Shown piece after piece: positions 1 through 64,000 of a stretch of 64,000 bases of DNA. The notes under the pieces are model-generated. The model made no database searches. It worked only from the letters and a program-made list of their open reading frames with translations, and was not told where the DNA came from. Source of the stretch: Ceratobasidium sp. AG-K (lineage: Eukaryota > Basidiomycota > Agaricomycetes > Cantharellales > Ceratobasidiaceae); contig JAWNGF010000011.1 of the NCBI GenBank assembly GCA_037039685.1, forward strand, positions 682,001 through 746,000, read 5' to 3'. Every line of letters begins with the position of its first letter. The first letter of the stretch is position 1. The translations under genes were made by a program, and so were the position numbers.

Positions 1-2479
1 TATCGGACAACACATACTGCTATCTGGCCTTGTGTACCATTCTACATCACCAACCATATCCCACCAGAAAATGACCAAATGCCACACAACTGGAGATTAA
101 CATCAGGTCCTCGATCGGCTGTTGCCACCCCACAGTGAAATTTGAGCCTTGTCGACACTCTAGACGCCGCTATAGCCGCGAAACACTTGGGATTAGGGGC
201 TGCAAGTGCCGGCGGCGGTTACAACCAACGCTGTATGGAGACGCCCATAACCCAGCTCCCTGTCGCCGATAGAATATTTTTGCGAGCAATTACACCGCAT
301 GTATGGGCAATCAATCGCGTCCAAATATACTATTCAAGACTGAACGGGAATGATTCAATCAGGGACGTTCGATCGCAGCGTGCATCAGTCTAGACATTGT
401 CTAGACGGTCGAGGGCTCCCAGGTCTAGACAGTGCGACCATCGCGGTTCAAGGAATCCCGTCGCTATCATTTGGACGCCTGAGTTCGAGGTGCCATCAGA
501 AGGAATGGTTGAGTGCGATCTGATGAAGGGCCCATCGGCGACTAGGCCTGGCCCATGAAGGCCGTGTGTGGCGTCACGGTAGATCCCTACCAACTAACGC
601 AGACGGTAAGTGGGATCGTTCGTCTTTACTATTGTTCGGAGGGAAGGGGCTTGCCATAATACTGTTTGGAGCCTTTCAGAGCTCAGAGCTCGGTAGAGAT
701 TGACTGGAGCTAACGAAGCATATACATCATGCAAGTTAGGTTATGAACTAAACAATGTGATTCGTCGATCTTGGGTAGTATGTATCCGGCACTAAGACCG
801 AGAGCGCAGAGAGATGCCATGCAACTCGAGCGAAGGATGAGTAGACCATTGCATCTGCTCATATTATGGCTCCGTTCAAGATTCTTTAGGGCAGAAATGA
901 TTTCAACTTTGTTAACGACCAAAAGAACAAGACCTGGACTTTCAGAACAAACAAAAAGCGCATGAACACAACGTATTTGCTGGTTGCCAACTCGATTGAC
1001 CGCATGAGCAAGCTGTTGACGCGCCATACTCTGGTTACGAAGCGATGCGGGATTATTGCCACCCAAACTTATTACAGTGGTTCCCGTGAGGATTGATTGG
1101 CTTGTACACGGCCGAAACGCAAAGACGACCTCACTGTGCTTTGTTAACTCGTTACGCCGCCCAAAGGGCCGTAAAGCGAGCGAAGGAGAGAGGGCTAAAA
1201 CGGCTAAATTAGCCTAAACAGTAGCAGCGGGCTCGGGGTGGTATTCTGTACCTGTACACCTGCATCTGGGTCGGGAGGCGCAGGTGGAGGTGCGGCTGGC
1301 CTTTGAGACGATTTAGGACCTGCGGATACGATTCTAGTCGAGATGCACTTACACATCGCTGGCCATTAGTGATAGTAAATTTGATTGTGGAACTAAAAGG
1401 CTGGGACGCGCCAGCTGATGGAGTATGTGCTGGGGCACAAGAATAAGCAGATAGTTTGTATGGTTTGTGTGCTAGGGCAAGGTTGCTGGTCGAGTGAAGG
1501 CTTTTGGGGGTGGTATCAGGGGTGTAAAGACAGCGAGCTCGGGAGGCTTTTAATCAAACCGATGCGACAGCGTAGCTCGCCCATTTGGTGCGCCCACCTC
1601 TCCTGGATACTAAGCATAGTCGCCGGAGCGCAGTCGGGTAGAGGAACACCGGATGCCAGTAAGGACAATCTTCGCATAACTCCACATTGAAAGACAAGCA
1701 CGGAAATATGACTCGGTACGATGAGGAACTGGGGTGCAGCCCGGCTTCTTTCGTTCCTTTTTGGCGTTGATTGTGGGGTTCTTGGCTGGAGATATAATTA
1801 CGGCATAGAGTGTTGATTGGAACCTGCCCAGGTCGAGACGTTGTGGACAGTCATACCGTAGTTGCCAATACTAGTTCGGTTCAGGCGTGTAGGTTATTTA
1901 CCCGATCACCGTAAACTTCTAGAAAGTCCTGCATATACATGTCCCTTCGATGGGCGGGTGACGGGAAGCGGCCTCAAATGCGTCTCGAGACGGGATGGGG
2001 GTGTTGTAGAGCCCTCCCGTATTGGACGTGGAGCTGCCGCTCAGACGGGGGTGGATAAGCCAAAGGCCAGGTAAGCCGTGCTCAAGGCTGGGTGCCGATT
2101 CTGATCGTTGGGTCTGCGTGCGCGCGGCGAGAGGGGCGGCGTATCACAACGGTGGTTACCGTGCTTGAACGGCCGAATGGCCAACTTCTGCGCATCGTGG
2201 CCACCAGGCGTTTTCTGTCTGTGAGACTGCAGGCACTTCGTCGCAGCGGCGAGTTCAATTGTGGAACAATCAGGAAATGCCTGCATCGGCATTGTGTATT
2301 ACGTAAGCAGAGGTGCACGGACCATTTGCCTGGGAAGTTTTGCGTAAGAGCCGGGTAAGCGCTCCACCCTGCTGTGCTCTCCTTCCACAACCTTAGACTT
2401 TTGCTGCATTCCTCGATCGGCATTAAACCTTCTCAGTCCTTTACTACCAAGTTCCTATCCGTATCTTTCTAATCGTATA
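1..2479. other. intergenic, no supported gene
   Basis: No reading frame here has family resemblance, and no chain of exons with splice signals could be assembled. The only local structure noted is three copies of the palindrome GTCTAGAC at 388-395, 399-406 and 423-430. The last few hundred bases must hold the promoter of the helicase that starts at 2480. Confidence 0.5.
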
Positions 2480-4994
<2,515 letters not shown>

Positions 4995-5461
4995 TAGACT
5001 TGCCTTTGTTGTATTCCGATTTCGATTCCTGCGATATGTGCTATTTTAATAAACGTTCTTTATGCGTATACCGAATGTTGCCCGACGGAAATACCCAGAG
5101 CGAGTTATCCGCGAGTGCCCACGACGATCCCAGACGACGATCGACCTTGTTCCCATGCCAGTGGTGCGCTTTGTCGTTAGCCGCCCGCCCGTGGAATGCC
5201 TAAATAAAACACGCCCAGTGGCTGTCCAACCTGTAAAAGGCACAGAAAACCGCGTCCATCGCTAGTTCGCCAAAGCATCGCCTGCGTCGAAGCCCAGCCT
5301 CACAAGCGCCATAGTCCTCTTATAATCCATTCTTTCTGGGCAGGCCCCTATTCCGAACTTTCGAAGCACACCAGGTGACCGCCAGCACACTCTCCATCAC
5401 CTCATCTCCAAACTTTATCCTCGTATATCTCCAAGGTTCTCCAGCCATCTCCACCATCGCA
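4995..5461. other. intergenic
   Basis: Helicase 3' UTR and the promoter of the next gene. An AATAAA-like signal occurs near 5047 (ttttaataaacg) and another near 5203 (taaataaaac). No gene is seen. Confidence 0.5.
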
Positions 5462-5985
5462 ATGCTCTCGCTCCTCTGTGGCTCGCCCGACGTCGTCGAC
5501 TCTGCGTTTTACGACACTGGCCGCTCGCGCCGCGCCTCGCTCCCCAAGCTCGGTCGGTCCTCGGGATCGACAAAGAAGAAGCGCGTGCTCAAGGGTAGTA
5601 TTGGTGCCCCTACTGGGTTCAGACACGAGGGCCATGTTGGCACTGATAATGTACGTTTATTCTGAATTTGTTGAACTTGGCTAACGCGGCGCAGATGATG
5701 GCCCCGACTGGAGCATGGGACCTCGACCAGTGGAGGGCCGAACTTGAGAAGCACATGCAGCCAGGTGCCCAATCGGTGAGTCTGACGAACGTAGCTAGAG
5801 TTTGGGCTAACGTGTTCCAGACATCGACCACGCCCGGCGTTTCCCGTAACAACAGCGTATTGTCCCCCCGGCGCAAACCCGTTCCGTCGCTCCTGCCGCT
5901 CCCTCGCGAGAGCTCGCCTCCGCTCTCCTCGGCCGGGTCGTCGCCCACTCGCACGACCCCCATTCGCGAGGACAGTGCGCTATGA
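5462..5985 (+). CDS. small CRIB-motif protein, putative Cdc42/Rac effector
   Basis: Exons 5462-5650, 5695-5775 and 5821-5985 give 144 residues. Residues of about 51-64 read IGAPTGFRHEGHVG, which fits the CRIB consensus (I-S-x-P-x-x-F-x-H-x-x-H-V-G) used to bind GTP-loaded Cdc42 or Rac. A basic stretch (KKKR) just before it matches the usual membrane-proximal basic region. The C-terminal third is Ser/Pro-rich and probably disordered, with no kinase or other catalytic domain, so this would be a stand-alone adaptor comparable in concept to yeast Gic proteins or animal CDC42SE proteins. The start is the first ATG in frame and both introns have clean GT/AG ends. The role in polarity is inferred only from the motif. 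Confidence 0.72.
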
Positions 5986-7961
5986 CACCTCCCCCTAGAC
6001 TTTCCATTATACTCGTCATTTTTGGATTTGTTTATATCGTTCCGTTATTGTACTATAGTATTCTCTTGCCTTTCCCTCCTTCCCCCAGGACCTTGCCCTT
6101 GTCGACTGCACGATTGAAACCCCGTGTTTTACCTTACGAAATATCATGCACTCATGTTGGCCGAAACTTTCCCGATTGCGTCAACGTGACCATATTGGCG
6201 TCGATCTCGCGCTTCGATTCGACACGCTGCGGATTGATTCGACCATGTGAACGACTTCACACTGGATTGAGCGTCCCTTGGAACGTGCAATCCAACACAT
6301 GGTGCTGAAACGCACACCAAGTCTAGACTTACTGGTCGATTAGTCAGCTTCTCATGACGTTGTGTTCAAAGGAATTCAGCCCTATGGTTGCTATATGAAT
6401 CCATGGTTGGCCACTGAATGAGGTTACTATAGTACCTCTCGTGTTCCTTTGCACACGATACGAATACGAAGCTACAGCTCGTAGGTGAAAGGCAGTGTGG
6501 AGCTGGTGGCTACTAAATCACATGCAATTTGATACTGTCAACCAAATCTTTTTCTCCCGTGCTCGCATTACCGCAAATTTACGAGGTCATGACTGAATTT
6601 ACGTCGATTGGCAGGCCCCACTATGTGTCCAACTGAATGGTGTTGTCAGGTTGAATGTCCGTCATGGCGGTGCGTCGAATGGCGTGTCGTGCGACCGTTA
6701 CCCCAACAGGTGAAGGAAGGGAAGAGCCGTCGCTTTAATCCTAGCGGGGTCCTGAAGTTGGCATGCGCGACTGTCACTTGCTCATCTTCCTAGGTTAAAA
6801 CAATAGCAAAAAGTCACTCGGTTCACGATGTATCGGGCGGTTCAGCAACAGTTTCACGAGCTTGGTTTGACCAGTACTGATGGCGGTACGTCCACTTCAA
6901 GCTCTACGAGACTGGGCCTGGGGACAAGTGCAACGCCTTCTGTTTCAGACGAGCGGGCTGTGTCGTAGTCTCAAGTAAGCTCTTGTATGCGCAGGAGACG
7001 CGGACCTCGGCGATGTGCAGTGCTGGCCAAGAAAATAGCCCAAAATGTTTCAAGCTTATTACGGAGTTCAGGTCAACTCTACGCGCGTCCCACACTCATT
7101 GAGAAACCATATCGCCAGGAAACCCATGTAAAATCTACCCCAAACAGGAAAAGGCCGTTTTGGACCTTCCCAGACAATCTATGCGAGATGGGCAAAAAAG
7201 TACAAGATGGCTGGCCTTTCCTAAAAAGCCGAGTATTCGGCTCACATCATTGCATGGAGTATATGATTTCTTGGCTCTGCGTGAGCGCCCACCGAAGTCT
7301 GAGGTCTCAAAAGGTTCAGAATGTGGTCAGACATTTCCCCCGACGATCCCAGAGACAAATGTTTCTGGCCTTTTCTTGCTTTGCCGGTTCCTTTATTCTT
7401 ATTTTTGTTCCTGGAATGCTGGTGTACAGGTTACCTATCTGTCTTCTTTTTCGTGTCCGTCATCGTAAAATGTGTTTCGCGTCTTGTCCATTGGCTCCGC
7501 TGCGTACCTAGTATGAGAGCTGCTCTCGAACTGACGGCGCCCATTCGTGGCCTTTCAAACCGCCGCCCGAAGTAGAATGGGAGAGTAACCGTAGCGACTC
7601 GGCTGTGTGTGAAAGTACTTGGATTTGAGGCGAGCGTTGGTTACTATCAGCTCGAATCGGGCTGAAATTGCGGTGTTTTATAAGCACTGGTCGTGATTAA
7701 ATGCCCGAGACGCAGTGACAGTTTGAGCTTGATTTCAGCGATATTTCTACGCGCATTTAAGCCGATATAAGCCCTGTCATTTGACTGGTTCATGCGCCGG
7801 ACCAATCAATAGGACGTAGTCAAATGACGCGTCTGCCACCTACGGTCAAATCTCCGAGCTGTAAAAATGAGGGAGCGAAATCACCAAACTCATGGCGATG
7901 AAACGTCATCTTGAATACATGTTCTGTCTCCATAAAAGAGGATCAAAAAAGTATTGCCCGC
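5986..7961. other. intergenic, no supported gene
   Basis: Holds the 3' UTR of the CRIB gene. Frames of 60-170 codons occur on both strands but show no family features or splice partners. Nothing else is recognised up to the tRNA. Confidence 0.45.
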
Positions 7962-8054
7962 TACCACGCACGAGACTCGAACTCGCAGCCTTCGCCTATC
8001 GCTTACATTTGTAATGCATAGGAGGGCGACGCTCTACCATTGAGCCAACGCGGC
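7962..8054 (-). tRNA. tRNA-Arg (anticodon CCU) with a 21-base intron
   Basis: Read on the minus strand: acceptor GCCGCGU pairs with GCGUGGU, the D stem is GCUC/GAGC, the anticodon stem is UCGCC/GGCGA, and the T arm has the loop UUCGAGU. The anticodon loop is CUCCUA plus A, with anticodon CCU at 8022-8020. The intron is at 8018-7998, directly after base 37, the canonical eukaryotic position. A run of six T follows the 3' end (plus-strand A run near 7945-7950), which serves as the Pol III terminator. Confidence 0.9.
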
Positions 8055-8590
8055 TTGTCTTACTTACGCAAAGTCTGCATCAACAGATAGACGCTATTAG
8101 TACGCAAACCACTGGAATAGCCCATGAGGAGCATTGGTAGTCGCTGACCGGGATGTATAGGTCGAAGCTCGCCTATGATAACGCTCCACCAAGATTAGTC
8201 AGCGGCGATCCATCAACGAACGGATAGTCGGCCGTTCGTTCAATGACCTAATTTATTCTTAGAAGACCTTAAGCTTGGCACGGGGAGCTCAACATGCAAT
8301 AACCCGCTACTGTGAATTTGTTCGACGCCGAGGACATGGGTCTTAACAACCAAGCGACTCGGTTCTCGTACCCACAGTCTCCATCGGGCCCGGACACCAC
8401 ATGGGCATCACAAAATGCTCAGAAAAACCTGTTGATGTGGAGGACAAACCGATCGACATAGATTCGCTTATCCTTGGACATCATACAGACTCATCGCATG
8501 CGAGGATCAGCTCCATGTGTATAATTCCAGATACGATAATTACTGGGGCCCCTTCTGTGCGCCTTGACTACGCCTTCGCCAAACTTCGAC
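8055..8590. other. intergenic
   Basis: Upstream region of the tRNA and of the decayed transporter copy. No further feature seen. Confidence 0.4.
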
Positions 8591-11059
8591 ATGACTGAGC
8601 AGCCCCGCAGGAAAATTAGGCTCTCGCAGGTCTCACTCGTCTTCGCGTATGTTATTCCTTTGTTATTTACCATGAAGCTGACTGTTTTTCAGCTGTGGTA
8701 CCGCACTGTTCGGAGATGGTAATATAGATTCGTTGTGTCAAGAGCGTGCCATCTGACCTATTGTAGGCTATGCGAACGGAGTTCTTGGGAGTGGTAAGTA
8801 GTAATAAAATTAGGAGATGAACTTGTCGATTATAACAACCGAGCTAGTGAATACAAGCAGGTCTCGGTTTCCGAACCTTCGGACGCTCGAGTTGATGGTT
8901 ACTAGTTCTTCGGCGACTGTACCCCAAGGGAATTACCGAGCATAATTATGGTACAACGCTTACATCTCTTTGCTGGATGTATTGTTGGAATAGTGAGCTG
9001 ATATTTATCTCGCCCACGGTCCCCTCTAAAGTCCACTAGCTCTTATTCGAATACTTGAGTAATATTGTTGGGGGCAAGTTCAGGATGGTAAGAAACGCGA
9101 TCAAGACCTGCAATCCTACTCGCATTCAATAGATGTCGGCCACAATAATTATTATCGTGTTTTCCTTCCTTTCGGTGTGCTCCGCTGGGGCTAATGGTTG
9201 TATTGGGGGGATGTTGGCCATATTGAGCGTTTGTCGGTAAGTACATGCGTGCATGTTTTTCCCTCTCAACTCAATGGATCCCCTGCTAGTTTCATCGCGG
9301 GTATCGGGGTATGTCCATCATTATTATTGCTACAGAACATGCTCACGGAGACCCTAGATTGGGCAGGTCATCCTTCATGCCCCGTTGCAGCGTCCGAGCA
9401 ATCAGAAGAAGACGGGATCTTCAAAAACGCTCAGCACCGTTGGCCTGCTCTGGCCACTAGTAAGTGTTTGACCCTGCTGATTTGATTCACTCATCTCTGG
9501 AAATAGATACGATGATTGATAGTGGGTTTGTTATCCCTGCCTTTGTCCCCCTAGCATTGCTGTAGATGTGAGTACAGCTTTGACTTCGGGCGCGCATATA
9601 CCCACATAGCGAGCTTTGGCGAGAACCATCATCGGGTGGTGTGGCGTGGTTCACCCGGTCTAGCTGTTGCCCCAGCTCTTGCTGCCTTGGTTTGACGACT
9701 GCGCGTGGAAGAGTCGGCTCGGTACCAGCGTGATTCCACGCGTAATGCCAAAGTCCCCTGCTTACACACTGTGAAGCGTTACTGGACAAATATCCTTGCC
9801 ATCGACGCCGTTTGGTATACATAAACTTCCGAGTTTATATTTTATACTTACATGCTACAGGTTCCTTCATGATTTCATCGTGTACGTCAACTAACCGTTC
9901 GCCTGACCTCACTACAGCTTTTATTGTAGTTACACAGTGAGCAAAATCGGTTGGGGCCGTCGATGGGGTTTAACGTCACTTCCAGTTTGGTATTTTTTCG
10001 TCAGCTATCATCGATAATATCATTGGGGCCGTTGACAACCTTTATGTTATCTTCGAATGGAATGTAGTGATCAAGAGTAAGTCGTATGCTTTCGCCCAAG
10101 GCCGCTCCTGACATTGATATGGCCTGTTCTACATCCCGGGAACGGTTATTGGCGCATTCGTGGTGGACATTTTGGGACCCAAGTGTACCATGGTAAGAGC
10201 TACGTTAGCTTCTCGCCTCATTGTTGACTCTGCGTAGACCCTGGGCCTGGTCTGTCTGGTAGCTATCGGGTTTGGCATGGGCGGTGGATACGTCCGGTGC
10301 GTATCAGATATTCTACCGCTACAAGTTCTGACCCTGATCTAGACTTCAAAAAAATATCGCTGGATTTGCGGTGAGCCCCATAAGGTCTAGGTTTAATGGC
10401 ACTTATTCTCCTATAAGGTGTTGTATGGGATTTTCTTGACTTTTGACGAGTTCAGCCCTGGGAACTGCCTCGGTCAATTGGTATCTAAGAGTGGATCCAC
10501 GACTGTACGAGGGCAGTTCTACGGTGTCGCGGCTGCCATTGGCAAGGCTGAAGCTTTTGTGGGAACTTGGGGTATGTCTAAGTTTTCCTTAGCGACCTAG
10601 TGTACCATAGTACTAAGATGAGACGACCTTCCCGCCCATGATTAAGCTTTGAGGTCCGGTATACAGTTTTGACTAACCCGTCCCAGCATTTGAGGGACCT
10701 TCGTCCGTGAGGGGAAACGCCGGGCCCTTTTGGTTCGGAAGTGGCGAGCAACTACAGGTACGATCAACCATAAGCCTACTAATGCGAGCCAAGGGCTCGC
10801 ACTGCTCAGTGCCTTAATTACGCTTTTCTTCTTCCGACCTCTTACGCACGACGGCATGGCTGATGAGCATAACAAGGTACACCCGGGAGACCGTCCAGCT
10901 CGCTATCCATAATCTTACAGGTCCGATCCATCTTAGTTCCGCGAGTATCTCGCGGCGCACGGGTATGATACCTCAATAATGGAGATCACCTCCACGAGTG
11001 ATGTCGAAAGCGTCAGGGCCCAACAAACTGGAGACAAGAAGGAGAAACCACCCCTATAA
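8591..11059 (+). pseudogene. decayed copy of the Git1-like MFS transporter
   Basis: Follows the intact gene at 11833-14316 exon by exon, including the N-terminal LSQVSLVFA segment, the GDGYANGVLGSVNT loop and the C-terminal [13 protein letters not shown] segment. It is broken in several places. A tryptophan codon has become TAG at 9563-9565 and another TGA at 9693-9695. About five bases are missing near 8965-8975 in the exon that in the intact copy encodes [12 protein letters not shown]. The intron at that loop starts gcaggt instead of gtaggt. The two stops are G-to-A changes in TGG. A 33-base stretch of one intron (9882-9914) is identical to the intact copy although the exons have diverged. 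Best read as a dead tandem duplicate. Confidence 0.82.
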
Positions 11060-11832
11060 CCTCTTACTGATTAAGCTTCCACCAAAAACCACAAGTCAAT
11101 GTAAAACAAATGACCTTTCTTCGAACCCTAATACACGACCAAATCCTTTCAAAGAGCCACTTGGTTTATTTCTGAAATGTAGAATCAACATGTATATGGC
11201 TTGTCTTTAAATTTGAGGCCAATCTTAAACGAGGACCACTTCTCTTTTCTAGCTTGGGTGACTATTACGATCCTGATTTAGGTATGTGCATTTGGGAGTG
11301 CTGTATTCGAAGATGTGACATTCCTCCAGGTCAGGTGATGTAGCCTTAAATTTCCAACTCGGTTGATGTCCACAGAGAGTTCATTGCTTCTATAGTTCCT
11401 GTTCAATGTTATTCTTTGTGTACCGTAGAAGAGCGGTCTGCTGGCATTGAGCCAGCGCGGATTGTTCCCAGACTGTTCGCTCCTGCCGTGTTCTTGCCAC
11501 TTTTGATCGACTTATTCTTAGAGTTCTTGGCTCGGGAAGCTCGGCATCAAATCTGCATCATGCTTGATACCGAGGAGTTCATTCACGAGAACCAGGAAAC
11601 TCCATGCTTGCCATCATGCCTTCTATCTCCTCCAAATGTTCAGCGAAGCCTTGAACATCATAGGGCGTTTGAGTAGAATCCGTCGGTTAGAATGACGAGC
11701 CCCTTGATACAGAATCGGTTATTCTCGTACATCACAAACACCAATCGCATGACAAGAATTCACCCCACGTGGCTCGCTTCGGGGAAGATAAGTACCGGTA
11801 CCCAAATCTGTATTCCTCTGGACGACTTCAAC
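11060..11832. other. intergenic between the two transporter copies
   Basis: Contains the promoter of the intact transporter. Short frames here show no recognisable protein. Confidence 0.4.
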
Positions 11833-14316
11833 ATGGCTGAGCAAACCCCCAAGAAACTTGGGCTCTCGCAGGTCTCTCTCATTTTTGCGTGCGTCGAGCG
11901 AATCATTTGCTGGGTTGTGACTGACAGTTTTATAGGTGTGGCACTGCGCTGTTTTCGGATGGTAATGCGGGTTCCCAATTTTGTGGTGTATATTCTCTAA
12001 CCGGTTATAGGTTATGCGAATGGGGTTATTGGAAGTGGTGAGTACAAGCATAGCATGAAGGATTGTCTCGTCTCTGACAGGCGCCTCAGTGAATACGAGT
12101 AGGTATCAATAACCTCTACAAAGTCATGAATTAATAGTTGATAGTCCTTCGACGACTTTACCCCGAGGCAATTGCCAAGCACAACTATGGGACGACACTC
12201 TCATCCTTGGCGTTCGCGGGGACTATAGTTGGAATGGTTAGCAACGACCCACTTCCTCATGAACAACCCAGTCTCATGCACTGTAGCTCTTGTTCGGCTA
12301 CCTTAGTGACAAGGTCGGACGAAAGTTTGGAATGGTAAGATAGGCAATCAAGATCTCTTTTCACCTTAACACCCCAACAGATGTCTGCCACCGTGATCGT
12401 GGCTGTCTTTTCATTCCTTTCGGCATGCTCGGCTGGTGCCCATGGAAGTACGGGGGGGCTCTTGGCTATGTTGAGCGCTTGCCGGTATGTTCGCATGCAT
12501 CGTGACCCTTAGTCATCAATTAATTAACCCTCCTATCAGCTTCCTACTGGGCATTGGGGTATGTCAATTTTCGTCATAAAATCCCCCGTACTCACTGGGT
12601 CATCTAGGTCGGTGCGGAATACCCTTCTGGCTCCGTTGCAGCGTCCGAGCAATCAGAAGAGGATGGAATCTCCAAAAATGCGCAGCACCGATGGTTTGCG
12701 CTGGCTACTAGTGAGTGCTTCTATCTCGACGGATTTCACCCACTTATCGCTCGACATAGATACAATGATAGATTTTGGATTCGTTATCTCGGCATTTACT
12801 CCCTTGGTACTGTTATGGATGTAAGCACCGACTGTCCTGGGATGCACGTGTGCTCATGCACTTTAGATTTGGCGAGAACCATCTTCGAGCAGTGTGGCGA
12901 GGTGCGCTTGGCCTAGGTATATTCCCAGCTCTTGCCGTCTTGATTTGGCGACTGCGCATGGAAGAGCCGGCTCGGTACCAACGGGACTCGATGCGTGATG
13001 CTAAGGTGCCCTACTTACTCATTCTGAAGCGCTACTGGGGGAGTCTTCTGGCCATCAGTGTCACTTGGTGGGTATAAGTCTAATATTTGGATCATTATGC
13101 TTACTCTGCCATAGGTTCCTTTATGATTTCATTGTGTACGTCAACTAACCGTTCGCCTGACCTCACTATAACTTGAATGTAGATATCCAGTGAGTGCACT
13201 TGTTGCAGGCTTTTGATGAGGTCTAACGTCACTTCCAGTTTGGCATTTTCTCGTCAACAATTGTCGATAGTATTATTGGAGATGTCGATAGCCTTTATGT
13301 TATCTTCGGCTGGAATGTGGTTATCAAGTAAGTCGTTTACTGTTCTCTGGAACACCGCTTTACCATTCATCTAGCCTGTTCTACATTCCGGGCACTGTTA
13401 TTGGCGCGTTCGTGGTGGACTATTTGGGCCCTAAGTATACCATGGTAGGTTTCATCTTGACTTCTGAGTCCACTCTTAAATTCTGTAAAGATTACTGGCC
13501 TACTCTGCCAGGCAGTGATTGGATTTGGCATGAGCGGTGGATATGTCAAGTACGTACCAATCGCCTGCGTATTGCGAGTTCTGACCCTAGACCCAGTCTT
13601 CAAAAAAATATCGCCGGGTTTGCGGTGAGTTGTATATGATCCGAGTTTGATAGGCCTAACGTTCCTTTCAGGTGCTGTATGGCATCTTCCTATCGTTCGG
13701 TGAATTCGGCCCCGGCAACTGCCTTGGTCTATTGGCCTCCAAGAGTGGACCCACGGCTGTGCGTGGACAGTTCTACGGGATCGCAGCTGCAATTGGCAAG
13801 GTTGGAGCCTTTGTAGGAACTTGGGGTAAGTCTCGGTTCGTTCAAATGAATATGCAACGTGGGATTGACCCAGAGTAGCATTCCCACCTATGATTGAGGG
13901 TAAGTTCCAACGATGAGTATCCAGCGCCAACTAACTCGCTCCAGCGTTTGGGGGTGCTTCCTCGACACGCGGCAACACTGGCCCCTTCTGGATCGGTAGT
14001 GGTGAGTAGTTCCAGGTGTGATCATCAGTCAGCTCACCGACTTGATCCAAGGCCTCGCAATTCTGAGTGCCCTTATTACGTTTTTCTTCATTCGACCTCT
14101 ATCGCACGACGGCATGTTAGATGAGGATAATAAGGTATGTCCCAAAGACGATTCTGGCTTGCCAACTGTATCCTTACAACTCCGGCCGCCTTTCAGTTCC
14201 GCGAGTACCTCGCCGCACACGGCTATGACACCTCGAAAATGGGGTTGGCTTCGACAAGCGATGTGGAGAGTGTGGAGGTCCAACAGGCGGGAGAGAAAGA
14301 AAAGACCTCGTTGTGA
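11833..14316 (+). CDS. MFS transporter of the phosphate/glycerophosphodiester (Git1-like) group
   Basis: Plasma membrane major facilitator of about 477 residues from 22 exons: 11833-11888, 11936-11961, 12011-12037, 12090-12098, 12145-12236, 12287-12334, 12381-12484, 12540-12558, 12608-12710, 12760-12820, 12867-13067, 13115-13135, 13183-13189, 13239-13327, 13375-13444, 13512-13549, 13597-13624, 13672-13825, 13879-13899, 13945-14001, 14052-14134, 14197-14316. Diagnostic pieces: [17 protein letters not shown] in TM1, [13 protein letters not shown] (the MFS loop 2-3 signature), [17 protein letters not shown] (characteristic of yeast Git1 as I remember it), and [11 protein letters not shown]. Yeast Git1 takes up glycerophosphoinositol and glycerophosphocholine; the substrate here is inference. 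Two exons are tiny (9 and 7 bases) yet keep the frame. The tandem upstream copy is dead. Confidence 0.85.
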
Positions 14317-14595
14317 TCCTTGTTGATTGTAATTACGATTTTTACTATTCCTGTTCAACGTCAAGTATGCTTTCAATATATTGCCTCATGGTTGTGAACA
14401 CACGTGGAAGGGACGTCACGGCGGGATTCGGATCTCAATCAGAGTTCGAATAGAGTTACCGGCTGCACGCGATGCACAGGTTCATTAATTGTATACGAGA
14501 TAGTACATCCAGTCCTAGCTGAAGGTTGACTTAGATATAATTACGAGCTAGGCCACAAATACTAACCATCGTCCAATTCCCTACACCTCCTACGC

Positions 14596-15006
14596 TCAGT
14601 GAGTCATCGGTTGAGGCTCGTTGGACCGGGAGGCCTGTTTTGCTACCTCTTCTCTACTCGAACAGCAATGAGGTTGTCTGTACCACAATGAAGTAGATCA
14701 CATACCGAAGCTGTTTGCTAAAGTCGTCCTCTACATCATCATCATCCCAGTTGTCCTCCCACAAAGTATCGGCGGCGTTCTTCGCTCCTCCCGGTGCATT
14801 CGCAAGATTCGCAATATCCGTATCGCGATCCTCCCAATCTGCGGCCATGAGGTGATTTACAGCAAGAGACACGACGCATACTCACCTTGAGCCGGGAACT
14901 CTTCAAATTCATCGTCCTCCTCCAGCACTCCAAGTGCTGGAACTTGTTTCTTATTCGGAGCATCAACATCCATCTTTGGGTCGGAGGCTGGTTTCGCGGA
15001 GCTCAT
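14596..15006 (-). CDS. SEM1: 26S proteasome lid subunit Sem1/Dss1
   Basis: Small acidic chaperone-like subunit of the proteasome lid, also found in TREX-2 and BRCA2-type complexes. Exons (minus): 15006-14886, 14838-14706, 14653-14596, giving 103 residues. The first exon encodes ALGVLEEDDEFEEFPAQ, the conserved first acidic patch. The second encodes DWEDRD and then TLWEDNWDDDDVEDDFSKQLR, the hallmark second acidic/aromatic motif. The last exon gives the helical tail EEVAKQ. The family is usually 70-110 residues, so this is full length. It is divergent from the sirtuin gene, with 148 bases between the start codons. Confidence 0.95.
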
Positions 15007-15154
15007 GGTGGCAGGGGACGCGTCTGCGTTTGCTGACCGATCCCTGAATTGGACCAAGTCACGCGGGACCGGCCCTGAACCGATCTCGGCCGCACTCGTA
15101 ACGATGATCCAGGCCGTACGGGCAGCCATCTGAGCGCCAGCACACCCTCAAACA
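15007..15154. promoter_or_regulatory. divergent promoter between SEM1 and the sirtuin
   Basis: Only 148 bases separate the two ATG codons, so both genes must share this promoter region. No TATA-like box is obvious. Confidence 0.6.
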
Positions 15155-16934
15155 ATGCCTCGGTCCCCCTTTACTTCGGTCGTTTCTTTAGATGGAGCTA
15201 GTAGTTCCGCTCAGATACCATCCTGCGCCCGACTGGCGGAGAATAATTACAGTAAGTTACAGGAAGTGTACCAATCCATCAGTGAAGCTAGGAGGATCGT
15301 CGTGCTCTGCGGTGCGTTGCCATGAAGGCAGTACGAGCTACCCGAGATTTCAAGTGTTGAGAATATGTGCACGATAGGCGCAGGGATATCAGTCCATGCT
15401 GGAATCCCGGATTTTCGTTCTCCTAGCGGTCTATTCCAAAGCCTGAAGCGTGAGCATCCCAAGGAGAATATCACATCAGGGCGGGACCTGTTTGACGCTG
15501 CTGTCTTCAAGGTGTGTTATTGCGTCTGACGGTCATCATGCACTAGGTTTATTTGCATTCTAGTCCGAGGAGACCACCGCACTGTTCTACAAGATGATAT
15601 CTCATCTGGCGACACTTTCTGAGGACGCACAGCCAACACCGTTCCATGCCATGCTGCAACAACTAGACTCTCGAGGCCAACTACTCCGTGTTTATACTCA
15701 GAATATTGACGCTCTGGAGGAGCGTGCCGGGCTTTCTTTTGGTGTGCCGGTATTTCCACCTCGTCCTCGGAAGCGAAAGCTTGTAACACCGTCTGCCCCT
15801 GGTACCCCTGCAGGAAGCTCTTCATCAGATCTGTCACCGATACCGTCTCCTGCGTCACATACACCCGCCGTTATTTCATCAGCGATGTCATCCCCGGCTT
15901 CGACTCCGGCGCCTAATCCTCAGTTACCCCGCTGTGTCCCTCTACATGGCACTCTACAGCACCTCTATTGCCCAACATGCTACATGACGTTGCCTCTGTC
16001 TGATCACCTTGAATTCCTTAGACTTGGTACATCCTTGGCTTGCCCTCAGTGCGCTGAATTGGACGGAACTCGTCGGCTAGTCGGCAAGCGTACCCGTGGG
16101 GTTGCTCGGCTGCGCCCTGGAGTTGTGCTCTATAATGAGCCGCATCGAGAGGGCGAAGCCGAGCGGGTCGGCGAAATCGTCCGGCGAGACTTGATAGGCC
16201 TTGGCAGCGGCCAACTCAGCAGGTCGGGGTCTGCGCGGCGAAAGCGTGGTGATGATTTGCTCATTGTGGCTGGTACGAGCTTACGGATACCTGGTGCAAA
16301 GAGGATAGTGCGCGAATTCGCCAAAGCACTCCACCCCAGCGTTGATTCCGGCGATGATAAACAACCGGTTAAAACAGTCTACCTTAATCTCGAATTTCCT
16401 GTCCCAGCTCGTGAATGGGATGGAGTATTTGATGTCTGGGTGCAAGGCGATATTCAATCGTTTGCCCAGGGGTTCGAAGAGTACCAGGTCGAACAAAGCT
16501 CATCGGGGGAAGCTTCCTCTGTGTCCCCCAAACCAATCAGTATTCAATCTGGGAGACCGAAACGAAGTGGGAAGAGAGCATTTGACCAGCCTGTCTCCCC
16601 GTTAAGGAACACCACGACGTCTAAGAAGTCCAAATACAGGACATATACCGAACCCCCTCGTCCCGCAGTGCCGACACGCACTACACACCGGTCAGGTGGT
16701 GATCGTCGGCCGTCGGACCACAATTCAACCCTAATGAATAGTGCCTCCGAGCCCACCACGCGTTTGACGATCAAAATTAGACGGCAAATAGGAGGTCAAA
16801 CTACAGCTACGAGCAGCTCCACTATTCCATCTATACCACAGCCACAGGAAACTCACAACGCTACGTCCGGGGTTGTCGACTCCACTCGTCGTGCGGCACG
16901 ACCAAGCCTATTTCCTCCCAAGATTGCCACCTGA
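15155..16934 (+). CDS. NAD-dependent histone deacetylase, sirtuin, Hst3/Hst4-like
   Basis: Nuclear sirtuin that removes acetyl groups using NAD. Exons 15155-15311, 15378-15511 and 15564-16934 give 553 residues. Visible: GAGISVHAGIPDFRS (NAD binding), ENITSGRDLFDAAVF, YTQNIDALEERAGL, the catalytic histidine in VPLHGTLQHL, a zinc ribbon of CPTC and CPQC, GTSLRIPGAKRIVREF, and YLNLEFP closing the NAD pocket. A Ser/Pro-rich insert of about 60 residues sits between the TQNID motif and the catalytic histidine. The last 150 residues are Ser/Thr/Arg-rich and probably disordered. The ID-L-E and GTSL-x-PGAK wording favours the Hst3/Hst4 branch, whose known target is H3K56ac; that substrate is inferred. 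Confidence 0.88.
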
Positions 16935-18804
16935 CTTGCTTACCAGGCGGCCGTGAGTTCTTTAGCCGACTATACACGTCCCGACATGATTCCGTATGCC
17001 CTAGTCCGTTTAACGTTTAAGTATTCTATTTGTAGCGCTGTACCTAGTAGAGAGTCGTTTGAAACACAGTCCGTGAACAAAGTGTCACTTAGCTTCCTAC
17101 GTTTGGAGGCAATTCTGCTGAATTTGAGCTTGCTCGCTCGAGGTGGCATTCAGTTATCGCAATGTCAAACCGGTTCATTTTGTCTCCTTTTCCTACATAA
17201 TTGATGGTAGTCTAAAAAAGTCTAGCCAAGGGGAGTATGAGTAGCGGTTTACATTCGACCTATTCTGTCACGATCCGCTTGACAGCGAATGACTGTCATC
17301 CGATGCTGAAGGAGTCACGAAATCACGATTACGATAGGAGATCGGGGGACGTATGCTGCATGACGTAAACGAGCGCTTCATTCGGGGGAGATATTCTCCC
17401 CGCAGTACCCCGTCCGTTAACAATTATAATGGCGGTCGAGGACCGAACAAAGTTAGCACGACAATGGGTGTACCTGGCGAAAGCAGGAACAGGGAATGCG
17501 TGTAGCCACTAGCCTAGATACAACGTGGACCAGCGTCTCAGAGCAGCAGAGTTTGGGGATAATGCGGAACCTGCAAGTATAGGAAGTACCACTGACCACA
17601 AGAAGAAAGGAGAGTACATTCCGGATCGATTAGCAGGCTCCCGGATCCTTGGTAAATCCATTGAAGTAATCACAACCGGACAATCGTGTCCATTGCACGG
17701 CTCTGTACCTCAGCTCCGAAATTCAGATACAACCAGGACCTAACCAACCTAGCGGAATAGACTTTGCCTATACACACCGTTCTACCGCACGAGCCTAGCA
17801 ATAACGCAAACTCTATCAAAAAACCTGTCGTCGATCAATGTTTAGATACTCGGCCGATTTTACTGATCCACACGCCCACAACTTGTGTCACTGACCGGGT
17901 GGCGTATCTAGCTCTTTCTTTTGTCGTGGACCTAGATCACCTGAAGTGAATTGTTGTGCTTTGGAATGGCGGAAGTGGCAACCAGGTTCCGTATATGCGG
18001 GTCTGAGCGAGCAGGTTTCAGCTCAGCTCAGCTCGTCAAAGTCTAGGTTCTCATCCCTCAAGCAACCACTTATCTGCAACGTCCATGTCGTGGAGCGGAT
18101 CGACAAGCCGCTCATTGTTTGGGTTTTGCCCCTTTGTAGGGCTTTTATTGCTGACGAAGCGCGACCCCTGTTCATTACACACACATGCTTACGCCTCAAC
18201 CTACACGGCTCTCTTATGTCCTATGGAAGCTTGGTAACGCAACGACGTCAGTGAGTATTAATTCTGTAACGAAGTAGGTCCTTCATTCACCTGAAATCTG
18301 ATGCGACCCAGTGATATCCTGAGTCGGTTATATTGGCGCAGATCCTGGGTCTGGGCTTGATCCAGATTCCTTGAGCGAGCGGTGGCGGGATGAATTCGAG
18401 GCCGCAAAGCTAACTTTAGCCCGGGCCCCCAAAATTTGGCGTGGGATTTGTATATACGCCACCAAGCTTGCGCTCCTGTTGTCGTGACCTCACTCGCCAA
18501 CGCGTAAGCTTAAAAAACTTATTGGGGCAGGTTGGTGCTTGGGAAGTGAAGAGTTATTCGATGCTCGGGTTTATAAAAAAAAATACAATACAGCTTGAGA
18601 CTACAATTGATCGAGCAGAAGACAATGTCCAAGAGCATCATAGAAGTTTGAAGCATACGAGCGTTGCATAATGTAATAAAAGTCCAGCCGTCACTGGGGT
18701 ACCGCAAAGAGACAACGTGCAGAACCCAAGGAAGGATGATAGAACAACAAAAAGGCAAAATAAAAGTAACATATAGGGGTTGCATAGCACGATATGGAAA
18801 GGAA
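16935..18804. other. intergenic, no supported gene
   Basis: Between convergent genes. Frames up to 102 codons lack any recognisable motif or splice partner. Confidence 0.45.
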
Positions 18805-19971
18805 TTAGGCGTACGCTCCAGTACCACGCATAGAGCGGGTTGGTGGTTTGTGTACCCTGAAGGTAGTGGTACCAACTCGACCAGCCTTGTCACCAAGGCG
18901 CAACAAGCTCTTTTGAAGCTTACGTCCCTCCTGCCAAATCCAATGAGCACATTTACAGAACCAAACACAAGCATCCTCACCTCTGTGCCTTCAACAAGTC
19001 GCTGATGGAGGGCCAGGCACTGTGCTTCCTTGCCCCAGTGTCGTGAGCGTGCATCAGAGCGGCGGAATCCCTGGCGGCAACCATGACAAGAATACGGTGT
19101 TTCGCCGCTGTGTACGCGTGAGTGACGGGTCAAGTCGTGTTGACGAGCGAATGCCATTCGACACGAACCACAAGGGTACGGGCGATCCGGATCAACTTCC
19201 TCATTCTAAATCGCCGTTAGTCGGGAGCACTTGTTAGGATCAATTACTGTCACTTACTCGAGTATGCGAATGACGTGATGAATCCGATGACGTTGGTCGG
19301 GACTCGAGGCCAACGGCACACGATTCGGTTTGAAGCGAAATGGGACCAATGGCAGGGGTAAGGGGGCCAGGGGACGGTGATGCCGAAGAGTACTTGGAAC
19401 GTGCGAGGGAAAGTGGTGAAGGTGGGGTATCAGCACCATTGATGTCTCGTCGTTGAGATTTGACTGTGTAAGGCGAATAGCGCACAGAAGATGAACCACC
19501 GTCGGCGAATTGAGATGGAACTTGAAATGAGCTATTGCTCGGCCACGATGGCTGGTAGGGCTCGGTAGGAACCTCGAGTTGTTGACGCTGGCCAAAGGCG
19601 GGGGAGGGTGCATAGATCGACTCATGGGGGAACCGGGACGAGCCAGCCACCGTTTCATGAAGTTGATAGCCTTCCAGGGGCATGACTGGATACTCTGATG
19701 AAGTCGAATAAACCGGATAAGGCATGGACATTTCCTGGCCTGCAAGCCCCAGATTGGAACTTGGATCGGCGAATTCGGAAGTGTACAACATCGACTCGGA
19801 GTGGCATAGCGTGCGCGCACACGGTTCCAACCCCTTGTGCTGGTCGAGTGACCATGGCTGAGCCTGGCCGTCAGCTTGCGCAGACTGATAGTAGGCGAGA
19901 TGCATGGAACTGGTCGGGTCAAGATGTTGGGAGTGGCTGTACAAGTGAGACTGGTAGACCAAGTCGTTCAT
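18805..19971 (-). CDS. C2H2 zinc-finger transcription factor
   Basis: Exons (minus) 19971-19258, 19205-18981 and 18930-18805. About 240 residues of Ser/Pro/Gln/Tyr-rich, probably disordered activation region come first. Two adjacent fingers follow: the first C-x2-C-x12-H-x3-H (CGSCRMAFARQHDLTRHSRVH), the second C-x2-C-x12-H with a terminal Cys (CHGCRQGFRRSDARSRHWGK), linked by SGETPY. A 50-residue basic tail ends at TAA 18807-18805. The second-finger form is common in fungal regulators. The start at 19971 (MNDLVYQ) was chosen because the sequence before it looks like an intron 3' end (cacacag); the frame is open to an ATG at 20163. The target genes cannot be read from the sequence. Confidence 0.8.
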
Positions 19972-21887
19972 CTGTGTGATGTGAGCGGGGGGTGGTGGGT
20001 GTGAGCAAGGGTGACACTTTAAATGTTGGAGGGACAAGTAGAAGAAGTCGTTGGGGATGAGTTTCAGCACATTCACATTTGGTCGTATTATATGAATGAA
20101 GCACTCTTGTTGCGGAGAGGTGCAATTTGAAACGAAGCGATCGGGCCAGTCCGGCGGTTCCAAGGATCCAATGAGTCCGATAACTACTCAAATACCACCC
20201 AGGGTCCTTGCTCCAGACCTCCGGACCCCGGGTGAGCTAGCGGAACCCAGCAGGCCGTGATAATCTGTTGTATCGACGTGTGCGCGATTCCCAACGGTTC
20301 AAGCAGTAGATGTACTATTTGTTGCTCTCATGAGGACCCCTGGTCTCAACGAGCGAGTGCCTCCGTCCACATTACCTTCACCTACGCATCTCATATACTA
20401 CGTACTTCGACATTCAGTACTCATAAGTTTCATTTTTCAACACACCTCCGAGGACAAGGAACTCCGAGTCCGGATCACGCGCCGCCGATATTAACCTGAC
20501 ATAAGCCCAATAGAGCATCGTCCTTCGATGGATACCACTCTGAGCCACTCAAGGTCTCAACTTGACATACCGAAGCCGCCCGCTATCCACATCCCCTAAC
20601 AGTCATACGTTGGCGAGTTTCAAACCCAATGCGCTGACGTAGGGGCGTCTGGCGACCCTTCGGTGTGGCCTCAAATCCATCGTTGACATTGTTATCGTTG
20701 GGACCGGAAGAAGGGTTTATAGCTTACTGGGGCCCGTCGGACTCTTAGGGCTTACGCTGCAAGTTGCCGGACACAATAAATGATACTCTCATTAGATTTT
20801 CATAGGGCGGCATATGAAGGGCGTAGCTGCTGCAACCTCCGCGCCCGAGTGTCAAAGGAAACCTGGTTCGCAACGGTGCATGTTCTATATACCCAGTTTC
20901 ACGACGAGCAGAGAACCTGCAGCTGGAACCACGACTACTTTGCCCTTGCTGCCGAATCGTTTTAAAAAACTTGATGGTCGTTGATGTCCATAGTGCATAT
21001 ATACAATAGCGTTTTCAGCGCAAACTGGGCTCTGAGTTCGGATTTATTGGGCGTAAGTCAAGCTTGAATACAGCCCTCTCGACTGCTTGATTAGCTCCCG
21101 ACACATACTCCCAATCTGACTTGGTTCTATTTGTGAAGGAAGACTACCTGATGTTGGCCGACCCGAGCGCATGCCAGTTGGGTTCTGTATAGGGTACATT
21201 CATCAATTGTTTAAGCAATGCATACATTTCATTATGAACACACGCGGTCGATGGAATCATGCTCTAAATCAGAAGAACATGTCTAAGTAAGGTTATAGAA
21301 CCATAGCCGAGGCTGATGATGGGTATGCTAAAGGGGTCCAATTCCGCGCTAATGAGGTGAAATGAGATACTGTAATTGGATAGTTCCCGCTCAGGTGCGG
21401 TCGTTTCCACTCGTCACCCAGTCCTAGCAATTGGAAAGTGAAGAGATGCGAAGTATACCTTAAAATGGGCCGCGCGGTTATTTCTTATTGACGAATAGTA
21501 TGTAGGACAAGATCTGGCTGAAAGACTATCTGGTACAGAAAACTGTAACGAAAAGCTTCTTGTGTGTGCCGCATCGAGTCCCCGACGGATTGGGTAACAC
21601 CAACGTCCAGGCACTCAATACTCGACGTATACGATTAAACTCGGGGGGTGGCGCGTATTATGGGGTAAATGCCTTTGTGCATGGAGCCTTGACCAATTTT
21701 TGTCTCTTTTTTCGTGTGAATATACTAATATCAATATTATTTTGGCACGTAGGACGATTTGGGCGAGGCTTTCAGCCTGTCCAAGGCCACGAGGAGCACG
21801 AAGTGCGTCACGTGGGCTAACTGACTGTGATGAGGTCAGCATAACAACGTTCCAGGTGATACCTTGTGATTTGTTTCTGCGCACCAC
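19972..21887. other. intergenic between divergent genes, no supported gene
   Basis: Contains the promoters of the zinc-finger gene (minus) and RAE1 (plus), and possibly a 5' exon of the former. Nothing else recognised. Confidence 0.45.
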
Positions 21888-23597
21888 ATGGCATTCTTTG
21901 GGGGCAGTACGACTACGACGAACACGACAACGGATGTCAAGGATGTTGAGCTAGTAGACCCACCGGGCGACTCCATTTCCTGTTTGGATTTTAGCCCGAC
22001 GGCTGATTATCTTGCCGTTGGGAGCTGGAACAACGAGGTAAGCGCGAATCTTATAGCACGAATTTCTCTTCACCGATTTTCCTTTCGCCGCGATGGCACC
22101 AAGGTTCGGCTATATGAGATTGGCGCCCAAGGCCAGAGCCAGGGAAAGGCTATGTTTTCACACGAGGGCCCGGTTCTGAGTGTCTGCTGGAACAAGGTGC
22201 GCCACTTTTCCATCGGTAATGATACTCTCTTATGGTTTGCAGGAAGGAAATAAGGTCTTTTCTGGAGGAGCGGACAAGGTGAGGTTGGCGCCACATAGGG
22301 TACGCTTTTTTTATTATTAACAACACTAACCTGGATAGGCTGGGCGAATGTTTGATGTCCAAACGGGACAAGCGACTCAGATAGCCGCTCACGACGCTGC
22401 CATATCATGTGTTAAATGGATTGACGCCCAAGGTGGAATTTTGGCCACTGGAAGCTGGGATAAGACTCTGAAGGCAAGCTGCTTTGTCTTTGTGGGCAGC
22501 TTGGGGTTCCTGATGTTTCATTTTTTATTATATATCTAGTACTGGGATACGCGCCAATCCACACCCGTCGCTAAAGTCGATCTTCCGGAGCGGTGCTACA
22601 CCATGGACGTTACATACCCTCTTTTGGTTGTCGGGACAGCAGAAAGGCACATACAAATGTTTAACTTGAATAATCCGACAGCTGCGTACCGGGTCAGCTT
22701 GTTTTTCTGTTTTGTTGGAGCCGAGGCTCGTTCTAGAACACGTTACTCACACTGAGAATCTGGTCTCAAACAGACAATGGTTTCACCGCTTAAATGGCAG
22801 ACGCGTGTGATTTCATGCTTCACAACTGCGAATGGATTCGCTGTAGGGAGCATCGAAGGCAGGGTTGCCATTCAGTAAGTACGCTGATTTCGGTCACTTT
22901 TCCAATATTTAACCATATCCTCGACTGTAATTTTTAGATATGTGGAAGAAAAAGACTCGAGGTACGCCACCAAGAAATGGGGTCGCTCTTTCGGAACTCG
23001 GGAATAATATTAGAATCTTTTAGTTTGAACTTCTCCTTCAAGTGCCATCGGAAAGACCAAGGGGCTTCGAAGGACAACACACAGGTGTTTGCCGTCAATG
23101 ACATGTCTTTTCACCCGTGCATGGGACTTTTAGCACGGTGAGCCAAGCCAACGGTGCGCTCATTCTCCGTTGGTCGCTTAACAGATGTGTCGACAGGCCG
23201 GAGCGGATGGAACGATCAACTTTTGGGATAAAGATTCGAAGACACGGTTGAAAAGTAAGCGGTCAGGAACCAACCGATCATATGCAACTAATATTTGCCA
23301 CAAACAGCCTTTGACCAAGCTCCTGGACCCATAGCCTGTATGTACACGTCGTTGTCGGAGGCAAACCTGATTTAATTTAACTTTTTCTAGGCACCGCATT
23401 CAACAAAACCGGCTCACTCTTCGCCTATGCAGTTTCCTATGACTGGAGCAAAGGGTATAGCGGGATGACGCCGGATCACCCCAACAAGGTTATGTTGCAC
23501 GTTACAAAAGACGACGAGATCAAGGCAAGTCGTCTGCATCAGTATCTTCATGCTTGTGGCTGAGGCGTTTGCTATCCAGCGTCGGCCAAAGAAATAG
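21888..23597 (+). CDS. RAE1: mRNA export factor Rae1/Gle2 (WD40)
   Basis: Nuclear pore associated seven-bladed WD40 protein needed for poly(A) RNA export; binds Nup98-type GLEBS motifs. Exons: 21888-22037, 22104-22196, 22243-22278, 22339-22473, 22540-22692, 22774-22874, 22938-22961, 23024-23137, about 23196-23254, 23308-23337, 23391-23524, 23580-23597. The N-terminus has the Thr/Asn tract and DPPGDSISCLDFSPTADYLA typical of Rae1. Later pieces are GTAERHIQMFNL, GSIEGRVAIQY, AYAVSYDWSKG and the basic end KRRPKK. Introns after 22473 and 23524 begin with GC (gcaagc, gcaagt). The junction of exons 8 and 9 is one base out of frame with any AG acceptor I can find, although both sides match the family. 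This is either unusual splicing, a sequence error or a true break. Confidence 0.9.
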
Positions 23598-24245
23598 GGT
23601 TGCTATCTAGCATGTTTATTGTTCACATACAATCAGCCTTTCTGCTATCTATTTTCCTGAGATGTAATGCGTTGTGCAAAGTGTAAACTCGTTGGACTTT
23701 GACATATCACATGACCATTGCCCGGATCCAGATTGTGATGGGTTCTTTCCCCGCGTCAACAAAACCCGCTCCTTTTGGAGACTATTGATCCCGTGATCTG
23801 CATAAACCTTACTTGCACCACCGAGAAGTCAATACAAAGTCGGGATTAGCTTAATCAACCGGGGTCCGGCGATCCTATGCACGTGTAAATACAAAGATCG
23901 ACGGACTCGCTAAGCAACAGCGAATCTACAGCAGATGGTGGTTAGATTAAGCCTTCTCACCGCTCAATGTTAAAACACATATAGCCGGCTTCGACTGACA
24001 CGCCACTTCCGGCCTGGACGACAGGCTTTTTGGTCCAGAAGCGTGTGTGCGATTAACGCTTGACTGCTCAGAGTTTCGGCTCAACAGAGATCGCACACGG
24101 GCCAACATCGACATTCAATGGTGCTCCAGATCAATAGACAAACTGTCAAACTGGAGTAGATACAGTTCGAACTAGGGCAAGGAACCACGCTACCCCTTCT
24201 CGGGTGCCATGAGTCGTAAATCCTCAGAAGTCAATAACTTCCTCG
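23598..24245. other. intergenic between convergent genes
   Basis: About 650 bases. No gene or repeat recognised. Confidence 0.45.
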
Positions 24246-25751
<1,506 letters not shown>

Positions 25752-26087
25752 AGCAAGGATTGTGTCGTTGGCAACAAAGGTCAGCAAAAGTTAGAATCAA
25801 TTCAAGTGCTGCAATCTGGACGTCGGGTCGAGAATGGTCTGCTGGTCAAGGTAGAGGTTGACATGGCGGTCGAGCAAGCCTTAAACTGTGGGGAATATTC
25901 ACGTTGACCGGGACCGGCAGCCATGATTGCCGCCATAATTTGATCACGTGCTTAGGTTTAAAACCGGCCAATCCCGCTCGCTCTATGACGCTTTAATGGC
26001 TTCAACGACAAAATAATATACACAAGTATAACAAAAAGCCCGTAAAGCACTTTTGATGGGAGAAGGATGATGGGTGTGCGACGGTCT
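25752..26087. other. intergenic
   Basis: Promoter of the nitronate monooxygenase and 3' region of ILV5, both on the minus strand. No further feature. Confidence 0.45.
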
Positions 26088-27694
26088 TTAGATCTTGGGA
26101 GCAGGGCCTTTGTAGTCTGGACGCAAAGACCTGACAGTTTTACCTTATTGTTTAATTAAAAACGTCAATCATCCGCTAATCAAAGTCTATTTCTGACACG
26201 ACATACCTGCACGCCAGATCTCCTGTTCGTCGATCTCTTTCAGCTCCCTGGCCAAGTCCTCGCGGTAAGTCTTGCGTCCGTTGAACTCGAGGGAGCGACG
26301 AGTCTCGGTGCCGTTGCGAACCGACTCGTAGAGCTACGAACTATATTAGATCACGGTACCCAAATGTTTGGCTTCAAACATACTGCCTCGAAGACGGGGC
26401 GGTTTGCCTTTTCGAATTCAGGAGCCCAGTCGAGGGCACCGCGACGAGCGGTGGTGGAGCAGGCGGCATACATGTAATCCTATAAAAAAGAGTCAGATTG
26501 ATCGATCTAGATTAATCAAGCTCGCTCCACATACCATGCCGTACTGTCCGATCAGAGGGAACAAGGATTGAGTCGCCTCTTCAACGGTCTCATTGAATGC
26601 CTCAGAGGGGCTGTGGCCATTGGCGCGAAGAACCTTGTACTGCGCAAGGAACATGCCCTCTGTAGATTTGTCAACGTTTGGCGCATTTACCTCAAGGACT
26701 AGACTCACGAATACCACCCATCAGCTAATACGGGTAGATTAAATGAGTCAAAATCGACCCATTCGGCCTCGGACTACCACTTACCACACCGCGTTCGCCA
26801 TAGAGATCAGAGTAAACTTCCTTCTCAAATGTGGTCTCGTAGAGGTAGCCACTTCCAACGGCGATGCCCAGAGCGATCGCCTTCTCCTTGGCCTTGCCGG
26901 TCACGTCTTGCCAAACCGCAATACTGCTGTTGATACCACGACCTTCCTTGAACAGGGTGCGCACGGTTCGTCCGGATCCCTTGGGAGCGACCAAGATGAC
27001 ATCGACATCCTTGGGGGGGATAACGTTGGTATCGTCCTTGTAGACGACCGAGAAGCCGTGCGAGAAGTAGAGGGTCTTGCCCTTGGTAATCAGAGGAGCG
27101 ATTTGGGACCATGTCTGAGCTTGAGCAGCATCAGACAAGAGGTTCATCACAATTGAACCGCGGTTGATGGCCTCTTCGATGGGGAACAGAGTCTCGCCTG
27201 GCACCTATAGTAATGTCAAGTGTTAGGGCTGAGATAAATCATCAGCATATAAGCTCATACCCAGCCGTCCTCCATCGCCTGCTTCCATGACTCGCCATCC
27301 TTTCGGACACCGACAATGACATTCAAGCCATTGTCACGCGCATTGAGCCCCTGTCCGTGACCCTGCGAGCCGTATCCAATGAGAGCAAGAGTATCGTTCT
27401 TGAAGTAGTCCTGGAGCTTGGCAAGAGGCCAGTCAGCTCGTTCGTAGACGACTTCTTTGGTGCCCGCAAAGTCGAGAGTCTTGACACCACGGGTCTATCA
27501 AACCAATGTAAGGCACGAGCGAACATGGGTCCATTAATAGTGCTAACCTGAGTCGGCGCAAAGGCTGACCGAGAGATGGCTGCGGTCGCTGCACGAGCAA
27601 GGAGCGAGTATGAGCGAGCAGCAGTCGATGGCTTGGCCGCAACCCTAGGGGCAGCGCGGATGGCCTGGCGAATGGCACGGGATGCGACAGACAT
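26088..27694 (-). CDS. ILV5: ketol-acid reductoisomerase, mitochondrial
   Basis: Second common enzyme of branched-chain amino acid synthesis; NADPH- and Mg-dependent isomeroreduction of acetolactate. Exons (minus): 27694-27548, 27494-27261, 27204-26785, 26724-26709, 26659-26535, 26479-26384, 26333-26207, 26143-26088, totalling 406 residues, the usual fungal length. Residues 1-50 are Arg/Ala/Ser-rich without acids, a mitochondrial presequence. Then come [18 protein letters not shown] (NADP fold), [17 protein letters not shown], the metal-binding knot region [17 protein letters not shown], and a C-terminal [18 protein letters not shown]. One exon (26724-26709) is only 16 bases. Confidence 0.97.
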
Positions 27695-27914
27695 TTTGGA
27701 TTGGAGGGAGAGTAGGAAACTTGCAGCGTATGCGCGGCTTTTATCCGTCGGTCGACGTTCGAGTCAACTGGCCGAAATGAGCCTCTGTAACTTTTCTTTG
27801 GGGATCAAATCCGAACAAGTCCGAGAGCAATTGCAAACGATTTTTGCTAAGCGCCAGGAGAGGACCAGTCCCAACTATTTCATTACATTTATTGTAAGGT
27901 CAACTATATATGTG

Positions 27915-30103
27915 TTACAAAAATCCGGCTCTTTCAGCACGGAATCTCGATATGCGCTTGGGAGGTTCGGCTGCTTTCGTTTCACCCGTAGAACCAGGTG
28001 CTACCCGCTCCATAACGCCGCGGCCCATAAGGCTTGGGGTGGTGACGTTAACCGTCGGCGTGGGTGACTGGTTCGACCTCTGGGCCTGAGCAAAGCGAGA
28101 ACCCCCTCGACCACGGGCATTAGGGGTTATTGTAGGAGCATGCTCCTTGACGGCTTCAGACATTGGAGCAGGTCGCACGAAGCCAGGCTTTGGTTTGGGT
28201 GGGGCCACCTGGAACGCCGGGTCGAACCCAAACCCGGATTCGATGATCGTGGGTTGAGTAAATTGGGACGCAGGAGCAGGTGCTGTTTGCGAGGCGCTTG
28301 GAATCGAGACAGTGGCTTTAGCTTTGGGTACTGGTTTACCGGTCAGGGGTGCCTTTTGAGCTACAGGACGCACAGGTCCCAGCTTGGACATTGGAGCAGG
28401 GCCCAGAACAGGGGAGACTGGTTGACCTTGAGGTGAAGTATTCTGTGGAGGTTTGGGATCGTCGATTGGAAGGTTGTTGCCGCGTCGGAGGAGCTCAATC
28501 GTTTTCTCTGTCAGGTCTTCCTGGCCATTGTTACCTGCTCCGGTAAGCGAATCTATCGACGCATCAACTTCCTTGTCTGCCGTATTGTCGACTACCAATT
28601 CGCCATCAATAACTCTTCCGAATTGAACCGCCGAGTTGATTAACCTCTGGGGATCTCCGTGCAGCCTTGATCGGCGGAACCGGGTGGTGTTAGACTTCCA
28701 GAGTGTTGTGTGTAAGCGTATGTCAACATAGGGGTATCTGTACTCACCTGTACATCACTCCCATCCGGTTCATTCCCGGTCTCGTCATCACGATTAGGCG
28801 TTCCATCCGTTGCGTTCGAGTCGAAAAGCGGTCCAGATGTTACACCTGGCCCCATCTGGTTTCGTCGAGCATAATACGCGAGGGCTATTTCCCGCTGTAG
28901 CATTGCCTCATCAAAGTCCGTGTCATCAATATCGATAGTTGGTGTGACGCCCTCATCTGCATCAGTCTCATCATCGGATGTCGCTAGCTGACCGAGCGCC
29001 TCCTTGGGGACCTCTGTTTCCGAGTCTTCTGAGTCTTCGGGCATGTCATGGACCTGATCTCCCTCGTCTTCATTCTCATCGTCCGAGTCGGCCATTCTTT
29101 CAGCCGGACTTGATTGAGCAAACGGGCGTTCCATGACAAGGTCTTTCATAACACCGGCGGTTTTGGCAGGCCCTGGCTTGTTCGAGTTTAGAGGCACCAG
29201 AATGACATCTCCCCAGTCGAGCTCCGGTTCGGATGAGCGGGGCTGACCGGATGAATCCCCTCGTGGCGGATCGGCGAATGAGACACTCTTTTGCTTTTTG
29301 GGCCTAGATGGTCCACTAGCCGCTTGAGACGCGGCGTCCGAGCTCTTGGAGAGCAGCGAGCCGCTATTCGGGGCTATTGGCACAGAGGAGCTTGTCGGCT
29401 TGGCTGCTGAAACCGAGACAGCTGATCCAGATTGGGTTATCGGCTGTCGAACAATTTGATCCAGAGCGCGCTGTGGCGTCACTCGTACAGCTGCGGGTAC
29501 CTCATTCCGTCTCTTTGGTTCGTTAGCTGCCGCCTCCCTGGCGAGCTCTTCTTGTTCCTCCTGCTCCAGGAGATCAAGGATCCTGTCCCGTTCCTGTCGA
29601 CGAGCTGCCAGTGCCGCCGGGCTGAGGGCCCAGTCGGGGAGCGGAGAAAATGATGGCTCGAATTGTTTCGATTGGGATGGAGTGCCAACAGGCAATGTGC
29701 TGATCCCCGACGAGTCGTTGGTCACGGGTTCGACGATCTCCATGATGGGTAATCCTTCTTCATTCAAAGGCTGTGGCGTACAAGTTGGTTCATATGCTGA
29801 TCAGTGGCGAGAGCATTCTTACGCAAGGACGAAGACTCACCCGGCCTTGATCATCCCGGGGCACATTAGTATAAGCGTCAAGTCCGCCTTTACTAGCTAG
29901 AAGCTCGTCCAACCTTTCCGCAAGTTTGTCGATATCCGCATCATCTGGGAGTGTCATCTGCCCATTGGGCACGAGTGAATTAAGAAGTGCGAGTAGTGCT
30001 GACGAGTAGAGTTAGGTCCTCGCGACTGGGATTATCCAGATCAATCCGACTCACCCTCCTGTTTGCTCTTCCCTACATCGCGAACCTCAGAAGGAGTAGA
30101 CAT
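27915..30103 (-). CDS. acidic disordered protein, possibly URI/Bud27-like
   Basis: Exons (minus): 30103-30055, 29998-29841, 29770-28748, 28647-27915 (about 650 residues). The N-terminus has a helical, Leu-rich segment (ALLALLNSLVPNG then DIDKLAERLDELL) followed by PLNEEGLPIMEIVEP. The middle is Ser/Pro/Asp/Glu-rich with KSVSFADPP, which fits the RVxF docking form for protein phosphatase 1. The C-terminus ends KRISRFRAERAGFL. The NEEG-P motif, the K-x-V-x-F motif and the SRF-(R/K)-x-x-R ending together resemble fungal URI/Bud27 proteins with a DUF3835 region, but no prefoldin domain is clear. The third intron (28648-28747) is 100 bases, longer than its neighbours. The function is left open. 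Confidence 0.6.
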
Positions 30104-31146
30104 GGGGACACTGAATGGGGCGATAACCTCCGTCGTCACTCAAGCCAGCCGGCGGGTACCTGCCAAGCGCCAACACCAATGAACTTCTGTATAAAAGGCA
30201 CGCGCCAGGGCAAATGAAAGCTTCGACAATTGAGCGAACGAGATTAATAGTATTTTTTGCGAGTGACTACGGAAATGGAGTTGTTCAACTCGACTACAAT
30301 GGTTTAGTGGGCAATAAACATCGGCGCCAAAATGATTTTCGTACGGGTCTCCAAGAAGTCCACGGGTCGCACTAACCTAAATCAAAAGCTCATTTAGTTC
30401 CTGGGTTTACATGGTTAGCGCTGGGCACAACTCGGTTGGAGGGATGGAAAGGTATCAGTCCAGAAATAGTCCTCAACAAGCCGAAGCTTTGTGGAAGTCT
30501 AACATGTATATTTGGATGCCCGACGGGCCATCATAGGAGTGGGATTTAACAAGAATGGGTACGTACCGGAGATTGATGGTGGTAGAGTCAAGAGACAAAC
30601 TTTTGTCTGTCATCACGTGATGGTGTTTTGGACAAATAATCACAAGCCTATATCCCTTTTTGGGACCATTCACAATTGCCCACCACCTCTGATTTTTTGT
30701 AAGTATTATCTTTCCTCATTCTTCTTTCCTGCGTACCCCTTGCCCCTTTGCTTCTGGTTATGAATTCTCACACTTTATCTGGCCCGATTCCTACACGTGT
30801 TTCCCCTCGTGTTCTGTGACTAATCTAACATGCAACTTCGGCGTGGCAGGAATAAGATAGTTGCTGCTTGCATCTTACGTGCTCCACTGGTCCTCTGTGT
30901 CCCCAGTGCCGCCCTCACCGCCTTCGCCAGAGTAAATTTGAATATTTTGTGTTCGCGGGCGCGTCAAGTGCTGCAATACGTCATTTAAGCCCCCGAGCTT
31001 TCCGACCCCACCGAGGTACGTTCTGCGTGTCCAATTTGATGCCTTTGCAGATATAACGCCTTGTTCCCATGCGGCCGACTTTACTGATCGCCTGACCATC
31101 ACCACAGCCATCACCCGTCGCTCTACCCTCCGATCACTACCCCACC
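30104..31146. other. intergenic between divergent genes
   Basis: Promoters of the URI-like gene (minus) and the small heat shock gene (plus). A CT-rich stretch lies near 30710-30760. No gene supported. Confidence 0.45.
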
Positions 31147-31941
31147 ATGACGACTAGGACATCGACATCGACGTCGGGAAAGGGCCAGAACCTATTCGCA
31201 TCATTTAAATGGGATTCGTTCGACAAAATGTTTGACGAGGCCTTTACTCCGACCCGGGGGTCTGTAAACGCCTCATCAGAAACGAGCGGAAGCCGACGTT
31301 CAAACGATCCCGAGACTCGAAGTAAACCAACGGTTCGTTCATCGACCTTTCCTCGCGCGGGACCGAGCGTCGCCCCTGTACTCGACGAGGGTAGCGAATT
31401 CGATCGTCTTTGGAATGATGCGCGCCGCGTCCGAAAGACTACGACAACTCGCAAGCGGGTAGTTCAGCGTTCGTCGGATAGTGCGGACACTGATCCGGAA
31501 GTAGACGAGATGGGCCAGCTACGTCCGAGGCAAGCCTTAAGGTGGGGTTGATATTGTCTAGACGGGAATACACTTACGAATTAGACTTGATTAGGAATAA
31601 CTTTACGGAAACCGAACACAATGGAATTGTCACTCTGGTATTTGAGCTTCCCGGGATCCCGAAGTCAGACGTCAAGGTCAAGTTTGCAACGCAGAAGATC
31701 ACTGTTGCCTGGCAAAAAGTGACAGTCGAGGAAACATCAGAGGGGGAACGTCTGATCCGCGAACGCGTTGATAGAAAGTATCTGCGAACCATTCCAATAC
31801 CACCAGCAGTTCCAGTGAGTTTTGCTTACGCTTTCAACTCGTCATCATCGCTGATCCAGGCGCCAGTTTGATACTGTCCGTGCCGTCCTCCAGGACGAGC
31901 GCTTGACGATCACATATCCCCGTATCGACATCCTCAAATGA
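31147..31941 (+). CDS. small heat shock protein (Hsp20/alpha-crystallin domain)
   Basis: Exons 31147-31541, 31595-31814 and 31867-31941 give 229 residues. The N-terminal 130 residues are Ser/Thr/Arg-rich with an aromatic segment (FASFKWDSFDKMFDEAF), as expected for the variable arm of small heat shock proteins. The alpha-crystallin domain follows: NGIVTLVFELPGIPKSDVKVKF, a charged loop (ERVDRKYLRTIPIPPAVP), then FDTVRAVLQDERLTITYPRI, matching the A-x-L-x-(D/N)-x-x-L-x-I strand. It would act as an ATP-independent holdase. Intron 1 was placed to end at ttgattag|G because a nearer AG would leave an impossible 20-base intron. Confidence 0.82.
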
Positions 31942-32322
31942 CCTTGCGGCTAGTTTTTTTCGGTCTTGCGGACAGTCATGGGGTTTGCACACAGTTTTAT
32001 GATTTAGGGATGTATATTTTCTTGCATATTTACTTATTTCTAGCGCCCACCCAGCGTTTGTTGTATGCCTTATGCCCGTCCATCTGGTTATGCTTGTTAG
32101 TTCTGGGTTTTACTGGATCAATTTTTTTTATCAGTTCAAAGGCTTCAGGCCTACTGAGTTTTCATGGCGTCTTCATTCTCTAGGTCATTGTAGATATAGA
32201 TACATGCATGGGTATTCAACCAGGTAACGGTAGAGTAAACGGAAAGCATGGCCCAGTCATTATACATACAGTCATATCCCAGTCCCGAATAAATTAGGGT
32301 TTAGCATCAAGCTGTTCGTTTT
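31942..32322. other. intergenic between convergent genes
   Basis: 3' UTRs of the heat shock gene and the hydrolase. T-rich, no other feature. Confidence 0.45.
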
Positions 32323-33467
32323 TCACGCAATCGCCACCTTCCAAACGAGTTCTGCCATCTCTACGACCATCTCTCTCGTACACTGGTGACCTACACCTTC
32401 TTGAATAACTAGCCGTTTTGTTCCGAATGATCCCACATTGATACGGTCCATAAACCGTCGAGTAGATAGGAGAGGGACCAGTCCGTCCTGTGCACCTGCG
32501 AGAGCTAACACATGCTTGTTCGTAAACGGGTTGGGACGTGGTGAGCTCTGCCGACGGAAAATAGGGTCGTTTTTGATAATGTGGTTGCGCGTCGTGGAAG
32601 TCATATGTGCCGCGATAAGTGGGACGCTGGCTGAGTTGGTTCGGGTAGTGGTGATATCAAGAAAGTCGGGAGATCCTGGATTATTCATATGGTATCAGAT
32701 TCAAGGTACCGTACTCGGCAAGAAGGCTTACCGATGATGGGTATGCACGCATTTAGTCGAGGGTCTGGAAGATGGAAAATGAGATCGAGTTCTCGTGACG
32801 CCTGTAAGCTCAAAGATACCTCGATCCATGGCCATCCACGCAGCATGTGCTCCCAACGATACTCCGGCCACCATCCATCTGTCGCTGAACCAAGGTCAGT
32901 TGAGCGGCGAGAACAAACCGTGGGATGAACCTACATGACTCTGTCATGGTTTGGACTCAAGAAGCCGGGGAGCATATCAATCAAGGTTGAGACACTCGAT
33001 GCTATACATTCTGAATTGTCTCGTGCTCAGTGTTTTTATCTCGTGCCAATGCTCCCATACTCACCCTGCTTCCGATATACCCGGGCACTGCATATCGATT
33101 CATGAGCACACAAGGTCAACATGCGTGGTATTGACACGCTTACGCTTCCGTTTCTTCAGTTACAATTTTTTCGTGCTCATTGTCAATGTCCTGCAAGTGA
33201 TGTGCTATTTAGCTTCAGTTACTTGGGAACTCAAAGCCTACTCACAAAGGTAATAATAACCAAGTCTCTTTGTGGCGCTCTCGATGAAGCTTTCTTTGTA
33301 AGAAGATCGAATGTCCCGTTGACGATTGGCTTCATATGGTGGGCACTAGCCGGATGGCCGTGAAGTATAAACAACACCGCGATTTCGGAGGAGCCCGATA
33401 ATGCTGGATGGGTATGTATATGCGCCACTATGGCGTCGAGGTTTAGGGAATAAGGTAAGACTGCCAT
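32323..33467 (-). CDS. alpha/beta hydrolase-fold protein (esterase/peptidase-like)
   Basis: Exons (minus): 33467-33246, 33190-33144, 33087-33065, 33001-32935, 32884-32820, 32764-32732, 32675-32323, totalling 269 residues. The oxyanion-side motif is LFILHGHPASAHHM. The nucleophile elbow is GVSLGAH (G-x-S-x-G). The acid is probably in AGAQDGLVP and the histidine in EGVGHQC near the C-terminus, the correct order for the fold. The segment after strand 4 reads DIDNEHEKIV where related fungal hydrolases often have D-x-R-N-H-G. An apparent in-frame stop and shift seen without splicing disappear once the short exons are joined. The substrate is unknown. Confidence 0.75.
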
Positions 33468-34925
33468 ATTCGTGTGGATGTTGAGGTGGCGCTGTATGCG
33501 GGGTAAGCTCGGACGGGGGGGGGGGGGGCAGTGGCGAGAGGGAGTGGCAGGGAGAGAAGGCCACCTAGCTGAGTTTATGTACTGGCTCTGCTAGCAAAGG
33601 CACGTCAGCCTACCCTGGGGTGCGAGATTGCTTCGCCCTTTGACACTCGTAGACGGGAGCAATTGACATTCACAAATACAGACCGGCACCAATTGGCCAT
33701 ATTCTCCGTACATGCGGCAGTATAGGTTTGCGATAGGAGATTTCGCTTGTGGTGAACCGATCGATTCCCATCAGTTTTATTGCTCCCGGACTACCGCATT
33801 CCGACTTCGGCAGCAGTAGGTCTAGCGCTAATATCCCCGATTGTATTCTAATCAAAATGCCGGTCAGGGGAGTGGTTGGACAATTGACATATTTGGGCTC
33901 CGTGACTCTGTGTCAAGGGTGCCCCATGACGGTGACGTTAAATAGTTTCCGCATTCGGAACCTGGAGTGTGAGTTTGCTAAACTCGCGCATCATCCACGA
34001 TTCTCACGGGTGAGACGAGCATTGTTAACCTAGTGTTTCTCACTAACAGTCGAGCTCCCTGTGCACTTTGTGTCACACGCCTTGTGAGTGGGGGATTGGA
34101 ATCCACGTGGGCGCCTCTGCGAACCGGTGATAACCTGTGGAGTCAAAGCAAAAACGATGACCGAATGTCATTCAGGCTAATGCATGTGCTGAAGCCGAGG
34201 GGGAAATGTTGGCATCAGTTGGCTAGAAGCGGGTTACCTTATCATATTGTTTTTGTGGAGTGAGATATGGAGATTTATGATCAAACAACTGTTGATTGTC
34301 GAGTGGAAGCCCAGAAATTGGTAATGGGGTTTCCTTTTCGAGTTTAATCACCCCACCGATGAGGTTGGAGCAACCTGTGTCAGGGCTTACGAGGATATAG
34401 TGGGCACTCGGGCTAAAAGCCCCACCAGATAAATGTATATTAACCCACCGATTATTTTGCCCTTGTAAAGTTACGGACAGTCCTGCTGGCTCTAGTTGGC
34501 TGAAACATTGTTTCCAATCACCTTCGAAAGAAGCCTCAAATTTCACGTTCGTGCGAGATCACAGCACCTATAAGTTACCGGACTACAAATGCCAATGACC
34601 CATGGCTCAAATTTATGGCCAAGCCCTCATCGCCGAATGGATAATAAAACAGGTGGCCTACGTTGTTGGCCAGTATAATTAGACCCCTTGTCTTGTGCGA
34701 CTTGTCGTGATCCCAAATAATACCGAGGACCATGTGACACCATATTCTTTGTCATATGCTCACTTTAATCGTGGATTCTTTGGTTCTATCTCAGGGATAG
34801 ATAAGACCGCAACTTGGAAACAACAAGTCTATTGGTGACGGGTGCAGATCCACGAAGAACGGTCTAGCCTCCGCGGGCCAGACAATAATAACTGGTCACG
34901 GATTCGAACATATACGTCTGAAACA
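33468..34925. other. intergenic; contains a 14-base G tract
   Basis: An unbroken run of 14 G lies at 33525-33538, in the 5' region of the hydrolase. A minus-strand frame of 107 codons at 34223-34546 has no recognisable family or splice partner and is not called. Confidence 0.4.
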
Positions 34926-35381
34926 TTACGCCTCTCTAGTTGAATTAGTGGTCGAGTTGGAGGTTTCACAAACCTGAAGTAGTTGGTTGAGCCCTAGACT
35001 AACATCGTACCAACCATTCACGTACCACAATAGTCTGGGCCTGGGGACAAATCTCGAGCGCTTGCTGGGTGATAAGCAAGGTAGTTTGATTGCCGATTCC
35101 AGCCTCGTTTGCGTACATGGGTACGACACAGAGGGTTTGGGGCATTGCCAAGAAATTCACTTCTAGTTCTGCCGTGCCAAAAACTTCAGCGGCTGGTGCC
35201 GAACGGTTGGCGGCGAGCTATGGCAGAGGCATCAGCGGTTGCGTGTATGCGTCGGTAGAATGCTTACGCCGGTACTAATGCTTTCCCCCACGGAACTCGA
35301 ATCGTCCTGGCGAACGGAAACCCGAGCGGCCAAGCTAACCAGAGCAAAGGTGGAAAAGCTGGCGAAACGAGAAACGAACAT
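34926..35381 (-). CDS. small secreted protein, uncharacterised
   Basis: Exons (minus): 35381-35268, 35217-35026, 34973-34926, giving 117 residues. The first 20-24 residues (MFVSRFASFSTFALVSLAAR) form a signal peptide. The mature part has only three cysteines (in QTLCVVP, EICPQ and VVCETS) and several N-glycosylation sites (NRS, NQT, NST twice). The C-terminal half is of the type TLLITQQALEICPQAQTIVV. I do not recognise the family. The length and secretion signal would place it among candidate secreted cell-wall or effector proteins, but nothing proves such a role. Confidence 0.62.
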
Positions 35382-36776
35382 GCTGAAACTAGAGTAGGCG
35401 ATAAGATGAAGATGAAGTTGAAGTTGAATGAGTAGCTGGATGTGTAATTGGGAGGTGAGCATCCGGTTGTGGCGGATTTATATGCGCTCAAGACCGCAGT
35501 GCTATAGTCGGGGCTGCGTATCTAGCCTGTTCAAACGGCATCCCGCAGTTGCTCGATTGGGCATAATATTCTCATGAATTGGCCCGTTATGGTAAAGTGT
35601 ACCAATTCGCCCCCATTCAACGATATGAGCCTAGGCAGCGACTTCACTGGCAATTCTCCTAGCCGAAGTGCTCATATATTTGTTTGAAACGATAGTGATG
35701 TTACTATGCCTCCTCGAACATCACAAGACACGGATACTCGAATATCCAACTCCGCAGCAGTCGAGATTGTGGCGTACATGACTTATATCAGATACAATTA
35801 TTGGGTCTCGAAGGCGTATACTTTATTGGTTTTGAATACCTACGAGGGGAAGTATACTAGTAGATATCATCCGCAAGTGTGCAACCATGTCGTGCCACTT
35901 ATCTCCGCCATATAAACGTATTGGCGGATATTTTTTGTGACTCGATAGTTCCTTGCGACATCGGAACACCGAACCAGCCCGCGCATAGTCATACTCGGAA
36001 AGTTGGATGGTCGTAAACTTATTTCAAAACTCTACTCTACACCAGTAGCCTTGGCATCCTTGATCAGAGTCCAACCCAATGGCGTTCAACATGCGTGAGC
36101 TCCGGAATTTGGATTCTACGAACATATTGCCGGTAGAGACTGCTAATATTCGCTCCGTGCAACGAGCGCAGTATATCAAAATGTTGCACGTTGGAGGCAC
36201 GACATTAGCAACCATTTTGGCTACCCACCATATGCGGGCGTGGACAAGCCTGCCGTGACGGCAAGCCCCATATGTTGGTGCTGCGGCGGACTCTACATAC
36301 TTTAATCAGTTTGGTAACCAAGTGGTTCTATTTGCGGTGGGCTCCAAGGAAAGGTTCCACATTGCGACAAGTTTCGTCATATAAGGGGTACAAGGCCAGA
36401 AACCCTATCATAGCGAAATGCCTGGTTATATGCGTTGTAACTATGACGAAAACGGGTATGGGAGTGAGATAATATGTGTCTTCAGTCTGAAGAAACATGT
36501 GGTATCGATTGCATGGCATGTGGTCGGGTTTTCCTGAAATGCGCAACTATGCGTGCCCCCTCCCCCCGGACTTGACAGTGCCCCATCGCAGCGCCCGGGT
36601 ACTTGATCTATGCTGTCGAAAGGTGAGGCAGAGGGGGAAATGTGCTTAAAACGGGGGTTCAACATGACTTGGTGGGCGAAAACTCTCCCAAACCTTCTGG
36701 AGGCAGAAAATCACTTCTCAATCGATTTTCAGCGTTTCTGCATCGATTTCCTTGCTGTAAAAGGGCAGCAAAAAGG
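35382..36776. other. intergenic, left flank of the putative integrated element
   Basis: No gene supported. The last 20 bases contain gggcagcaaaaagg, which on the minus strand is a T5 run directly after the tRNA-Thr 3' fragment. Confidence 0.45.
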
Positions 36777-36807
36777 ATTCCCACTGCCTGACTCGAACAA
36801 GCGGCCT
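36777..36807 (-). repeat. displaced 3' end of a tRNA-Thr gene (candidate att site)
   Basis: On the minus strand it covers the variable region, T arm (GCTTG, loop TTCGAGT, CAGGC), the acceptor 3' strand AGTGGGA and the discriminator A. It differs from 46919-46949 only at 36791-36792. Five T follow on the minus strand. No 5' half of the tRNA is present to the right. Confidence 0.8.
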
Positions 36808-36811
36808 TGAA

Positions 36812-36878
36812 GGGTGTCGGCAGGAGGGGGTCGGGGGGCCGAGGAACGAGGCCTCCCGACCCCCTCCTGCCGACACCC
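36812..36878. repeat. GC-rich palindrome at the left end of the element
   Basis: Arms 36812-36835 and 36855-36878 are perfect 24-base reverse complements. Inner bases extend the stem to about 29 pairs around the loop GAGGAACGA. The core GGGGGCCGAGGAACGAGGCC recurs at 36921-36940, and CCTCGGACCCAGACT occurs at 36882-36896 and 36990-37004. The palindrome begins five bases inside the tRNA fragment. Confidence 0.85.
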
Positions 36879-38515
36879 GACCCTCGGACCCAGACTAGCA
36901 TAGGGTGCGGCGGGGCAGAGGGGGGCCGAGGAACGAGGCCGCCCGGAGCCCCAGCGCGCACCCGCCCCCTCTAGGACTTGCTCGGCGAACCTCGGACCCA
37001 GACTGCCGAGGCTGGACTGCACGGCGACTTGACGACTATACATGCATGCATGCACAGCCTATGCATGCACGTATAGCCGCCTAGTTTGTCGCTCGCTGCA
37101 CCCGACCCCGTCGCATAGCCGCCCAAGTCACGTGACAACCCATCTCCATGGCTCGACCCAGGCCTCGACCTTTGTTTTGATCAGACGCCTTTTGACCGTT
37201 CTCGCGCCCTCTTGCCAGACGTTTCTGCCTAGCCTCTCGTCGTTTTCGCCTGGAGCGTTTGTTGGATCCATCGTGTGCGCCAAGTGTCCCACGGAATCCC
37301 TAGGCGAGTCCAATCTATCTGGGTAGACTGCTCACCGAGATGGTTCCTCGCCAGTCGCGACTATAGGCCATGGCCCACATTGCGCGGCCCTTGCAGGTGG
37401 GTCCACCTGTGCGTGTTTGCTTGTGCCCCGATTGTCATTCTCGGTCGGCCATTACCCGTCGACTGTTTACCTAGAATTTCCCGGCCGCCTCGATTGCCTG
37501 CTCAAACGTCCCGGCGAGTCGGCTAGTCCTTGCCCCGCACCGTCGTATACCAGGCATGTCGCCTTGGCCAGACGATCCGTCGAGATTCATTTTCCCTCGA
37601 GCTCCATGTTTTCCGGTCGCGACAGGCGTCAAGTCGCTCGGGTCCCTCGTACACATGAGCCACTCTGCGCAGATGGTTCCGTACCAAAACAGCGACCTTC
37701 TTGTCGTGCTTGACCCTCGAGGCGCGGTTGCACACCCACCTGCGTCGGGATCCCGCCATCCAACGACATCCCCCGTGATGTGGGCTCAGGCTAGGGCGGT
37801 TTACACAGGCTCAACCAAAGCACCGTTCCGGGGTTCGTTGGCAGTCTTTTTCGCCGACACACCCGACGATTTCCGACTCGAATTACCGTATCATTGATCA
37901 TCCCCTGCCCACGACAAAAACCCCCGCCCTACAAGGACCGTTTCGACCCATGCCTACTTTCTAGTTCCTCTTCCAGAGGTGCTCAAATCGAGATTGCTAC
38001 TCGACGTGTGCGCCTTGCCCCACCCGCGTTGTCCGTGGTCCTAGATGCCCGCAGAGTTTTCCCGGGCGCGATTTCTCGGTTCCCGCTCTTCTTCCTCTGG
38101 TAGTTTGCCCCCAAAACGTCAACCCGCCCGAATCCACGTGTCCCCTCGCAAAAACGTGCCCGCCGCCCGAGACTAGTAGCAGCCCAACAGGACCACCGAT
38201 TATTTATGCTCGGCGACAATCCCATGCATGTCCCACACGATCGTCAAGGACCAGGCCGTCTCGTTCCATGCAATCCTTTGCTGCGGGCCTCTGGATCTGC
38301 GACGGCCTCGAACAATCGGGTTGCAAGACTGCCGGGACTGGGATCTGATGGACAATCTACCCTCGCCGCGACGTTTCCCGCACGAGTTGCATCGAGACCC
38401 AACTCGTGCATTGCTTTGGCTACTTGGCGTGTCATCCGCACCTGTATCCAACTTGAAAAGGGGGCAAATGTATTTACAAGACAAAAATCACATTGTACTC
38501 GCATACATTCACGCA
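36879..38515. other. GC-rich leader region of the element, no supported gene
   Basis: Contains the palindrome core repeat, a GTCACGTGAC site near 37127-37136 that precedes an ATG at 37148 by 12 bases, and several frames without recognisable content. It could hold a decayed gene. Confidence 0.4.
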
Positions 38516-38525
38516 TCACATGACC
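38516..38525 (+). promoter_or_regulatory. shared promoter motif TCACATGACC, gene C1
   Basis: Lies 70 bases before the C1 start codon. The same ten bases precede C2 and C3 at similar distances and are followed in each by a (G)TC-x-GGG stretch. Confidence 0.55.
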
Positions 38526-38585
38526 CACCCCAAAAGTCAGGGCGAGACAAACAAACGCGCCCGTCCAAGACCTCTACCGCAAGCC

Positions 38586-40013
38586 ATGGCGGTATGTATC
38601 CTTGAGCTCTTGGGGATGACATTAACTTTTTTTTTTTCTAGCAATCTGCCAATAGCACCACTCCCAAAGCCAAGGGAAACGCTGGTAAGCGAGCGATCGC
38701 AGACGGTCAAGTGCTTACTTGCTCCAGTCCCCACGCCTCCCAAGTCTTTTCGTCAACGCAACAGGCTCCGAGGTATGCCATGTACAAATAACCTACAGCC
38801 GGCTCACCCGCCTAGTTCTCGACAGCGACGACGAGGAAGCAAGCCTACCCAGCCCCACCTGCAACCAACCAGGCAAGTGCTCTGGTGCGTGTCTGGGCGA
38901 ATCCTCACCTCTTGCTAGCATCCGCACCCCCCAAAACAGGTACGTGCCGCTCCTATCACCTTTTTTGACTAACCCAGACAAAAAAGCCGCAGGTATGACC
39001 GCATACATTCGTTCCCACCACGCACTCATCCGTGTAGATGTCCCGAGCAGCGACGATGAAAAAGAGGCAAGTCGCAAGTCCCGTTTGAACCACAACTGAC
39101 GGTATTCTAGGCGGACACGGGCATGTCCACTCTAATCCACACGTTTGTCCGCTCATCTCTTGATACACAGACTCGAGACCTCGCACATACACCCGCAGTG
39201 TCCCTCGACCCCATCCACGCAAAAAAGTCCAAGGTATGACCGCATACATTCCTCTACCATGAGCTCACCAGTATAGCCAGACGGAGACGGGGACCAAGGT
39301 ATGACGGCACACATGTCTTGACATGGCGCTCATTTGCCCCAGACGATCACGTATCGGATAGTGACCAAGGGAAAGCGGTACGTTTCGAGTCTTGTTCAAA
39401 CTATTGCTAAACATACCCTAGGTCAACCAAGGCATGTTCACTCGCGGCCTTTTCTATTTATTCCAACGTCGCTCGATAGCATCCCGATCCAAACGCAAGG
39501 GACCTAGTACGTACTTTTTTGCATTTCCTTTTCCCCAACTGACAGGCCGCAGCATTCAAGCAGGGCAAGACCATACGAGGTGATTCGAGCCTGTCTGTAT
39601 GAAATCGTGCCAACACCATCGTAGCTCCAACCCTCATTAGCGGGGTTGAAAAAATATCGCTCGCCGTCATGGCCAAGCACAAGGCCAAGCTCGAAGAGGG
39701 CAGCCAGACGCTCTTGTCCTTGCTGGCCGAATCACAACTCGAGCAGGACAAGGCCGCCGATTTCAAAAAGGATGCAGAACACTTTCAAAAGTTTCTTGCG
39801 CTCGACGTCCGCATGAAGACCTCGGTTTTGCGAGAACAGTTTCGCCAAAAGCAAGCCGACAGGGAGAGCGAAAAGGTGCGCACGCTCCAGTTGGAAATCA
39901 AGCAAATGCGCCTCAAGGCAGACAGTCTGGACCTGGAGATCTCCAACCTCAAAGAGGAGATTCTCAAGCTGAGCGAGGAGGAGGAGGAGGATGTGGGCGA
40001 GGCGGAAGATTGA
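38586..40013 (+). CDS. C1: coiled-coil protein of the element, small-exon gene
   Basis: The first exon is just ATGGCG (38586-38591), then 38642-38684, 38728-38772, several very short exons, and a terminal exon 39625-40013. The early exons encode a Pro/Lys/Arg stretch (TPPKSFRQRNRLR). Next come acidic repeats (LDSDDEE, DVPSSDDEKE) in separate exons. The terminal exon encodes an uninterrupted helical coiled coil with FRQKQADRESEKVR and an acidic tail. C2 and C3 have the same plan and an alignable terminal exon. I do not recognise the family. Basic N-terminus plus coiled coil suggests a nuclear, self-associating protein, but that is a guess. The order of the middle exons (38816-39620) is uncertain. 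Confidence 0.6.
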
Positions 40014-40195
40014 CTGTTGTTTCGTTATTCTTTTATGTTATGTCTAAATGTGGAATTCAAACGTCGATGCGCACACATTCACTGATGATCCCCTCTGCCG
40101 GATACGATCCAAGCCGCGATTACTATTCGAGCCCCATATACATCTAGGCAAACTCTATACACATTGGGTGCATCCTAACATTCAGCTGTACATTG

Positions 40196-40205
40196 TCACA
40201 TGACC
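40196..40205 (+). promoter_or_regulatory. shared promoter motif TCACATGACC, gene C2
   Basis: Sits 67 bases before the C2 start codon and is identical to the motif before C1 and C3. Confidence 0.55.
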
Positions 40206-40262
40206 ATTTGTCAGGGCCCAAGGCGACGGATCGCCACTTGTCCGCCACCTGCACTTTGCGCC

Positions 40263-41219
40263 ATGCCCGTACGTAGCCCCCTGCCTCGAAGATCCCACAC
40301 TGACCGTTTTGCAGCCCAAACAAGCAAACAAAAAGACTGGCAAGAAAACGACTGGCAAGTGACTGGCCGTGATCAAGCGCATGCTTACTTGCCATAGGTC
40401 CTACACCCCCCAAATCCACTCGCAAAGGCAAAAAAGCCCAAGGTATGGTTGGTTCCACTCTTCTGGCACAGGCTTATCCGTCTAGTCCCCGAGAGCGATC
40501 AAGACGAGCGAGTGGTACGTCTGCGTTTTCTAAATGTGGACCTGCACTAACCATACCCTTCAGATTGACCAGTCAGGCAAGCGCGTGTTTTTCCCGACCT
40601 TTTATATTCTAAACTCGAACAGGTGACGAGGGTACGCGCTCTTTTGACCAGTTTATCCCGTCTCACACTCGATAGCATCGGGACCCGGAAGCAAGAAAAG
40701 TACGTACGCTGGTTTTTTTCTCTTTCCTACTCATGCGGCGTTCAAAGCAGGCAAACCAGGTGAGTGGGTCGGGCCTGTCTGGACGGCGCCAACCTCTCTG
40801 CAGTTCCGACTCTCGACGAGGCAATCGACTGCCTTTCTCTGGCCGCTCTCGCCAACCGCACTGCCAAGCTAGAAGTAGACCGCATGGACATTGCCATTGT
40901 ACTGGCCCAAGTGCGGGTCGAAGAGGACAAGACCGCAACGTTTACCACAGAGATGGAGCAATACACTGCTATTCTACAAATCGAGGCCCGCATGCAATCC
41001 AGTGCCGCACTCGAGCGCTTTCGTCAGCAGCGGGCAGATAGGGCTACTGCCAGGATCCTCGAGGCTGAATTGGAAGCCGAACAAATGCGCGTCAGCGTCA
41101 AGTCGTTTGAGATCAAGGTTCTCAAGACCAAGCGGGAGGCCCTCAAGATGGGCAAAAAGTGGGACGAGGACAAGGAAGATGCGGACGTTTGGAATGCAAT
41201 AGCAGAGCTGGATGATTGA
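40263..41219 (+). CDS. C2: coiled-coil protein of the element, small-exon gene
   Basis: The first exon is ATGCCC, followed by a Lys-rich exon (KKTGKKTGK), an exon encoding TPPKSTRKGKKAQ, an acidic exon VPESDQDERV, exons as short as about 13 bases, and the terminal exon 40804-41219. That exon encodes a long coiled coil containing RMDIAIVLAQ, ALERFRQQRADRATAR and LEAEQMRVSVKSFEIKVLKTKRE, and an acidic end. Its terminal exon begins in the same phase as those of C1 and C3. Function unknown; see C1. Exact middle splice sites between about 40450 and 40803 are not settled. Confidence 0.6.
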
Positions 41220-41526
41220 CAACGTGTTTCAGCTGTGGTTGTCTGTATTATTCTATGCCCAAGGCTGGATCCATTCTCGAGACCAAGCTTGCTGATACTC
41301 AACAACTGAGACACGCACTCGCCCATGACCAGGACCGTTCTGCCTGGTTCATTTGGGTTGGCCAAGTCACACGGACTCAAACGAGATAGCATACATGCAC
41401 ATGAACGAGGTGTATTCAGACGTCGCAGCGACCGGTGCGCTTGATCACATGACCAACCCAACTGTCGGGGTCCCAGCCACAAGTCGATCTCGCCCGCCAC
41501 CACACCCCCAGCACACAAACACAGCC
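41220..41526 (+). promoter_or_regulatory. C2-C3 spacer with shared motif at 41445-41454
   Basis: The motif TCACATGACC is 82 bases before the C3 start codon. Otherwise no gene is seen in this 307-base spacer. Confidence 0.5.
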
Positions 41527-42705
41527 ATGGCGGTATGTACATCTTGCCTGGCATGCATTGGGCTTGACCCCTTTCTAGCCAAAACGTCCTGCCAAAAAAA
41601 CAGAAGCCCCCAAGGCTGCCAAAAAGGCCCGGGTTACTGGTAAGCCGTTCGCCGCCAACGGAGCGAAAACTTATCGGCATAGCTCCTGCACCGCCCTCTC
41701 CCCCCAAATCCACTCGCAAAAGGCCCCAAGGTATGACCATCAGCGTTCTTTTCCCACGTGCTCATGCTCCCAGTGCCCGATACCGAGTCCGAGTCCGAGC
41801 AAGACGACGATCACGGTGAGCACGCATGTACGGGTAGCCGAACCACACTCATCCTCGTAGAAGAATATGCTCCAGAAAGCGATCAAGAGGAACCGGTAAG
41901 TCTTGAGCATTGCTTGAACCCCACTGATTGTGTTTCAAGGTCGACAAACCAGGCACGTTTATCGTCCACCTTTCTTGGCGAGTCTAACGCAACCTGATAG
42001 CGACGAAATCTCAAAGGCAAAAGAGAGGTATATATTCACTGGATTCACGTCACTTTTACCGACAATCTTGTCTAGGCAACAAAGTCCAAGGTACGGACGC
42101 ATACATTTGTCTGGCTCGACCTCATCCTCGCAGACCTTGTGTCTAGCAGCGACGAGGCCATAGCGACCAAACTGGCGCTCGAGAAACCCTGTACGTCTGC
42201 CCGTGTGCGTCTCTGCTCCTACTGACCCTTTGGCAGTGGACAACGGTAAGAATACCGAGCTCGTTTGGATCACGCCAACACCATCACAGATCCACCGGCT
42301 GAAAAACTGTCGACTGTCGACCAGGCCAAAAAGGTCGAGTTTGACCAGGGTCGCATGGACATTGTCATCTTGCTGGCCAAAACGCGACTCGAAAATGCTA
42401 CCACTGCACGGTTGAACCAAGAAACAGCGCGCGACACCACGATTCAAAAAATGGCGCTCGAATTGCAGACACCAGCCGAACGCGAGCGATTTCTCCAGGA
42501 GCGGGCCAACAAGGAGGGGACCAAGGTTCGCAAAGCCAGGTCGGAAACCAAATCGCTGGAACTGCACATGAGTTCACTTCGTGGCGATCTGGTGAGCGCC
42601 CAAAAGGGGTACCACAAGGTGACCAAGGCACAGGCCAAGGGCAAGGAGGAGACCGAGGCAAAGGAAAAGCGCGCATTGATTGAACAGTACCATGCACTGG
42701 CCTAG
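41527..42705 (+). CDS. C3: coiled-coil protein of the element, small-exon gene
   Basis: The first exon is ATGGCG, then an exon encoding KRPAKKTEAPKAAKKARVT (nuclear-signal-like), one encoding PAPPSPPKSTRKRPQ, and acidic exons (VPDTESESEQDDDH, then APESDQEEP). Several tiny exons follow, and a terminal exon 42290-42705 contains GRMDIVILLAKTRLE and ERERFLQERANKEGTKVR. It ends with a Lys/Glu-rich helix (KAQAKGKEETEAKEKR) and TAG. It is homologous to C1 and C2 along its length, and the shared exon phases argue for tandem duplication. Function unknown. Middle splice sites between about 41900 and 42289 are uncertain. Confidence 0.6.
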
Positions 42706-42840
42706 TTCTCCTGTTTCGCGTATGATTACCATGTGCCATTCCCGTTGTACTCGGCGTTATGTCTATATGTGGTGCAGCCTCGTTTGTCCCGATCGTGTGA
42801 TAAAAACACAAGCGTGGTAGCCACTTGCACCCATCCCACC

Positions 42841-45800
42841 ATGTCAATGTTCAACCAGCCTCTCAAGGTCAATGCGGCGGGGCACCCCACGCTGTTTGAC
42901 CATTCTTTTCTAGCAGCCCTTCGGACAGCTAAACCATCCGACTTTGAAGCCCCACCCCCTCCTAGTCCTGAACCAGAGGATGAGCCAGACGAACGCCCTG
43001 ACCAGTTCTATGCCGGTGGAATTCAAGACGGGAATATGATGGGGGTTGAATTTATGCGTCATCTATACAGCACGGCGGGCGGTAACTTGAGCAAGCAAAA
43101 GCGATGGATGCAAGTAATTGAACAGATTGCCCAGTCGAAATGTACATCAGTGACGCCCACAATCAACAAACGACGACGCAGTCTCGAGGCTCGGTGGAAC
43201 ATTTACATAAACTACATGTTCCCCAAACTTTTATTTCCCCAGCAGTATTGGCTCGAGTCGACTGTCGTACCCAACTGGGAGCCATTCTTCCTTGTCCTCG
43301 TGAGTACGGTCATGCATAGCTTCAGTTGTGCTGATGTTTTTGCAGGTTAAAAAATCCCGAGGTCATAGTGGTGTCGAGGGGAACGTTATCCGATCCACCA
43401 CGGTCGAGCAATGGGGGGTCACATTCTTGTGGCTCATTGGTCAAAAAATGACGGATGAAGCGGGCGAAACAACCGGCACCAAAATCCTGACAGGAGGACT
43501 ATGGCAGAAGATGAAGGACCGGATATCTTGGAGTAGGTCATACCGTATCTCGGGACGCGAGCTAATGGTCTTGCAGTGTCCCGCGAGCTCGAGCTAGCCC
43601 GTCATCCCAAGGAAAAGGTATTCATTGGCCGACCGGAACTCTTGCTCATGATCCGTCACGGTTTTGCCGCATCCAAGGGGAGCGCAGGGAAACGGCTGGT
43701 ACACCAGCAAATGGTGGTTCTCTTGAACCTCGTGTTTCATTGTGGAGTGCGAATGGGTTCGCTCGGCTGGTCAAACAAAGAGTACAAGGAGCTGGGATTT
43801 GCAAGTCTTTTCTCGTTTTTTAAGCGCCAGACTCTGACATTGTGCAGTATGCCAAGCTCGAGGACCTGACGATCGAAAATGAAGGCGACGTGGGTGAATG
43901 TCTATTCAGTGTCACCCTTGACATCAAGTACAGAAAGGTGGGCTATATGCACATTCCTCACGCAGTTGTTCATACTTTACCAGGGCTTCAACATGACCGT
44001 GGATGCTGGACCCCCCACAAGCTTCAAGATGGATCCAGTGACCAAAGTCCACAATCTGTTGTTTGACGCACCAACGCAAATGGTCATTTTTCTATTCATG
44101 CGCGGCGCACTAGAGGGGTGTGAAGTAGGTCAATCATTTCTACCCGCATCCGTCTAATATCTTCTAGTCGTTACAAGACGTTATCAAGTATCCATTCAAA
44201 CAGTTCAAGATCAAGGGCGAAATGAAGAAGCACCCATTGTGAGTTGACGTTTCATCTGGAGCACTTGCTCAACCCTTTTAGATTCCTGGAACGAACTTTT
44301 GGGGGAAAGAACCTTGGTACCGGACCTGCGAGTGCCCCGGGCCTCACGTACTCGGTCCGCGCTTCGGGTGAAGCAGTGGACATTCCAGATGTCACCGGGC
44401 ACACCATTCGCCATGAAAGCGGTCATCGAGTGGGTAGCTAAAAGTATTTGACTACTGCTAACGAACGTTAGGTGGCAATGGTCATGGGAGTCGAGGTGGC
44501 TCAAATGTACTTGGCCCATACCGAGGGCCGGACGACGTTTAATATACACTACGACTACAATACCCTCAACCTTCCGGTGGTTGCTATTGCCCTTGGAGAG
44601 CTCGATCACACGGCGCCCCTCGCAAATAGGGTGTGTCTGTCTGTTGGCTACTCACCACGTACTCACGTCCACTAGATGGCACTCAAGCGCCATTCAAAGG
44701 GCAGGCGGTCGGCTCAGGCGCTGTTGCTCCAAATGCCAAAGCGACTGGCGCTTGAAGCCAATCAGCCAGAAGAGCAGGAGCAGCCAGGGCCCCAGCAAGC
44801 CGAGTGTTCTAATGCAGGCGCCCGAACAAAGCGAAACATCACAAAGCTTACCCCAGAGGAAAAAGCCCAGGCAGAGGCAAGTTTTTCCCTGTGTACTTGA
44901 AGCGAGTGCTCATGACGCGACAGCGAGACCCAACAGTCGTCGATCTTGACCGTCAACTTGCCGCGCTTTGGGATCGATGGGACGTGTTGATGCCCACTGA
45001 AGCAACGGGATTTGGTCGACGACAACCCAAGTTTATCGACAAGGCATACGCCAAGTGGGCCAACGACCCCATATTCCAGCAAAATAGAGTGGCTCTCGAG
45101 GAGGTGGGCTTATTTGTGCACCGTGAATCTTTTCTCACTTCTTTCCAGCTACATGAAAATATCAAGACCCTCTCAGAGCGCCGAATCCGCGCCTTGGAAA
45201 ATGCCAAGCGGCCCATTCGAAGTGCCAAACAAAAGTCCAAAAAGTTTGACAAGAGCAAGGTGACGGCCAGGGATATGAAAGCGGCCGACAAGCAAATGGA
45301 AGGACTGGTGTATTCGGCGAAAAACCTGCCAAGTCTAACCTTGGGATTGTCGGTAAGTTTGTTCAAAATCATATGATCAACATTAACCGCAGGTCAGATA
45401 CTGGGTGGCGAGGATGTGAGAAAGGTGGGTACACACAGTGTCGTGTGAGCGTTACCCATACAAGTTGCCTAGCCGGGGTTCGGAAGCGGCTTGCTGACCG
45501 AGGCATGCCGGAAAGCATTGCGCGATCCCCTGCTGGTCAAAAAACTTGAAGAAGATCGAGCCCGTGAAAAGACTGAACAGGCACGGAAAGATGCCGAGCT
45601 CGACAAACTGGGAGAGCAGCAAGGCGACGACGATGAAGACATCTGGTTTGAGGGTGAATCCGAGGCCCAGGGTCAAGATGGCGAACCGGCGGCGGTTGAA
45701 ACTGACTGGGTACAGCCGGCAGAGCCAGCAGAGGGCAATCGGTTCAAGGACGTCGAGGAGCTGGAGGTTTTTGATTCAGAGCTAAGAGAAACCAAGATCG

Positions 45801-46724
45801 AGATGATGGAGGCAACCATATGGCCATTAGTCGAATCCAAGGCGGAGCAAATCGTCGTCAAAGTATGTTTCTCACCAAGTATGGTCCCGAGTCTGAGTCG
45901 TCCTAGGCCTACAACGGCAAATGGCCGTGCCTGCTTTGCTTACAGATCCCCCTGGAAATCAAGGCCAAGACACGAGGATCAAGGACCCACGGGCTGTTTG
46001 ATATCAAGGCCAACCTCACGAGGCATCTGTAAGTGCGTCGAGTCCACCTCGGTACTCTGTCTGACTGTTGTAGTGATTCGCATTCTCCATGGTTCAACCT
46101 CATCGGAGCCATGCTCACCGACAAGGACTCGGAGTTTCAGTGCCCATCACACAGTTGTGAACACACGTAAGTTCCTGAACTTGCCTTGTCGCCGCCCTAA
46201 CTTGGTCTAGTACAACCACCATCCCCGACATGCAAGAGCATTGCATTACCGAGTGTGTCGACCGCCATGTATTCCAGTCCTTGAAGAACGAACATGACAA
46301 CATCCCTTCCCATGGGACGACCAAGGCCCGAGCCGCTAGGAATCAATTATATGCACTCGAGAATGACGGCTTGCCAATGCCCCCACTCCAGCGCGGCGAG
46401 CTGGAGCGCGTGCATAACATGAGCGAGCGCGACTTTAAGACGTTGGAGGGCGACATCGATGCAAGTTATTTGGCTCGTAACTGGGCAGTATGCTCACATT
46501 TCTTTCAGAGGCCCGAGGGAGAGCTCATGGTATCCGTGCCAGCGATTCGCGAGTTCCTCGACGAAGGTCTCGCCGCGATCCCGGACGATAATCTTATCAA
46601 GGATTCGCGAGCGTCCGAGTCTGTGTATCAGGTTTCTCGGCGAGCTATTACTGACGACTTGCACCACGCGATGAACGAGCTCTTTAAAGAGGCCGACGAC
46701 ATGATCAAGGGTGCAAATGAGTAA
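42841..46724 (+). CDS. tyrosine recombinase, DUF3435/Starship captain-like, with C-terminal zinc fingers
   Basis: 17 exons: 42841-43299, 43346-43532, 43577-43800, 43848-43937, 43984-44124, 44168-44238, 44282-44429, 44472-44630, 44676-44876, 44924-45103, 45149-45352, 45398-45424, 45473-45862, 45907-46028, 46074-46166, 46211-46487, 46509-46724. All phases agree, giving 1062 residues with no stops. Catalytic set: R274 in FHCGVRMGSLG, H431 and R434 in GHTIRHESGHR, H456 in LAHTEG, and Y467 (or Y469) in NIHYDY. The R434 to H456 distance of 22 equals that of lambda integrase. The N-terminal 200 residues would be the core-binding domain. A coiled-coil/acidic region (about 560-820) follows, then C835/C838 with H867/H871 and a second C891/C896 cluster with H908. 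This order (recombinase, RDP-x-x-x-x-L helices, zinc fingers) is what I recall for DUF3435 proteins. Introns at 43801 and 44877 begin GC. Confidence 0.82.
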
Positions 46725-46919
46725 ATGTAGACTGTCAAATATATGTATTTTTTCCACAACGTCCTCCTGGCATTGGTGGCCGTTTGAAAACCGAGGAGTT
46801 CAGCCCAAAGTACCGTGTTCACAGAGTTCCGACCACCGCGTTGACATGGTACAAGTCGTTGGAAACCCGTGGTAATACAATACTGGGTGATACTTGTGAT
46901 CAAAATGGACTAAAAAATA

Positions 46920-47002
46920 TTCCCACTGCCTGGATCGAACAAGCGGCCTCGTCATTGCACCCAGGCTACTAGTGACGCGCTCTACCACTGAGCTAAGCGG
47001 GA
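46920..47002 (-). tRNA. tRNA-Thr (anticodon AGU) with an 11-base intron
   Basis: Minus strand: acceptor TCCCGCT pairs with AGTGGGA, the D arm is GCTC/GAGC, the anticodon stem is CGTCA/TGACG, and the loop CTAGTA + A carries anticodon AGT, interrupted after base 37 by the intron GCCTGGGTGCA. The T arm is GCTTG, loop TTCGATC, CAGGC. A run of six T follows the 3' end. Its 3' 31 bases recur at 36777-36807, so it is the likely integration site of the recombinase element. Confidence 0.9.
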
Positions 47003-47116
47003 CTTGTTATATTATCAAGCAGACGCACTTGATGTTTGCAATGATTTTTGCTGGTTGTTTTGGCCCATGCATAAATCCCAAGTCCCACTCACGTGAGTTG
47101 TCTAGCCACCGCCACC

Positions 47117-48486
47117 ATGACCGATCTCGTGCAGCTCCTCAGAGACGCCCGGCGACATTTACGGCTTGCCTCGGGATATCTCGAAAAGATTGCTATAGCA
47201 GAGCTGCCCAAAATCATGCCTTGCACCACTCGGTACCTGGTCAACGACTTGTGCAAACAGTTCCCGACCATCCGGAAGCGAATGCACTCGGCGCAAGGGG
47301 TATGTTTTCACAAATAGTAATGTCGAGTCTAACCTGTTTCCAGTCGCTGAAATCCAACTCTAGAGAAAGAGGAGGGGGTCGTGGGGGCGGCCGAGTGAGT
47401 GACTTGCTGTGGATTGGCACATCGCTAACCAGGTGTAGGATCATCTAGAGCCCGCTGAACCTACAGTAAGCGACCTTTAATCGTGACGCCTTGACTCATT
47501 CCTCTAGTTTCCTGACCCTGAAATCTTGAACCGGCTAAAAATCCTCGCGTTGGAGCCGCTCGACGAGGACGAGTTTGAAAGGTGCTTGCTCGTCAGGGAA
47601 CAGGATACCCACGCAAGTATAGTCACGACTGGGCTGAAATTGATCGTCCAAGGGATAGAGCGCTATTCGGATTACAGTGTGGCAAGTAGTGTACTCGCTG
47701 CCATTCCCAGGCTGACTCGTCGCAGCGCGCTACTTTGGGCGAGCTTTCGGCGAGTCACATATGCAGCATATTGGCTCGTCCATCCCGTTGGGTAGACATC
47801 TCTCAAGTCAACAGCCGTGAACTTTTGACCATTTACCAGGCGAGTGCTAGAAGCTTTCGTCTACAAGGTTTAACACCCATCCAGGCACTAGATACTCGTC
47901 CCAATGCTACCAATGTCCGCACTCAGCCCGAGTTACTGCAGCACATTGGCGTCAATCTCGAGGCGCTCCGTTTTGCGCTCGTCTGGCAGTGTCCAACCAC
48001 GGGCAACACGCTTAGCGAGCACAAAGCAGCCATGGCCCTTGGCATGTACCGTCATAGTACCGGCGACGAGCGCCCCGAGAACGACATTTCCGACTCGGAT
48101 GAATTTGCCGACTTTCAGACCAAGCTCGGAGATTATCGCCGTGGGGCCAATCGGTACCTCCGCGCATACAAACTCGTACGTTGCTTTTCAGCGTCGGACC
48201 AGCGCTGACAACAATCCAGTTTGGAGCCTGGCTGATCCTCGTTCCTCACTTGTCTTTTTATCGGTTTAAAGACTCGTATGTCGGCAACGATCTGATCAAG
48301 CTCGTCTACAAAATTGAAGACACGCCTGAACTTGTTTCTCACTTGAACGCGCGGAAAAAGCTGGGCGAGTCGTATCTCAAGGTGTTCATGGACGTTTTGG
48401 GGGGAGAGTCGGGATGTATTACCCGTGCTTTGGAAAATATTATCGCCGAGTCCCAAGAGTTGGAGGAGGATGACGGTTTCATGTAA
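47117..48486 (+). CDS. X: unrecognised protein, family X/Y/Z
   Basis: Exons 47117-47299, 47344-47394, 47439-47465, 47508-47678, 47726-48175 and 48220-48486 give 382 residues, all in phase. The start is in the context gccaccATG, 19 bases after a CACGTGA site. The N-terminus is basic and helical, followed by an Arg/Gly stretch ([11 protein letters not shown]). Shared family blocks are LEPLDEDEFERCLLVREQDTH, LLQHIGVNLEALRFALVWQ and YKLFGAWLILVPHLSF. No catalytic motif, membrane span or signal peptide is seen. Y and Z align to the same blocks. It lies just outside the tRNA-Thr, on the host side of the putative element. Function unknown. Confidence 0.65.
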
Positions 48487-48563
48487 CATACTTTTGCGTG
48501 AATCTACCAGCCACCAAATAAAGAGCGGGTGCACGTGATCCGCGACCTCTGCCGCTCTCCACC

Positions 48564-49943
48564 ATGATCGACGTCCCCATTGGCCCCTTTGCCGAATTGC
48601 GCGAGGGACTTGATGCTGTCTCTGGAGCACTGAGTTACCTCAACAGTATTGAAATATCCCCTCGCAGGGACATGTCCGACGCCGAACAAGAAGCTCTTGA
48701 CGAATATCTCGCCCAGCTGCCAGGTATCGTTAGAGAGATGAACCAGCTTAAGCGTACTCTACAAGAGGATGAACAGGTATGACCGCTAATATTGCTATAT
48801 TCGTCTCTGACGGATCCCAGATTCAACGCCCGGGAAAAAAACGCAAACAAAAAGAACAAGAAAATGTATTGCCATTGCCATTGCCCGGCGAGAAAGTACC
48901 CAATGTACGTTGAATCCCCGCATACATTCGCTCAACTGACCTCTACCAGGTGCGCTCGCCGTCTTACCACGACGAGGTGATGGGATTCAAGGGTGCTGAG
49001 AGATTTTCGTTTCGCGAATTCGTCTATCGCACGTGTGGCTCGAACCCGTTCCCGTGTTCACTTGACCACGCATTCAAGTGCGCCGTGGCAGGGTTTAATG
49101 ATACGCCAGGAACAACCTCCATGGTGAGTGCGAACTACCCCAAAGTGCGAAGCTAACTCGTATTAGATAACATTGATGGACAAGTACACTTTGTACGACG
49201 ACGAAGCAAGCCTGCTCAATCTCGTTTGCGACGCCAATAATGTGCCGCCTGGGACAGACCAGGAGCAACTGTCATACCTCTACTCGGTAGGTCGGAACCC
49301 AGGATTGACGTGCGCTAATGAGCTGCAGATTATCAAAAAGCAAGGGAATTTTCTCAGTGAAGGAACCCGCCCGTGGCTCAAGCACATATGTTGCATTATG
49401 GTCCATCTGCGCTTTGCCCTCAAGTGGCGCGAGCATGGTGGGAGGGGCACCGACGCCGACGCGCGCAAGAAAACAGCCCGTGAGGCAATCTACAAGCCCA
49501 AAGGTCCCATGACGGAAGTGGAGCGCGAATCCACAAACTATAAGAAATGGCTGGGCCGCTTTAACCCGAGGCGTACTGCTTGTACCCGTCTGCTGGAGGC
49601 GTACGAAGTAGTGAGTCCCAAAGGCGAGTCTCGATAGTCACTAACATGGTTCTAGTTTGGGTCGATTGTTATCCTCCACCCCGGGTTCTCGTACCAGGCC
49701 TTTCAGTGCTCTCGCAAGGGTCCCGGAATCGGCGATTTGTTGGAAATGGCGCCCGACCAACTGCGGGAAGATAATCCCATCCCCGGAAATGAGATCACAA
49801 ATCGCGCATTGACTCGTAGCGTCCTTGACTACCTCGTCGAACCCGATACGGAAGGCGATAGTACAAAGTCTTGCCTGGAGCTCTTTGGGTTGATTGAACA
49901 GCAGGTTGATCGCTCGTTTATTGGTCTGCTCCCGATGGCTTGA
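48564..49943 (+). CDS. Y: unrecognised protein, family X/Y/Z
   Basis: Exons 48564-48776, 48821-48904, 48950-49123, 49167-49286, 49329-49610 and 49656-49943 give 386 residues, nearly the same as X. The start has the context ccaccATG and follows a CACGTGAT site by about 27 bases. The N-terminus is acidic and helical (YLAQLPGIVREMNQLKRTL). A basic patch GKKRKQKEQE follows and could be a nuclear signal. Family blocks are WLKHICCIMVHLRFALKWR and YEVFGSIVILHPGFSYQAF, placed on the same exon border (the last intron) as in X. Only 77 bases separate X from Y. Function unknown. Confidence 0.65.
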
Positions 49944-50024
49944 TCAGTTTCTCCAGCCTGTATGGATAGGATGTGAATATATGCGCTATCAACTTGTGAT
50001 AAATAACATCTCTTCTCAACACGC

Positions 50025-50127
50025 TGGACACGCCTAGGAAGCGTGGCAGAAGAAGGAAGGTTGGTTGGCTATGGACAATACACAGGCTATATAGGTCCTC
50101 GGACCCTGACTCCGAACCCCTACTACA
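50025..50127 (-). repeat. 3' LTR
   Basis: 103 bases, identical to the other LTR. Read on the minus strand it carries CTATATAG and the small inverted repeat CACGC/GCGTG. A G-run (minus strand, directly upstream, plus 50128-50139) is the polypurine tract. Confidence 0.92.
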
Positions 50128-50361
50128 GGTCCCCCCCCATAAGACGACCGTGCGTCCTCGTGCGATCCACAGAACTGACAAACGTACAAAACTCCAGACC
50201 ATATACCATGCCCCCACCCAGTTTTCGGATAGGTTATCATAGCTGTAAGAGAAATAATGTCATCATTCGGCAAATATATATATAGGTGCAAACGAGCCGG
50301 GCGAGGGTCAAAGTGAGGGAAAGTGGGACCAAGGAAATATGTAAGAGAAAGGAGTGTGTAC

Positions 50362-53300
50362 TCAACTGGATAGATCTGTTTGGTAATTATTTGGAGATTG
50401 AGTAGCGTCCTCGCGTAGGAGCGGAAGACGGATCTCGGGACGCGGCGTGGGGGGGAGCAGCTCGATCGGAGTCTCGATCGCGGGCTTGGAAGCAGTGGGA
50501 TTGGCTCTACGTGCTTGGGCTAAGGCTTCTGCGTATTCTGCAAGCGGGGTTCCGGGTCGTGGGACGAAAGGGCGGAGGAGGCGGGTGTGGGTGGCTTCGG
50601 AAAACTTCTTCCCGTGGAGGTCTTCAAGCGTGTAGGAATTGAGTGCTTTCGAGACGACCCGGAGTGGGCCGGACCAGCGAGGTACCAACTTTCGAGCGGC
50701 TGCGTGCGTCTCATCCCATCTCGCGTCGTACCGCTGGACTAGGTCCCCGGGCTTGAAGTTGGCGATTCGCGCGTGCTTGTCGAAGGACTTTCTTCTGCGC
50801 TCTGCGTGCTCGAGTGCTAAAGCATAGGCATCCTGACGGAGCGAGTACGTGAGTGCCATATTGACCTCCACCTCGAGCAACGAGGGTTCTCGAATGGTAG
50901 CACTTAGCTCTGCCCGCCTTTCAGCGCTGATTTGGCCCGTCAAGAGTTCACGTGGAGTGTACGATAGAGAGGGGAGCGTTCGATCGTTGAGTTGCGCGAC
51001 GGCGGTGGCTAGGTGCTTGGGCCACGCTCCCGGTGTCGTTGCTGGATCGGCATCCTCCTCGGGTGATTCTCCAACCGTTGGTGTGCACAGGCGTTTCAAC
51101 CGGCCAATGAGAAGCTTGTTGTAACCTTCCACGAGGCCGTTCGTCCAGGGAGCATATGCGGGTGTCTTGATAATGGATACCCCCCGATCCTTGGCCCAGG
51201 TTCTGACTTCTTCGCAGTCGAAATGCGAACCTCCGTCCGCCATGAACGTTCGCGGAGTGAGGATCATGTCCGCAACTCGTGAGAGCAGGTCCACCGTTGT
51301 TTTTCCAGTGCCAGGGCCTCTGAGTGGGAACGCAAATGCGAATCTGCTGTATGCATCGACTACCACTAGGACGTTCTTGAATCCTCCGTGTCCGACGGGC
51401 AGCGACAAATAGTCTCCGACTAGGAGGTCGAATGGGCGAGACCTTGTGATTGGTTGCATTTGAGCGGACAGGAGTCGTGGGCCAAAGTTCTTGCACCTGG
51501 GGCACGATGTGATTGCTTCGATCGTGTCCTTCCGTAGGTCCGGCCAGAAGAACCGCTGTTGCAAGGCGAGGATCGTCATGTCGCGGCCGAAGTGTCCTCC
51601 TGCTGAGTGTACAGCCAGTGCCATCTCTTTTGCTTCGTTACGTGGAATACACTCAACTTTGCCAGAATGCTTTGTCCTTTTCCCGCCGACCAGCCAGAGT
51701 TTCCCGCCTTCGACCAAGAATCCCTCTGCCCGGTGTGCTTGCCGCTTTCGCATTCGTCGCTCCTCGGCTGACTCGTCTTCAGGTTCGCCTGTGTCGAAGA
51801 GCAGGTGGTTAAGGACCGAAGAGAAGTACGGGTCGTCTATGAACCGAGTAAGGAGGGCACGCGAAGACTCGTCGTCGACGAGGAGGTACACATCGTTCAG
51901 AAGGCCTTTTGCTGACTCCCAACCGGGGTCCACCGTGGAGTCCTGTCCCGCCGGGGTGTTGTCATCTGGCCTAGACTCGTAGATCCTTGAGAGCGCATCA
52001 CCCACTCGGTTTTCTGCTCCCGGTTTGTGCCTCACCGCTCGAATGTCCCGCGCAACAATGGACTCGCGCCAGCGTTCGTGGGTCGAATTGAGCTTGTTGT
52101 TCCCGAGGAGGTCGGCGAGTGCTTTGCAGTCTGTTTCTATCTCAATTGGTTGGCCGTATATGATGCTGTCGAACTCGTCAAGGCTGTACTTTAGGGCTGC
52201 GAACTCGAGGAGGAACGGGATGTATCGTTCCTCCGTGCGTGAGGTTCGTTTGGATGCGAAGGCCACTGGATACATCACCTTGTGCGTTAGCCCTTTCTCG
52301 TCCTGGACTTCCCATTCCTGTGAGAGGACGGCTCCGAAGCCATATTTCGAGCCATCTGTTGTGACGATGAATGGTCGCCCGTCATACACCGGCGCCCGAG
52401 TGAGATTGTCAGCTGTCAGAATGGTCTTGAGTTTGGCAAATGCATGTCGAGCTGTGTTGTCGAGTACGATCCGGGTCTCCTTGAGTGCTCTCTTGTACTC
52501 CTGGTTGCTTGCGGGTGTTTTAACTTGCGGTGAACGGATATCGCGCGTAAGGTCTGTGAGTGGCTGTGCGATCCTGGCAAAGTCGAATATCTTGGTACGA
52601 TACGAGCCCACACACCCTAGAAAGCTCATTATTTCCAGTGCCGTTCTCGGTTCCGGCCAGTCAAGGATGGCTTTGACTTTTGACAGATCTGGTCGTATCC
52701 CTTCCGCGGAGCATCGTGCACCAGCAAACTTGGCTTCAGACATGAAAAGAACGGTTTTAGCTGGAGCCAGCGAGAGCCCGTGTGAACGGCACTTAGCGAA
52801 TATTGCCTTGAGCTTCAGCATCCCGTCTTCGAATTCATCACAGGCCGATGCCACATCATCCATCCAGACTTCGAGGTCCTTTCCTATTAGATCGTGGAAG
52901 GCAGCCGCCAGTGTCTCACAGAAAGTGGTGGGCGCACCAGTAAGTCCGAATGGCATTCTGAGGTATACGTAGTAGCCCCTGCCATCCACATGGAACCCAG
53001 TATACGGGACGCTCTCCGGGGCGACTGGTATTGCATTGAACCCCGCCATGAAGTCCATGACTGAAACCCATCGGTGTCCAGCGATTTTACGTTGCATTGC
53101 TGCAAGGTCTCCCATCGGGAACGGGCGGAGCTGTGTCACACGATTTACCGATGCAAAATTGTGAACTAATCGGAACTTAGCTTCGGGCGCTGATGTATTC
53201 TCCACTGGGTCCTCGGTCTCCGCTTCCGGCCACATAATTGGCAGCCCATATTTGAGGCACTGATCGTTGGCCATTTTTCGGAGTGCTGCAATGCTGGGTA

Positions 53301-54957
53301 GCTCAGCACCTCCAGGCTTTGGGACGATGTTTGTAGGGGAGACTGCGGCGACTTGATCCTGGGTAACCTTAGCAATGATTCGAGCTTCCTCCATGTCGTC
53401 GAGTGTACGGTAGAGCCATTGTCGCTGCGGTTCCGTGAGCCTCTTCTGCCCTGCACGCTTAGGAAAGCTTGCGTTTTCTGGTATGTCGAGCTTGATTTCT
53501 GCAAAATCGATTGGCAGTACCTCGGAGAGAGAGAGAGCAAAGATATCAGCGTACTCACTCACAAGGTTTTGAACCGTCTGTTTCTGTTGCTCTGTGAGGT
53601 CTGGTCCCACACGAACTCTTCGCAATATCTCCTGGACTCGTAATGGTTCGAATGGCTTGGTTTTCCGGAGGGATGGAGCTGTTGGTGGCACTTCAACACG
53701 GCGTTGGGCTGATGGGTGCCGAGATTGTCGGTCTTCACTTGTATTGAGTACCATGATGTCTGCTGGTCCTTTTGCCCGCTTGATCCTTCGCTGTGCTCGG
53801 TCTACAATCGTCTTGAGGTGCTGCACACGAGTGTTCCTATCAACAGCCTCGGTCAGCAACATATCCCGCTGGGTTTTCTCTTCCACTCTGATCTGTGCTG
53901 AGCGCCAAAGCCGGTCCAGCATCTCGTCTCCCGACTCATCTCTCGCTCCTTGCACTGGGTTTGTTACGCTTCGTGGTTCCAGCCGGCCAGAGACTGCGTG
54001 GCTTGGCTCTTCTTGCTTTGTTGACATTCCGGTCCAGCATTCGAGGCACTCCAGGGATGCCGAATCGACCCAGAAAGGGTTGTCTTCCTGCTCGGGCATC
54101 AATTTCCGAAGCCGCCGGCTCCGACGTGTGGGCACTGTAACAGGAACGGGTGCTGGGGCTGGTGCGGGTATGGGAATGGGCTCACCGGGCACAGTCCCTG
54201 CTGGCACTGTTGTCTCGGGCTTGGTCGCTGTGCCGGGCACAGATTTATGTTCCTCGCTGTTGGGCTTGTGCACTTCGTCTCCAGGTTCAATCAGTCCCTC
54301 GGGCTGGGTTGGTGGCTTGGCTGGTAGCGGGTAGTCATTGTGGAGCTCGAGTGGACCCTTTGGCGTTGATAGAATAAGGGTATCGCCTTTGAACACTTGA
54401 GCTGCTCCAGCTAGTCGTAGCCATGGCTTTCCGAGGAGTATGTCATAGTTCCCTTGTGCATCTAAGACCTCGAATTTGATCTTCCGCCATTGGCCAGCCA
54501 AACCGAGGAGCACTTCTCCGTGTCCTACCGAGTTGGTGAGGCTCCCATCGGCCATCCGACAGAGAATTCTGGACTTAGCTAAAGGTCCTAATGCTCCCTC
54601 CATTGATGCCCAGAAAGTGCGGTCCATCACACACAGCATTGCTCCACCGTCGATTGTAGTGCGTGCATTGATTTCATAACGGGGGTTTGTGGGGTTCTTG
54701 AGGTGTGCCCAAGCTTGAAAGGGTTTATCTCGCTGGTTTTCATCGTCGATATTATAAAGGTCTACTAGTGTAGGCGCTGGATACTGGGGAAAAGATAGTA
54801 TTTGAGAGACGGCAGGATTAGGTACATTAGAAGAAAAAGAGACTGTCCTGTCCGTGAGCATATTCCAAGAATCCAGCCTCAGCGTATCGTCATCTACCCG
54901 TGGGGCCTCGAAACACACAGGGTTGGCAAGTGAGGCATCACTGCTTACCAACCCCAC
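50362..54957 (-). CDS. Pol polyprotein of the Ty3/gypsy element
   Basis: About 1530 residues in one frame. Protease-like segment TTIDGGAMLCVMD near residue 105, with DGGA in place of the usual D-(S/T)-G-A. Reverse transcriptase: RPFPMGDLAAMQRKIAG, MPFGLTGAPTTFCETL and the catalytic VWMDD. RNase H: FIVTTDGSKYGFGAVLSQ. Integrase: an HHCC zinc finger (H in SAGGHFGRD, CPRCKNFG), catalytic D in LLVGDYLSLP, D in FMADGGSHFD and E in GLVEGYNKL. The C-terminus has the FKPGDLVQRYDARWDE module and no obvious chromodomain. The listed start is a GTG inside the gag stop (TAGTG). The frame is -1 relative to gag and open upstream, so Pol is probably made by frameshifting or re-initiation. Confidence 0.95.
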   Translation of the reverse strand: MGLVSSDASLANPVCFEAPRVDDDTLRLDSWNMLTDRTVSFSSNVPNPAVSQILSFPQYPAPTLVDLYNIDDENQRDKPFQAWAHLKNPTNPRYEINARTTIDGGAMLCVMDRTFWASMEGALGPLAKSRILCRMADGSLTNSVGHGEVLLGLAGQWRKIKFEVLDAQGNYDILLGKPWLRLAGAAQVFKGDTLILSTPKGPLELHNDYPLPAKPPTQPEGLIEPGDEVHKPNSEEHKSVPGTATKPETTVPAGTVPGEPIPIPAPAPAPVPVTVPTRRSRRLRKLMPEQEDNPFWVDSASLECLECWTGMSTKQEEPSHAVSGRLEPRSVTNPVQGARDESGDEMLDRLWRSAQIRVEEKTQRDMLLTEAVDRNTRVQHLKTIVDRAQRRIKRAKGPADIMVLNTSEDRQSRHPSAQRRVEVPPTAPSLRKTKPFEPLRVQEILRRVRVGPDLTEQQKQTVQNLVSEYADIFALSLSEVLPIDFAEIKLDIPENASFPKRAGQKRLTEPQRQWLYRTLDDMEEARIIAKVTQDQVAAVSPTNIVPKPGGAELPSIAALRKMANDQCLKYGLPIMWPEAETEDPVENTSAPEAKFRLVHNFASVNRVTQLRPFPMGDLAAMQRKIAGHRWVSVMDFMAGFNAIPVAPESVPYTGFHVDGRGYYVYLRMPFGLTGAPTTFCETLAAAFHDLIGKDLEVWMDDVASACDEFEDGMLKLKAIFAKCRSHGLSLAPAKTVLFMSEAKFAGARCSAEGIRPDLSKVKAILDWPEPRTALEIMSFLGCVGSYRTKIFDFARIAQPLTDLTRDIRSPQVKTPASNQEYKRALKETRIVLDNTARHAFAKLKTILTADNLTRAPVYDGRPFIVTTDGSKYGFGAVLSQEWEVQDEKGLTHKVMYPVAFASKRTSRTEERYIPFLLEFAALKYSLDEFDSIIYGQPIEIETDCKALADLLGNNKLNSTHERWRESIVARDIRAVRHKPGAENRVGDALSRIYESRPDDNTPAGQDSTVDPGWESAKGLLNDVYLLVDDESSRALLTRFIDDPYFSSVLNHLLFDTGEPEDESAEERRMRKRQAHRAEGFLVEGGKLWLVGGKRTKHSGKVECIPRNEAKEMALAVHSAGGHFGRDMTILALQQRFFWPDLRKDTIEAITSCPRCKNFGPRLLSAQMQPITRSRPFDLLVGDYLSLPVGHGGFKNVLVVVDAYSRFAFAFPLRGPGTGKTTVDLLSRVADMILTPRTFMADGGSHFDCEEVRTWAKDRGVSIIKTPAYAPWTNGLVEGYNKLLIGRLKRLCTPTVGESPEEDADPATTPGAWPKHLATAVAQLNDRTLPSLSYTPRELLTGQISAERRAELSATIREPSLLEVEVNMALTYSLRQDAYALALEHAERRRKSFDKHARIANFKPGDLVQRYDARWDETHAAARKLVPRWSGPLRVVSKALNSYTLEDLHGKKFSEATHTRLLRPFVPRPGTPLAEYAEALAQARRANPTASKPAIETPIELLPPTPRPEIRLPLLREDATQSPNNYQTDLSS

Positions 54958-56462
54958 TAGTTTTCCGAGTCCGAGCTGTCGTTGTGAGCGTCCGACTGGT
55001 ACTCGAGCTGCTGAACTGAGTGCAAGTCTGCATTCCCTGTCCCACCACGATCACGGCGTCGAGCTTCCCTCAATGCACTGAGTAACAACCCACGGGCTGT
55101 CCGTTCCTGTTGGGGGACCTGGATCTCCGATCGGCATGCCATCAGCGGGTGGAGGTCTCGGGCGCAGTTGATACAAACGTCACGGGTCTGGTGCAGCGTG
55201 CCTGGGGAAAGTGGGAACGGGGGCAGGTCCTTGGTTGGCTTGGAGAACTCGCCATGTGCATCCTTCCAGGCCTTGACGCTCGCTCGGTAGCGTGCTTGTT
55301 CCTCCACTGTGTCCTCGGCCACCAAGCTTGGTGTGGGGTCACGCTGGCCTGTTGGCCGTGGGATGGTACTCTGACCTTGAGCCATGTGCGGTGGCATTTG
55401 ACGGGATCGAGGCTCCCGGGTCAAGGCAGTGGGCGCTGCAAACGTGACTTGGGCGGGTCCAGCGGTGCGTTGGGCTGTAAGTGGCGGGATACGTGGGGAA
55501 GCAGCTAGCTGGGCAGGCAATGTTGGAGACACAGCGTTACGGAGGGCTGAGTGCGGGGTAACTGATAACGAGAGAGCCCTGACAGTAGCAGTGAGTTCGG
55601 CCATCTCCTTATGCTGTTGGTACATGTCCAGCAGCTGGTTGGATGGGATCTTGGCGATGGCATCGCACAATTCCTCGAGTGTAGTGAACATGCGGTAGTT
55701 TGAGACTATGCTGAGCAACCATTTTGGGAGGACCGATCCTTTGAGAGACTGAAACAGAAGCTCATCTTCCGGGAGGCCAGTTGCTTTGCCGTACGAGTGA
55801 TGGCGCCGCGCCCAGGTTTCGTGAGGCCGGGTTGCACAGTTGTCTTGAAGCTGGGGAAGCATTGGCTCGATATTGAAACGGCTGTCACGCCACTGCTCTC
55901 GGCGACGTGCTGCCATTGCTGCCAGGTCCCTTCTTGGTGTTGCCCATCGAGTCTCAATAAGCAGTCCAAGCGTGGCCCAGTCCAAGGTTTCAGCTGTCTC
56001 GGCCTGCCCTTTGGCTTTGTATGTTTCAAGCCATTCATATGCCACCCCCTCGTAGATGAGTTTGTCTGCCCAGAGCTGAGCTTTCTGCATGTTGGTGACA
56101 TCACGTGTAGCAATGTTAAAGGTGTGCCTCCACTGTGACTCCTTCATGGGAATTCCGTCGTCGTCAAAGTTTGGGAGGTCAGCAAGCATGCGACGTGCGT
56201 TGCGGAGATCCTCGTTCGTGCCCATAGTTGGTGGCGCTGGCAATTGTACAGGTGCGGGTGCAGGCGCAGGTGCAGGTGTAGGTGCGGGTGCAACAGGGTT
56301 TGGCTGTGTGACTGGTCCAATAGGCGGTGGCGTGCTAGGGTTTGGCAGTGCGGCGGCGCTTTGACTGATTGAGACAGTACGGATGGTTGGGGATGGTAGG
56401 CTGGCGTTTGAGTTGACACGGGATCTAGGTGACACGGCTGGCCGCGTGGGCGAATGCTGCAC
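54957..56462 (-). CDS. Gag protein of the Ty3/gypsy element
   Basis: About 500 residues. A Pro/Ala-rich N-terminal 110 residues is followed by the capsid-like region (WADKLIYEGVAYEWLETY, FQSLKGSVLPKWLLSIV, LEELCDAIAKIPSNQLLDMYQQHKE). Near the C-terminus a zinc knuckle of exact spacing C-x2-C-x4-H-x4-C is seen (CINCARDLHPLMAC). It ends at TAG 54959-54957, overlapping the pol frame. Confidence 0.9.
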   Translation of the reverse strand: MQHSPTRPAVSPRSRVNSNASLPSPTIRTVSISQSAAALPNPSTPPPIGPVTQPNPVAPAPTPAPAPAPAPVQLPAPPTMGTNEDLRNARRMLADLPNFDDDGIPMKESQWRHTFNIATRDVTNMQKAQLWADKLIYEGVAYEWLETYKAKGQAETAETLDWATLGLLIETRWATPRRDLAAMAARRREQWRDSRFNIEPMLPQLQDNCATRPHETWARRHHSYGKATGLPEDELLFQSLKGSVLPKWLLSIVSNYRMFTTLEELCDAIAKIPSNQLLDMYQQHKEMAELTATVRALSLSVTPHSALRNAVSPTLPAQLAASPRIPPLTAQRTAGPAQVTFAAPTALTREPRSRQMPPHMAQGQSTIPRPTGQRDPTPSLVAEDTVEEQARYRASVKAWKDAHGEFSKPTKDLPPFPLSPGTLHQTRDVCINCARDLHPLMACRSEIQVPQQERTARGLLLSALREARRRDRGGTGNADLHSVQQLEYQSDAHNDSSDSEN

Positions 56463-56852
56463 AAACCGGAAAGAGGAGTTCGCGTGGCCTGGGCCATGTG
56501 GAAAGGGAACAAGAGGCTCGACGCATGTGGGAGTGGTGGGTCCAAAGAACGGAACGGTGCTGCTTGAGCGTGGGATGATAAGAAGGCCTGGGCTAGAGGT
56601 GCCGCTGTCCTCGGACTCGAACGATGCGTCGTCGAGCAGAATAGTGCGATGAGCTGGTGACTCGGGGTCAGGAGAAGGTGTAGGGTAAAGTGGCTCGGGA
56701 CGGATGGTGTCCGAGCGACCTCGTCCTAATGGACGAGTAGAGTTAACAGACCGCGTGTTGGGCAGTATTGTGCGAAAGGCAGGAGCGCCAGAGACTACGC
56801 TGAAAGCTGTTTGCTGACAGCGAGTGATTCAGAATATGGGCTAGGATACCCA

Positions 56853-56864
56853 CTCTCGTCACCA
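56853..56864 (-). promoter_or_regulatory. probable primer binding site
   Basis: Minus strand TGGTGACGAGAG begins four bases from the inner end of the 5' LTR and would pair with a tRNA 3' end CUCUCGUCA-CCA. The tRNA identity is not determined. Confidence 0.5.
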
Positions 56865-56867
56865 CGG

Positions 56868-56970
56868 TGGACACGCCTAGGAAGCGTGGCAGAAGAAGGA
56901 AGGTTGGTTGGCTATGGACAATACACAGGCTATATAGGTCCTCGGACCCTGACTCCGAACCCCTACTACA
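56868..56970 (-). repeat. 5' LTR
   Basis: 103 bases, identical to 50025-50127. The element is transcribed leftwards, so this is the promoter-bearing LTR. The 4-base ACGC repeat follows at 56971-56974. Confidence 0.92.
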
Positions 56971-57178
56971 ACGCCCTCCACGCAAGCCTCCAACTGAAAT
57001 CAAGCCAATGCAGCGCCATATTGAGACTTGCTAGCTAGCACGTGACATCTAGCCACCAACCACTCGACTACACTCTGCAGATTGAGAACTTGCACGAGTG
57101 TCACCAGGTGAGCATAGCCTATTTCTACGCACCAGAGTTAAAACCTATAGGTGTCGCCAGTTTATACCCGGACCAATC

Positions 57179-58174
57179 ATGGTAGGTAGATTCTGTGCCC
57201 GTTGAATCGCGCTCATCATTTTAGCTCGGGAACGACTGGTTCTATTACTACTTGCTGGAGCTGTTGGATGAAGAACCCTTTGACGAGGAAGCGTTTTGGA
57301 ACGTAACCAGACAAGACCATGACACTCACTACAAAGCGCTGACGTCTGGCTTTGAGCTTGCGATGCGTGGGCTAGATGACTGCACGGAAGATGGCCCCGT
57401 GAGTCGCACGCTAGTGGAGAGGATCCAACTCACTCGCTACAGTTTCTTGAAGGAATGTTGTCCCAGCCTGCAGGCAACCTGCCATTTTGGCGCCCGATTG
57501 CGACCTGGGGTGGAGCCGAGCTCAATCGTGTCTCCAAGGTATGTCCACACAAAATCACAACCCGTCGCTTATGTATCCCAGCTGCTCGATCCCATGCGTG
57601 CAATCGAGGGCAATAGCCTAGCCCAACACATTGAAGAGTGGATCCATGTATTAGCCTGGGGATTGGTCTGGAGAAACTGTTCCAGCAGGCAAGACAAGTT
57701 GATTCAAATGTGGCGCGATAGGACAAGTGACCAACGCACCACTCGGGAAATACAAAGCGAGCCTGCCTTTGCCCGCTTCCGGCGCGGTATTGTTAGTTGC
57801 CGCCATGCCGCCAATCATGCATTGTTTGCCTATGAAACGGTGAGTATGGTGCTCAGAATGCAACCCAGGCTCACCCGTCACAGCTGGGACCAATAGTCCT
57901 CGTGTGCCCCCAGTTTCGTCTTGCAGCAATCTGCCAGCCTGATATCGGTTTCGAGTGCAAGGAATTGCTTAGGAGTCTAGCTGCTGCACACGCGCTTCGC
58001 CTTCGAGTGCAACGAGTCCATCGAGCCCTCGTCCTCCGGATTGTAACCCATCTTGATCCAGAGCTTACAAGCCTCGCCATGGGTCTAGACGATATCGAGA
58101 ACGAACTGGGAGGTGTATCCCGGGCTTGCCCTGAGAGTTCTTCATCAACACGACACGGCGCACGCACGCCTTGA
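57179..58174 (+). pseudogene. Z: family X/Y/Z member with degenerate 5' end
   Basis: Exons 57179-57181 (or a longer upstream exon), 57225-57398, 57443-57538, 57582-57839 and 57884-58174 give about 273 residues, some 110 short of X and Y. Family blocks remain: LLDEEPFDEEAFWNVTRQDHDTH matches X, then HIEEWIHVLAWGLVWRN and YETLGPIVLVCPQFRLA. The leader CACGTGACATCTAGCCACC (57040-57058) matches that of X (CACGTGAGTTGTCTAGCCACC), but where X has its ATG, Z has ACTCGA, so the ancestral start is gone. The retrotransposon sits only about 70 bases further upstream. It could still be translated from the ATG at 57179; whether it is functional is unclear. Confidence 0.55.
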
Positions 58175-58250
58175 TGGCGATCTGGTATGTACACGTGACC
58201 GCTTTGGTCATACCAAGCACCCAGCACAACACCAACCTTTGTCCCCAACC

Positions 58251-59077
58251 ATGACAGGTACGCTTCACGCTACACCTACCCTCATCTTTGTCTCGCCTTA
58301 TGTTTCAGACCATTACCAGGGAAAGCTCCCCGACATTGGTCACCTTGCAACATGGAGCGTGTCAAGCTTCAAATACGGTTTCAACGTAGATTGCTTGCGC
58401 GACGACGACCCAGAGACATTTTGGCAGTAAGCTGGACCACTTTCAATGAATCCAGTGCCGACATGTGTGTATAGGAGCGACGGGCCTCAACCCCACTACA
58501 TTACGCTGCAGTTTCACAAAAAGGTCGCGGTGCAGGCAAGTTATTATCCGTTAATCCTGGCGTTACATGACAATGCCCTTTAGAAAATCGCAATCCTTCT
58601 CAAGTTTGATCAAGACGACTCTTACACTCCGATTCGCCTGGCCATACGCGCTGGCAAGTCGTGTACTATGTGGCCAAACGACTGTTGACACCATTCCAGG
58701 AATGAGTCTAACCGACCTCCAAGAAGTACGATACGTTGGCTTTGAAAAGCCCAACGAGTGGCTCGACTTTGACGTCTCGATGGACCCTTCAGACGATGGC
58801 GTAAACGCGTGGGTCGACTTCTATCAATACCTTGGCCATCTGACACCTAGGCCATAGTCGCCCCCTACACTGCTATGCCATTCAAATTGTGATTGCAGCC
58901 AACTACATGAACGGAAAAGACACGCACATCCGAGGGCTCAAAGTATTAGGACCCCAAGAGTAAGTACTATTGTTGTCCAACAGCCCGTACTTACATCTAC
59001 ACAGACCACAACCTGGAGCAGAAGACACCATACCATACACCTCGCTCGCGTTTCAAATGCACGAATGCATTCGCTAA
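58251..59077 (+). CDS. APC10: anaphase-promoting complex subunit 10 (Doc domain)
   Basis: Processivity and D-box co-receptor subunit of the APC/C ubiquitin ligase. Exons 58251-58257, 58309-58426, 58475-58535, 58584-58653, 58700-58808, 58858-58959 and 59005-59077 give 179 residues, the normal length. Visible Doc-domain text: LPDIGHLATWSVSSFKYGFNVDCLRDDDPETFWQSDG, split over exons; HYITLQFHKK, LLKFDQDDSYTPIRLAIRAG, IVIAANYMNGKDTHIRGLKVLGP. It ends in Ile-Arg, the IR tail that docks to Cdc27. The first exon is only 7 bases. Introns after 58535 and 58653 start with gcaagt (GC-AG). A CACGTGACC site lies about 55 bases upstream. Confidence 0.95.
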
Positions 59078-59192
59078 CGTGAATGGTAGATAATTGCATC
59101 AAATTTATTTATGCGAGTCGTGTACTATATTCATTATAACTTCTATTCTACTTGCGCAAGAGCAACGACCTGCCACTCATTTCTACGCCGGG

Positions 59193-61117
59193 TTAGTTCG
59201 GCTCTCTAGTCATCTCAACCAACTTACCTTCGGGCTTTTCCAACCCCAAGAGATCCAAAATAGTTGGGGCGACATCAGCCAAAGCTCCCTTGCCCTCTTC
59301 GTCTTCGCCATCGTCTGCGTCGCCTGCGAGGCCATACTTGGATGGATCCCCAGTGATGATAAACGGCACGGGGTTGGTCGTATGCGCGGTGTGGGGGTTA
59401 CCAGTATCGGGGTTGATCATCTGTTCAGCATTTCCATGGTCTGCAGTAATAGCGAGAATGTATCCAGCTTTTTGGCATGCATCGTAAACAGTCTAACCCG
59501 AGTTAAGCGTTGGTCGATTTGAATGGTGAGACTCACCTTGACGGCCTTGTCGGTTGCCGAAATGGCCTGTACCGCCGCGTCATAAACACCAGTGTGTCCA
59601 ACCTAGATACGTTGAGAACAAGCTTTACGCATAGATGCTCGACATACCATATCGGGCGGTGCGAAATTGCACATGACAAACTCGTACTTGCCCGAGGCAA
59701 CAGTCTCGGCTACTTTGTCTGCCACTCCCTGAGCGCTCATCTCGGGTTGTTTATCATAGGTTGCGACCTTGGGAGATGGGATCAATTCTCGATCTTCTTG
59801 TTCGAACTGCTTCTCCACACCCCCGTTGAAAAAGAATGTCACATGCGCATATTTCTCAGTCTCTGTGGCGAGTTTCAGACCTATTCATTCACGCTAACAA
59901 CCACGTACCAGCAATATGGCATTGCTTGATGCCCTTTTTCGCGAGCCACTCGGCCAGAACATTGGTCATGGCTTGCGGAGGGAACGCAATATGAAACGGA
60001 AACTCGGAGTTGTACCTCGACATGGTCGTGATGTGCTAAACACCGGTGTCAGGTTGGTTATGAGATCGGGCATTCAAAGCCTACCAGGTCCTTTGGTACG
60101 GTCACCTCCATGGGCTTGTCCGGAAGACCAAACACCGACACAATCTCGCGCATACGATCCGAGCGATAGTTGAAAAAGAATAGGGTGTCCTTGTCTAGTT
60201 TCGGGTGAGCACTGAACGAATGCATATACCCCACTCACCTTTGATGCGAGTATCGTCGCCGCCCACGATGATGGGCTTCAAGAATTCGTCGGTCTCGTCC
60301 TTCTTATACCTTTCTTCGACCGTCGCAACCGGATCAGAGCTGGTCTCGCCTTGTCCGCCAACCAGGCCATCGACGGCAATCTTGACTCGCTCCCAGCTGC
60401 ATACATGTGAGCCCAGTTCGTAACTGCACAAGCTACTTACCGCTTGTCACGATCCATCGCATAGTATCGTCCCACAACCGTCCCGACCTCGCCATACTGC
60501 TCCTTTTCCATAAAATCAAGCAGTTCCTTCAAGTACTTGGACGACGACCGAGGCGCGGTATCACGCCCATCACCGATAAAGTGAACAATTGCCTTGGGCA
60601 CGCCAACCTCCTTGGCCGTCTCGAGCAACGCTTTCAGGTGATGAATGTGCGAATGGACACCTCCATCGGAAACGAGTCCGAGCAAATGGAGGCGGCCTGA
60701 TGTTTCCTTGGCGTGCTTGCACGACTCGACGATTGTCTTGTTCTTGTGGAATTCGCGCTTCTTGATCGAGACGTCGATGCGCACAATGTCTTGCCAAACG
60801 ATGCGTCCGGCGCCAATGTTTAGATGGCTGGGATCATTAGCATATGCGCCAAGGTCGAGTCTGCCTGGCTCACCCCACTTCCGAGTTGCCCATGAGCCCA
60901 TCGCTCAGGCCGACCGCCAGACCGTGGGCCTGGAGCGTGCGATAGCTATGGTTCTTGCCAATCGAGTCCATGTTGGTAGTATCTCCCCCCTTGATCGCAT
61001 TTCCTTTCTCGACCTCGGACACACCCCATCCATCGTGAACGCTGCAAGTCGTTAGCCCAGGCAACTACTTTGGCGGCGCACATACATCAAGCAAACTTTG
61101 TTTTCAACCTTGGCCAT
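59193..61117 (-). CDS. gpmI: 2,3-bisphosphoglycerate-independent phosphoglycerate mutase
   Basis: Glycolytic interconversion of 3- and 2-phosphoglycerate by the metal-dependent, cofactor-free enzyme. Exons (minus): 61117-61086, 61041-60874, 60827-60441, 60396-60239, 60194-60085, 60035-59909, 59880-59648, 59602-59537, 59492-59193, giving 526 residues. Visible: VHDGWG (first metal ligand), the phosphoserine motif [75 protein letters not shown] and TNPVPFI. All exon phases agree. The gene is convergent with APC10, with only 115 bases between the stops. Confidence 0.97.
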
Positions 61118-61285
61118 TGTGGTGAGTCTAGAGAGCTCGTCGAGTTTTCAAGCTTAAGACCCTGAGTCGTGAGAGATGAACGCGTGGGAAATTTACTCCA
61201 ATGACATAGATTTCCGATCTCGGTCGGACAAGTATATAAACGTATAGGATTAAGCAAAAACTGAATAATTTATCTATGGTATAAG

Positions 61286-64000
61286 TTAAATGTACACCGA
61301 ATATGTCCCTGTACGCGGGTTAGCACCAGCCAACAACATAATTGAGCACTTACCGATAACTGGTCTATGATCGCTCTTGCCTCCCAACCGCTGCATCTCC
61401 TTGTCGTCCAACGTTCCATACGATAAACACACGATATCCCCCCTCCGCCTCTCCTCTTCCGGTACCTCGGCAGGCCCAGGCTCCGGCTCGGGTTCAGCAA
61501 CAACCGGCGCATCCCTCGTGAGCTGCCTAAAGAACCGCCAGAACCCACCATCCTCGGACGGCTGTACGGGCACCTCCATGGACTCGCGCGTCTTTTCCCG
61601 CCCTTCAGATGTGGAAAACGACCGTGGCCGGGGCGACGTGTTGGCGCTCGGCTGGGGTACGGGCTCCATCGACACCGCGTGGATCACCCCGGTCCGCCAG
61701 GCGTATGCAGGTGGGGGTGCAACAGCCGCGCGAACGGGTTTGTACGAGGCCAGTGCAACGATGCAGGTTCTGCACCCGACCCAGAGCTTCCCGGTCGTTT
61801 TCCCGCACTCCCCGAACTTCCAGGTCTGCCGGGGCGCTTTCCGCTCCTACCAGAGCTACCCGGCCTCGACGGGCCATGGGTGATTACAATCGCACTGTCG
61901 TCCTCTCCATCCGGATGCTTCAAAAACGGACTGGGACGGATTCAGACAAGAGCGCCTCGCGAGTGCGCGCATAGCCCGAGTTCGTGCTGGGTTCCTTGGA
62001 GCGTGCGGGGGTCGACCCAGCGCGGGTGCTAGGCGTCAACGAGTCCTTGCGTCCACGAGATCCTCGCCGTCGAATTCCACTCAAGATATGGCCGACACGG
62101 CCAAACGGACCGTCGTCATGGAACGAGTCGGAGAGCGGGGCGGAAAAGTTGGGAACGGGCAGTGAGGGTGGGGGTTGTGGTGGGAGCACGGTCGACTTGT
62201 ATACAATCCGGTCGCACCTATGACGAGTTAGCACAATCGTAAAGCAAGGTGCAGACACTCACCAACTCGGCACCCGCTGCTTGCTCGAGGTATCATACAC
62301 GCCCTTGACCTCCGAGTCCGAAGACGAATCCTCTGGGGCCGTGCCAGCCTCGGCAGCCGACCCCACGCTCGAATTGTTGCGAATCAAGGCAGGAGGGGCG
62401 AGCGTTCCCCCAGCTCCAGTCACACCAAACCCTTGACCGCCTCTCCATTCGCCTTGACCGGGTCTCCGTTCGACCTGGCAAACTCCCCGCTAACCCTCCC
62501 CACCTCCCCAGCCTTGCCCAACTCTGCAGGGAACAATCTCTCCGAAACCTTTCCCCCAGCATCCACATTCGGCACGCTCCGACTACCCCCATCCACACTC
62601 GCCCTCACCCGACCGGGAACGTCTCCTTCGATACCGGTATCAATGACCAGATTCGGCTGGCTGCGGCCCATGTTGGGACTGGGACCGAGTCCGAGGTGGG
62701 TGCCGGCGTACTTGTGGGCGGGACTCGTTCGGCCAAGCTTGTTCGTGGGACTCGTCCGGCCGGATTTGTGAGGCGTAGGGCTAGTGCGACCAAACTTGTT
62801 GGACGTAGGACTCGTTCGACCGAATTTGTGAGACGTCGGACTCGCGACGAACCGATTCGACGGACTGGTTCGGCCAGACTTTCCACTCGGCCCAGGACTC
62901 GTTCGTCCGAACCTCCCCTCGACCGGACTCCCCCTCCCCAACTTCGTACTCGCCCGGGTCGGACTACTCGGCGGCGACCGAATCGGAATCGCCCCGAGCG
63001 AACTCGTCGACTTGGCCACGATCGAGCGCCACGACTGTTTACTCTTACTGATCAACTTTAGAACCGCACTCTGGGGCGGGGCGGCAGCGTTGCGCTGGGT
63101 ATTAAGCTGCAAACTCCCTTCTTCCCCATCCTCGCACGAGTCCGTATCAGGTTCGCGAGAGGAGAGCACGCCAGACCGGTGCGAACGGGTGGACGGCGGT
63201 CGGTTGGTCGAGCCCGACGGACGCGCAACGCCCGAAAACGCCGAGACAGACTCTTGGTCCTGGTCCGACTCGTCTTCGTCCGAAGACACCTCGGTCTGCT
63301 GCAGTATCGGCTCCGTCTCGCCCTCGTTGACGGGCTCGAGCTTTGGGTCCTCGACGTCTTTGATCTTTCCCTTGCTCTTGCGCCGTTTACGCGAGCGTCG
63401 GATGGATACGCGCACACCCACGCGCCGTTCGCGGTCTTTTTCTCGGCGCGAGTGGTGTCGGCTTTTTGGGACGTCGTACTTGAAGGTGGGGGGAAAGCTG
63501 ATGGGGGGTTCTTCGAATCCGGGAAAGATCTTGTTGGAGCGCATGTTGGCGCGGAGTTCGTCGAATTCTTGTGCTTGGAGGTACTCTGCGCGCTGTTAGA
63601 CTTGGCTCCAAGTATAGTTTTCTACGTACCCTGTCGGGAGATGAGCCAATCCGCGTGCAACCGCGAGACGTTCAGACGGAAATTAAGGTCTCCAAAGATA
63701 AACGTATAATCAAACGAGTCGGTAAGGTCCGGTTTCGATTCTAGCGCAAGTTAGCAGACGTGTGAGAATATGCGCGCTCAACATACCAGGCTCCTTTCTC
63801 GGGTGCGCAGGCTCGCCAAAATTGTCCAACTTGAGCTCGGCCTGAATCTTTTCCATGTTCTCGAGGCGCATGGCCTGCCGTCCTTCGTGCGCTACAGCCA
63901 ATGTGAGCTCGAGTATTACCACACCGACAGACGTACCAGCCAAATGCGCATTGATAAACAAAAACGAGGTCCCGGCAATGTTTAGACTGATCCCCACGCC
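61286..64000 (-). CDS. inositol polyphosphate 5-phosphatase, partial (5' end outside window)
   Basis: The catalytic IPPc domain is split by a long insert. Exons seen (minus): >64000-63787 (LNIAGTSFLFINAHLAG, RLENMEKIQAEL), 63740-63630 (DYTFIFGDLNFRLNVSRLHADWL), 63592 to about 62265, about 62218 onward, and a last exon ending at TAA 61288-61286. Further motifs: NKIFPGFEEPPISFPPTFKYD, then WCDRIVYKS after about 370 residues of insert, and KSDHRPVIG near the end. The insert is Ser/Arg/Pro-rich and carries GRTSPT repeats (about 62700-62930). The second half of the insert contains further disordered sequence whose frames I could not join with certainty (near 62420 and 61690), so splicing there is unresolved. 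It would hydrolyse the 5-phosphate of phosphoinositides. Confidence 0.85.

Follow-up and report, generated by a model that had tools for sequence, protein, structure and literature searches.

Does the chromosome of a basidiomycete carry a DNA element that a tyrosine recombinase (YR) has placed at the 3' end of a tRNA gene? Integrases of bacteria and archaea classically use the 3' ends of tRNA genes as attachment sites. Prokaryotic elements found there have an intact tRNA gene on one side, with a displaced 3' fragment on the far side. The question is raised by a locus of Ceratobasidium sp. AG-K. It lies in a window (the whole stretch of 64,000 nucleotides that was analysed, C11:682001-746000) of a 53.6 Mb genome represented by 17 contigs. 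It appears, with a probability of roughly 0.86, that the locus is a site-specific integrative DNA element, in which a YR joins a putative circle to a tRNA-Thr(AGU) gene at its 3' end.

Ends of the element and its second copy

An earlier note on this DNA described a bare copy of the last 31 bases of a tRNA gene about 10.1 kb from the gene itself, and this was found to be correct. The displaced 3' end (36777-36807, minus strand) and the tRNA 3' end (46919-46949) are on the same strand, identical at 29/31 positions and spaced 10,142 bp apart. T-runs are present after both the intact gene and the displaced fragment, as had been noted. The runner-up 31-mer in the window, both strands included, matches at only 19/31 positions, and a chance repeat was rejected on this ground. 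The displaced fragment consists of T-arm sequence with TTCGAGT and a 14-nt core, CAGGCAGTGGGAAT, read on the minus strand. This proposed crossover core has a left copy (36777-36790, minus strand) and an identical right copy (46919-46932, minus strand). The T-run downstream of the displaced fragment (36770-36776, minus strand) reads AAAAAGG on the plus strand and would have served as the Pol III terminator of the tRNA gene before the insertion.

The intact tRNA gene with its intron (46920-47002, minus strand) forms the right end of the element and is matched by Rfam RF00005 with 50.0 bits. The claim that it encodes tRNA-Thr(AGU) is likely to hold. ARAGORN labels it Ala (agc, or tgc with an 11-nt intron when introns are allowed), and the tRNA gene of the second copy described below is also labelled tRNA-Ala with introns allowed. 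However, ARAGORN assigns Thr(agt), with an intron behind position 37, to two of the three free paralogues and Leu, without an intron, to the remaining one, and the exons of the window gene equal, by eye, those of two copies on contig C9. The Ala label was therefore taken as a misplacement of the intron and put aside for both genes. Another tRNA gene (7962-8054, minus strand) is present in the window, with an insert in the anticodon region. It is matched by RF00005 with 50.5 bits and was not reported by the first ARAGORN run.

Genome searches with the left and right ends found a second copy at C3:1369298-1370129. It is 793 bp long, internally deleted and without a counterpart of about window 37420-46697, and so it contains no recombinase gene. 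It sits between an intact tRNA-Thr(AGU) gene and, at the far end (C3:1370106), a displaced 3' fragment that shares both differences with the one in the window. The T-run has an equivalent there, AAAAAGA, at the same place in an unrelated flank. The two copies have in common a left subterminal region (36884-37419, plus strand; 89.7% identical over 544 columns) and a right terminal region (46698-46918, plus strand; 95.6% over 206 bp). The latter includes the T-run at 46912-46917 that now follows the tRNA gene, and the similarity continues across the complete tRNA gene and ends 4 nt past it. The core falls within the stretch that runs from the common TTCGAGT/TTCGATC difference to where the flanks begin to differ.

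The outer flanks of the window copy (2.8 kb left, 3 kb right) and of the C3 copy have nothing in common at E below 0.3. Because of these unrelated flanks the C3 copy is, as judged from its sequence, a second, independent insertion. It may have been deleted after it was inserted. The flanks directly beside the window element (477 and 498 bp) have no genome matches, except for the left flank in the segmental duplication discussed below. A near-perfect palindrome of 67 bp (36812-36878; 97% complementary by repeat search) had been regarded as the left end of the element. However, it is absent from the C3 copy, so it was dropped as a defining end. Integrase_H2C2 and rve domains were also observed in the window (51154-51648, minus strand), about 4 kb from the element, and probably belong to an LTR retrotransposon.

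The genome was also searched with a pattern of 24 bases of the tRNA 3' end, allowing up to 3 mismatches in 53.6 Mb, in a search whose counts are lower bounds. At least eight matches were found, five tRNA-Thr genes and three bare fragments, and the reversed control pattern had none in the same 53.6 Mb. The tRNA-Thr genes are on contigs C2, C3, C9 (twice) and C11. Those on C2 and C9 are unoccupied, and thus two independent insertions occupy 2/5 of the genes found. The earlier note had raised the objection that tRNA-Thr fragments might be scattered through the genome, for example by SINEs. All three bare fragments are located at left ends of the element, none was found beyond it, and a scatter of tRNA-derived SINEs was ruled out.

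One of these fragments (C11:1057290) is inside an inverted segmental duplication of 39.6 kb, which repeats window 2312-41926 on the same contig (C11, about 1052.2-1091.8 kb) at 99.3% identity. It is followed by a further stretch at 93% (window 42139-42628) and then by a break inside accessory gene 3. Recombinase and tRNA-Thr matches are absent from the duplicate. The left-end copy at C11:1057044 was rejected as an insertion of its own because it is part of this duplication. A degenerate relic of a left end from this element family, with part of the left arm preserved, was found at C2:351591-352324 (80-87% identical, interrupted by about 320 bp), and the 18 kb examined around it contain no core, tRNA or recombinase.

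Recombinase and accessory genes

The last and largest gene of the element (42841-46724, plus strand) encodes a tyrosine recombinase. The preferred gene model has 16 exons (15 introns), no internal stop and 1069 amino acids. It reads towards the tRNA gene, and its stop codon is 195 bp from the tRNA 3' end, in line with the close spacing that had been noted. All six catalytic residues (R274, K320, H431, R434, H456, and Y467) are present. In an alignment of 11 rows, R is conserved in 9/9 rows with letters at that position, K in 11/11, H in 11/11, R in 11/11, H in 10/10 and Y in 10/10. C2H2-like and C2HC-like motifs are found at the C-terminus. The predicted structure of a relative, P0005, has the YR fold; the first predicted model, of the relative P0002, had a mean pLDDT of 51.8 and was left out of the fold search, and the second had a mean confidence of 57.5, with the stretch holding the last catalytic His and Tyr below pLDDT 50. 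On the basis of the catalytic residues and the predicted fold of P0005, the protein is a member of the tyrosine recombinase superfamily. The intact reading frame agrees with the full-length recombinase that had been noted. P0005 comes from Ceratobasidium sp. AG-Ba and bears the source name "myosin-2 heavy chain, non muscle" despite its YR catalytic set.

Ten relatives were identified, six by protein search and four by region search, and all are from Ceratobasidium and Rhizoctonia. A family profile search of the protein database returned these six proteins again. These searches score only candidates with common words and similar length, and thus the family may be wider. The recombinase appears to be distantly DUF3435-like, with scores below the cut-off of 25.8 bits (9.2 for the window protein, 20.1 for P0002, 18.4 for P0010, and none for the other 8 of 11 members). 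The first 512 residues had no PDB match at E up to 1, and the family profile had seven weak PDB matches (best E 0.091), none of them a recombinase. When the genome was searched with the window protein and with P0006 for a second YR paralogue, only the window locus was found. A genome search for PF11917 gave no match, but its control matched nowhere either, so that absence does not follow. In a search of viral contigs for relatives, 31 stretches fit a pattern and none was confirmed.

Three accessory genes in the same direction precede the recombinase gene, as had been described. Each ends in a coiled-coil last exon. They are accessory gene 1 (38586-40013, last exon 39603-40013), accessory gene 2 (40263-41219, last exon 40764-41219), and accessory gene 3 (41527-42705, last exon 42250-42705), all on the plus strand, with the upstream exons placed by eye. 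By blastp the last exons are homologous (E 1.9e-29 between genes 1 and 2, 1.3e-14 between 3 and 1, and 6.6e-16 between 3 and 2), and the genes are paralogues. They were found only in the element and the segmental duplicate, where all six genome matches of accessory gene 2 are located. One forward frame of the left part matched no Pfam family. The coiled-coil proteins could possibly serve as regulators or architectural partners of the recombinase.

Proposed integration at the tRNA 3' end and other explanations

The displaced ends, in tRNA orientation, read ...GCTTGTTCGAGT-CAGGCAGTGGGAAT, then a T-run, then different host DNA at the two independent loci. Before the same core the intact tRNA-Thr genes have TTCGATC (TTCGAAC on C2). 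TTCGAGT, which both displaced ends have in common and which differs from the intact genes, is most simply part of the element. If so, the crossover would be on its 3' side, within the core of 14 nt. A circular form of the element would recombine its own copy of the tRNA 3' end with the chromosomal one, inside the 31-nt common tract and most economically in the core. An alternative may be a crossover within the T-loop that spans two mismatches. The 5' part of the host gene would then be completed by the 3' end and T-run of the element. Because the element would supply both, the tRNA would stay intact, and the original 3' end and terminator would be displaced 10.1 kb away. The T-run beside each displaced fragment fits a left flank that was once the sequence downstream of the tRNA gene. 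We infer travel as a circle from the class of the enzyme, and strand exchange and present activity are likewise presumed. The model draws on a single full-length copy and a single deleted copy that is independent of it. The C3 copy that lacks the recombinase, the C2 relic with no tRNA in the 18 kb examined, the low confidence of the predicted structures and the DUF3435 scores below the cut-off speak against it, as do the introns discussed below. The likeness to tRNA-targeted integrase elements that the earlier note had seen is thus strengthened, by the C3 insertion and by bare fragments confined to the element.

It is improbable that the complete tRNA-Thr gene is simply the right end of the element, and that the insertion was not into a tRNA gene at all. 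The likeness of the window and C3 copies, which takes in the entire tRNA gene and another 4 nt, would fit such a carried gene, as would the introns, which are alike in the two occupied genes (9/11 by eye) and different in the free ones. The introns could also reflect shared ancestry of the two occupied genes, and that the tRNA travels with the element seems the less likely of the two. However, tRNA-Thr genes have similar exons in any case (88.9% over 99 bases for the window gene against the free C9 genes), and inspection of the outer edges by eye showed no duplicated target site. A carried gene also leaves unexplained the T-run at the start of both left flanks; an A5 run occurs within 9 nt before a window site with a frequency of 0.0056 per site, in a test picked after the run was seen.

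That a Starship-type element happens to lie at a tRNA gene is more doubtful still. The weak DUF3435 similarity in 3/11 members speaks for it, with all scores below the cut-off. Against it, the recombinase comes last in gene order and faces the boundary, whereas a captain stands first in its Starship according to PMC11623301; the 10.1 kb fall below the 15-700 kb quoted in PMC12134995; and the target is common to two independent insertions. Slightly lower again would be the odds of a tRNA-favouring retrotransposon or DDE transposon (TRE, Ty1/Ty3, Dada) with the 31-bp repeat as its target duplication. Such tRNA-directed elements are known in eukaryotes (PMC5006619 and PMC8869645). However, the largest gene here is a tyrosine recombinase, and at both loci the repeat copies disagree at the same pair of positions, unlike a fresh duplication. 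No Pfam family of any kind was found in six unspliced frames of 36900-46799 at E up to 0.1, a scan that bears only on well-conserved domains because it missed the recombinase too. Both kinds of element were rejected on these grounds. A chance repeat, an assembly error or an ordinary gene cluster is barely credible. One left-end copy lies in the inverted segmental duplication, which accounts for part of the copy number. However, the independent C3 copy has both ends, which argues against an assembly error, and the tRNA fragment was found nowhere else.

Comparison with known systems

Integration at the tRNA 3' end remains the preferred reading, and it can be set beside the known systems. At two independent loci the element has, as in the prokaryotic arrangement, a complete tRNA gene on one side and, in matching orientation, a displaced 3' fragment on the other. 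Prokaryotic integrases leave a reconstituted tRNA gene with the YR gene beside it (PMC8371274), and the fungal element is alike in both respects. It differs in its eukaryotic host, 15 spliceosomal introns and zinc-finger-like motifs, and the sequence link to prokaryotic integrases is weak (seven members scanned, one of them with a single PHROG integrase match at E 0.0014). The host is not bacterial or archaeal, given the 53.6 Mb genome, the spliceosomal introns and relatives in Ceratobasidium and Rhizoctonia.

Starships are also fungal DNA elements that are moved by a YR and contain accessory genes (PMC11623301 and PMC12134995). They belong to Pezizomycotina, whereas the relatives of the present element are so far basidiomycete only and its target is tRNA-Thr with restoration of the gene. 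The targets quoted for Starships in PMC12134995 are other transposable elements, AT-rich regions and 5S rDNA. The element also departs from Starships in DUF3435 score, gene order and size, as given above. Cryptons are YR DNA transposons of fungi, a basidiomycete among them; a circular intermediate has been proposed, and they have a GCR1_C domain and terminal direct repeats of 4 or 6 bp (PMC3212892). In contrast, the repeat at the ends of the present element is 31 nt long with a core of 14 nt, its recombinase has zinc-finger-like motifs, and the spliced recombinase protein had no GCR1_C match at E up to 1, a negative that would carry little weight by itself. The main text of PMC3212892 does not mention tRNA. 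By the tests made, the element is neither a Starship nor a Crypton.

Reverse transcriptase and RNase H, as expected for DIRS and Ngaro, were not found by Pfam in the same six unspliced frames, and DDE transposase, as in Dada, was found neither in these frames nor in the spliced recombinase. To our knowledge, none of Dada, TRE, Ty1 and Ty3 rebuilds a tRNA 3' end. They resemble the fungal element in choosing tRNA genes in eukaryotes, but they use a DDE transposase or reverse transcriptase (PMC8869645 and PMC5006619), and Dada inserts in the A box or anticodon region (PMC8869645). Eukaryotic YR-bearing elements with fixed targets are known at telomere repeats and 28S rDNA (PMC10871703). Some YR genes of endogenous nimaviruses and cryptophyte polinton-like viruses have a C2H2 domain or many exons, like the present gene, but these are other elements with other targets (PMC10871703 and PMC12220804). 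For the polinton-like viruses, tRNA genes were sought within 1 kb of integration sites and none was found, according to PMC12220804.

A eukaryotic YR element at tRNA 3' ends was described in no paper among the matches listed in the open-licence PMC literature. The chances seem about even that an undescribed class is represented here, a Ceratobasidiaceae YR family that integrates at tRNA 3' ends, rebuilds the gene, brings its own Pol III terminator and would be the eukaryotic counterpart of prokaryotic genomic islands. This class may also include circles, several tRNA targets, deleted derivatives such as the C3 copy that are moved in trans, and dedicated coiled-coil partners. A fungal YR that restores the tRNA gene would mean that eukaryotes either evolved or kept the same tRNA-end solution. 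It would also add to the Starships of Pezizomycotina a further case of YR elements with accessory genes, and would provide a recombinase whose natural target in a eukaryotic chromosome is defined. The prokaryotic-like mode in a eukaryotic host, together with the departures from Starships, Cryptons, YR retrotransposons and Dada, thus points to what would be new: a fungal YR element with integration at a tRNA 3' end and restoration of the gene.
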